Positions 1 to 38,892 of a DNA stretch of 38,892 bases are shown one piece after another (positions within the stretch are counted from its first letter, which is position 1; every line of letters begins with the position of its first letter). Both the position numbers and the translations under genes were made by a program. The stretch is from Bdellovibrionales bacterium (GTDB lineage: Bacteria > Bdellovibrionota > FAC87 > UBA2466 > JACKAF01), in the NCBI GenBank assembly GCA_020435295.1, contig JAGQZV010000008.1, positions 1 to 38,892 of the forward strand, given 5' to 3'. The notes under the pieces were generated by a model, which saw nothing but the letters and a program-made list of their open reading frames with translations, searched no databases and had not been told where the DNA came from.

Positions 1-9
1 GGAGCTTTC

Positions 10-330
10 ATGGAAGCACATTCCGCAGAAGAGATGCAGCGTCACGTTAAGACCTACTTTGCGGTCTATTTTGCCCTTCTGGTTTTGACGGTGGCGACGG
101 TTGGAGTCGCGCACATGCAGACCACGACGGCGATGCATATTTTGGCAGCGATGTTGGTGGCTGTGGTAAAGGGGTCGCTGGTTGCGGCTATTTTCATGCA
201 CCTGAGCAACGAGAAAAAGATCATCGTTTACTCGTTGGTTCTAACGGTCACCTTGTTTGCCGCCCTGATGTTGTTTCCTATCCTGGTGGAATGCGAGATC
301 TTCCACTATTTGGATCGGATGGTGTCCTAG
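10..330 (+). CDS. Cytochrome c oxidase subunit IV (caa3-type, prokaryotic COX4 family)
   Basis: Small subunit of a haem-copper terminal oxidase in the inner membrane. The 106-residue protein has three hydrophobic segments (about 15-35, 42-63 and 70-92). It carries the family pattern of a Lys before the second helix end and a FMHL motif (residues about 62-65) followed by a charged NEKK turn. The length matches the COX4_pro family (about 100 aa). A GGAG ribosome-binding site lies at bases 1-4, five bases before the ATG. The catalytic subunits would lie upstream, outside the window. The next gene starts two bases after the stop codon, so they share a transcript. Recognition rests on topology and motif, as the family is poorly conserved. 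Confidence 0.8.
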   Translation: MEAHSAEEMQRHVKTYFAVYFALLVLTVATVGVAHMQTTTAMHILAAMLVAVVKGSLVAAIFMHLSNEKKIIVYSLVLTVTLFAALMLFPILVECEIFHYLDRMVS

Positions 331-332
331 AC

Positions 333-740
333 ATGTCGCTGAGGGCCTTCCATATTTTCTTCGTTACGATTTCGAGCCTGTTCTGTCTCTGGTTTGGCCT
401 GTGGAGCTACGATGAATTTGAAATCACTCACGGAAGGCTCAGCTTGTTTTTTGCTTTCTCCTCAGCCATTGGCGGGGTGACTCTCATCTTTTATCTCAAC
501 TGGTTTGTGCGGCGCACACGCCAGTGGACGGCTTTTCTGCTGCCGTTTTTCTTGGGGGCCGCTGTTTCTAGTGCTCCTGCCCAGGCCTGCGCCGTATGCT
601 TCGGTGCCAAAGACTCCACGATGGTGCAAGGAGCCAACGCTGGCATCAGCTTTCTTTTGGCGATCATTTGCGTTGTCTTGGTTGCCTTTGCGTCTCTCTT
701 CATAGTATGGATTCGGCGAGCCCAAAAACTGGGCCACTAA
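333..740 (+). CDS. CAVCFG-motif membrane protein of the oxidase cluster, possibly a fusion of two small proteins
   Basis: The function is not established. The start chosen is ATG 333, two bases after the oxidase subunit stop; an upstream ATG at 291 would overlap that gene. The N-terminal half (about 1-57) has two hydrophobic segments. From about residue 59 the protein looks like a new start: basic RRTRQW, then a signal-peptide-like hydrophobic run ending in APAQA, then the motif CAVCFG, then a last transmembrane helix and a basic tail (RRAQKLGH). To my knowledge, proteins beginning with a signal peptide followed by CAVCFG are common next to cytochrome oxidase genes as separate ORFs. Residue 59 is encoded by GTG (507-509), so a fusion or an internal start are both possible. 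Confidence 0.6.
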   Translation: MSLRAFHIFFVTISSLFCLWFGLWSYDEFEITHGRLSLFFAFSSAIGGVTLIFYLNWFVRRTRQWTAFLLPFFLGAAVSSAPAQACAVCFGAKDSTMVQGANAGISFLLAIICVVLVAFASLFIVWIRRAQKLGH

Positions 741-757
741 GCCTATTTGGAGACAAT

Positions 758-1117
758 ATGGTTCGGAATTTCCTGGTGACTTTGGCGCCGATGGTGTTTC
801 TTTTGTGGTTCGGCTGCGCGAACACGCAGATCATCGCAAGAGCGGACGGATCGTACATGGTGCATTCGACTTCTTCCTCGGAAAGTTACGCGCTTAAGGG
901 TGCGGTGAATGATGCAGAGGCCCATTGCGCAAAGCAAGGCAAGCGGTTTGCTATGATAAACCAGCGGACCCAGTACCAAGGCATGGACAAAACGGCGAAA
1001 GGTGTGATTGGAGCAGTGGGAGCTTTGACCCGCAAGGACTCAGATTACTACTCGCAGAGAAACAGCATGGATACGGCCGAAGACTATAAAGTCGAACTCG
1101 ACTTTGTATGTAAGTAA
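758..1117 (+). CDS. Small exported (possibly lipo-)protein of unknown function
   Basis: I do not recognise the family. ATG 758 is preceded by TTGGAGAC, a reasonable ribosome-binding site, and begins with MVRN and a hydrophobic run ending LLWFGCAN. This gives a signal peptide with a Cys that could be lipidated, although the lipobox is imperfect (Trp and Phe at -3 and -2). The mature part is about 100 residues, polar, with a pair of Cys residues (AHCAKQ near residue 57 and the penultimate FVCK), which could form a disulfide in the periplasm. It follows the CAVCFG gene by 17 bases and may be the last gene of the oxidase transcript. It ends one base from the stop of the convergent hydroxylase gene. 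Confidence 0.55.
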   Translation: MVRNFLVTLAPMVFLLWFGCANTQIIARADGSYMVHSTSSSESYALKGAVNDAEAHCAKQGKRFAMINQRTQYQGMDKTAKGVIGAVGALTRKDSDYYSQRNSMDTAEDYKVELDFVCK

Positions 1118-1118
1118 C

Positions 1119-2864
1119 TTAGGAACGCTGGAGAAGCTTAAGCCCGCGATCGATAAGCCACTGTTTGGCAGTACTGTCCTGCTTTGCCAATCCCCCACGC
1201 AGAGCTTGCACTCCGGTGAGGCGGGAGCGGGAGGCGTCTGGAAGTTGTTCCACCAGCTCTAGAAGTTCGAGCTGGATTAGCCATTCCTTCGGGAATGCCG
1301 CCGCCTTGTCCACAAGTTTTTGAAGCTCTGAAACATCCAATTGCCCGCTTTCCCTGTATCGGCGTAGGCCCTGGTACATCTCAAAGCGTTGTTTTTCCGA
1401 CTCTGAGTGTGGGCTCGTGCGACTGGGAGAGCTGGTGGCCAGCCCTACCTCGTATTCCCCATATCGGACTCGATCTGCCGGGCCGCCATGGACTGAGCAG
1501 ACACAGGTGCCTACAAGCATGTCAAATTCACCCCAAGCGGGTTCAAAGAAGGTGCGTGATCCCCGTTTTACGGTGCAATCCGCCCAGGTTAAACACACAA
1601 GCTTCCCCTGGATTCGAAGCGACGTTCTTAGAGTTCCGCTTACCTCGAAGCCACTTTCGAAAGTGAGCTTGGCCTTTTTGCCGAAGTCGAGCCCCATAGC
1701 TCTTAGATCCGCATCGCTTAATTCCTGCGGCGTTTTGTGTGCGCTCTTCCACCGTCCGATCGGAGAACTAAATCCTTGTGGGTGTCGTTTGCGGCCATGC
1801 CCTTCGAGTTCTTGCTCACCAATACATAGTTGTACCGGTCCCTCGAATGCAATAAAGCAGGGAGTTGCGGCGGCGTCTAACTCGAAAGTCTTGCAAACAC
1901 CCGAAGCGGAAATTCCCGAGTCCAGTACCGCGGTAGTGACGGTTTGGGCCTGAACGGCCCGCTCGAGACCCGCTTTGCCGCCTATCTTGAAAGCCATTCG
2001 ATTTTCCAGATGTTCTAAGACCACCGTGAGGTGCTTCATGTCGGGGGTCACAAATAGCTGGGGCTGTGGTTCAGTGATATCGTACGAGTACTCCACACAA
2101 TCGACTGTTAGCGGAATTTTTTTGACGGAATCTGACAAACAGCTTTGGCTTTCGCCAACACTAGAGAGTAGACCGGCGCCGTAAATTCGGGGGTTAGATA
2201 GATCTCCCGCCAGCCCATATTCTACCGTCCACCAATTCATACGAGCGACTTTGGCCGCTTCACTTACAAAACTTACGTTGCGGTTCGCTGCATCCAACGC
2301 TGCTTCTGCTTTCCTTATTTGCTCAGGCGTGCAGTCTGGATTTTCTTTTACGTCGGAGAGATTGCGAATGGCTTCATAAAGCCGAATATCCTCGATCGAC
2401 ATAATGGCTTTTTGTGCCAGCGTGGCATAGCGGCACAAATAGGACGCATACTCGGGATCTGCGAGAACGGGGGCGTGCCCAGCCGCTTCATGCACAATGT
2501 CAGGTGCAGGGGTATAGGCGATGTGGTCCACGGTGCGCATATCGGCTGCAATCGGCAACACCTTGCGTGACTGGAAATCTAAGAATGCCGCAGGAGGTAT
2601 GAAACCAACTACGGGAACGGCGCCCCAACCGAAGCGATTAAGCGCTTCGTCCATTTCGCTGATGCGCGGGATACGATCGGTGGGGATTCCGGTTTTCTCA
2701 AGACCTTCGAGATAGCTTTCTACTGCGTGCGTACGGAAGTATTGCCGCGATTGGCGCATGATGTAGCGCCAAGCCGCGTGATCCTCAGCTGTGTAGTTTT
2801 CGTACCTTTGGACAGAAATGTATTTTTTCAGGTATTCGGGCAAGTTTTGTACGGCGGCGCTCAT
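1119..2864 (-). CDS. phhA: Aromatic amino acid hydroxylase (phenylalanine 4-monooxygenase-like) with long C-terminal extension
   Basis: Non-haem Fe(II), tetrahydropterin-dependent hydroxylase expected to convert phenylalanine to tyrosine in the cytosol. The iron facial triad is visible: HEAAGH gives His125 and His130, and WWTVEYGL gives Glu215. The catalytic domain occupies roughly residues 40-300. The remaining ~280 residues are an extension not present in the short (~270 aa) proteobacterial PhhA; 580-residue forms are known in other bacteria. I chose ATG 2864 because a GGGGGA ribosome-binding site sits seven bases upstream; an in-frame TTG at 2879 overlaps that site. The cofactor-recycling dehydratase (17010-17336) and HPPD (28330-29406) in this window fit a Phe/Tyr degradation pathway. 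Substrate preference (Phe, Tyr or Trp) cannot be read from sequence. Confidence 0.88.
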   Translation of the reverse strand: MSAAVQNLPEYLKKYISVQRYENYTAEDHAAWRYIMRQSRQYFRTHAVESYLEGLEKTGIPTDRIPRISEMDEALNRFGWGAVPVVGFIPPAAFLDFQSRKVLPIAADMRTVDHIAYTPAPDIVHEAAGHAPVLADPEYASYLCRYATLAQKAIMSIEDIRLYEAIRNLSDVKENPDCTPEQIRKAEAALDAANRNVSFVSEAAKVARMNWWTVEYGLAGDLSNPRIYGAGLLSSVGESQSCLSDSVKKIPLTVDCVEYSYDITEPQPQLFVTPDMKHLTVVLEHLENRMAFKIGGKAGLERAVQAQTVTTAVLDSGISASGVCKTFELDAAATPCFIAFEGPVQLCIGEQELEGHGRKRHPQGFSSPIGRWKSAHKTPQELSDADLRAMGLDFGKKAKLTFESGFEVSGTLRTSLRIQGKLVCLTWADCTVKRGSRTFFEPAWGEFDMLVGTCVCSVHGGPADRVRYGEYEVGLATSSPSRTSPHSESEKQRFEMYQGLRRYRESGQLDVSELQKLVDKAAAFPKEWLIQLELLELVEQLPDASRSRLTGVQALRGGLAKQDSTAKQWLIDRGLKLLQRS

Positions 2865-2947
2865 GATGCAGTCCCCCAAATCTATGAGCAGTCTACCGGT
2901 TCTGGGCGGGGATGAAAAGGGAACTTGGGGGAGGTAGCAGGTAGGGG

Positions 2948-2975
2948 AAAAAACCGGGGATCCGAAGATCCCCGG
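2948..2975 (-). terminator. Rho-independent terminator of the secreted-protein gene
   Basis: On the minus strand a perfect 9-bp stem CCGGGGATC / GATCCCCGG with a TTCG tetraloop is followed directly by six T residues (bases 2953-2948). It begins eight bases after the stop codon of the gene ending at 2984. It would end the regulator/secreted-protein transcript and insulate it from the hydroxylase gene that starts at 2864 on the same strand. Confidence 0.88.
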
Positions 2976-2983
2976 GTGCTTTT

Positions 2984-4033
2984 CTAGTTCTGCAATTCCA
3001 CTTGAACAAGTTTTCGCTGCGATTCCCCTTGTAGCAGTGGGGAAATAAAGAGCAGCTGGTGGTTGCTAGTTAGGCGCGCGTCTCGCGGCGTGAACTCAGA
3101 AATGTTCCAGTTTTCGACCAGGCGCGCTACATTTCCTTGTTCGAGATAGGCTATCTCCAATCCTTTACCGCGCGTCCAGGTTGCCACCGTGGGACGCTGG
3201 TAATCAAGCACCATAGGCTGCTGCCCGGACAATTTATGGGGTGCGCAGCGGTCGCCGCGTACCCACAAGAAGTTCGAATTGGGGTTGTCCGTCTTGATGC
3301 CGTAAGAGTTGTCCTGGTTGAAATTATAGATTTCCTGAATACGACCCGGGTAGCCTGTCCCGTTGGGGCTCTCTTGCGAAAAACTGCAGTTGCGCGTGAC
3401 GTCCACCAAGTAAGTATCCAGATGTTGGCGACCTAAGAAGTCATAGCGAACGTTGTAGAGACGGAAGTGCGGGAAATGAAAGCCTTCCGCAAGCTTTGTA
3501 TCAGGACGGATGGGCATGGAGCAAACCTTGATTGCCTCGGCGTCGCCGTAGTGATAACGGTACACTTCCAACGTGTGGTTTCCGCTAGCCGCCATGTTGC
3601 GGTAAAAGGTGTATAAATCATTTCCGCTCCAAAAGAGGTGGCGTAGTGGTTGCTCCGCCCCACGGAATTCCTGCCACGTATCCGCCTGGGTGTCGAAGAT
3701 CAGGTTACGCCCCTCTGTAACTACATATCGGTTTTGGGGCTCAGTGATATCTGACATCCGTCGATCCATCGGGGTAAGTCCGGTATACAAGCCAGAGAAC
3801 AGAGAGTATTCCCGTAGTTGGTTGTCGTAGGTGCGGAACACTACTTTGCCGGTTTCCTCCCAAAGATTAAAATCTTGAGCTCCCAAACGAGTCTCGAGAT
3901 GATTAAATTTTGGCCAGAGTTGGATCGGGCTGAACGGAGTGGGACCTCCTAGGCAATTAATGGCCCAAGCTTCAATGGAGCTTAGCACCAAAATTACCAA
4001 GGTGAGTGTCGTTCTAAGTTGCGAGTTGTTCAT
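2984..4033 (-). CDS. Secreted protein of unknown function, possibly beta-propeller-like
   Basis: I do not recognise this 349-residue protein. It has a clear signal peptide: a polar start (MNNSQLRTT), hydrophobic TLVILVLSS, and a likely cleavage after AWA at about residue 24, so it is periplasmic or exported. The mature part is rich in aromatic and polar residues with short repeated strand-turn patterns such as LIFDTQADTWQEF, WSGNDLYTFYR and LEVYRYHYGD, suggestive of a beta-propeller, but without a diagnostic motif. There are Cys residues at CLGG, KVCSM, RNCSF and DRCAP, which may form disulfides. Its ATG overlaps the stop of the upstream regulator gene as ATGA, so the two are translationally coupled. 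It ends at a strong terminator. Confidence 0.6.
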   Translation of the reverse strand: MNNSQLRTTLTLVILVLSSIEAWAINCLGGPTPFSPIQLWPKFNHLETRLGAQDFNLWEETGKVVFRTYDNQLREYSLFSGLYTGLTPMDRRMSDITEPQNRYVVTEGRNLIFDTQADTWQEFRGAEQPLRHLFWSGNDLYTFYRNMAASGNHTLEVYRYHYGDAEAIKVCSMPIRPDTKLAEGFHFPHFRLYNVRYDFLGRQHLDTYLVDVTRNCSFSQESPNGTGYPGRIQEIYNFNQDNSYGIKTDNPNSNFLWVRGDRCAPHKLSGQQPMVLDYQRPTVATWTRGKGLEIAYLEQGNVARLVENWNISEFTPRDARLTSNHQLLFISPLLQGESQRKLVQVELQN

Positions 4034-5100
4034 GCCATCCCCCTGATTCTTTTGACTGTGGGCACCAAGCGGTACCCGTTGTTTTCGCTACAAATGACGT
4101 TTTTTGGTAGTCCCAAACTCTTAAATTGTTTTCGCAAGGAATGAATTTGTGAGTAGATCAATCTGTCATCGACCTTTGGCACATACTCCCGCCCGCAGAG
4201 AGTGCTGACGATTACATCTTTTTCTAAGAAGCGGTGCTTGAGAAATAGCATCAGAAGCTTTTCCTTCGGGTTGCTCCGCCTCAGATGCACGCATTTTCCG
4301 AGATATTTTACGATGTAGCCGGAACGCGAGTCGTCCGACTGGTACTCGATATGGCCGACCGAAGTCCGTTCCGCAAGAGCTGTTTTTAGTTCATCCAAGA
4401 TGATATTTACAGTTTTCGATCTCTTGCTTTCGACTTTTAGCTTCACTTCCTCGATGATTTTGGAAGCCTCTACATAGTTTTTTCGGTCCAATTGAACCCA
4501 CGCCTGGATAAAGCGGACGTAAACATACTCGTACCAGTTTGCCTCAAACGTCACACGCCTTTGAAGATCGTCCAAGATGAGATCCGAGGCGTCAAACTTT
4601 CCCTCGTAGCGAAGAATATTGGCGCGCCAGATGTCCAGAAGGGTATTGGTCATGGCATCCGGTTGCGGAGGAATGGAATCCAGAAGCAGCCGGCAGGACG
4701 TGTAGTCCTTTTTTATCTCGTAATAGCGCATCAAGCACATTTTTGCTTTTACGTGGTAGCCGTGACCGTTTGGGTTGCGTATGGTTTCCTCAAATTTCTC
4801 TTTGGCGTGGTTCAGCTCGCCTTTCGAGAGAAAAACCATTCCCAGCTGATAGGTCACTTCAGGAGTATTGAGCTGAGCGTAGTGTTTTTCCAGCTCGCCA
4901 ATATAGAAATCTAACTCATGAGTTTTACCCATCTCGAGTAAAACTCGGGTAAAGAAGCCTATGTACTTGGCGTGTCCAGGTTCTAACCTGAAGGGAATTC
5001 GATCGAAATAGCGACGCAGAATATTGTAGGCTTCCACCAACCGACAGGAATAGAAATATTCTTCGGCCTGCTTCAGGCGCTTTTCAGTTACGGTATCCAT
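4030..5100 (-). CDS. TPR-repeat protein with C-terminal OmpR/PhoB-type winged-helix domain
   Basis: Likely DNA-binding regulator of about 356 residues. Residues ~1-240 are helical repeats of TPR type (for example LGMVFLSKGELNHAKEKFEE). Residues ~255-350 resemble the OmpR-type winged helix: a strand segment GYIVKYLGKCVHL, then KEKLLMLFLKH, a helix region with REYVPKVDDRLIYSQIHSLRK as the recognition helix, and a wing ending ENNGYRLVP. No receiver domain is present, so activation by phosphorylation is unlikely; protein or peptide sensing through the TPRs is an inference. I chose ATG 5100 (MDTVTEK); upstream extensions lack protein-like sequence. Its stop overlaps the start of the secreted protein gene by four bases, suggesting that the regulator and the secreted protein work together. 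Confidence 0.72.
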   Translation of the reverse strand: MDTVTEKRLKQAEEYFYSCRLVEAYNILRRYFDRIPFRLEPGHAKYIGFFTRVLLEMGKTHELDFYIGELEKHYAQLNTPEVTYQLGMVFLSKGELNHAKEKFEETIRNPNGHGYHVKAKMCLMRYYEIKKDYTSCRLLLDSIPPQPDAMTNTLLDIWRANILRYEGKFDASDLILDDLQRRVTFEANWYEYVYVRFIQAWVQLDRKNYVEASKIIEEVKLKVESKRSKTVNIILDELKTALAERTSVGHIEYQSDDSRSGYIVKYLGKCVHLRRSNPKEKLLMLFLKHRFLEKDVIVSTLCGREYVPKVDDRLIYSQIHSLRKQFKSLGLPKNVICSENNGYRLVPTVKRIRGMA

Positions 5101-5125
5101 GTCAGAGTTGGTTAGTCTAGGCTTG

Positions 5126-5153
5126 ATATTAGTTTTTAACTTAACACAGTAAA
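5126..5153 (-). promoter_or_regulatory. Putative promoter of the TPR/winged-helix regulator
   Basis: On the minus strand TTTACT (5153-5148), a 16-bp spacer and TAATAT (5131-5126) form a plausible sigma-70 type promoter. The predicted start lies about 20 bases before the ATG at 5100. Each hexamer matches the consensus at only four of six positions, in an AT-rich stretch, so this is tentative. Confidence 0.3.
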
Positions 5154-5246
5154 CTATGCGTAAGAGAGGGAATTGTAGGCCAAAGCCTTGCCTGGCCTGC
5201 ATTCTCGGAACACTTGTTAACATTTTACGCCGCGGATTGTGGCGGG

Positions 5247-5276
5247 TTGGTAAATATCTGATAAAGTTACTCTAAT
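5247..5276 (+). promoter_or_regulatory. Putative promoter of the M14 carboxypeptidase gene
   Basis: TTGGTA (5247-5252), an 18-bp spacer and TCTAAT (5271-5276) fit a sigma-70 promoter with a leader of about 80 bases before ATG 5364. The region 5101-5363 between the divergent genes is otherwise AT-rich and holds no gene that I can see. Confidence 0.3.
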
Positions 5277-5363
5277 AAAATTACAGTCTTTTTCGTTTCA
5301 AAACATTCAAACAATGCGGCACGTAGATTCGGTGTTGTACGTACCTTAACAACAGGGGGCCAT

Positions 5364-6590
5364 ATGGCTTGGGTTCGTGTACTGATTTCCGCGTGCTTCG
5401 CTCTTTCCTCACTGGTCTTGGCAAGAGAAAACGATGCAAAGCTTTATTTGGTTAGTGTCAAGGCTGACACGGCACAGCAGCGCAGTCAGATTGCCGATGT
5501 TGGCGTAGCGTTAGATGGCATCTTTTCCGACTCGGTAACTTTCATTGGAACCGATGCCGATATCAATCGGGTTCATCAGCTTGGTTTTGCTCTCGAGCGG
5601 ACCGAACTTCCGGAACGGATGGTGGACGACTTTCCTAGCTCGGACAATGCATTCCACAACTATGCCGAAACCAACGCAGTTCTTGATCAGTTGGTGTCTC
5701 AGCACCCAGACATTGTTTCCAAGCACGTGATTGGACAGAGTGTCGAGGGGCGTGACATAAATGGGATTCGTATCTCCTCTTCAGCTGCGGTGGATGCACT
5801 TCCCACTGCGATCTTTATCGGTTGTCACCACGCCCGTGAACACCTCAGCGTAGAGGTACCGCTGATGCTGGCGCAATACCTTGTGGCGCAATACGACAGC
5901 AACCCACGAGTCAAAGAGATGGTCGATACGAGGGAGATTTGGGTGGTCCCGATGCTCAACCCCGATGGCGCCGAATATGACATCAGCTCAGGAAGTTACA
6001 AATGGTGGCGGAAAAACCGCAGGCAGAATAGCGGGAGCAGCTATGGCGTGGACCTCAACCGCAATTACGGCAAGGGTTTTGGGGGACCTGGCTCCAGCTC
6101 CAGCCCGAATTCCGATACGTATCACGGACCTAGTGCGTTTTCGGAACCGGAAACGGCAGCCGTGCGTGATTTTGTGCGGGCGCGAAACAAGACCACAGTG
6201 CTGTTGTCGTTCCATACGTTCAGTGAATTGGTACTTTGGCCTTGGGGACACACGGAAGACCTGATCTCTGACGCCAAAGACAGGTCTGTTTTTGAAACGA
6301 TGGGTCGAAAAATGGCGAGTTGGAACCGGTATACGCCGCAAAAATCAAGCGACTTGTATGTGGCGTCTGGTGACACGACGGACTGGGCCTATGACGAACT
6401 CAAAATCTTTGCCTTTACGTTTGAGTTGTCGCCTAGCTCACTCTTTGGCGGTGGCTTCTATCCGGGGGCTTCAGCAATCCAGCCCACTTTCACGGAAAAT
6501 CTGGAGCCGACGCTCTATTTGATTGAGAACGCCGCCGATCCATACGGTGTTTTGAATGCCGACGTGACGGATCCTTTAGGTATTCTCTAA
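5364..6590 (+). CDS. Secreted M14-family zinc carboxypeptidase
   Basis: Exported metallocarboxypeptidase of 408 residues that removes C-terminal amino acids from peptides. A signal peptide (MAWVRVLISACFALSSLVLA) precedes a propeptide-like region (to about residue 95) and the catalytic domain. The zinc ligands are visible: HARE (His156, Glu159) and SFHTFSE (His284). Substrate-binding Asn232-Arg233 occurs in GVDLNRNYG and the general base Glu354 in FTFELSP. The pattern YHGPSAFSEPET is typical of the family. A ribosome-binding site GGGGG lies four bases before the ATG. It could digest prey or environmental protein, as expected for a predatory lifestyle (inference), alongside the serine protease at 8725-9513. 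Confidence 0.93.
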   Translation: MAWVRVLISACFALSSLVLARENDAKLYLVSVKADTAQQRSQIADVGVALDGIFSDSVTFIGTDADINRVHQLGFALERTELPERMVDDFPSSDNAFHNYAETNAVLDQLVSQHPDIVSKHVIGQSVEGRDINGIRISSSAAVDALPTAIFIGCHHAREHLSVEVPLMLAQYLVAQYDSNPRVKEMVDTREIWVVPMLNPDGAEYDISSGSYKWWRKNRRQNSGSSYGVDLNRNYGKGFGGPGSSSSPNSDTYHGPSAFSEPETAAVRDFVRARNKTTVLLSFHTFSELVLWPWGHTEDLISDAKDRSVFETMGRKMASWNRYTPQKSSDLYVASGDTTDWAYDELKIFAFTFELSPSSLFGGGFYPGASAIQPTFTENLEPTLYLIENAADPYGVLNADVTDPLGIL

Positions 6591-6605
6591 CGTTGAAAGC
6601 GCAGG

Positions 6606-6631
6606 CGTGCGCGGGCTCGCGTACGCGCACG
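6606..6631. other. GC-rich hairpin between convergent genes
   Basis: A perfect 8-bp stem CGTGCGCG / CGCGCACG with a 10-base loop lies in the 60-base gap between the carboxypeptidase stop and the convergent PPC-protein stop. There is no T-tract on either side, so it is at best a weak bidirectional terminator or RNA 3'-end structure. Confidence 0.35.
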
Positions 6632-6650
6632 TGCACGTCTGTGCTATCCC

Positions 6651-7070
6651 TCACAAGTCCATCAAGTTTAAACCGGTGTTGTCGTCGGGCTTCCTATCGA
6701 TCCTGTTTTGGTACACATCGATGTGCAACTCGACCGTGACAGAGCATTCAGTATCAAATAGGTGTCCCGCGAGTGCCTGAAAGTCTCGCGTCCCAAGAGT
6801 TGCGTGCACATGGATAACGGGAGTTGCTTCAAAATAGCTGATGTTACCAACTAGACTGACCAGTTCACAGTCTTCTGGAACGCTCTTCTCGACGTACGAT
6901 CGTGTCTCCAAGTCGTAAAAACCGAGCCGGCTATTGCAAACCGCTCCAAGACCCGTGAGAGTGGCACTCTGAATTTCATTAGCGTGAATGAAATGCCTAA
7001 GCGTTTCCATCAGAGGTTCACCGCGTTCGAGTCGCACAATGTACCCACGTTCAGTTTGTCGGTGTCGCAT
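6651..7070 (-). CDS. PPC/DUF296 domain protein (PD1-like)
   Basis: Single-domain protein of 139 residues of the plant-and-prokaryote-conserved (PPC, DUF296) family. The family signature is visible: RGEPLMETLRHF near the N-terminus, ATLTGLGAV at about 36-44, LGFYD, and VIHVHATLGTRD followed by a GHL motif. Bacterial members are trimeric, and several bind metal or DNA, but no precise function is established. The ATG follows the glyoxalase II stop codon directly (TAGATG), so the two are co-transcribed. It lacks the AT-hook found in plant AHL proteins. Confidence 0.85.
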   Translation of the reverse strand: MRHRQTERGYIVRLERGEPLMETLRHFIHANEIQSATLTGLGAVCNSRLGFYDLETRSYVEKSVPEDCELVSLVGNISYFEATPVIHVHATLGTRDFQALAGHLFDTECSVTVELHIDVYQNRIDRKPDDNTGLNLMDL

Positions 7071-7835
7071 CTAGAATAAGTCCTTTCTTTTTCGAATTTC
7101 CGCAAAAACTGTGACATCACGAGCCGAAGCTAAATTTAGTTGAGCGCGTATAGCTGGGTCGGAAGCTCGTAGAAACGGATTGCACTCCCACTCACTGCTA
7201 AGAGTCGAAGGGATAGTTGGTAAGCCGGCCCGTACGAGCCGGTCAATTTCTTTGCAACGTTCAAGAAGAGCATGGTTATTGGGGTCGATTGTAAGTGCAA
7301 AGGCAGCGTTATCAGCAGTGTATTCGTGCCCGCAATACACTTGCGTCGAACCCGGAAGCGCGTGCAAGGCGCTTAGGGATTTCCACATTTCCTCCGGTGT
7401 CCCTTCAAATAGTCTGCCACAGCCCAACGAAAAAAGAGTGTCCCCGCTGAAAAGGGCCTGAGAACTTGGAAACCAATAGAGGATATGCCCGTGCGTGTGC
7501 CCGGCAGCTCCAAGAATTTTTGCTTTGGAATTTCCAATCTCCAGTTCCTGGCCTATTTCTACGGCGATGTCCAAACCCGGTATCCGCTTTCGGTCGCCCG
7601 CGAAACCCACGATCTTGCAATCATAACGTTGCTTAAGTTCTAGGTTCCCGCCGACGTGGTCGTAATGGTGGTGAGTATTGAGGATATAGTCTAAGCCCCA
7701 TTTTCGATTCTCCAGTTCCGCGACTACCCCGTCAGCCACGGAGGGGTCCACGACGGCCGTTTTTCCAGATTCCGTATCGCGGATCAGGTAAGCGTAGTTG
7801 TCCGCCAGGAGCGGAACTAGGTGGATGTCCAACAT
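7071..7835 (-). CDS. gloB: Hydroxyacylglutathione hydrolase (glyoxalase II)
   Basis: Cytosolic metallo-beta-lactamase-fold thioesterase that hydrolyses S-lactoylglutathione to lactate and glutathione, the second step of methylglyoxal detoxification. The binuclear metal motif THHHYDHVGG gives His55, His57, Asp59 and His60. AGHTHGH (His113), FSGDTLF (Asp134) and YCGHEYT complete the ligand set. The C-terminal part with NPFLR matches the HAGH C-terminal domain. The length of 254 residues starting at MLDIHLVPLL is what the family normally shows; an upstream extension would overlap the divergent glycosyltransferase. The gene reads into the PPC-domain gene with no gap. Confidence 0.93.
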   Translation of the reverse strand: MLDIHLVPLLADNYAYLIRDTESGKTAVVDPSVADGVVAELENRKWGLDYILNTHHHYDHVGGNLELKQRYDCKIVGFAGDRKRIPGLDIAVEIGQELEIGNSKAKILGAAGHTHGHILYWFPSSQALFSGDTLFSLGCGRLFEGTPEEMWKSLSALHALPGSTQVYCGHEYTADNAAFALTIDPNNHALLERCKEIDRLVRAGLPTIPSTLSSEWECNPFLRASDPAIRAQLNLASARDVTVFAEIRKRKDLF

Positions 7836-7883
7836 GGGCCAGTCATATCCGGACCTGAGGCCAATTACAATGCTCTTTGGAAA

Positions 7884-7892
7884 TGCTACACT
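7884..7892 (+). promoter_or_regulatory. Extended -10 promoter element for the GT2 gene
   Basis: TGCTACACT matches an extended -10 element (TGnTATAAT-like). The predicted start is near base 7899, immediately before a GGGGGA ribosome-binding site and a TTG codon at 7909. This supports the TTG start rather than the in-frame ATG at 7870. No convincing -35 was seen, as is usual with extended -10 elements. Confidence 0.35.
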
Positions 7893-7908
7893 TAGAATTG
7901 GGGGAAAA

Positions 7909-8634
7909 TTGATACATTCAGTTACCGTGGTGATGCCAGCGCTCAACGAGGAGCGAAATCTCGAAACGGCGGTGGAAAATGCTGTCAATTTGTTGACGCC
8001 ATACACGTCCGATTGGGAAATACTGATCTTCAATGACGGCAGCACGGACCGCACGGGAGAAATAGCGGATAGACTTGCGGCGAGCCTTCCCAATGTCTTT
8101 GCTATACACCACGAGAGGTCCTTGAATCTTGGCGGTGTCTACCGGGCGGGGATTGCTCGGGCCAAAAAAGAATATTTGATCATGCTCCCTGGGGACAACG
8201 AGAATGGCAGCGATACCGTCCGCCGCATTCTGGATCGGGCCGGGGAAGCAGAGATTATTGTGCCATACGTGGTGAACACCGGGGTGCGTCCGTGGGGCCG
8301 CCGCACGCTTTCCGCCGCATTTGTGGCGCTTATAAACCTACTTTCGGGATGCCAACTCCGCTATTACAACGGCACAGTTTTACACAAGACGGATCGGCTT
8401 CGATCGGTAGATTTTAAAACCAATGGCTTTGGTTACCAGGCAGAGATTTTAGTAGCGCTTATTCGAAGCGGAAGTACGTATCTCGAGGTCGGAGTGGAAC
8501 TCGCGCAGCGGGAAAAATTGGGATCGAGCGCTTTACGTCTGCGTAATTTTATTCAAGTCGCCAAATTTTTGACGCTTTTGTTTATGCAACGCTGGCGTTT
8601 CCCTCAAAAGTCGGCGCTGGTTAACTTCCGTTAA
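7909..8634 (+). CDS. Family 2 glycosyltransferase
   Basis: GT-A fold glycosyltransferase of about 241 residues, similar to dolichol/polyprenyl-phosphate sugar synthases. The N-terminus SVTVVMPALNEERN is the classic GT2 opening. Other motifs are FNDGSTDRTGEIA (nucleotide-sugar binding) and MLPGDNEN in the DxD position. No transmembrane helices follow the catalytic domain, unlike many polyprenyl-phosphate mannosyltransferases. Start choice: TTG 7909 has GGGGGA four bases upstream and gives MIHSVTVVMPALNEE, the usual family start. ATG 7870 with a TGAGG nine bases upstream would add 13 residues. It is divergent from gloB. The substrate is unknown. Confidence 0.85.
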   Translation: MIHSVTVVMPALNEERNLETAVENAVNLLTPYTSDWEILIFNDGSTDRTGEIADRLAASLPNVFAIHHERSLNLGGVYRAGIARAKKEYLIMLPGDNENGSDTVRRILDRAGEAEIIVPYVVNTGVRPWGRRTLSAAFVALINLLSGCQLRYYNGTVLHKTDRLRSVDFKTNGFGYQAEILVALIRSGSTYLEVGVELAQREKLGSSALRLRNFIQVAKFLTLLFMQRWRFPQKSALVNFR

Positions 8635-8724
8635 GAACCGGCACAGATTTCTTTCGTCGTCGGGCCGTTACAGGCTTTACACTAAATTAATACCCGCACT
8701 TCACCCTAAAAACAGGAGATTCTG

Positions 8725-9513
8725 ATGGAGAGGCTTACCCAGCCCACGCTGAGTGGGAAGTTGGTGTGTTGTATGTTGCTGTTCTTGTTTCAGTGTGCAG
8801 TTGTAGTGGGGGGACCGTTTTACCTAGACGGTGACCGCACTGCAGGCCGCACTATTTGCGGCTCCGACGACAATTTAACAATGGTCGAGCAGAATGAAGA
8901 CTTAAAAAAAATGGGGCTTCCAGTTGGGAGCCTGCGGGCCTACGAGCGTTCCTCGGGAAGGTATTTCATTTGCACGGGGACTTTGGTTGCACCAGATCTT
9001 TTTTTGACGGCCAGACACTGCAAAGAAGCCTGTGAAGATCTTAGTGTTACTTTTGGCTACCTGACTCCTGAACGGAAGCAAGAAACCTTTAAATGTTCTG
9101 AGATCTTAGAGGCCGGTGATTTCGAATCCAACCACGATTACATGCTGATGCGGCTCGAAGGTAAGCCCGGTGTGGAGTGGGGCTGGTACCCTCTGTCCGA
9201 TCGTGAGATCGAGCCCGAAACACAACTCATGATGATACACCACCCGCGCGGTACCCCGATGAAAGTGTCCTTGGAAGGTTGCAAATTTAAAGCAGAAGAA
9301 GAAGGTCTCGTCCGTCATCGTTGTGATACGGAGCCGGGAAGTTCTGGTACCGGAATTCTGCTACCTGACTTTACAAACCCGGAGAACACGCGCGTCGTGG
9401 GAGTTCATGCGTTCGGCGGGTGTACTTCGGCAGAGACTTCGACCAATAGCGGACCTTCGATTCATTATTTGGCGACACAAAGCGATCTGATTCGGTCGCT
9501 TGTGAAAGACTAG
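8725..9513 (+). CDS. Secreted trypsin/V8-like serine protease
   Basis: Exported S1-family serine endopeptidase of 262 residues. The N-terminal hydrophobic stretch CCMLLFLFQCAVVVGG is a signal peptide, with cleavage near residue 30. The catalytic triad is visible: LTARHCK (His98), NHDYMLMRL (Asp138) and EPGSSGTGI (Ser207). The GSSG version of the nucleophile motif and overall compactness are like glutamyl-endopeptidase/V8-type members. Several Cys pairs suggest disulfides (for example CKEAC). AGGAGA lies upstream of the ATG. The last base-pairs of the stop codon are shared with the convergent small gene (CTAG). It may serve extracellular or prey protein digestion (inference). Confidence 0.9.
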   Translation: MERLTQPTLSGKLVCCMLLFLFQCAVVVGGPFYLDGDRTAGRTICGSDDNLTMVEQNEDLKKMGLPVGSLRAYERSSGRYFICTGTLVAPDLFLTARHCKEACEDLSVTFGYLTPERKQETFKCSEILEAGDFESNHDYMLMRLEGKPGVEWGWYPLSDREIEPETQLMMIHHPRGTPMKVSLEGCKFKAEEEGLVRHRCDTEPGSSGTGILLPDFTNPENTRVVGVHAFGGCTSAETSTNSGPSIHYLATQSDLIRSLVKD

Positions 9514-9776
9514 ATATCGTTCATAGAGTCTGGAGAGAATTGTGGAAGGCGGGTAGGCCGCGGGTTTGCGGACTGCTCGCCTTTTTTTGTTCCATTAAGT
9601 TGTTGGAGAAATTCGACCGAGTCGTTCCACTGGTCGATCTGATTGTCCGTATCCTGTTCTTCTTGCACGTACGGACGGCCCATGCCGGATGGTTCCGCAT
9701 GAGGATTTCCCGCCAAACTGATCGAGCACAACAGCTGTGACAGGCTCGCTAAGAGTAAAATACTTTTTAGTCCCAC
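9510..9776 (-). CDS. Small exported protein of unknown function
   Basis: An 88-residue product with a convincing signal peptide: MGLKS, a hydrophobic core (ILLLASLSQLLCSISLAG), then a polar, Pro/Asn/Gln-rich mature part of about 65 residues with no recognisable domain. A Cys inside the hydrophobic run does not form a good lipobox. The start is GTG 9776, with AGGGG seven bases upstream. It converges with the serine protease gene and their stop codons share CTAG. It might be an inhibitor or partner of the neighbouring protease, but nothing in the sequence shows this. Confidence 0.5.
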   Translation of the reverse strand: MGLKSILLLASLSQLLCSISLAGNPHAEPSGMGRPYVQEEQDTDNQIDQWNDSVEFLQQLNGTKKGEQSANPRPTRLPQFSPDSMNDI

Positions 9777-9827
9777 CTTGATTCCCCTGCTTACGTTACT
9801 TCACTGCGCGTTGCTCGCTACTAAGTG

Positions 9828-9848
9828 CAAGCGAAGTGCCATCGCTTG
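9828..9848. promoter_or_regulatory. Inverted repeat in divergent intergenic region
   Basis: CAAGCGA, seven bases, TCGCTTG: a perfect 7-bp inverted repeat with about 21 bp overall extent, the size of a dimeric repressor or activator site. It lies in the 286-base region (9777-10062) between the divergent small exported-protein gene and the hybrid kinase gene. The rest of this region contains no gene that I can support. Confidence 0.35.
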
Positions 9849-10062
9849 TATACATTTTGATCCGCTATGAAACTCGCAGAATACATGGCGGCGCTTTTTC
9901 GCCTCCGCCGACCAGCGGGTTTACACTTTCAGTTCCGTACCGGCTGGATGCTTCCAAGTACCTAAAGATATTGATTAAAAAATGGCACTCTTGGCGGGCT
10001 AGTTTTCACGCTCCTGTCTACGGAAGCGGCGGCTTTTTGCCGATAAGCCTTACTGAGATCCC

Positions 10063-11706
10063 ATGAAGCCGGCTAAAGAAATCGTTTGGATTACGGACGC
10101 TCCCAATACTCGGGATCCGCTCATGAACGCGCTGCGCCATGGTGGGTATAGCGTTCGCTGCGTGGCGCCTCCAGATGAGTTTAAGTTCGCAAAATATATC
10201 GGTTACTCCGTGCGCCTTATCAAAGCGCCGAAGGCATCGGATTTGGGCGGATGGATTGAGCAGAACTTTTCCCCGGACACGGTTGCCCTCATCGTCGAGG
10301 GAGGCAATCTTTCGCGATTGGATTTGTTGGCAACGTCGTTGCGCAAACAGACGTCCTTGCAGTGGCGATTCCTACCCCTGTTTTGGGGTTACGAAACGCT
10401 CGATGCGCAGCTCTTGGACCGCGTGGTGGGGATCGGCATTAACGAGATTTTTTGCCGCAGTGGGGGGCCGGCGGAACTGGTAGCGCGGCTCAATCTGCGG
10501 ATCCAGCACGCGGCGGAAATGCGGCGCCTGCAAAAGGAAATGGACTCACTTCAAAAGCAGGACGCTGCTGCAGAGACGGCCTTAAAGCAGCGCGAGGAAT
10601 TTCTTGGCGTTTGTGCTCATGATCTGCGTTCTCCCATCGGGGTCATTCAATCGGGGCTTTCATCCATTCTGGAAGGGACACACAGCAGTGGCCTCTCTCC
10701 TTTCGTGGCAGAGGTGCTTTCCAGAAGTTATCGCCAGGCGGGTCACGCTTTGCGTTTGGTAAATGATCTTTTGGACGTCATGTCTTATGAGCAAGGCCTC
10801 CGACCGAAATATGGCTTGTTTAATCTGCACGAGTTTTTGAAGGAGTTTTACGAGGATTACCGCTCCCAGGCAGAGGAGCGTGGCATCCAATTTCAGTACG
10901 AGAACCCGATTCCTGAGTGGCGTGTACTTGCTGATTCGGATCGTGTGCGTCAGCTGCTACAAAACTTGCTTGCCAATGCGTTGAAGTTTACAGACTCGGG
11001 CAAGACCATCCATTTGTCGGTAACTCCCTTCAAGGGGCGCCGGCGCAATGATCCCCCCTACGAAATGGTGGTGCTCAGTTTGCGGGACGAAGGTAAGGGG
11101 ATTCCACCTAAGGAAATCGAAAAGATTTTTGATCGTTTCAGCCAAATCAAAGACTATTCAAGAGCTGGTGGACGGGGGCTAGGACTTACCGTCGCCAAAC
11201 AGATTTCGAATCTACACGCTGGTAACTTGTGGGTTGAAAGCCGGGAGGGGGAGGGTTCTGTCTTTCACGTGCTGCTTCCGCATGTAATCGGTTCAAAGCT
11301 TGCCCGCCGTTCTCATACACGGCCAACGATCTTAATAGTTGAGCCCGTTGAAGAAAAAAGAAAGCCGTACTTTGCCGCGCTGACCGACAAGGGTTTTGAT
11401 GTTCACTATGTGAAAGACGGCGTGGAAGCGGTGGCCATGAGTTTTTATCTGCGGCCGGATTTCGCCATCCTGCGACATGACACTCACAAAATGGGGGAAG
11501 ACGAAGTGGCAGAAATTCTTCAGTCCAACGAGATTACCCGTGGGATAGCGCTATACGTGGGGCTGGACCCGGGAGAATCGAGAGACAAGTCTTCCGTGCG
11601 AGATGAGTGGGTGAAGGGATTTATTAGCCTCCCCCTGACTGAGGATTTTTTGGCAGAAATCTCTAGCGAAAAACCGAAGCGCAGCAAAAAGAAAAAGGCC
11701 GCCTAA
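10063..11706 (+). CDS. Hybrid sensor histidine kinase with two degenerate receiver-like domains
   Basis: Cytosolic kinase of 547 residues with no membrane segment. Order: receiver-like domain (about 5-145), coiled coil (about 146-180), HisKA with H-box FLGVCAHDLRSP (His186), HATPase with N-box LLQNLLANALKF (Asn305), G1 DEGKGIP, F-box FDRF and G2 GGRGLGLTVAK, then a second receiver-like domain (about 421-535) and a basic tail rich in Lys. In the N-terminal domain the position expected for the phosphorylated Asp appears to be Glu79 (LIVEGGN). In the C-terminal domain it appears to be Arg471 (PDFAILRHD), and the usual acidic pair is missing. So the kinase core is intact while both receivers look unable to accept phosphate. 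The output partner is unknown; the L,D-transpeptidase gene follows. Confidence 0.88.
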   Translation: MKPAKEIVWITDAPNTRDPLMNALRHGGYSVRCVAPPDEFKFAKYIGYSVRLIKAPKASDLGGWIEQNFSPDTVALIVEGGNLSRLDLLATSLRKQTSLQWRFLPLFWGYETLDAQLLDRVVGIGINEIFCRSGGPAELVARLNLRIQHAAEMRRLQKEMDSLQKQDAAAETALKQREEFLGVCAHDLRSPIGVIQSGLSSILEGTHSSGLSPFVAEVLSRSYRQAGHALRLVNDLLDVMSYEQGLRPKYGLFNLHEFLKEFYEDYRSQAEERGIQFQYENPIPEWRVLADSDRVRQLLQNLLANALKFTDSGKTIHLSVTPFKGRRRNDPPYEMVVLSLRDEGKGIPPKEIEKIFDRFSQIKDYSRAGGRGLGLTVAKQISNLHAGNLWVESREGEGSVFHVLLPHVIGSKLARRSHTRPTILIVEPVEEKRKPYFAALTDKGFDVHYVKDGVEAVAMSFYLRPDFAILRHDTHKMGEDEVAEILQSNEITRGIALYVGLDPGESRDKSSVRDEWVKGFISLPLTEDFLAEISSEKPKRSKKKKAA

Positions 11707-11721
11707 ACTCGCCACGACGCA

Positions 11722-11730
11722 TGGTATAGT
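11722..11730 (+). promoter_or_regulatory. Extended -10 promoter giving a likely leaderless mRNA
   Basis: TGGTATAGT matches an extended -10 element with five of six bases of TATAAT. Counting seven bases from its end puts the transcription start at base 11737, the A of the ATG of the L,D-transpeptidase gene. No ribosome-binding site precedes that ATG, which agrees with a leaderless transcript. Confidence 0.45.
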
Positions 11731-11736
11731 ACTTCC

Positions 11737-12192
11737 ATGGAAGTCATCGTCTACAAGTCCAAAAAGGAAATGGAGATATGGGAATCTGGACGTTGTACCC
11801 ACCGCTTTCCGATCGGAATCGGAAAAGACGAAACGGGCCAGAAAGAGGTCGAAGGCGATATGCGCACGCCCGAAGGGGAGTATGTCATTTGCGTGAAGAA
11901 TCCAAACTCCAAGTTCTTTCTCAGCCTAGGGCTGAATTATCCCAACAACATCGATGCCAATAGGGGACTTGCCACGGGAAGTTTAAGCCGGGAAGAGTTT
12001 GATGCCATTTGTAAAGCGAACGACGATGGGAAAGTCCCTCCTTGGAAGACCAAGATGGGTGGTGAGATCTTCATCCACGGGGAGCTTGAGAAAAAAGATT
12101 GGTCTGAAGGCTGCGTTCGGCTATTTAATACCGACATGAAGTGGCTCTTCGAGCGCGCGCAGATCGGCACCCGCGTCACCATCAAACCGTAG
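11737..12192 (+). CDS. YkuD-type L,D-transpeptidase domain protein without signal peptide
   Basis: Single-domain protein of 151 residues with the YkuD signature: IHGELE (His114) and SEGCVRL, in which Cys126 is the nucleophile and Arg128 follows. Such enzymes form 3-3 cross-links, attach lipoproteins to peptidoglycan or edit peptide stems in the periplasm. The domain begins at residue 1 (MEVIVYKSKKEMEIW fits the first strands), so no signal peptide or membrane anchor is encoded. It either leaves by another route or acts in the cytoplasm. The length is half that of typical Ldt proteins because no LysM or other accessory domain is present. A leaderless promoter is proposed at 11722-11730. Confidence 0.85.
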   Translation: MEVIVYKSKKEMEIWESGRCTHRFPIGIGKDETGQKEVEGDMRTPEGEYVICVKNPNSKFFLSLGLNYPNNIDANRGLATGSLSREEFDAICKANDDGKVPPWKTKMGGEIFIHGELEKKDWSEGCVRLFNTDMKWLFERAQIGTRVTIKP

Positions 12193-12244
12193 GTACCACG
12201 TTCCTCTTTTAACAAGTCTGTGGATTGTTTTCTACGGGACGGTT

Positions 12245-12649
12245 TTACTTGTCCCCAAAAAAGTACGCAACCTCACGAGCGGCAGACGCCGTACTGTCAG
12301 ATCCATGAACAGAATTCGCCTCCAAACTGTCGGCGTACAGTTTTCGGATGGTACCGGGCGCGGCCTTGGCGGGATCTGTCGCTCCCATCAACTTGCGATA
12401 GTTTTCTACGGCATTGTTGCCTTCCAAAACAAAGAGCAGGACAGGGCCGCTGGTCATGAAGTTTACCAGGCTCCCAAAAAAGGGGCGCTCTTTGTGTTCC
12501 GCGTAGAAGCCTTCCGCCTGCGGTTTGGTGAGCGTTTCCATTCTGGCCTCGACCACCTTCAAGCCGGACTCTTCGATCAGTGTCAAAATTTTCCCGATCA
12601 GGTTTTTCTGAACGGCGTTGGGTTTAATTATTCCGAAAGTCTTTTCCAT
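12245..12649 (-). CDS. ndk: Nucleoside diphosphate kinase
   Basis: Cytosolic enzyme that equilibrates nucleoside tri- and diphosphates through a phosphohistidine. The 134-residue protein shows the N-terminal FGIIKPNAV, the active-site motif NSVHGSDS with His115, and the Kpn-loop region [13 protein letters not shown]. Length is typical (about 140). It is the last gene of the icd-mdh-sucC-sucD-ndk operon, starting four bases after the sucD stop. Its position after succinyl-CoA synthetase makes sense because NDK complexes with that enzyme and exchanges the GTP/ATP it makes in some bacteria. Confidence 0.96.
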
Positions 12650-12653
12650 CTTT

Positions 12654-13526
12654 TTATCCTTTCAAAGCTTTTTCCATCGTTTCGCCCATGGCGGCGGGAC
12701 TCATTGCTACGCAAACTCCGGCTCGTTCGAGCGCGGCGATCTTGTCAGAGGCTTTCCCGCTCCCTCCGCTTATAATGGCGCCCGCGTGACCCATGCGTTT
12801 TCCAGGAGGCGCTGTCTGGCCAGCGATAAAGCCCACAACTGGTTTTTTCATGTGGCCCTTAATGTACTCCGCTGCCTCTTCTTCTGCGCTTCCCCCGATC
12901 TCCCCGATGAGAATGACACCCTCGGTGTCCGGATCCTCGTTGAAAAGTTCGAGTACTTGCGTGTGATTTAGCCCACTCACCGGATCGCCACCGATACCGA
13001 CGCATGTGGACTGTCCGATACCGCGTTCCGTAAGCTGGTGGACTGCCTCGTAGGTTAGGGTACCACTGCGGGACACGACACCAATTTTGCCCGGCTTATG
13101 AATATAGCCCGGCATAATCCCAATTTTACATTCTCCTGGAGTGATAATGCCAGGGCAGTTCGGTCCGAGCAGAGTGACACCGGCATCGCGCAGGAAGTGT
13201 TTTACCTGAAGCATGTCTAAAGCCGGAATCCCTTCAGTGATGCACACTACGAACTTAATTCCCGCTTCGGCCGCCTCAATGATGGCGTCCGCAGCAAACG
13301 GAGCGGGCACGTAAATCATGCTGGTATCGGCGCCAGTTTTCAATACGGCTTGTTCGACGGAGTCAAAAACGGGAATGCCTTCTACGTCGGTGCCCCCTTT
13401 GCCTGGGGTGACGCCCCCGACTACTTGGGTGCCGTACTCGCGGCATTGTAGTGCGTGGAAAGATCCGGCTTTGCCAGTAATTCCCTGCACAATCAACTTG
13501 GTGTTCTTGTTAACTAGGATGCTCAT
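12654..13526 (-). CDS. sucD: Succinyl-CoA synthetase alpha subunit (ADP-forming)
   Basis: With SucC it converts succinyl-CoA to succinate with formation of ATP or GTP in the TCA cycle. The CoA-binding Rossmann fold includes [12 protein letters not shown]; the phosphorylated histidine is His247 in [30 protein letters not shown] is a strongly conserved block. The 290-residue length is standard. The ATG overlaps the sucC stop as ATGA, giving coupled translation and equal subunit supply. Confidence 0.97.
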
Positions 13527-14686
13527 GACTTTGCCGCCTCCACTACTTTTTGCGCGGCTTCTTTCATGCCGGTTGCGGTGATGAGTTTTAGCCCGGATTC
13601 TTCCAGAATCCTCTTGCCCTCGTTTACGTTGGTGCCTTCGAGTCGAACCACGACCGGGATCTTGATCCCTAACTCACGTGCAGCGCCTACTACACCTGCC
13701 GCAATTATGTCGCACTTCATGATCCCACCAAAGATATTGACTAGAACAGCGCGAACTTTGCTGTCGCCCAAGATAATCTTGAAAGCCTCACGTACTTTTT
13801 CCTCGGTAGCGCCGCCCCCGACGTCCAAGAAGTTCGCAGGGTCGCCACCCTCAAGTTTGATGATGTCCATTGTAGCCATGGCAAGACCTGCGCCGTTTAC
13901 CATGCACCCGATATTGCCATCGAGGCTGATGTAACTGAGGTCGTACTGTTTGGCTTTGGCTTCGTTTGCGTCCTCCTCATTCGGATCCCGGAGCTCCACA
14001 ATGGCCGGATGCCTGAAAAGCGCATTGTCGTCAAAATTCAACTTGGCATCGAGTGCAACTAGGTTGCCCTCCTGGGTCAAAATGAGGGGATTAATTTCTG
14101 CCAGTGAGCAGTCATTGGCTTGGTACAACTTTACCAAGTTGCTCAAGAAAGTGGGGAATTGCTTGAGTGCGTTGCCATTCAGTCCCAATTTCTGCCCCAA
14201 CGATCGGCTTTGGAATGCGCGCAGACCGACAACTGGGCTAATCCAAATTTTATAAATCTTTTCCGGGGTGTCGTGGGCGACCTTTTCAATGTCCATCCCA
14301 CCCTCTGTGCTTGCCATGACGACAAGTTTGGCTTTGGCGCGGTCAAGCGTCGCCGCGAGGTAAAGCTCCTTGGCGATAGCAGCGCCTTCTTCAATCAACA
14401 GCCGTTTCACCTCTTTGCCTTCTGGGCCCGTTTGGTGTGTTACTAGCTGCATGCCCAGCATGGCTTTGGCGAGTTCCGCCACCTCCGCTTTGGACTTAGC
14501 GATCTTCACCCCGCCGCCTTTGCCCCGACCGCCCGCGTGTATCTGAGCTTTGACCACCCAGAGAGAGCCGCCGAGCGACTCAGCGGCCTTGACCGCTTCG
14601 TCGGCCGTATAGGCTACCTGCCCCTTCGGGACCGGTAGGCCAAATTTTCTGAAAAGTTCTTTTCCCTGGTGTTCGTGGATATTCAT
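13523..14686 (-). CDS. sucC: Succinyl-CoA synthetase beta subunit
   Basis: ATP-grasp subunit of the TCA-cycle succinyl-CoA synthetase, 387 residues. The start [16 protein letters not shown] is the typical N-terminus. [16 protein letters not shown] is the nucleotide-binding loop, and [15 protein letters not shown] and [10 protein letters not shown] are conserved C-terminal blocks. The ATG at 14686 shares one base with the mdh stop (TAATG) and the gene ends in an ATGA overlap with sucD. Longer upstream readings would run through mdh and are not protein-like. Confidence 0.97.
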
Positions 14687-15618
14687 TAAGTATTCTCGAG
14701 TGCGGCAATGAGGCCTTTGACAGCCTCCGCCGATTGCGCAAGGCCGGCTTTTTCTTGTTCGTTCAGATCGATCTCGATCACCTTTTCCATGCCATTGGTG
14801 CCGAGTTGGGCCAGGACCCCCATATACAGGTTCTTCATGCCGTACTCGCCTTCGAGCCAGACCGCACATGGAAGGATTCTTTTCTTGTCCCGGACGATCG
14901 CTTCTACCATTTGTACAACCGAAGAGGAGGGCGCGTAGAAAGCGGATCCAGTCTTGAGATAGTTTACGATCTCCAAGCCTCCTTTACGGGTGCGGTCCAC
15001 GATGGCATCAATCTTGTCTTGGGATAGAAACTTCGAGAGAGGGGCGCCCGCAATACTGCAGTAGCGCACCATGGGCACCATTGTATCTCCATGGCCGCCA
15101 TACACGAACCCATGAACGTCCTCAACGCTCACCCCGGTGGCTTCCGCTACAAAGGTACGGAATCGAGCCGAATCCAGAACCCCTGCCATGCCGATGACTC
15201 GCTGTCGCGGGAAACCGCTTACTTTCTTGGCGACATATGCCATGGCGTCCAGCGGGTTGGAGACCACAATTAGCACCGAATTGGGCGAATATTTTGCTAC
15301 CTGTTCAGTGACCTGAGTCATGATCTTTGTGTTGGTCTTGAGCAAATCGTCCCGACTCATTCCTGGTTTCCGAGGTAACCCGGCGGTGATTACGACGACA
15401 TCCGAGTTTTCTGTGGCGGCGTAGTCGTTTGTCCCAGTGACGCGGCAGTCAAAGCCCTCTACTGGACCAGCTTCCAGGAGATCCAGGCCTTTACCCTGGG
15501 GAATTCCATCCGCGATATCGACGAGAACGACGTCGCCCAGCTCTTTGCTTACTATCCAATGGGCAGCTGTGGCGCCCACATTTCCTGAACCGACGATGGT
15601 AATTTTTGCTCTTCTCAT
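14686..15618 (-). CDS. mdh: Malate dehydrogenase (LDH-like type)
   Basis: NAD-dependent oxidation of malate to oxaloacetate in the TCA cycle. [10 protein letters not shown] at residues 10-19 is the dinucleotide-binding motif, followed by the acidic VDI that specifies NAD. Substrate-binding Arg83 and Arg89 are in [13 protein letters not shown], and Asp149 and His176 (GGHGDTMVP) form the relay pair. Arg at position 83 marks malate rather than lactate specificity. The 310-residue length is that of the MDH type 3 group. Eight bases separate it from the icd stop. Confidence 0.96.
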
Positions 15619-15626
15619 AAGGCTCC

Positions 15627-16844
15627 TTACAAATTCTTAATGATGCAATCTCCGAACTCGGAGCACTTTACTTCACGTGCTCCCTCCATTTGACGGGCGA
15701 AATCGTACGTGACCGTTTTTTGCGATATAGCGGACTGAAGCGCTTTGACAATCGCGTCGGCTGCTTCCTGCCAACCTATATGTTCAAACATCAGTACACC
15801 ACTTAGGATGACCGAACCCGGATTTACTTTGTCGAGTCCGGCGTATTTTGGTGCCGTCCCGTGAGTCGCTTCAAAAACAGCGTGCCTGTCTCCGATGTTG
15901 GCACCGGGACCAATTCCAAGGCCGCCCACCTGAGCGATCAATGCGTCACTTAGGTAGTCTCCGTTTAGATTCGGAACCGCAAGTACCGAGTATTCCGCTG
16001 GGCGAAGGAGTGCTTGCTGAAACATGGCATCGGCGATGCGATCTTTAATGATAATCTTTCCGGCAGGCGCTTTACCGTCATGTTTTTCCCAAAGCTCCGA
16101 TTCGCTGATTGTCTGCTCCGAAAACTCTTCTTTAGCCAAGGCGTAGCCCCAATCCTTGAAGGCACCCTCTGTAAACTTCATGATGTTGCCTTTGTGTACT
16201 AAGGTAACCGAGGGGCGCTGGTGCTTAATGGCGTACTGAATGGCCATCCGCACGAGCCGTTGCGTGTTCTGGGGGCTGATGGGCTTGATGCCGATTCCAG
16301 AGCTGTCCAGGATCTGGCATTTCATTTCGGTGTTGAGGAAGTTGATGATGCGGTGGGCCTCGTCCGAGCCGCTTTTCCACTCCCAGCCTGCGTAGACATC
16401 CTCTGTATTTTCGCGGAAAACGACCATGTTGACCTTTTCGGGGGCCTTCATGGGACTGGGAACCCCGTTGAAGTATCGTACCGGGCGCACGCAGGAATAA
16501 AGGTCCAATACTTTACGCAGGGTGACATTTAGGGAGCGAAACCCTCCCCCGACGGGCGTGGTGAGCGGGCCCTTGATGGCCACATGGTGGTCCTTAATAG
16601 TCTGAACCGTGGCTTCAGGTAGCCAGTCACCAGTCTGATTCTTAGCTTTTTCACCTGCCAAGACTTCAAGCCACTTGATCTTGCGCTTTCCGCCGTACCG
16701 CTTTTCCACGGCCGCATCAAATACCCGCTGCGAGGCCGCCCAAATGTCAGGCCCGGTTCCGTCTCCCTCAATAAAAGGTAAAATTGGGTAATCTGGGACT
16801 TCCATTCTCCCGGCGCTGTTGTAGGAAATTTTTTTCGCTTCCAT
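15627..16844 (-). CDS. icd: Isocitrate dehydrogenase (NADP-type)
   Basis: Oxidative decarboxylation of isocitrate to 2-oxoglutarate, 405 residues, first gene of the TCA operon. Motifs: [12 protein letters not shown] at the N-terminus, [10 protein letters not shown] containing the serine that is phosphorylated by AceK in enterobacteria, [30 protein letters not shown], and [27 protein letters not shown] is the cofactor region that favours NADP in homologous enzymes. ATG 16844 is preceded by GAGGG six bases upstream; a longer reading from 16880 lacks such a site. No aceK is seen nearby. A consensus-like promoter lies at 16881-16909. Confidence 0.96.
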
Positions 16845-16880
16845 GCTTAGCCCTCGCAGATCTTGAAAAAAGCCGGGCAC

Positions 16881-16909
16881 AGATTAGGCCGTGGTCCGGC
16901 GGGTGTCAA
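16881..16909 (-). promoter_or_regulatory. Sigma-70 promoter of the icd-mdh-sucCD-ndk operon
   Basis: On the minus strand a perfect TTGACA (16909-16904), a 17-bp spacer and TAATCT (16886-16881) are present. The predicted transcription start is near 16874, giving a leader of about 30 bases before the icd ATG at 16844. This is the best promoter match I saw in the window. Confidence 0.7.
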
Positions 16910-16922
16910 TGCAGCTGGGGGA

Positions 16923-16938
16923 CTTTAGACGTCTAAAG
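16923..16938. promoter_or_regulatory. Perfect 16-bp palindrome upstream of the icd promoter
   Basis: CTTTAGACGTCTAAAG is a perfect palindrome with no spacer. It lies 13 bp upstream of the icd -35 hexamer, with its centre about 56 bp before the predicted start, where a dimeric activator would bind. The divergent pterin dehydratase gene begins 72 bp away on the other side, so the site could serve both. The regulator is not identified. Confidence 0.5.
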
Positions 16939-17009
16939 CCGACAGAATGATTGGCTATTTTCACAGGCTCGCTTCTGGGTTAGTGTGGGCCTCCTAAAAG
17001 AGGTTCAAG

Positions 17010-17336
17010 ATGTCTAGTTGTGACCTGACGAAGCAAAAATGTGTTCCCTGCGAAGGCGGCGTCGAGGCCTTTTCGGTGGAAAAGTCCCGCCAGTGGCTGG
17101 AAAAGGTTCCCGGGTGGACGCTTCAAGGCAACAAGATCGAGAAGACCTTCAAGTTCAAGAACTTCGTGGAGGCGATGGCGTTCGTGAACCGAATGGCCGA
17201 CATTGCTGAGGCCGAAGGCCACCACCCGGATATCAGCATTCACTACAGTCAGGTCACGGTTACGCTGTGGACCCACGCGATTGGTGGATTATCGGAAAAT
17301 GATTTCATTTTGGCTGCAAAAATTGAGGCCATCTAG
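17010..17336 (+). CDS. phhB: Pterin-4a-carbinolamine dehydratase
   Basis: Dehydrates the 4a-hydroxy-tetrahydropterin released by aromatic amino acid hydroxylases, regenerating the cofactor. The 108-residue protein shows the active-site block EGHHPDISIHY (His71, His72, Pro73, Asp74) and the second part TLWTHAIGGLSENDF with His89. GAGG lies six bases before the ATG. It is 14 kb from the hydroxylase gene at 1119-2864, not adjacent as in Pseudomonas phhAB. A Cys-containing N-terminal extension (CDLTKQKCVPC) is also seen in many bacterial members. Its last 38 bases overlap the HtrA gene start. Confidence 0.93.
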   Translation: MSSCDLTKQKCVPCEGGVEAFSVEKSRQWLEKVPGWTLQGNKIEKTFKFKNFVEAMAFVNRMADIAEAEGHHPDISIHYSQVTVTLWTHAIGGLSENDFILAAKIEAI

Positions 17337-18396
17337 CGCCTTTATCTGTTTCCTTGCTTTGGCGCTATCGACCCAGGCCCTGGGACGTTTGCTTACGGAT
17401 GAGCAGAATAACGTCGATGTGTACAAGAACTGCAACCCTGCCGTCGTGAACATTACAACGGTGACGTTAAAGCAGGACTTTTTTTTCCAGGTGTATCCCG
17501 AGCGTGGTGTGGGTTCGGGGGTTGTGGTTAGTCCTGATGGTTACGTGGCCACCAATGACCATGTTTTGGGACAAGCGCAGAAGATTGCGGTTGTGCTACA
17601 CGACAAGTCTGAGTACCCCGCCAAAGTAGTCGGACGCGATCCGGACACGGATCTAGCGCTCATAAAGATCGAAGCAAAGGGAAAGAAATTTAAGTCTCTA
17701 GACTTTGCGGCGGGTCCGCTGCAAGTCGGCCAAAAAGTTTTGGCGATCGGCAATCCGTTTGGTTTAGGAGGCTCACTCAGTGTCGGGATTGTCAGCTCGC
17801 TGGAGCGTGAAATAAAGGCACAGACCGGTCGAACCATAAAGAATGTGATCCAGACGGATGCGGCGATAAATCCTGGCAACTCAGGAGGTCCGCTTCTAAA
17901 TAGCAGTGGCGAGATTATCGGCATTAATTCCCAAATTTTCTCGACTAGTGGTGGGAGCGTCGGGGTCGGATTTGCTATCTCGGGCGACACAGCAAAAAAA
18001 ATAGTGCGCCAGTTGATGCAGTTTGGGCAGGTTTTGCGGCCTTGGTTGGGCGTGGAGGGCGTTGGGTTCTCGGCAGCCCTTTTGAATAACTTTCAAATTC
18101 CGAGTCGTTATGGGGTTATGGTAACGGAAGTCTACCGCGGCAGCCCTGCAGCCGGGGCCGACATTCAACCCGCTACGCGGGAATTTATTTGGGGAATGCG
18201 GGTGATACCTGTGGGCGGCGATCTTATCTATCAGATAGACAATCGTCCGGTGCAAACGCTGGCTGATATTCGCGATTATGTGTTGGATAAAAAGGCAGGG
18301 GAGACCATCGCCATCCACTTCATCCGCAATAAGCGCAAGATGAAGGCGACTGTGAAACTCCAATATCCGCCCGGGGTTACCGCCGGTAGTTTCTAG
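17299..18396 (+). CDS. HtrA/DegP-type serine protease with one PDZ domain
   Basis: Periplasmic quality-control protease of 365 residues. A signal peptide (MISFWLQKLR, then SSAFICFLALALSTQALG) precedes the trypsin-like domain with triad His88 (ATNDHVLG), Asp118 (DTDLALIK) and Ser195 (NPGNSGGPL). A single PDZ domain follows (about 260-355), with GVMVTEVYRGSPAAGADI as the binding strand and AGETIAIHFIR near its end. One PDZ domain makes it DegS-like in layout, but with a cleavable-looking signal. ATG 17299 lies inside the 3' end of the dehydratase gene in another frame, a 38-base overlap, so translation is probably coupled. Its stop shares CTAG with the convergent gene. Confidence 0.92.
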   Translation: MISFWLQKLRPSSAFICFLALALSTQALGRLLTDEQNNVDVYKNCNPAVVNITTVTLKQDFFFQVYPERGVGSGVVVSPDGYVATNDHVLGQAQKIAVVLHDKSEYPAKVVGRDPDTDLALIKIEAKGKKFKSLDFAAGPLQVGQKVLAIGNPFGLGGSLSVGIVSSLEREIKAQTGRTIKNVIQTDAAINPGNSGGPLLNSSGEIIGINSQIFSTSGGSVGVGFAISGDTAKKIVRQLMQFGQVLRPWLGVEGVGFSAALLNNFQIPSRYGVMVTEVYRGSPAAGADIQPATREFIWGMRVIPVGGDLIYQIDNRPVQTLADIRDYVLDKKAGETIAIHFIRNKRKMKATVKLQYPPGVTAGSF

Positions 18397-18833
18397 GCGC
18401 TAGCCGTTGCGCTTTCATCGGCGGAGTAGTTTTCGGCGTAGCGAACTCCCACATTTCCTGTGGAACAATCAATGATGATATTCCGACGAACGTTGCGCCC
18501 GATGTCCTGCGCGCTAATCTCAATCTTGTTTTTCTTCATCCATTGGTAAATGGTGACGACGAGGATCTCTTGGTAATAGCTAAGGCCAAAAATCTTGGCT
18601 TCGAAAGCTGTCTGTTTTCCGTTGAGGTGGGCCTTTGTTTTGTTGAGTAAGGTATCAAGCTTTTCGACTAGTTCACGCGTTGTGTGCGACGCTTCGTGCA
18701 AGACCACTGCGCACCCCTCCAAGCTGGGGTGGTGGAAGACGATGAGTGCATTGCGGTTAAGTCGGATAGCGACCTTAGACGGTTTTTTGAAAAAATACGC
18801 CCCTGGGTCTCGAAGTTTGATTAAATTTTCCAT
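18393..18833 (-). CDS. CheD-like protein with an altered active-site loop
   Basis: Probable divergent member of the CheD family (chemoreceptor glutamine deamidase). Residues ~53-83 (LVEKLDTLLNKT ... FEAKIFGLS) match the CheD helix and AKIFGG block. ISAQDIGRNVRRNIIIDCSTGNVGV matches the CheD C-terminal strand pattern (DtGG..GR.v.F...tG.v). Cys41 in EGCAVVLHEASH may be the nucleophile, but the usual GGxxHxMLP segment with its catalytic His is shortened or missing, and the GG after AKIFG is lost. Activity is therefore uncertain. It sits downstream of a flagellin gene and a GAF-domain gene on the same strand, in keeping with motility. Starts at ATG 18833; the stop shares CTAG with htrA. Confidence 0.55.
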   Translation of the reverse strand: MENLIKLRDPGAYFFKKPSKVAIRLNRNALIVFHHPSLEGCAVVLHEASHTTRELVEKLDTLLNKTKAHLNGKQTAFEAKIFGLSYYQEILVVTIYQWMKKNKIEISAQDIGRNVRRNIIIDCSTGNVGVRYAENYSADESATASA

Positions 18834-18847
18834 AAGAGTTTTTAGGC

Positions 18848-19483
18848 TTAGATTAAGTCTACCACTACCGGCGCAAGCTCTAAAGCCAGTTCTTCCAGTC
18901 GCCTGGCATCCTGCTCCGTAAAAGCCGCGGGCCGATGGGAGTCGACGTCAATCTCGCCAATGGCCTTGCCAGAAGCGTCACGGATGGGGACCACAATTTC
19001 TGACCGCGTTCTGAAGTCGCATGAAAGGTAACGTGGATCAGCGCCTACCTCTGGAATATTCAGAGTCTTGTTTTCCTGTACGGCTGCGCCGCAGATGCCG
19101 CTGGCTGACGGGATAATCTCGTGAGGGGATGGGCTACCCCGGAAGGCAGCAAGGTGAAGCGAGTCGCCCTTGAGAACGTAAACTCCGGTCCAATCGTAGT
19201 GGGCGTTGGCTTGGTGTAGTTGTTCCACTATCTGGTCGAGTTGGATAGCAGCGGCTTCGGAGCAAGAGGCAAGCAACGCCCCAAGTTGAGCGGCAAGCTG
19301 AATAACGGCGGTGCGATCACTTTCAGACACGTTTTTGGGGTATCGAATGGAAGCAAGTGGTTTGCCGGCAAAGGACACGGGGATTTCGGTGTCAGCAGCC
19401 GCGACAGTGCTTTGCACCCACTCTAGTTTCAAAGATTGGGCGGCCAAACGCCGCTCAATGTAGGCCCTCAAAAGAGTTTCCAT
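18848..19483 (-). CDS. GAF-domain protein, free methionine-(R)-sulfoxide reductase-like
   Basis: Protein of 211 residues. The C-terminal GAF domain (about 85-208) matches fRMsr: YDWTGVYVL, GICGAAVQENKTLNIPEV (Cys131), DPRYLSCDFRTRSEIVVPI (Cys155) and GEIDVDSHRPAAFTEQD. The SEIVVP block and the two aligned Cys residues are those used in free Met-R-sulfoxide reduction. The first ~80 residues are an extra domain not in the ~160-residue fRMsr enzymes; they contain a GKPLASIRYPK segment and look like a partial GAF or effector-binding region. It may protect against oxidation or sense free methionine sulfoxide. It lies 14 bases upstream of the CheD-like gene on the same strand. Confidence 0.72.
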   Translation of the reverse strand: METLLRAYIERRLAAQSLKLEWVQSTVAAADTEIPVSFAGKPLASIRYPKNVSESDRTAVIQLAAQLGALLASCSEAAAIQLDQIVEQLHQANAHYDWTGVYVLKGDSLHLAAFRGSPSPHEIIPSASGICGAAVQENKTLNIPEVGADPRYLSCDFRTRSEIVVPIRDASGKAIGEIDVDSHRPAAFTEQDARRLEELALELAPVVVDLI

Positions 19484-19526
19484 CAGAGCCTATATGCGCG
19501 CTCAACCGTGGAAAGGCAAGATGGAT

Positions 19527-20012
19527 TTAGCCGTTTAAAAGCTTTAGCACTGTGCTAGGAGACTGATTTGCCGCGGACAAGACCATCGTGCCAGCCTGGC
19601 GAAGCATTTCTCGTTGCATGAGATCCGTCGACTCCGAAGCCATGTCGGCGTCCAAGATTCGGGATTGAGCGGCGGATAGATTCTCGATCTGGATGTTGCC
19701 AGAGTTGATCGTTGTTTCCAAGCGAGACTGAGACGAACCGACGCGTGCGCGCACAGAGTTGATATCGAAGATAGCTTCGTCGATGATTTCTAGGGAGTCT
19801 CGAGCGCTATCGCGGTGACTAAAATCTAGTCCGTCGACGTTGAGGCCGGATGCAGTAAGATCCAGATTTCCTGGATCGAAAAGGATACGGTCGGTGTCTT
19901 CGTCGTTATCCTTACCGACCTGAAATTGAAGATTGAGTTCTTCACCAGCCAGAAGAGGGTCCTGGCCAATAAACTTTGTGCTGTAGGCAATACGATCCAC
20001 TTGACGTTTGAT
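19527..20012 (-). pseudogene. Flagellin C-terminal part, downstream of an in-frame TAA
   Basis: Continues the flagellin reading frame without any shift after the TAA at 20015-20013. It encodes the rest of the N-terminal coiled coil (IKRQVDRIAYSTKF), a short variable domain, and the conserved C-terminal D0/D1 region: NSVRARVGSSQSRLE, then ILDADMASESTDLMQREML and QAGTMVLSAANQSP, ending VLKLLNG. The natural start of this piece is only a GTG at 20000 with no ribosome-binding site, so it is unlikely to be made separately. Joined to the upstream part it gives a normal flagellin of 279 codons. A family comparison suggests that the stop replaces Gln (CAA to TAA). Confidence 0.85.
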
Positions 20013-20366
20013 TTATTCGACTTCGTACATGATCAAGGGTCGTTCTCGATCGCTTACTGTGTCCGTCGCCGCTTGCATCGCAAGTTCACGTAAGCGGATA
20101 AGCATATCTGAAATTTCGTGGGTACCACCCTCGTAGACCTGCACCAGCGACAGACCGTCTTCGGCGTTGCGTACGCCCTGCACTAGAGAGCGGATGTCTG
20201 CACGAAGCTGATCTGAAATTGCGAGCCCGGCAGCGTCGTCGGCAGCCCGATTAATGCGCTTTCCGCTTGAGATTCTTTCGTACGTTCCGCGAAGTGAGCG
20301 ATCGGTACGATTAAGGTTGAACTGAGCATTTAACGCTGGAACGTTCGTGCGTAGCGTAAGTGCCAT
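20013..20366 (-). CDS. fliC: Flagellin N-terminal part, truncated by TAA
   Basis: Encodes the conserved flagellin N-terminus, 117 residues: MALTLRTNVPALNAQ, LNRTDRSLRGTYERISSGKR, INRAADDAAGLAISDQLRADI, and the start of the coiled coil up to RPLIMYEVE. It then stops at TAA where flagellins continue with QI. A strong GGAGG lies six bases before the ATG. Truncated flagellin without its C-terminal D0 helix cannot be polymerised or recognised for export in the normal way, so unless the stop is suppressed or is a sequence error this copy is inactive. Organisms of this group usually carry several flagellin genes, so loss of one can be tolerated. Confidence 0.9.
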   Translation of the reverse strand: MALTLRTNVPALNAQFNLNRTDRSLRGTYERISSGKRINRAADDAAGLAISDQLRADIRSLVQGVRNAEDGLSLVQVYEGGTHEISDMLIRLRELAMQAATDTVSDRERPLIMYEVE

Positions 20367-20372
20367 GGTCGT

Positions 20373-20398
20373 CCTCCGACTAGCTTAAACACCTCCTT
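20373..20398 (-). promoter_or_regulatory. Two Shine-Dalgarno sequences before flagellin
   Basis: On the minus strand AAGGAGGTG (20398-20390), a near-complete complement of the 16S rRNA 3' end, lies about 24 bases before the flagellin ATG. A second GGAGG (20377-20373) lies at normal spacing. The distal site has no in-frame start codon of its own at proper distance. It may act as a ribosome standby site for a highly expressed gene. Confidence 0.4.
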
Positions 20399-20450
20399 CC
20401 TTGTGGTTCCCGACTCATTAATGAATCGAGTTGCAATTCCCTGCAAAAGT

Positions 20451-20481
20451 TTGTGAAAGTTTTTTCCCTTACTTTCAACAA
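20451..20481 (-). promoter_or_regulatory. Stem-loop in the flagellin upstream region
   Basis: TTGTGAAAGT and ACTTTCAACAA form a 10-bp stem with one bulge around a 10-base loop. The element lies 85-115 bases before the flagellin ATG, in the presumed leader. A 10-bp palindrome TCATTAATGA lies at 20415-20424. The remaining intergenic DNA up to 20787 is AT-rich and contains two copies of GTAACTTTTA; I see no gene and no clear sigma-28 promoter in it. Confidence 0.35.
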
Positions 20482-20787
20482 GCCATACGACCGGTAGCCC
20501 GCTGGAGTTTACAAGTATTTTCAATGCGATGCGTGCAAGCTTTGTGATGCTCCGAGTCCTAGCAATCACTGGACAAACAAAAAGATTAACATTTATAGTA
20601 ACTTTTAATTACGGCAAGAGGTCATGGGAGAAGCGGTTTTGCACTGCAATAAATCGTGTTAGAAAGACATCTTTTCTAGGTAACTTTTATTTTGTATTGC
20701 TAGTTGTTGCAGCGCTTAAAGCCGCTCTCCCTTCCTTTCCTACCAATCCCTCTTGTTTGTTTCTCCCGTTCACGCTAGCTTGTCGCG

Positions 20788-21429
20788 ATGAGTAAACTTC
20801 CTCGCGTACTGATAACCGGCGGCCCCACCCGTGCCTATCTAGACAGAGTGCGGTTCTTGAGCAATGTGTCGTCGGGAGAGCTAGCCTTTAGGCTGTGTAC
20901 CCGCTTGCGGCAGCACCGCGCTCGGGTGGCGGCAGTGGTTGGGCCGAACTGCTTTGAATTTCGCCGTCTCAAGTTGACTCACTACGTTCCTGTAGAAACT
21001 ACTGAAGAGATGGCAGCTGCGGTGTATAAATTATGCCGGCAGTTTAAGCCGGACTATGTGGTGTTTTCTGCGGCAGTACTGGACTTTGTTCCGGCCGAGT
21101 GCCTGGAGGGGAAGGTTACTTCGAAGGGGGATTGGACGGTGCGGTTGAAGCCGTCGCCAAAGATCATCGATGAAGTAGCTGCCCGTTTTCCTACGATCAA
21201 ACGCATCGGTTTCAAGCTCGAGTGGGAACCTCAAGCGGACAAAATGGATTGGGGAGCCAAACTTCTTTCGGAAAAAGGTCTAGACGTCTTGTGTCTAAAC
21301 TACCTTTCACAGATCAACAAAAAGGCCCACCCGGCACTCCTTTTTTCTCGAAAACAAAAGCCGGCGCGAGCAAAGACGAAGAAAGAAATTGCGGATTGGT
21401 TAACGTGGTACATTTTTGCCGACCGTTAG
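20788..21429 (+). CDS. Stand-alone CoaB-like protein (phosphopantothenate-cysteine ligase domain)
   Basis: Protein of 213 residues matching the C-terminal half of bifunctional CoaBC. ITGGPTRAYLDRVRFLSNVSSGE is the nucleotide-binding signature (family: TaGGTrEpiDpVRfisNrSSG). VETTEEMAAAV, DYVVFSAAVLDFVP and KIKKSPK-like region LKPSPKIIDEVA are further CoaB blocks. The flavin decarboxylase half (CoaC) is absent. Family members condense 4'-phosphopantothenate with cysteine in CoA synthesis. The usual G before the second TR is changed to P (GGPTR), so it may be a paralogue with another substrate rather than the housekeeping enzyme. The ribosome-binding site before the ATG is weak. The stop overlaps the convergent sigma-54 regulator stop by four bases. 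Confidence 0.7.
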   Translation: MSKLPRVLITGGPTRAYLDRVRFLSNVSSGELAFRLCTRLRQHRARVAAVVGPNCFEFRRLKLTHYVPVETTEEMAAAVYKLCRQFKPDYVVFSAAVLDFVPAECLEGKVTSKGDWTVRLKPSPKIIDEVAARFPTIKRIGFKLEWEPQADKMDWGAKLLSEKGLDVLCLNYLSQINKKAHPALLFSRKQKPARAKTKKEIADWLTWYIFADR

Positions 21430-22391
21430 ATGGGAACTTCTTTTTGGTAACGCGCCAGCTTGTTGTACAGAGTCTTTACCGTAATCCCCATGGCATTGGC
21501 CGCCTTGGTCTTATTGCCGCGAAAGTGTTCCAATACTCGAAGAATATGACGGCGTTCAACATTCTCCAGCAGGAACGTGGCTGCGCCCGAAAAGTAATCC
21601 ATCTCCAGTCCGGGAGACTTAATGTTGAAGGGGATATCGTTTTCTGTGATGGTTTCGGAGTCCACCAGAATCTTGAAACGCTCGACAGTGTTTTGTAGTT
21701 CGCGGACATTACCCGGCCAACGGTAGCGCTTTAGAATCGCCATGGCAGAGGCAGTGATGCGAAGGGCAGAGTTCTCCGCTCCCAAAAAGGATTGAATCAG
21801 AAGTGGGATGTCGTCCGGACGTTTGCGAAGGGGGGACAGCCGGAGGCTAATCGTATTGATTCGGTAGTATAAGTCTTCTCGAAACTTTCCCGCTTTTACT
21901 TGGGACTCTAGGTCTTTGTTGGTCGCCGAAATTACCCGGACGTTGACTTTGATGGGAGCTTTGGCGCCCAGGCGGTGGACTTCCCCCTCTTGCAGGAAAC
22001 GCAGCAGTTTGGCTTGGGCCTCCAATCCCATTTCTCCTATCTCGTCTAGAAATAACGTCCCACCGTCTACGGCCTCGACGAGCCCGATTTTTTGGGTTAT
22101 CGCGCCCGTGAACGCGCCCTTCTCGTGCCCGAACAGTTCACTCATGAGCAAGTTTTCCTGCAAAGCACCACAGTTGATTGAAAGAACGGGGCGAGCGTGT
22201 CGTCTAGAATGCCGGTGGATGTGCTTGGCGACCACTTCCTTGCCCGTTCCGCTTTCGCCTTGGATGAGTACGGTTGCCTCTGAGCCCGCAATTCTCGTGG
22301 CCATCTGCAAAAGATTCAGCATCGTGGGGTCTTGCGTGACAAATTGCGTACCTAGACTTGGGGCCGAACGGCCCGCGCTGGAATCCAACAT
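21426..22391 (-). CDS. Sigma-54-dependent activator lacking a sensory domain
   Basis: Bacterial enhancer-binding protein of 321 residues made of only the AAA+ core and a Fis-type DNA-binding domain. Walker A GESGTGKE (45-52), the sigma-54 contact loop GAFTGA (92-97), Walker B GGTLFLDEIG (110-119), and arginine-finger region FREDLYYRI are intact. The C-terminal helix-turn-helix is RGNKTKAANAMGITVKTLYNKL. There is no receiver, GAF or PAS domain before residue 20, so control must come from expression level or a partner protein as with PspF/HrpR types. Start: ATG 22391 follows GGGGGG closely; a GTG at 22433 is in frame but lies inside a hairpin. Its targets are unknown; flagellar genes are one candidate because of the neighbouring flagellin. 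Confidence 0.88.
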   Translation of the reverse strand: MLDSSAGRSAPSLGTQFVTQDPTMLNLLQMATRIAGSEATVLIQGESGTGKEVVAKHIHRHSRRHARPVLSINCGALQENLLMSELFGHEKGAFTGAITQKIGLVEAVDGGTLFLDEIGEMGLEAQAKLLRFLQEGEVHRLGAKAPIKVNVRVISATNKDLESQVKAGKFREDLYYRINTISLRLSPLRKRPDDIPLLIQSFLGAENSALRITASAMAILKRYRWPGNVRELQNTVERFKILVDSETITENDIPFNIKSPGLEMDYFSGAATFLLENVERRHILRVLEHFRGNKTKAANAMGITVKTLYNKLARYQKEVPI

Positions 22392-22429
22392 ATCCCCCCA
22401 AAAACCTATGTAGCCCAAAAAGCGAAGAT

Positions 22430-22447
22430 CCACCTCCCCATAGGTGG
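22430..22447. promoter_or_regulatory. Inverted repeat upstream of the sigma-54 activator gene
   Basis: CCACCT, six bases, AGGTGG: a perfect 6-bp inverted repeat. On the minus strand RNA it would fold over a GGGGAGG ribosome-binding-site-like sequence and an in-frame GTG. It may be an operator or a structure that hides the first start codon. Confidence 0.3.
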
Positions 22448-22497
22448 ACTCTACCCTGAAAGAATTACATTAGGGTGTCGGGGTCTGCAAATAATTA

Positions 22498-23571
22498 TTA
22501 TACGGCGTGGCTGGACGCGTTGCGTCGCGTTAGGCGGCGGAATAGAGAGCCCATGCTTGCGCGCAAGCGCTGCCACAGAAGCTGGCAGAGCCGTGGCGCA
22601 TAAAGCGTGGTGCAAAACCCCAGCGTTCGCGCTTGCAAGGGGAGTCGGTAGTAAAACCGTCGAGTTTGCAGTGAAAAATTGCTGTTGAACTTTAGTGCTA
22701 GAAGCTTGGAAACTAGGTGGCGCGCCAGCAGCGGGTTTGCCGGCAGGACGTACCCGTCCCTTCCGATCGGAAACGCGTCCAGTTGGCGGTAGCAGGGCTC
22801 CACGGCGCGCGGCACTTTCATGGCTTCTGCGAGTGCGTAAGGAAAACTTACTGTTCCCAAAAAGAGTCGCGCTCCTCGGACTAGCGATGCCAATTCCAGG
22901 TGGTTCTTAGTCTCTACCCACTGCGCGCCCGGTAGATCTAGCTCCGCTTCTTGTGGGTGCCCAACGAAAAGGATGGGACCTAAGCCTGACAGCAGCGTTT
23001 TCCAATAGTGTTTGGGATAACTCCGCCAGCGGGGCGTGAGTGAAACCACGATCGTATCTTTCACCGAGTCATTGGCGGGAGCTTGAAGCCATGCTTCCTC
23101 GGGGTTTATGTGCAGTCCTTGAGAGGCAGCATAGATCTGCGCAAGATGCACCGGACTTTCTTCAGAAAACCACCGCAAGCGATGGGGTAGCTTTTGCAAT
23201 ACCGGCGCGACGAAGCGGCGATCGACTAAGTGAGCGCGATCCAAGTTATAGTGAATGCCTTCGATGCTCCACGCCCGCTCCAGGGGGAGATCACATTCCG
23301 AAACGCTGACCTTGGACATATACGGTTGGTGCAGCAGGAGTGGGATCATCTCTTGGGCCGCCCGAAAAGTAAGTGTGCGCCGGGGATTCTCGCAATCGGT
23401 ATAGGCGTTCAGGATGAGGTGGTTGATTCCCAGTGCGCGGCACGTGGGAAGAGAGTAAATGACATCGCCCAAGCGCCCGCTGTGAATAGCGGTGCGTTCC
23501 GAGCGGAAAATGGCTTCTGGTGCTTCTACCACTTCCGTGCGAAGCCTGGGAATGTGAACGTTCCAACTCAC
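22498..23571 (-). CDS. GT9-like glycosyltransferase (heptosyltransferase fold)
   Basis: Protein of 357 residues with features of the ADP-heptose:LPS heptosyltransferase family: SGRLGDVIYSLPTCRALG near the N-terminus (the G-x-GD-hh motif) and a C-terminal nucleotide-binding half with ILFVGHPQEAEL, then LELASLVRGARLFLGTVSFPYALAEAMKVP. The usual D/H catalytic residues are not clear, so the donor is unknown. The start is GTG 23571, four bases after the stop of the upstream pyruvyltransferase-like gene; starting at an earlier ATG at 23709 would overlap that gene by 134 bases. The C-terminal tail is very basic (LWQRLRASMGSLFRRLTRRN), consistent with binding to the inner membrane surface. Confidence 0.72.
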   Translation of the reverse strand: MSWNVHIPRLRTEVVEAPEAIFRSERTAIHSGRLGDVIYSLPTCRALGINHLILNAYTDCENPRRTLTFRAAQEMIPLLLHQPYMSKVSVSECDLPLERAWSIEGIHYNLDRAHLVDRRFVAPVLQKLPHRLRWFSEESPVHLAQIYAASQGLHINPEEAWLQAPANDSVKDTIVVSLTPRWRSYPKHYWKTLLSGLGPILFVGHPQEAELDLPGAQWVETKNHLELASLVRGARLFLGTVSFPYALAEAMKVPRAVEPCYRQLDAFPIGRDGYVLPANPLLARHLVSKLLALKFNSNFSLQTRRFYYRLPLQARTLGFCTTLYAPRLCQLLWQRLRASMGSLFRRLTRRNASSHAV

Positions 23572-23575
23572 GGTC

Positions 23576-24592
23576 TTAGGAAATCTGCCTTTCCGCGGGG
23601 CCGATGGGGGCATTGCGAGCCGGAAGGACCTGCCGCCACTGCTCTCGGATTTTCTGCTTCCAGCTTTCGATCCCCGCGGCTGTATGTGTTCGGCCAACGA
23701 TCGCTTCAAATTGTTGGTTCAAGGATTCTAACGTAGCGTATCGGATGAACGGAAGCTGTGCGAACTCCAGTTCGTTTGGAGGGGTTTCTGAAACAAAAAG
23801 AGCGATTCGCCCCACAGAATTAGCCAAATGTGCGCAAGTCAGGTTGTTGGTAACAACTAGATCGGTGGTGGCCAAGAATCTGGGATATTCTTTTGCATCA
23901 AAAGAATAGTGAGTTCGTTCGCCAAACATACTCGAAAACCGCATGAATTCGTCCACTGTAGGGCAGAAAACCTGAAGATCGTACGAATCGGAGCTGTGTT
24001 CGATAAATCTGCAAAGTTCCCGCAAAAAGGTCTGGTGGTTGGGCGAGACTCTTGCTTGGTGGTCGTCGATGACAAAGCCGATGCGGGGCTGAGTATTGGC
24101 GGCTACCGTTTGTGTCCTGGCGGCAAAAAGTGACGGGCAGGGTAGCATGGCCGCCTCTAAGCCGTACTGGCGAAAATAGTTTTTGGCGGCAATGTCACGC
24201 GCCGTGATAACTGTCGAACGTCGCTTAAAACAATGCAACTCATCTTTATTGAGAGCGCGGGCCTCTTCCGGTAAGCCTAGGCCGAGTGCGAACAGCGGGA
24301 TCTTCGATCGGGCGACCAGATGATAAAAAGTTTCCAACCCGCGGTTGTGCCAGGTGGCGGATCCAGCGATGATAGCCATGCTAAATGGGATCAAACTCTG
24401 GTGGTGGTAGGAGTTGGAATAAACCGTGCGTCGGCGGCGCGAACCATCAGGAAGCAATAGATCCGGATTCTTGTCAAAGAGGACCCAGTTTACCGGTGGT
24501 GCTAGTACGTCTTGCAGCAAGTTTTGGATCCCTTGCAAGATCCACTCGTCTTCGGGATGCCATTGGCGCGATGAGGCAGCGAGGATATTCAT
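23576..24592 (-). CDS. Polysaccharide pyruvyltransferase family protein
   Basis: Protein of 338 residues resembling the PS_pyruv_trans (CsaB/WcaK-like) fold. The blocks are MAIIAGSATWHNRGLETF (glycine-rich loop), SKIPLFALGLGLPEE, RRSTVITARDIAAKNYFRQYG followed by AAMLPCPSLF, and late FLATTDLVVTNNLTCAHLANSVG. In the family this enzyme transfers pyruvate from PEP onto cell-wall or exopolysaccharide sugars. The match is by motif order and general appearance. It sits between an SGNH hydrolase gene and the GT9-like gene, suggesting that all four act on one surface glycan. Confidence 0.68.
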   Translation of the reverse strand: MNILAASSRQWHPEDEWILQGIQNLLQDVLAPPVNWVLFDKNPDLLLPDGSRRRRTVYSNSYHHQSLIPFSMAIIAGSATWHNRGLETFYHLVARSKIPLFALGLGLPEEARALNKDELHCFKRRSTVITARDIAAKNYFRQYGLEAAMLPCPSLFAARTQTVAANTQPRIGFVIDDHQARVSPNHQTFLRELCRFIEHSSDSYDLQVFCPTVDEFMRFSSMFGERTHYSFDAKEYPRFLATTDLVVTNNLTCAHLANSVGRIALFVSETPPNELEFAQLPFIRYATLESLNQQFEAIVGRTHTAAGIESWKQKIREQWRQVLPARNAPIGPAERQIS

Positions 24593-24636
24593 ACGTAGCT
24601 CTCTTCGGCTGCAAGTGGAGCGGGATTTAGTGCGGT

Positions 24637-25887
24637 TTAGCGTCTAGCAATATTAATGTGGCGTGCCATCTCGCCCGCGATGAACTCATTGAAGGCGGGG
24701 CTGTAATGCACATCGTCGACGATGACGCGCTTGTCGAAACCAAAGGTGCGGCACAAGTCGCCCAGAAAACGGAAATGGGGACGTTCGACCGTGCGCATAG
24801 CCGTGTAAAGCGGAACCATCTTGTGGGTGTAGTGCGTGGGGAGCGGCTGGCTGTACTTTCCACTTTGGCAGTCGAAGGCGCGGTTGGGTTGCCAGAAGTA
24901 GTAGGCCTGGATCTTCTTTGTGGCAGAAATCGCGTCTATTTGTGTCAACGTATTTAGGTAGCTTTCTTGCACGCGCTTCACCCAATCGGGCAAGGCATAG
25001 GTGTGGGAGGAGGGGTGGCGGTCTACCTGGAAGTTACGTACCCATTTGTTTAGGTGCCGGCGCTTGAAGTAGTTGAGGACACGGAAAAGCGGCAACATTC
25101 CCGGCAAAGATGTGGTGCTGATTTGGGCTTGATCCCAAAGTTCGGTCATCTTGTCGTTCCAATATGGGATTTCGTACGGGGAATCCGCGTGCAATACGTT
25201 GACCCCGTCCAGGAATACAACCACATCCGGTTTGTACCCGGCGTGCAGCAGACGCTCAAAAAGGACCATTTCCTGGTACCAGGAGTTAAATCCCTTTCCA
25301 AAGTTCGTTACTTCTACGCGGCGCCAGTTTCCTTGACGACGTAGTTTTTGCTGCAACTCACGTTCTAGGAAACTTGGAATGGTTTCTTCGTCTCCTACGT
25401 GCCAGCCGAAAGTAGTGCTCCCGCCGAAGGCAAATACACGGAGCGGGTATTTGGATTCTTGTTTGTGAGAGATTCGTCTGGATACAAAGCCTTGTTCATC
25501 CGCCTGTAGGTTTAGTGTCGGGCTCGAAAAAGTCGGCTCGGTAAAGTGGGTATAAGGGAAATAGGCGTAGCCTTTTTGACCCAAATCAAAGAAGTCATCG
25601 AGAACTTGTTTGACGTGGTTGGGATCCACGTGTTCGTAGGAGCGCAGATCCGTCCACATCATCTGATGGCCATTGCGTTTGGGCGTGAGTAAGGGCTGGC
25701 CCGGGCGCAGGCGGATTCTATCCGCATTGGCTTGGTCTTGGCGCGTGTGGACTTCGGCATCGCGCAGGACGGAAGGAAAGAACAAAAACAGGTTGAGTAT
25801 CAGGAAGAGCAGACCGGTATTAGTCAGAATGATGCTCACACTTTGGTAAAACTTGTTGAGCTGGGTTTGTTTCGGTTTGCGTGCCAT
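24637..25887 (-). CDS. Membrane-anchored SGNH-family hydrolase, copy 2
   Basis: Protein of 416 residues with one N-terminal membrane helix (about 17-40) and a periplasmic SGNH/GDSL domain. Block I is FAFGGSTTFG with Ser157 as nucleophile. The Gly block is NFGKGFNSWYQEM, block III is FLDGVNV with Asn, and block V is DDVHYS (Asp391, His394). Such proteins are O-acetyl or acyl transferases or esterases on glycans, as in AlgX/AlgJ. No MBOAT partner is present in the window. It is a clear paralogue of the next gene upstream (shared RLLHAG, HYSPAF, WQPN motifs). The ATG overlaps the stop of the upstream copy by one base (TAATG). Confidence 0.8.
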   Translation of the reverse strand: MARKPKQTQLNKFYQSVSIILTNTGLLFLILNLFLFFPSVLRDAEVHTRQDQANADRIRLRPGQPLLTPKRNGHQMMWTDLRSYEHVDPNHVKQVLDDFFDLGQKGYAYFPYTHFTEPTFSSPTLNLQADEQGFVSRRISHKQESKYPLRVFAFGGSTTFGWHVGDEETIPSFLERELQQKLRRQGNWRRVEVTNFGKGFNSWYQEMVLFERLLHAGYKPDVVVFLDGVNVLHADSPYEIPYWNDKMTELWDQAQISTTSLPGMLPLFRVLNYFKRRHLNKWVRNFQVDRHPSSHTYALPDWVKRVQESYLNTLTQIDAISATKKIQAYYFWQPNRAFDCQSGKYSQPLPTHYTHKMVPLYTAMRTVERPHFRFLGDLCRTFGFDKRVIVDDVHYSPAFNEFIAGEMARHINIARR

Positions 25888-27080
25888 TAGCTTGGGTTCG
25901 ACGCCAGCTGGCGCAGTCCTTTATAGTCTCTGCGAATTTCCACGGCGATGGCCTGGGCGATTTCTTCAGTGAAAGCGGGGCTGTAGTGCAAGTTGTCGAC
26001 AAACAAAGGGCCCTCTACTTTTGATTGTTTGCACAGACTCGACAGGTTGAGAAAGCGTTTTTCTCTGACTCCCCGCATGTTTTTGTAAACTTCGGGGACA
26101 ATTTGTGAATATTCCTCTGGAGCCTGATTTTCCTTGGTGCACTCATAGGCAGCGTTGGGCTGCCACACGAAATAGGGAGTGACCCCGAATGCAGTTGCGA
26201 CGGCTTCGCGTTGATGCAGAGTTTCGAGGTACGAAACTTTGGTTTTCTTTGCTTCTGTTTTCAGATCAGGTTTATCTTTGAGGTACGCATATCGTTTTTC
26301 CATCACCCAGCTCATCTTTTTTTCTACGCGGTTCCTGTTCAGAATATTCAGCACTCTAAAGAGAGGGATAAACTCAGGCAGGTTAGTGTGCCGCACGCCT
26401 TGTTGAGTTTCTTCCCAGAGGCGAGCCGCCTTCCACGTCGACGTGGGATAATTCCTAGACCATCCGTTGTTTTGGATGGATGTTCCGTCGATGAAGATCG
26501 CTAGTTGGGGAGTGTTGCCGGCATGCAAGAGGCGTTGGAAAAGTATGTGGGCTTGGTACCAAGAGAAACCACGTACGGAATAGTTGCGGACGGAAACTCC
26601 CTCTCCCAGAATCTCTTGCAGTTTAGCGCCCAAGGTCCACTCGTCCGCTAGGTGAACGCCGAAACTTGTGCTGCCGCCAAAAAGAAAAATTCGAATCGGA
26701 GCGTCTGCGATTTCGGGGGAAGTGCCCTTGCGGTATTCAAACCCGTAGTCATCGCGCAGGACATTGAGTGAGGCGCTTTCAAAAGGGGGATCCCCAATTT
26801 GGGTGTATGGCCGATACACCGAACCCATCGCGGCAAAATCGTCGAAGTCATTGAGAACCTGACGCAGGCGCTCAGAAGGAAGCCCATGGTAAGCCCTCAG
26901 ATCGACTTGGCTTCGTGCGAGGCCTGCCTCGGAAGACGTATCTGTTAGCCTAAGGAAAAGTCCGAGGAGCATGTTTAGGGCAATGAGCGCGACGAAGAAG
27001 TTCGTGAACGTATAGGCGATAGACTGGTAACGCGAACTGAAATTATGCTGGGAAATCCAGGTTTTGACTCGCAGCCACAT
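25887..27080 (-). CDS. Membrane-anchored SGNH-family hydrolase, copy 1
   Basis: Paralogue of the downstream gene, 397 residues: N-terminal cytosolic ~22 residues, a membrane helix (about 24-45), then an SGNH domain. Block I is FLFGGSTSFG (Ser137), the Gly block NYSVRGFSWYQ, and block V VDNLHYS (Asp362, His365). In block III the Asn of copy 2 (DGVN) is replaced in DGTSIQNN, so the oxyanion-hole residue may be shifted. Start: ATG 27080 has GAGGG seven bases upstream and places the helix as in copy 2; earlier in-frame ATG or TTG codons at 27125 and 27143 have no ribosome-binding site. First gene of a four-gene surface-glycan operon. Confidence 0.78.
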   Translation of the reverse strand: MWLRVKTWISQHNFSSRYQSIAYTFTNFFVALIALNMLLGLFLRLTDTSSEAGLARSQVDLRAYHGLPSERLRQVLNDFDDFAAMGSVYRPYTQIGDPPFESASLNVLRDDYGFEYRKGTSPEIADAPIRIFLFGGSTSFGVHLADEWTLGAKLQEILGEGVSVRNYSVRGFSWYQAHILFQRLLHAGNTPQLAIFIDGTSIQNNGWSRNYPTSTWKAARLWEETQQGVRHTNLPEFIPLFRVLNILNRNRVEKKMSWVMEKRYAYLKDKPDLKTEAKKTKVSYLETLHQREAVATAFGVTPYFVWQPNAAYECTKENQAPEEYSQIVPEVYKNMRGVREKRFLNLSSLCKQSKVEGPLFVDNLHYSPAFTEEIAQAIAVEIRRDYKGLRQLASNPS

Positions 27081-27097
27081 CCTTGGGCCCTCAAGAA

Positions 27098-27114
27098 GGG
27101 GACTTAGTGTCCCC
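27098..27114 (-). promoter_or_regulatory. Stem-loop before the SGNH operon
   Basis: GGGGAC, five bases, GTCCCC: a perfect 6-bp GC-rich stem that starts 18 bases upstream of ATG 27080, just in front of its ribosome-binding site. No T-tract follows. It may affect translation or protect the mRNA 5' end. Confidence 0.3.
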
Positions 27115-27227
27115 AGTGCGGGCATGGCGGTGCCAGCACTCAAAGGATCATCGGAAGAAAAGCGGCAGAAATTTAGCGCCTTATGCAGATTCTTGACGAT
27201 TTTGCCTGAAGCTGGTCATTGTTAGGG

Positions 27228-27851
27228 ATGCTCGATTTTAATGCGTCAATGTTGTGCTTGGTGGACGAGATTGTTCGCGTCGTCCCCGAGTTCCACATGA
27301 TCCGCACCGATAGACTGCGCGTGAGTGCCACGTTTAACCAGTCGTCGAGCCGCAGCGGGTTAGTGGCCTATTTGCTGCCGCTAAAATACAAGGATGGCCG
27401 TCCGTTTGAGCATAAGATACGTGGGCAAAGGATTTACCATTATGGGATGGTGCCGGTCTACCATAACGGGACCGAACTGCTCTACATTATCTACTTCATG
27501 CTGCCACGCTTTTTGAATCTCTCGCTTCGCGAAAAACTCGAAACCGTAATCCACGAGTTGTACCACGTTAGCCCGCATTATAACGGTGATGTACGGCGCC
27601 TGAAGGGGCGGTCGTACCTGCACGGGAATTCTCTGAAGGCCTATGATCGGACGATCGCGGTCATTACGGACCGTTTTCTGTCTGCTTCGCATGATCCCGA
27701 GACGTATGCTTTTCTAAAGGGCAATCACAGCGTGATACGCCGTCGCTTTGGAAAAATTGAAGCGATGCATATGGTGGAACCCAAGCCAACGTTGCTGAAA
27801 GTGGCGCGCCTGCGACAGAGTACTGAGACGCAGATGACGCTTTTCGAATAG
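27228..27851 (+). CDS. Zincin-like putative metallopeptidase (HELYH motif)
   Basis: Protein of 207 residues with the zinc-binding motif VIHELYHVSP (His109, Glu110, His113). A downstream GDVRRLKGRSYLHGNS block contains another conserved-looking His that may be the third ligand. No signal peptide is present, so it is cytosolic. It resembles uncharacterised metallopeptidase-like proteins rather than any named peptidase, and activity has not been shown for such proteins as far as I know. ATG 27228 was chosen, although no separate ribosome-binding site precedes it; a TTG at 27219 is the alternative. It is divergent from the SGNH operon. Confidence 0.65.
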   Translation: MLDFNASMLCLVDEIVRVVPEFHMIRTDRLRVSATFNQSSSRSGLVAYLLPLKYKDGRPFEHKIRGQRIYHYGMVPVYHNGTELLYIIYFMLPRFLNLSLREKLETVIHELYHVSPHYNGDVRRLKGRSYLHGNSLKAYDRTIAVITDRFLSASHDPETYAFLKGNHSVIRRRFGKIEAMHMVEPKPTLLKVARLRQSTETQMTLFE

Positions 27852-27898
27852 AGGGGCCTAATTCCGGTCCCTGCCACTACAAACTCCCGCACGTAGAA

Positions 27899-28333
27899 TT
27901 GGTCCGGAAATTGAAGAAGCTACTGTGCGTGATCTATTTCCGCAGGAAACCATGCTATGGACTGCTGCTGGTGCTTCTTATTGCCGCTTGCGGGCCCGTT
28001 CTTGAAGTGCGCGAAGTGGAGATAAGCATGCTATTTCCCCACGCGTTGGAGGTGGTACCCGAGCGCTTGGAAAAACTGAGCCAACGAGGGGCGCGCTTAG
28101 TTGTGGAGGTGCAGAGCGCAAATCAGGTTGCAGAATACTCCTTTCGATTCGCTCGTTCGGTTCGCTTGCGACTACACGGAGCCCGAGACGGGGATCGGCT
28201 TCGTCTGTCGGTATGGGTAGCGTCGGGCCGACTTCGGGCTGCACCTTGTCTTCTTGGCGAAAAAAAGTTGAGATCTGCTCTGACGGAGCAAGTCCCTATG
28301 CAATTGCAGGTACCAGCGAACTTTCTCGACTAG
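27899..28333 (+). CDS. Small lipoprotein of unknown function
   Basis: Basic N-terminus (KLKK, YFRRK), hydrophobic LLLVLLIAAC with a good lipobox (IAAC), then about 110 residues of mature protein rich in Arg, Val and Leu without a known domain. The alternating pattern RLRLHGARDGDRLRLSVWV suggests beta strands. There is no ATG start: the frame opens at TTG 27899 or TTG 27911 (the latter giving MKKLLCVIYF). The lipobox makes a real gene likely. Its TAG stop shares CTAG with the convergent HPPD gene. Confidence 0.55.
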   Translation: MVRKLKKLLCVIYFRRKPCYGLLLVLLIAACGPVLEVREVEISMLFPHALEVVPERLEKLSQRGARLVVEVQSANQVAEYSFRFARSVRLRLHGARDGDRLRLSVWVASGRLRAAPCLLGEKKLRSALTEQVPMQLQVPANFLD

Positions 28334-29406
28334 GATTTGATCGACGAAGCAAGTTTTCCCCTACGGATCTGATCCGCTTCCATTGCATCAAAGAGTGCTT
28401 GGAAATTTCCCTCGCCAAAGCCGTCGTTGCCTTTGCGTTGGATGGCTTCATAAAAGAAAGGCCCTACGAGTGGCTGAGTGAAAATCTGCAACAAATAACC
28501 ATGGGTGTCGCCGTCGACAAGAATACCAAGCGCTTGTAGCGCCCCCAGATCTTCTTCTACGTTGGGAACTCTTTTCGGTACGGCCTCGTAATAATTGGCT
28601 GGCACTTCCAGAAACTCAATCGCCCGTTCGCGCAGTTGCTTCAGGCTATTTAGGATGCCTTGGGAAAGCAGTGCGATGTGCTGTATTCCAGCACCGTGGT
28701 GTACGTCTATGAACTCCTGAATTTGCGACCCGGCTTCAGTGGGTTCATTGAATGGCATTTTGATGACTTTGTCCGGGCTTTGCATGACCGTGGAATACAG
28801 GCCCGTGTGCTTGCCGTGAATATCGAAGTAGCGTGAGTCCTTAAGTCCGAAAACCTCTTCATAAAACTTCTTCCACCGAAGGCGCTCTCCTTGCTCGACG
28901 TTACAGGTGACGTGATCGATGCGTTGCAGACCGTACCCCTCGTTGCTTGTGAGCACAGGATCGGTAAACCCGGCTGCTATCATGCTTCCTTCGCGGGAAA
29001 GGAACGTGTGGCGGACGTCGCCAAAGGCCTGAATAGAAGCTTCCTCTACCGCTCCAAAATCTTTCGTGTAGCGCTTTGGCGAAGACGTAGGTTTCGCTCC
29101 GCGGGCTACCACCGTTTCAAAGGCGGTTACCACGTCCGTACACCGAAAGGCGAGGTTGCAAACCCCGTCGCCGTGTGCGGCCACGTACTTGGCGACGTAG
29201 TCGTCGGCGTCCTCACTGTGGCTCAACAGAATCTTTACGTCGTTTTGGACATACAGTTGGGAAGTCAGCTTGCGGGCTGCAATTTCCCGTGAAGCCGCTC
29301 GTTCAAAGCCCAAACGCTCATGAAGGCTGGCCGCGTTCTCAATGTCACCCACCGCGAACTCTATGTAGTCAAAATCGGTGATGGTGAGTTTCTCGTAAGG
29401 TGTCAT
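28330..29406 (-). CDS. hpd: 4-hydroxyphenylpyruvate dioxygenase
   Basis: Fe(II)-dependent dioxygenase that turns 4-hydroxyphenylpyruvate into homogentisate in tyrosine degradation. Two vicinal-oxygen-chelate halves are present in 358 residues, the normal length. Iron ligands are His165 (RIDHVTCNV), His243 (GIQHIALL) and Glu320 (FFYEAIQRKG). The C-terminal IQRKGNDGFGEGNFQALFDAME is diagnostic. It starts 57 bases after the trmD stop on the same strand and may use its own promoter. Homogentisate dioxygenase is not in the window. A relation to 4-hydroxymandelate synthase is excluded by the C-terminal block. Confidence 0.95.
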   Translation of the reverse strand: MTPYEKLTITDFDYIEFAVGDIENAASLHERLGFERAASREIAARKLTSQLYVQNDVKILLSHSEDADDYVAKYVAAHGDGVCNLAFRCTDVVTAFETVVARGAKPTSSPKRYTKDFGAVEEASIQAFGDVRHTFLSREGSMIAAGFTDPVLTSNEGYGLQRIDHVTCNVEQGERLRWKKFYEEVFGLKDSRYFDIHGKHTGLYSTVMQSPDKVIKMPFNEPTEAGSQIQEFIDVHHGAGIQHIALLSQGILNSLKQLRERAIEFLEVPANYYEAVPKRVPNVEEDLGALQALGILVDGDTHGYLLQIFTQPLVGPFFYEAIQRKGNDGFGEGNFQALFDAMEADQIRRGKLASSIKS

Positions 29407-29463
29407 GCGTCCCCCAAAGTAGCCAGATTATCTTTAGGCTGGTGGGTTTTGTCAAAAGCGCTG

Positions 29464-30192
29464 CTAGGCGTTGTTTGGCCCGGCGTCTTGAGCCCTACCA
29501 TGTTTCGAGCGTGTCCGTTTCCGGCTCTGCTCGAGCCGCCATTCGTGAATAGCGCTGTGGTTCCCTCCAAGAAGAACAGCCGGGACGTTTCGGCCCCGGT
29601 ATTGCGCGGGGCGGGTGTACTGCGGGTACTCTAGGAGCGGCTCTTCAGTGCGGGGATCGACTAGCTGGAAGGACTCGGACTCAAAGGCCTCCCGGTCCCG
29701 AAGCGTTCCAGGAAGCTGACGGACGTACGCGTCTACAAAAGCCACAGCCGGGAGTTCTCCCCCGGTTACCACAAAATCTCCCAGCGAAATTTCCTCGTCT
29801 ACCCAGCCGTCCAGAAACCGTTGATCGATCCCTTCATAGTGGCCGCAAATGAGGACGAAGTGTTCCGGGGACTCTGCATGCAACCGGTCGAGCAAAGCCC
29901 TGTCCAGGGTTTTTCCGCCGGGGGTAAAGGCGATGACGCGCGTGCGTTTTCGATCTAAGTCGGACAACGCGTGTTCTGTCGCTTTGACAAGCGGTTCTAC
30001 GGTGAGCACCATGCCGCCCCCGCCCCCGTAGGCAGTGTCGTCGACTTGCCGGTGGGCGCCTTTGCCGAAATCACGAAGCTGTACCGTGCGCACCGAAAAA
30101 ATGCCGTTTTTCGCGGCTTTTCCCGGAATGCTCGTAGAAAACCAAACGGATATGGTTTCAGGAAATAGAGTGATGAAATGAAAGGTCGGCAT
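29464..30192 (-). CDS. trmD: tRNA (guanine-N1)-methyltransferase
   Basis: SPOUT-class enzyme that makes m1G37 in tRNAs, preventing frameshifting. The 242-residue protein begins MPTFHFITLFPE. The trefoil knot that binds SAM is visible as LICGHYEGIDQRF and DFVVTGGELPA. YGGGGGMVL and the C-terminal EYPQYTRPAQYRGRNVP with LLGGNHSAIHEWR are family blocks. The start at ATG 30192 lies two bases after the rimM stop, with GGAGA about 12 bases upstream. A basic, Gly/Asn-rich tail follows the last block. rplS, which usually follows trmD, is absent and hpd is found instead. Confidence 0.95.
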   Translation of the reverse strand: MPTFHFITLFPETISVWFSTSIPGKAAKNGIFSVRTVQLRDFGKGAHRQVDDTAYGGGGGMVLTVEPLVKATEHALSDLDRKRTRVIAFTPGGKTLDRALLDRLHAESPEHFVLICGHYEGIDQRFLDGWVDEEISLGDFVVTGGELPAVAFVDAYVRQLPGTLRDREAFESESFQLVDPRTEEPLLEYPQYTRPAQYRGRNVPAVLLGGNHSAIHEWRLEQSRKRTRSKHGRAQDAGPNNA

Positions 30193-30194
30193 GC

Positions 30195-30707
30195 TTAGCA
30201 GAGTTCTCCGACATTTCTCAGTCGGATGTAACCTTGCTTGGTGTTCACTTCTTCCACGTACCGGGCATTGGCCGGTATGGCGACTTCTTTTCCCGTTTGA
30301 GTTCGGATCCACCAGCGATCACCGCCGATAGAACGATCGGAGACGGGTTCTACTCCCATTAGATTCCCTATGGGGCGGCTGGCATCACAATCCCATACCG
30401 GGAGACCCACGATATCCTCGACGTAAAACTCGTTGGCTTCAGGTTCTTGCAGATCGGTACGCAGGGCAAAGAGGGATTGACCCTTAATGGAGTCGACAGC
30501 GTCCTCGCTTTCGATTTCGTTGACCGAAACTTTCCAGCCTTTTGGCATCCACGCCGCTTCCGTAACGGACAACGGCTGGGCGTCGCTGGAAGAGGAGCCT
30601 ACGTAAATGTTCTTGATGTAGCGGAGCGCCGACTGTTCGCCAGCGGAGGACCGGACCAAAAAACTGCCTTTGAATCCGTGTGGCTTTACAACGACACCAA
30701 GTTCAAT
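30195..30707 (-). CDS. rimM: Ribosome maturation factor RimM, start problematic
   Basis: 16S rRNA processing factor that binds S19 in 30S maturation. The PRC-barrel half (YVEDIVGLPVWDCD, then NARYVEEVNTKQGYI) and the position between khpA and trmD identify it. The first in-frame ordinary start is TTG 30659, but the conserved N-terminal motif (ELGVVVKPHGFKG) is encoded in the same frame upstream, at about 30704-30666. That frame is open only to a TGA near 30726 and offers ATT at 30707 but no ATG, GTG or TTG. An ATG at 30715 would enter the frame if the TTTT run at 30711-30708 had one more T. So either a rare ATT start, a frameshift, or a base missing in the sequence. Confidence 0.85.
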   Translation of the reverse strand: MELGVVVKPHGFKGSFLVRSSAGEQSALRYIKNIYVGSSSSDAQPLSVTEAAWMPKGWKVSVNEIESEDAVDSIKGQSLFALRTDLQEPEANEFYVEDIVGLPVWDCDASRPIGNLMGVEPVSDRSIGGDRWWIRTQTGKEVAIPANARYVEEVNTKQGYIRLRNVGELC

Positions 30708-30748
30708 AAAACCATCCGTAGTCAGGTTTCACCTCAAAGAGACTCTAG

Positions 30749-30991
30749 CTATTCCAAAATTTCCAATACGGAACGTTTCTTAAGTTTGGTCGACACGGCA
30801 GCTAGAATCGTCCGCAAGGATCGCGCCGTGCGCCCTTCTTTACCAATAATCTTTCCCAAATCCTCTTTAGCAACCTTGAGCTCGATGACGGTCGTTTGTT
30901 CGCCTTCCACTTCCGCCACGTTGACTTTATCCGGGTAATCCACCAACGCCTTAGCCATCACTTCCACTAAGTGTCTCAGTTCATCTACCAC
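30749..30991 (-). CDS. khpA: KH-domain RNA-binding protein KhpA
   Basis: Single type II KH domain, 80 residues, with the GXXG RNA-binding loop in [17 protein letters not shown]. These proteins bind many RNAs and act with KhpB in cell-size and envelope control in Gram-positives; roles in other groups are less known. The position between rpsP and rimM is the standard one. The flanking gap to rpsP is 95 bases, without evident features. Confidence 0.92.
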
Positions 30992-31086
30992 GGGTCCTCC
31001 TTGTGCTTGTCGCGTACCAGTTGTTCGTTTTTATCAGTCTGTCTAAACTCAGGTGTACGTCAACCGAAAATCTAAGCGCGGAGAGA

Positions 31087-31380
31087 CTAGGGCTGGTCTT
31101 GGGGAGCCGAGGCTTTCTCGACGCCCGGTGCGCCCGTCAGATTCCGCAGGGTCGTCCGCAAGCGGTTCTTCACCGAGGTAGAAAGCTGGGCACCGGTGCT
31201 CAGCCAGTACTCTAATCGAGGTTTCGAAATCACTAATGAATCTGAGCCCTTAATTGGGTTGAATGCACCGATGTGCTCAATAAAGCGGCCATCGCGCTTC
31301 TGCCGGCTATCCTGCACTACAATGCGGAAATAGGGTTTTTTCTTCGTACCGTGTCTTGCGAACCGAATCACTGTCGCCAT
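31087..31380 (-). CDS. rpsP: 30S ribosomal protein S16
   Basis: S16 binds 16S rRNA early in 30S assembly. The N-terminus MATVIRFARHGTKKKPYFRIVV and the block IEHIGAFNPIKG, then LEYWLSTGAQLSTSV, are typical. The length of 97 residues includes a short Pro/Ala/Gln-rich tail beyond the core of about 82. It lies 44 bases after the ffh stop within the ffh-rpsP-khpA-rimM-trmD operon. Confidence 0.97.
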   Translation of the reverse strand: MATVIRFARHGTKKKPYFRIVVQDSRQKRDGRFIEHIGAFNPIKGSDSLVISKPRLEYWLSTGAQLSTSVKNRLRTTLRNLTGAPGVEKASAPQDQP

Positions 31381-31424
31381 TAAATAAGCTCCGTACTAAG
31401 CTATTACTCCAAAGTTTCGTATAC

Positions 31425-32756
31425 CTACCACATCCTCATTCGTTTGCCCATCCCAGATTTTTTGGCCATCCGGGACATCATCTTCCGCGCTTCTAGGAAC
31501 TGCTTCACGAGGCGGTTGATGTCTTCCACACGGGTGCCACTCCCACTGGCGATGCGTCGCCGGCGGCTTGCGTTGAGCAGGGCGTGGTTGACCCGCTCCT
31601 CTGGGGTCATCGAGAGGATGATCGCTTCAATTTTTCTGAGTTCCGTATCGGGCGGTGACATGGTTTTTAGCTGATTTTTGAGCTGCCCCATTCCGGGGAG
31701 AAAGCGCATCAGGTTCTCAAAGGAGCCCATTTTCTTGATCTGCTGCAAGTGCACGTAAAAATCTGCCAGCGTGAAGTCATTTTTTTTCACCTTGCGCGCT
31801 AGCTTCAGGCTTTCCGCCGGATCGAGAGTGTCCTTGGCTTTCTCCGCCAGTGAAAGTAAGTCGCCCATGTCGAGAATGCGTGAAGCAATGCGATCGGGGT
31901 GAAACACCTCTAAGTCCGCCGAACGTTCCCCCATCCCCACGAACTTGACCGGGCAACCGGTGACGGCGCGTACCGATAGGGCGGCACCGCCGCGGGCGTC
32001 CCCGTCCAGCTTCGTCAGAACAATTCCTGTAAGCGGCAGCCGCTCTTGAAAACTGGTTGCGATCTGAACCGCGTCCTGGCCGGTCATGGCATCCAGAACC
32101 AGAAGGACTTCTGCCGGGGAGAGCTCAGACGAGATGTCTTCAATCTCCGCCATCATCTCCTCGTCAATGTGCAAACGCCCCGCGGTGTCTAAGAGTAGGA
32201 CGTCCATTCCCAATCGGATGGCTTCGTCTTTGGCGAGCACCGCTCGGTGTCTTGCGGAATCCACGACCGGACTTTCGAAATGCTCGACCCCAAGCGGAGC
32301 GGCGACCGTTTTTAATTGTTCGAGCGCCGCCGGCCTATAGACGTCTACAGACGCCACCATCACGTTTTTCTTATGCACCTCTTTGAGGTGTTTCGCGAGT
32401 TTGCCCACGGTAGTGGTCTTACCGGCTCCCTGGAGTCCGGCTACGAGAAAGACCGCCGGAGGTCGTACCTTGAAGTTAAGGGGCGTGGCAGATCCGCCCA
32501 TTAGCGCAGCCAATTCGTCGTATACTATCCGGATAAACTGCTGTTCCGGGGTAAAACTCTTTTTTATCTCGATGCCGACGCACTTGGCGCGCACCGATTC
32601 AATGAAGTCTTTGACGACCTTAACGTTTACATCTGCTTCCAACAGGTTCTTGCGGAGTTGGCGGCAAACCTCGTCCAAGATGTCTTCGGTAAAGACCATC
32701 TTTCCGCCAAGCGTGCGGAGTGTTTCCAGAATTTTCTCAGTTAGATTTTCAAACAT
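31425..32756 (-). CDS. ffh: Signal recognition particle protein Ffh (SRP54)
   Basis: GTPase of the signal recognition particle that targets inner-membrane proteins with 4.5S RNA and FtsY. Order: N domain (1-90), G domain with P-loop GLQGAGKTTT (107-116), DTAGRLHID, TKLDGDARGG, and the Met-rich M domain with RRIASGSGTRVEDINRLVKQF and the final MAKKSGMGKRMRMW. The 443-residue length is normal. First gene of the operon with rpsP, khpA, rimM and trmD. Confidence 0.97.
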   Translation of the reverse strand: MFENLTEKILETLRTLGGKMVFTEDILDEVCRQLRKNLLEADVNVKVVKDFIESVRAKCVGIEIKKSFTPEQQFIRIVYDELAALMGGSATPLNFKVRPPAVFLVAGLQGAGKTTTVGKLAKHLKEVHKKNVMVASVDVYRPAALEQLKTVAAPLGVEHFESPVVDSARHRAVLAKDEAIRLGMDVLLLDTAGRLHIDEEMMAEIEDISSELSPAEVLLVLDAMTGQDAVQIATSFQERLPLTGIVLTKLDGDARGGAALSVRAVTGCPVKFVGMGERSADLEVFHPDRIASRILDMGDLLSLAEKAKDTLDPAESLKLARKVKKNDFTLADFYVHLQQIKKMGSFENLMRFLPGMGQLKNQLKTMSPPDTELRKIEAIILSMTPEERVNHALLNASRRRRIASGSGTRVEDINRLVKQFLEARKMMSRMAKKSGMGKRMRMW

Positions 32757-32887
32757 GGCGCGTGCCTCAGCGGGACACGTTCTCTCAGCGAGGGCCTGCT
32801 GTAAAGGGGCAAAGGAGGGTTTGCGGACAAATTAAATTCGATTTCGCGTCTGACTGTTTTGTCTGTTAATTTGTTTGGATTTTTTAA

Positions 32888-32917
32888 GGGACGACCTTAC
32901 TTTCGTAAGGCCGTCCC
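32888..32917. repeat. Long hairpin in the ffh-mgtE intergenic region
   Basis: GGGACGACCTTAC, TTTC, GTAAGGCCGTCCC: 13-bp stem with one A:C mismatch and a four-base loop. It lies in the 392-base gap 32757-33148, which has no gene that I can support. No T-tract follows on either strand, so it is not a standard terminator; it may be a structured RNA element or a palindromic repeat unit. Confidence 0.5.
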
Positions 32918-32934
32918 CTACATGGGTTGGGGGC

Positions 32935-32960
32935 TTACGTTCCTTTTGGGGGGAACGTAA
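32935..32960. repeat. Second hairpin in the same intergenic region
   Basis: TTACGTTCC, eight-base loop, GGAACGTAA: perfect 9-bp stem, 17 bases after the first hairpin. The arm sequences differ from the first hairpin apart from sharing the TTAC motif. The two together look like a tandem hairpin element in a gap that separates two operons. Confidence 0.5.
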
Positions 32961-33073
32961 CTGAAAAACTTTTTAGGCACTGCTCCCACTCTTCGCCAAC
33001 GTGCGCTTCGACGCAGTGCCTTGAAACGTCGGGATATGTAACGCATCGAGTTTTTGAAAGCAAGGGAAAATAG

Positions 33074-33106
33074 AAAAAAAATTCCCGCAGCGTCATAGCG
33101 CGCGGG
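33074..33106 (-). terminator. Rho-independent terminator of the tldD-tldE-mgtE operon
   Basis: On the minus strand CCCGC-GCG, a six-base loop, CGC-(T)-GCGGG forms an 8-bp stem with one bulged base, followed by AA and eight T residues (33081-33074). It lies 43 bases after the stop of the MgtE-like gene and would end the four-gene transcript. Confidence 0.7.
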
Positions 33107-33148
33107 CTAGTGTATAACTATTGGAAATAAATGGTTGTTTTCTCTGGG

Positions 33149-34168
33149 TTAGAATAGCTTGGCGATGCCTAAGGCGATGACTAGGTACAGAACCAACGTC
33201 GAGGCATCAGCGATGGCTAATACCACGGGCCCAGCAGCTATCTGAGGATCGACTTTCATTCGGTGGAAAAGTGCCGGAAAAACGTGGCCCAGCGTGCAGG
33301 CAGAGATAAAGCCCACCAAGATAGTAAGGGTAATACTGAGCGATAGGGCGAGGGATCCTTTCCACAAATACACGGGGCCTGCGATACAAATGCTGCAACC
33401 GATAGCCAGCAGGACCGCCACAGTGGCTTCTCGAGCAAACAGTTGGCGCAAGCGTGGGCGTTTGGCGACGCGGTGCAGGTGTCCGATCACGATGGACATC
33501 GTTTGCATGCCCATGCTCTCTGTGATGATAAGCAAGATCGGCACAAAGGCGAGGTACAATACTGCATCCTTCAAGCCGCTGGCGAGATCATGAATGAAAA
33601 AAGCCGAGATTGCGCCTCCCAACAGATTGATAAGTAACCAAGGCAGCCGGCTCCAAGCAAGTTCAACTGGGCTGTCAACGGGCTCACTCTTGATTCCAAG
33701 TAGCTCGAATAATTCTCCTCGTGAGCGTTCCTGATAGAGCTCCTCCAGGTCTTTTTCGTACTCATCGATGAGCTCATGCGCGTGGAGTACGCCGACAATT
33801 TGACCGTCGCTATTGGTGACCGGTAGACTTAGGAAGCGATCTTTTGAAAAAATTCGGTATGCTTCTTCAATCGCCATGTCTTCAGAAACCGAAACTACTC
33901 CTTTGGCGTAGATATCTGAAACTTTCTGGTCGTCTGACGAGACCAGAAGGTTACGCACCGACACAACACCACTGAGCTTCTTTTGTTCGTCCACGACGTA
34001 GATATAAAAAATTCCGTGGCGGGCGGATTGGCGAATGACGCGAATGGCTTCGCCCACCGTCAAGTAGAGGGAAATGGTGATGAAGTTGGGGATGCAAAGT
34101 TCCTTCACCCGGTGCTTGGAGTGAAGGACGGGTTTTTGACGGCGTGCCATTAAAGAAAAATGACTCAT
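33149..34168 (-). CDS. MgtE-like divalent cation transporter, lacking the N domain and with altered filter
   Basis: Inner-membrane protein of 339 residues. Two CBS domains (about 25-140, with GVVSVRNLL and GVLHAHELID) precede five membrane helices of the MgtE type. The MgtE N domain (superhelix) is missing, so the CBS pair starts the protein. The pore motif normally GGNxGxQ reads TESMGMQT here, while the TM5 Asp is kept (VVLAIADASTL). Mg2+ selectivity may therefore differ. Start ATG 34168 overlaps the tldE stop as ATGA; the region upstream of it in the same frame is inside tldE. Last gene before a terminator. Confidence 0.8.
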   Translation of the reverse strand: MSHFSLMARRQKPVLHSKHRVKELCIPNFITISLYLTVGEAIRVIRQSARHGIFYIYVVDEQKKLSGVVSVRNLLVSSDDQKVSDIYAKGVVSVSEDMAIEEAYRIFSKDRFLSLPVTNSDGQIVGVLHAHELIDEYEKDLEELYQERSRGELFELLGIKSEPVDSPVELAWSRLPWLLINLLGGAISAFFIHDLASGLKDAVLYLAFVPILLIITESMGMQTMSIVIGHLHRVAKRPRLRQLFAREATVAVLLAIGCSICIAGPVYLWKGSLALSLSITLTILVGFISACTLGHVFPALFHRMKVDPQIAAGPVVLAIADASTLVLYLVIALGIAKLF

Positions 34169-35565
34169 CGTTGACTTCCCGTTACAGAAATTCCGTCCGC
34201 AATAAGGGTGGGACATTCTTCGGAAGCGTTGATGACGACACGCTCTTTAGAAAGACCAAAAAGCCCGTCTTTAAGCGCCTCAAAGATATTCCCCGAAATC
34301 AGCGTTTCTTTGCCCACGTACGCAGGTTTGCCATCGATGCACCAATCTGCTGCTTTGGCGACGCCAGAAAAATCTCCCGTAACGGGATCCACGTTGCCGG
34401 AAAAACGGTGAATGAGAAGGTACTCTTTTTGCTGTGCGGCCGCTCGGACCATCAATGCGGAACGTGGTTCGATCCCGCCCTCCATGCAAAGACAGAACGC
34501 TCCGACGCCAGGCAGGCTGCTCGGCCCGCCTGCTGCGTGGCCGTTTGAGTGCGCCTGACCTAAGGCCTTAGTGGCATAGGAGTCGAGCAGAAATTCGCTT
34601 AGAACTCCTTTGTTGAGTAAGGTCGTGTTCCTCGTAGGTATCCCTTCACGATCAAAAAGTGCAGCGCCGGTGCGATCAGAGAGCCAGGGAAGATCTTGGA
34701 CACTAATAGCTGGATGTAGAACGCATTGGCCCAAGTCGCCCGCGCTCCAACGAGTGCTACCTTCCACCACGTTGCGTCCGTTAAAGTGGTAGGCAAGTCC
34801 GGAAAGTAATATCTGAGCTACCGCTCGGGGCGAAAATGCCACTAAGCCCTTATAGCTTTTGGTTGGCCCCGTTTTTAGGCCCTCTAGAAGCTGGCTGCAA
34901 AAATCGCGGGTCGAGAGAAGCAGTTTCTCTTGAACCTGAATTGGATTGCGCGCCATTTCCTGAAAGTAGTCAAAACTGGTGATTTGGTTTCCGTCTACGC
35001 CCATTCCCATGAGAGACCAGTACGCGGCGTTCTCGGTGGCTCGCATGAGTGTTCCCTTGGAGTTACTTACGAGCGTTGCGCCAGCGACAATATCGATACT
35101 GCCTTCATTTAGACGGAAGCGCTTGTCGCGAGTGGCTGCATCTTTCAGGAGCCGTGCCCATTCTTTTTGAGTTTGAAGCGACACCTGAAAAAGCTCTTTG
35201 TCGAACAAATTCAATTTGGTGTCCGAAGAGAGATTGGGTCCGGCCTCAATACTGATGAAGGGGTTTTGGGGAGATACCGCAGCTATTTGCACTGAGCGTG
35301 CAGCGATCTCCTTCAACTCTTTTGGATCTACGGTGTTGCACGACGAAAAGCCTTGCTTGCCTTCCACCAAAGTGCGGATTCCAAAAACGTAATTGTCGTC
35401 AGTCGATGCCAGATGAAAATCCTGCTTTTCCAATGTAATCTTTGTTTTGTGAAGGAAGGTCCCGCAGACCTCGACCGCTTCGGCCCCAGCTTTTAGGGCG
35501 TGCGACTGTAGCTCTAAAGCCGTGTTTTCTAATTGTTGCTCTTCAGCTTTTAGGTATTTGCTCAT
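34165..35565 (-). CDS. tldE: TldE/PmbA family protein
   Basis: Non-metal-binding partner of TldD; in other bacteria TldD-TldE forms a heterodimeric protease that degrades unfolded peptides and matures microcins and similar peptides. The 466-residue protein shows the family C-terminal blocks: FDREGIPTRNTTLLNKGVL, LDSYATKALGQAHSNGHA, FSGNVDPVTGDFSGVAKA and KETLISGNIFEAL. There is no HExxxH motif, as expected for TldE. It overlaps tldD by four bases at its start and the MgtE-like gene by four at its end. Confidence 0.9.
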   Translation of the reverse strand: MSKYLKAEEQQLENTALELQSHALKAGAEAVEVCGTFLHKTKITLEKQDFHLASTDDNYVFGIRTLVEGKQGFSSCNTVDPKELKEIAARSVQIAAVSPQNPFISIEAGPNLSSDTKLNLFDKELFQVSLQTQKEWARLLKDAATRDKRFRLNEGSIDIVAGATLVSNSKGTLMRATENAAYWSLMGMGVDGNQITSFDYFQEMARNPIQVQEKLLLSTRDFCSQLLEGLKTGPTKSYKGLVAFSPRAVAQILLSGLAYHFNGRNVVEGSTRWSAGDLGQCVLHPAISVQDLPWLSDRTGAALFDREGIPTRNTTLLNKGVLSEFLLDSYATKALGQAHSNGHAAGGPSSLPGVGAFCLCMEGGIEPRSALMVRAAAQQKEYLLIHRFSGNVDPVTGDFSGVAKAADWCIDGKPAYVGKETLISGNIFEALKDGLFGLSKERVVINASEECPTLIADGISVTGSQR

Positions 35566-36962
35566 TCTTGAACCCCGCCTACTAGGGCTTTGCAGCGGAT
35601 ATAGGGGCCACCGGCGTCGACTTTGGCCGGCTGTCCTTTTCCGCAGTAACCTGCCCCCAAGTCCAACTTGAACTCTTGGGAAACAGCATCGACGGTGGAA
35701 AGTACCTTGAACGCCTGTCCTGAAATGGTTGCGCCACGCAATAACTCGGTTACTTTTCCGTTCTTGATTCGTGAAACATTTTGCGCCCCGAACATAAATT
35801 CACCGGTAGAGTCTGCTTGTCCACCTCGGGGGCCGTCCACGAGATAGCCATCTTCAGTACTGGCGATGATTTCCTCGATGGATTGTGCGCCCGGACGGAT
35901 ATATGTGTTGCGCATCCGAATGAGGGGTTCGTCGTTATAAAGCCACGCACGCGCGTTCCCGGTGGGCTCGACGTCAAATGCGGCGGCGGACTCGCGGTTA
36001 TGTAAGTACGATTTTAGAACACCCTCTTTGATGATTTCCGTACTTTGAGTGGGTACGCCCTCATCGTCCACGAGCAAGTCGCCACCCCCATGCGGGGCAC
36101 CGTCGACGCGTCCGCCATCTACGAGAGTCACGAGCGGGCTTGCCACCGTTTGACCTAATTTGCCCGCCGCGACTGAGCCAGAAAGCACGAAGTCCGCTTC
36201 GACTGTGTGTCCGATGGCTTCGTGAGACAGCAGGCCTACCATTGCGGGAGATAAAATCAAAGTGGCCAGCCCCCCCTGCACGCGAGGAGCACCGACGAGA
36301 TCCACCGCCAGCCGAGCGGCTTCCTCGCTTAGTGAGTCGATGGAATGATCTTCAAAGAGACACTCCCAGGAGCCGGTGCGCCCAACTGTCTGCGTGGCCG
36401 AGGCTTTTTCTCCCGCCTTTCCCGCGAATGCAGAAAGCCTAAATTCGTTACGCACGAGACGAGAAAGCGCGTCGGCTCCATCGCTTGTAATGACAATTTT
36501 GTCTTCAAAAATCTCATTATAGTAGCCGGAAGCGGTTTCTATCGCCGGTGACTTGTCCCTCGTTTGTGCTTCTGCTCGCCGTACCGCTTCAAGTTTTTCT
36601 TCGAGGCTCATTTCAGAAAGCGACTCGTACCCAGAAAGCACAAACTCCCCCTTGGCAAGGCGCACTGGTGGCAGCGTTTTTACTTTGGATTGCTTTACTT
36701 GGCTGAGAGAGGTGCCACATTCGATGGCGCGCTTTAGTGACTTCTCCAGGCTGCTGTCGGACAAGTCAGAAGTAGCCGAGAATCCCCAAGCGCCGTTAAC
36801 AAGCACGCGGATTCCAACTCCCGAAGTAACGGACGATTTTAGCTGCTTTACCAAACCCTTCTGAACTTGGAGCGTTTGTACGTGCCTTCGATGGTATCTG
36901 AATTCCACCCAGTGCGGGGAACGAGACGCTAAAAGTTTAAGTTTGGCTGAGAGGTCTTTCAT
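35562..36962 (-). CDS. tldD: TldD metalloprotease
   Basis: Catalytic partner of TldE. The zinc motif HEAIGH (247-252) lies in LLSHEAIGHTVEADFV. Other family blocks are YLHNRESAAAFDVEPTGNAR and EPLIRMRNTYIRPG, and the C-terminal FKLDLGAGYCGKGQPAKVDAGG. Length 466, equal to the partner. The ATG overlaps the upstream membrane protein stop (ATGA) and the stop overlaps tldE. No ribosomally made peptide substrate gene is evident beside it. Confidence 0.92.
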   Translation of the reverse strand: MKDLSAKLKLLASRSPHWVEFRYHRRHVQTLQVQKGLVKQLKSSVTSGVGIRVLVNGAWGFSATSDLSDSSLEKSLKRAIECGTSLSQVKQSKVKTLPPVRLAKGEFVLSGYESLSEMSLEEKLEAVRRAEAQTRDKSPAIETASGYYNEIFEDKIVITSDGADALSRLVRNEFRLSAFAGKAGEKASATQTVGRTGSWECLFEDHSIDSLSEEAARLAVDLVGAPRVQGGLATLILSPAMVGLLSHEAIGHTVEADFVLSGSVAAGKLGQTVASPLVTLVDGGRVDGAPHGGGDLLVDDEGVPTQSTEIIKEGVLKSYLHNRESAAAFDVEPTGNARAWLYNDEPLIRMRNTYIRPGAQSIEEIIASTEDGYLVDGPRGGQADSTGEFMFGAQNVSRIKNGKVTELLRGATISGQAFKVLSTVDAVSQEFKLDLGAGYCGKGQPAKVDAGGPYIRCKALVGGVQE

Positions 36963-37627
36963 TCGTTTGCCTTCCTGCGCAGGTCAAAATAATAGTGGCA
37001 GACAAAAACATCAATCACGGCCCCGAGCACTATGGCAAGTACGAGGTGGATCAGAAGAATCCCCCCCCGGTGCACCATGACTCCTAACGTGGATGGGAAA
37101 AGCAACTTTCCGAGAGCGGCCCCTAGGAAGTAAGACCAGGTCATTATTGCGATGATGCCAACAACGAGTCCGCATGTCTTAAGCAGGTGGCGCTGTGCGA
37201 GTTTCTTGGATCGGTGCATGTACACGGAAAGAGGGAGTCCACTCTCTTCCATGATGAGGTACGGAACGAACAAATAGATGGCTGCGAAAAAGATTCCCGG
37301 CAATAGTATCGCGGCAAAGCCAAGCAAGATGATCAGGCCGGTGGCTAGGCTCGCTGCAAAGAGAGATCGCCATTGTCCGAAGGCCGTGCCAAGCGCAGCT
37401 TTCCAGTTTGTTTGTTTTTCAAGTACCCAAAAGGTGCCTGCCGAGCTGAGGTAAGAAGTTAGAAAAAGGTACGGGATAAAAATCAGGGCCCCCCAGAATG
37501 GGTTCGCATCTGTCCACGCTTCGCACAGATCCTGAAGCGGGTTAATGGAGGCGGCAGGGAGTTGTACCCAGAGCAGCGGCCAAAAATTCTTACGCAAGTT
37601 TTGGATGGCGGCCCGGACGGTGCTCAA
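36959..37627 (-). CDS. Multi-pass membrane protein of unknown function
   Basis: About 222 residues with roughly five to six hydrophobic segments, for example FWGALIFIPYLFLTSYLSS, SLATGLIILLGFAAILLPGIF, FAAIYLFVPYLIM and the last GGILLIHLVLAIVLGAVI. The YLIMEESGLPLSVYMHRSKKLAQRH segment (cytosolic, basic) resembles uncharacterised DUF-type integral membrane proteins of glycerophosphodiesterase-membrane or YciC type. I chose TTG 37627 because AAAGGAGC lies five bases upstream and the ATG 37657 overlaps the -10 of the likely promoter. It begins the chain with tldD, overlapping it by four bases. Confidence 0.65.
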   Translation of the reverse strand: MSTVRAAIQNLRKNFWPLLWVQLPAASINPLQDLCEAWTDANPFWGALIFIPYLFLTSYLSSAGTFWVLEKQTNWKAALGTAFGQWRSLFAASLATGLIILLGFAAILLPGIFFAAIYLFVPYLIMEESGLPLSVYMHRSKKLAQRHLLKTCGLVVGIIAIMTWSYFLGAALGKLLFPSTLGVMVHRGGILLIHLVLAIVLGAVIDVFVCHYYFDLRRKANE

Positions 37628-37655
37628 GCTTGCTCCTTTACGAATACAGTTTCTC

Positions 37656-37685
37656 ATTATACCTAAGTATTTGTGTCGCAAGCAA
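37656..37685 (-). promoter_or_regulatory. Promoter of the membrane protein-tldD-tldE-mgtE operon
   Basis: On the minus strand TTGCTT (37685-37680), an 18-bp spacer and a perfect TATAAT (37661-37656). Predicted transcription start near 37649, about 22 bases before the TTG start at 37627. It overlaps the 5' end of the divergent C45-like gene (GTG 37673). Confidence 0.55.
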
Positions 37686-38548
37686 AAACTCAAGCCACCC
37701 ACCCCTATCCGGACCGGCCACTCAAAGTACTGCACCTTAGCGGGTCTGACTATGAGATCGGCCGAGCCCACGCCGATGCACTCGGAGATTCGGTGCGTCA
37801 GGGCATGGTGCATTTCTACTACGAGTTTTGGCAGCGAATGTTGGGTTCGGTGAACATTGGTGGCACCGAGGGTTGGCTGGTTAGGCGTGTGCAGAAGTTA
37901 GTGGATCCCTTTTTGGTGAAACGCCTGGCGAAGAACATTCCACCATCCGCGTTGGATCGGCTGCGGGGGGTGGCAGAGGCCAGTGAGCTGCCGATGGAGC
38001 AGTTACTCACCATCGTTGTATTGCCCGACTTGCTACCGTGGCTGCAGGCGTTGTCCACTCGTTTTCAGCCCGATGCCTTTGTGGGAGTCAGCGCCCCGAC
38101 GTTTGGCTGTTCCAGTTTTGTAAATCGAGGGGAGTTTTTCCTACACGGCCGTAATCTTGATTTTCCTGGCGTGGCCTATTGGGATCGTTACCCCGTTATT
38201 CAGTGCACCCAACGCGATGCCGGAAAGTATCGCTTCATTGGGTTTACGACGGCAGGAGTTCCCATCTGTGGCATTACCGGGATCAATGAAGCACAGATCT
38301 CGGTTTCTCTACACCAACATTACTGCAAAACGACCAATACCAAAGGGGTGTTGCCCTTTGTGATCGGGGAAGAGATCCTCAGTGAGGCCGGCTCACTTGC
38401 GGAGGCCAAGGCCATACTTCAACGCCACCGAGTCGCCACCTCATGGGCGTTTGTGGTTACCGATGGCAAAACACGTGATGCGTTTATTGGGGCTATGGCC
38501 TGGAGGAGGGGGCCTCGACCCGGGTGCTGCTCCATGCCGGGCGGCTGA
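37673..38548 (+). CDS. C45-type Ntn-hydrolase / acyltransferase-like protein, 3' end replaced
   Basis: Residues 1-272 resemble the C45 autoproteolytic acyltransferase/hydrolase family (isopenicillin N acyltransferase-like). The N-terminal part SGSDYEIGRAHADALGD is followed by a helical region. The block PTFGCSSFV with Cys146, where self-cleavage creates the nucleophile, leads into FLHGRNLDFPGVAYWDRYP and GVPICGITGINEAQISVSLHQ. AWAFVVTDG-like SWAFVVTDGKTRDAFIG is the last family-like piece. At about base 38490 the sequence turns GC-rich; the last ~19 residues are out-of-frame reading of a foreign gene. Start is GTG 37673 with no clear ribosome-binding site. No signal peptide is seen. Family length is usually above 330 residues, so it is truncated. 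Confidence 0.72.
   Translation: MSQAKTQATHPYPDRPLKVLHLSGSDYEIGRAHADALGDSVRQGMVHFYYEFWQRMLGSVNIGGTEGWLVRRVQKLVDPFLVKRLAKNIPPSALDRLRGVAEASELPMEQLLTIVVLPDLLPWLQALSTRFQPDAFVGVSAPTFGCSSFVNRGEFFLHGRNLDFPGVAYWDRYPVIQCTQRDAGKYRFIGFTTAGVPICGITGINEAQISVSLHQHYCKTTNTKGVLPFVIGEEILSEAGSLAEAKAILQRHRVATSWAFVVTDGKTRDAFIGAMAWRRGPRPGCCSMPGG
38484..38500. other. Abrupt composition and gene junction
   Basis: Left of here a typical 60-base line has 25 G+C (38281-38340). Right of it lines have 44 of 60 (38521-38580) and 52 of 60 (38701-38760). At the same point the C45-like reading frame ends and a NorQ/CbbQ reading frame begins in another frame. No repeat, tRNA or transposase marks the site, which favours a chimeric assembly join over integration. 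Confidence 0.75.
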
Positions 38549-38661
38549 TCGCCAGCGGGCTGTCGGTCACCGAAGCCTGCGCCGTCGCCCTGGCCCTGCC
38601 CCTGAGCGACGACGCCGATGTGCGGGAGGCCCTGATGAAGGCCATCGAGAGCTGCCTGTAG
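38491..38661 (+). pseudogene. C-terminal fragment of a NorQ/CbbQ-type MoxR AAA+ ATPase
   Basis: Fifty-six codons ending in TAG at 38659-38661, reading GYGLEEGASTRVLLHAGRLI, then ASGLSVTEACAVALALPLSD and DADVREALMKAI. EEGASTR.L..AGRLI..G and the following LSDDADVREAL match the C-terminus of NorQ/CbbQ ATPases, chaperones that insert metal or activate nitric oxide reductase or Rubisco. The rest of the gene is not present to the left, where unrelated sequence lies. Codon use is almost wholly G/C at third positions, unlike every other gene in the window. Confidence 0.75.
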
Positions 38662-38675
38662 GCGCCGGGGGTTCC

Positions 38676-38892
38676 ATGGCGCCACGGACCCATGCCCCAT
38701 CCAAGGCCGCCGCCGGGCCCCGGCCGGCGGGCGGCTACAACGGTACCCGGGCCGCCGCCGGACCGCCGGACCGCCCCGAAACCGTGGCCGGCTTCTGCCG
38801 CGAGCTGTTCGAATCCGGCGCCCTGCGCGGCGCCGGCGCGGCGGCCCAGGCGGCGGTGGAGACGGCCTGCGGGCGCGTCGTCCTGCACCTGG
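38676..38892 (+). CDS. Start of a GC-rich gene, incomplete at the window edge
   Basis: Open frame from ATG 38676 (MAPRTHAPSKAAAGPRPAGG) running past the end of the window, 14 bases after the NorQ/CbbQ fragment stop. The N-terminal ~35 residues are Ala/Pro/Gly-rich; after that PETVAGFCRELFESGALRG looks like a folded helical start. I do not recognise the family; NorD/CbbO often follow NorQ/CbbQ, but this start does not show that. High GC makes long open frames in all phases likely, so confidence is limited. Confidence 0.4.
   Translation, partial: MAPRTHAPSKAAAGPRPAGGYNGTRAAAGPPDRPETVAGFCRELFESGALRGAGAAAQAAVETACGRVVLHL

Follow-up and report, generated by a model that had tools for sequence, protein, structure and literature searches.

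The four genes described here encode variants of known enzymes, and as a set they are without match in the relatives searched. We put the chances at about even that they make up a composite unit, in which a pair of SGNH proteins would act on the ester-linked acyl groups of an envelope glycan with the help of an MBOAT acyltransferase working in trans, next to a separate cytoplasmic pair devoted to sugar transfer.

Results

The window, i.e. the whole stretch of 38,892 nucleotides that was analysed, stems from a groundwater-type bacterium. The genes of interest and their neighbours are the following:

25887..27080, minus strand: SGNH copy 1, 397 residues from the ATG at 27080 (alternative start TTG at 27143)
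24637..25887, minus strand: SGNH copy 2, 416 residues, overlapping copy 1 by one base (TAATG)
23576..24592, minus strand: gene 3, a PF04230 (polysaccharide pyruvyl transferase-like) protein of 338 residues
22498..23571, minus strand: gene 4, a GT9-like (GT-B) protein, likely start GTG at 23571
21426..22433, minus strand: sigma-54 activator (AAA+ plus Fis-type HTH), 64 nt past gene 4
20788..21429, plus strand: DFP (CoaBC C-terminal-type) gene, a conserved neighbour of flagellin across the order
19527..20366, minus strand: flagellin gene interrupted by an in-frame TAA (codon 118), a conserved anchor of the neighbourhood

The initial annotation had placed four open reading frames here, and all four were found on the minus strand, running from 27080 to 22498 in the order SGNH copy 1, copy 2, PF04230 protein, GT9-like protein. 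At the junction of the SGNH genes (ctAATGg), the last A of the stop codon TAA doubles as the A of the ATG. Gene 4 likely starts with the GTG directly past the gene 3 stop, ATG 23613 and TTG 23709 being alternatives. A recent horizontal gain of the four genes was considered and rejected, since their GC and GC3 are ordinary for the window (GC of gene 4 is slightly high). A candidate sigma-54 promoter ahead of copy 1 was discarded as well: the spacing in TGGCACCGCCATGCC is one base short and a scan returned no good site there. Predicted sigma-70 promoters were no commoner than chance. The split flagellin is not explained by a frameshift, translation giving an in-frame TAA instead.

Judged by their sequences, the two SGNH copies are diverged tandem paralogues (33% identity over 407 aligned residues, E=1e-65), so that the duplication and the shared junction base reported before were both borne out. 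The same holds for the membrane anchor: each copy has a single predicted N-terminal hydrophobic helix, preceded by a tail with K/R and no D/E, and no AT3 domain is fused to either. Membership of the SGNH family follows from sequence and, for copy 2, from the fold of a weak model (pLDDT 54), whose top Foldseek matches (E as low as 4.6e-7) were SGNH esterases, TesA and CgnD. Copy 2 matched PF13472 with E=4e-6, below the Pfam cut-off. The best PDB profile match of both copies was CgnD (8a2n; E=1.2e-13 for copy 1, 1.5e-8 for copy 2).

The catalytic Ser, Asp and His are kept in both copies, within intact blocks I (GGST) and V (D[DN]xHYSP); they correspond to Ser137 and the DNLH at 362-365 in copy 1 and to Ser157, Asp391 and His394 in copy 2. 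The oxyanion hole differs. In block III, copy 1 reads FIDGTS, with Ser in place of Asn, whereas copy 2 (Asn230) and its closest kin have DG[VL]N; within its four-member clade only copy 1 carries this Ser. The initial annotation had noticed this exchange correctly and taken it as a sign of divided roles. The difference between the active sites stands, but taken alone it is no sign of a new division of labour, since the oxyanion hole of the transferase PatB1 works without the block III Asn (PMC9487903). This secondary cell wall polysaccharide acetyltransferase of the DHHW family makes no use of a block III Asn, as copy 1 cannot either, and a block II Arg replaces it; the Arg in block II of copy 1 (NYSVRG) is a putative counterpart. 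A second difference had been overlooked: the block II Gly at N+5 is kept in copy 1 and is F, N or D in copy 2 and its orthologues. This Gly is a main-chain donor that is absent from other SGNH enzymes too (PMC9487903). For these proteins, sequence cannot separate a transferase from an esterase.

The tree places copy 2 together with single-copy orthologues from two relatives, G007 and G009, the four-row clade including copy 1 receiving 99/96; it does not place the origin of copy 1 within this lineage as against earlier. No second SGNH gene lies beside either orthologue, the G007 gene having a contig end on one side. Searches of genome contigs returned no match for copy 1 and, for copy 2, just a short match besides the two relatives already known; a plasmid search gave one match (23%). 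Kin SGNH genes are placed in glycan clusters with GT4, DegT, methyltransferase and PMT genes. The surface-glycan flavour of the initial annotation thus found support, while its dedicated four-gene system did not.

Gene 3 exceeds the gathering score of PF04230 (E=2.3e-12, 47.9 bits against a cut-off of 25.3), like the ketal-pyruvyltransferases CsaB and Pvg1p; its G007 homologue, at 18.4, stays below. Both family members, unlike CsaB and Pvg1p, lack RxH, the signature of PEP binding (R306/H308 in CsaB, PMC10435577). In a three-row alignment this site reads NNLTC in gene 3, HLASY in the G007 protein and TRFHF in C165, another PF04230 protein encoded in this genome. The label pyruvyltransferase-like therefore holds as a family assignment, and pyruvylation is unsupported. 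Gene 4 can be called GT9-like from a profile comparison and from the fold of its model. It matched no Pfam or NCBIfam family, PF01075 included, and hhalign against GT9 proteins of the order gave E=7e-4 at a probability of only 26%; the five top Foldseek matches of its low-confidence model (pLDDT 47) were the GT9 heptosyltransferases WaaC and WaaF (E=4e-7 to 7e-6), and its N-terminal GRLGDVIYSLPTCRAL resembles the start of GT9 proteins. The likeness noted before is thus suggested by the fold of a weak model, but by no family threshold, and use of ADP-heptose is putative. A PDB sequence search with genes 3 and 4 yielded nothing meaningful.

The four genes, expected to recur together if they formed a system, did so in 0 of the 368 other genomes searched in the phylum. 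The pair of glycosyltransferase and PF04230 genes is found in 2 of 369 genomes only, the source genome and G007, and in both it adjoins the flagellin/DFP block. In G007 no SGNH gene stands beside this pair, its single SGNH gene being located elsewhere in the genome; the single SGNH gene of G009, a genome without the pair, adjoins a GH26-like gene. Other relatives have different sugar genes in the slot beside flagellin, e.g. for a HAD-nucleotidyltransferase or GT2. The flagellin block occurs throughout the order; in 13 of 15 genomes flagellin is present and the pair is not, so that the pair is dispensable for flagella in general. The sigma-54 activator adjoins DFP also in relatives without glycan genes, and so belongs to the old block and not to the system. 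Since the modules stand apart in relatives, we regard the locus as the place where two modules meet, in a slot next to the flagellin block whose sugar genes vary.

No MBOAT gene was found within the operon, nor next to either of the two closest SGNH orthologues. The initial annotation was thus right about a missing acyltransferase partner locally, but not genome-wide: the source genome (G000) encodes, at C301, an MBOAT ending in FVYFQF, which conforms to the C-terminal FXYXXF acyl shuttle (PMC12148441), as well as seven AT3 matches, all away from the window SGNHs. The MBOAT is flanked by one SGNH gene on the same strand and a divergent one, the latter distantly paralogous to the window copies, and the same arrangement recurs in G001 and G002. 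The earlier proposal had named an adjacent MBOAT gene in relatives as evidence against it, and one stands here beside a distant paralogue in the source genome itself. A near-full-length SGNH of the window type occurs in four genomes of the order; all four have a shuttle MBOAT, which 5 of the 15 genomes possess (hypergeometric P=0.004, ignoring phylogeny, for 15 related genomes of differing genome size). The C301 MBOAT already comes with its own SGNH genes, and no evidence links it to the window pair in particular.

Discussion

In the explanation that we favour, the duplicated SGNH gene would be one module and the GT9-like plus PF04230-like pair the other, joined in one composite transcription unit. 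Each SGNH protein would be held in the inner membrane by its N-terminal helix, with the catalytic domain in the periplasm, where the Ser-His-Asp triad may transfer or remove O-acyl groups of an envelope glycan. The most likely acyl source would be the MBOAT at C301, the acyl group passing from acyl-CoA to the MBOAT Tyr, then to the SGNH Ser and finally to a glycan hydroxyl. Copy 2, which is akin to the single-copy orthologues of the relatives, would keep the main activity, and copy 1, with its changed oxyanion hole, may have become a specialised transferase, an esterase or a helper, in the manner of AlgJ/AlgX or PatB/Ape1. The second module would be cytoplasmic and most likely serve sugar addition, with flagellin or a lipid-linked glycan as the acceptor, rather than pyruvylation. 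Because export of flagellin runs through the flagellar channel, the protein is not exposed to the periplasm, and the two modules are unlikely to share one substrate.

The presumed system shares features with described ones. Peptidoglycan O-acetylation by PatA/PatB/Ape1 involves an MBOAT and relies on a three-gene operon with divided roles for an SGNH transferase and an O-acetyl esterase (PMC12148441); a FXYXXF shuttle MBOAT is likewise present in the source genome, but the window operon has none, and its candidate partner would act in trans only. For alginate O-acetylation by AlgI/AlgJ/AlgX, AlgJ and AlgX are two SGNH-type periplasmic proteins of similar topology and separate roles (PMC4148444). 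The window also holds two SGNH-type proteins, which in contrast are tandem duplicates and belong to a different SGNH family, whose Ser...DxxH order is the usual one, and no alginate genes were recognised near them. Both systems are precedents for two SGNH proteins with divided roles. The initial annotation's statement, which tied the known SGNH acylation systems to an MBOAT, was incomplete, AT3-SGNH systems being known (PMC12148441, PMC9487903).

Several other readings of the locus have to be weighed. The GT9-like and PF04230-like pair might glycosylate flagellin, with the SGNH genes as chance neighbours of unrelated function. We consider this rather unlikely: the two genomes with the pair have it next to the flagellin/DFP block, in a slot filled by other sugar genes in relatives, yet it is missing from most genomes with that order-wide block. 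This reading concerns the second module only and is compatible both with our favoured explanation and with one in which both SGNH proteins work alone in the periplasm as esterases, cleaving acyl groups off glycans with neither an acyl donor nor an MBOAT or AT3 partner. The latter we judge unlikely. The lack of an acyltransferase gene in the operon and at the sides of the two single-copy orthologues points that way, as do the mostly hydrolytic top fold matches of copy 2 (acetyl xylan esterase and TesA among them) and the GH26-like neighbour in G009. Two weak arguments speak against it, namely that family members of the same order adjoin shuttle MBOATs and that a membrane anchor beside glycan-assembly genes suits transferases better.

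The dedicated system proposed at the outset, with all four proteins acylating and pyruvylating one glycan, appears improbable; common strand, tight spacing and the TAATG junction are in its favour, but the unit is absent from every relative searched, the PF04230 protein lacks RxH and the sugar-transfer pair does without an SGNH neighbour in G007. Slightly more improbable still is a serine hydrolase role on a modified peptide or protein. CgnD, a leader-cleaving hydrolase of the crocagin pathway (PMC10070186), shares the SGNH fold and the Ser-His-Asp triad, is the closest solved relative in sequence and also appears among the fold matches. That it cleaves a peptide makes an ester or glycan substrate less than certain. 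Unlike CgnD, the window SGNHs have a predicted N-terminal membrane helix and kin placed with glycosyltransferases, and no precursor peptide, maturation or other RiPP genes were recognised among their neighbours. Least probable of all, and very much so, is a reading in which the two copies are the subunits of a glycan acyltransferase or acyl exchanger that works by itself, without any membrane acyltransferase; copy 1, devoid of the block III Asn, and copy 2, devoid of the block II Gly, would complement each other and move acyl groups from acceptor to acceptor in the periplasm.

Should SGNH proteins whose genes lie far from those of membrane acyltransferases indeed borrow a shuttle MBOAT in trans, as our favoured explanation supposes, several glycans could depend on a single MBOAT, and annotation rules based on gene neighbourhood would miss such acylation enzymes. 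The SGNH pair itself offers a natural comparison of two types of oxyanion hole on related backbones.

Results

Four minus-strand genes span positions 27080 to 22498 of the window, as the initial annotation had placed them, and its one-base junction between copy 1 and copy 2 is also correct, the stop of the former and the start of the latter having one base in common (TAATG).

Genes of the operon
25887-27080, minus strand: copy 1, SGNH protein, which may begin further upstream at TTG 27143
24637-25887, minus strand: copy 2, SGNH paralogue of copy 1
23576-24592, minus strand: gene 3, PF04230 protein, separated from copy 2 by a 44-base gap
23571 (probable GTG start) to 22498, minus strand: gene 4, GT9-like, starting four bases past the gene 3 stop

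Alternative longer starts of gene 4 would overlap gene 3, and a sigma-54 activator gene lies on the same strand 64 bases past its end. Far from the operon, an exact sigma-54 promoter consensus (TGGCAC-N5-TTGCW) occurs at 9826-9841 (minus strand). Two neighbouring related genes of 466 aa were also seen at 34165-36962 (minus strand), the first of TldD/PmbA type by Pfam and the second 24% identical to it.

Copies 1 and 2 align over 407 residues with 33% identity (E=1e-65). Each has one N-terminal hydrophobic helix with only positive charges ahead of it, which fits an inner-membrane anchor carrying a putative periplasmic domain. Both retain GGST and D[DN]xHYSP. The Asn of block III, as initially proposed, is changed in copy 1 (DGTS) and kept in copy 2 and its closest kin (DG[VL]N), whereas the usual block II Gly is present in copy 1 and absent from copy 2 and its orthologues. 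These changes are no proof of a loss of function, since block II contributes a main-chain NH and the known transferases PatB1, streptococcal OatA and XOAT1 do not follow the usual oxyanion-hole pattern (PMC9487903). The closest solved protein by profile is CgnD (E=1.2e-13), a hydrolase that cuts the leader off the crocagin core (PMC10070186), and a low-confidence model of copy 2 (pLDDT 54) matched SGNH esterases, TesA and CgnD.

Gene 3 scores above the PF04230 cut-off. Its positions for the PEP-binding RxH (R306 and H308 in CsaB; PMC10435577) hold other residues when aligned to a second PF04230 protein that this genome encodes (G000:C165), as they do in the homologue from G007, another genome of the order. 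This test is strong but not final, because the alignment behind it has three rows and takes its anchor from the D-[LIV]-x-[LIV] strand ahead of the motif, and because the CsaB H308S variant retained some activity. Gene 4 had no family match. An hhalign comparison with GT9 proteins of the order gave E=7e-4 (probability 26%) and a weak model (pLDDT 47) ranked WaaC and WaaF first, so that GT9-like is the best available name, short of proof.

Fourteen further genomes of the order were searched; the window's own genome is the sole member of its family among all those covered. Near-full-length SGNH proteins of the window type were found in G007 (41%) and G009 (42%), and more distant ones are encoded in G002 and by a second G009 gene. 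The two closest are each single-copy in place, on contigs recorded publicly as groundwater MAGs labelled Deltaproteobacteria. That of G007 stands at a contig end and adjoins an FHA-domain gene, with putative L,D-transpeptidase sequence past its stop (read by eye); that of G009 has an ankyrin-repeat gene on one side and a GH26-like gene on the other. Both group with copies 1 and 2 in one well-supported clade (99/96), and the tree does not settle the timing of the duplication. Elsewhere in G007 (contig C437, 9976-13452), three consecutive SGNH genes lie within a sugar cluster that also holds a GT4, a DegT aminotransferase, a methyltransferase and two many-helix proteins, each of roughly 600 aa, that matched no Pfam family; there is no MBOAT next to the three.

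Discussion

The initial annotation's surface-glycan operon is not to be read as a conserved four-gene system. Among 369 genomes of the phylum, the GT9-like gene occurred only in G000, the window's genome, and G007, as did the PF04230-like gene, one weak short match aside. In G007 the two again stand side by side in this order, with no SGNH gene, and immediately next to flagellin and its neighbour DFP, a CoaBC C-terminal-type gene. Genes 3 and 4 are thus a module separate from the SGNH pair. The flagellin-DFP block is order-wide, is bordered at its far end by genes of CheD, trypsin, IDH, mdh and sucC type and, in several members, has a sigma-54 gene adjoining DFP. The slot beyond varies (window 20788-22433; loci L141-L148 and L029), being filled by a HAD-nucleotidyltransferase fusion in G002 and G004, a GT2 in G014, or the GT9-like/PF04230 pair. 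Given this variation and the SGNH-free pair of G007, the window operon is two modules meeting in a variable sugar-gene slot, which may be a flagellar glycosylation slot.

The window's flagellin gene (20013-20366 and 19527-20000, minus strand) has an in-frame TAA at codon 118, which may reflect a sequencing error, a pseudogene or readthrough, and is otherwise open and flagellin-like throughout. Nearby, the CheD-like protein (18393-18833, minus strand) has 146 aa, against ORFs of about 300 aa at the corresponding place in most relatives; 18848-19483 holds a GAF-domain ORF of its own.

The claim that an acyltransferase partner is missing stands for the operon itself but not for the genome, which has two PF03062 matches. 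One, in the locus at 8387-12069 of contig C301, is an MBOAT with C-terminal FVYFQF, in agreement with the acyl-shuttle pattern FXYXXF of MBOAT-SGNH systems (PMC12148441). An SGNH gene lies on either side of this MBOAT; one is encoded on the MBOAT strand, and the other is divergent and distantly paralogous to the window copies (28% against copy 1). G001 and G002 share this layout, with MBOATs ending in FIYFDF and a divergent SGNH from another branch.

Shuttle MBOATs occur in 5 of the 15 genomes of the order, including all four with near-full-length window-type SGNH proteins (P=0.004 by counting, with no correction for relatedness). The second class of acyl supplier, AT3 proteins, is uninformative either way, as all 15 genomes have them (seven matches in G000).

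Most likely, the SGNH pair would carry out acyl-ester chemistry on an envelope glycan in the periplasm, with acyl groups supplied by a shuttle MBOAT encoded in trans and the two copies partly specialised. The main rival is that the pair would act as stand-alone esterases. Genes 3 and 4 would form an independent cytoplasmic sugar-transfer pair beside them, which may serve flagellin. The parts of the operon are of known kinds; their combination looks lineage-specific.
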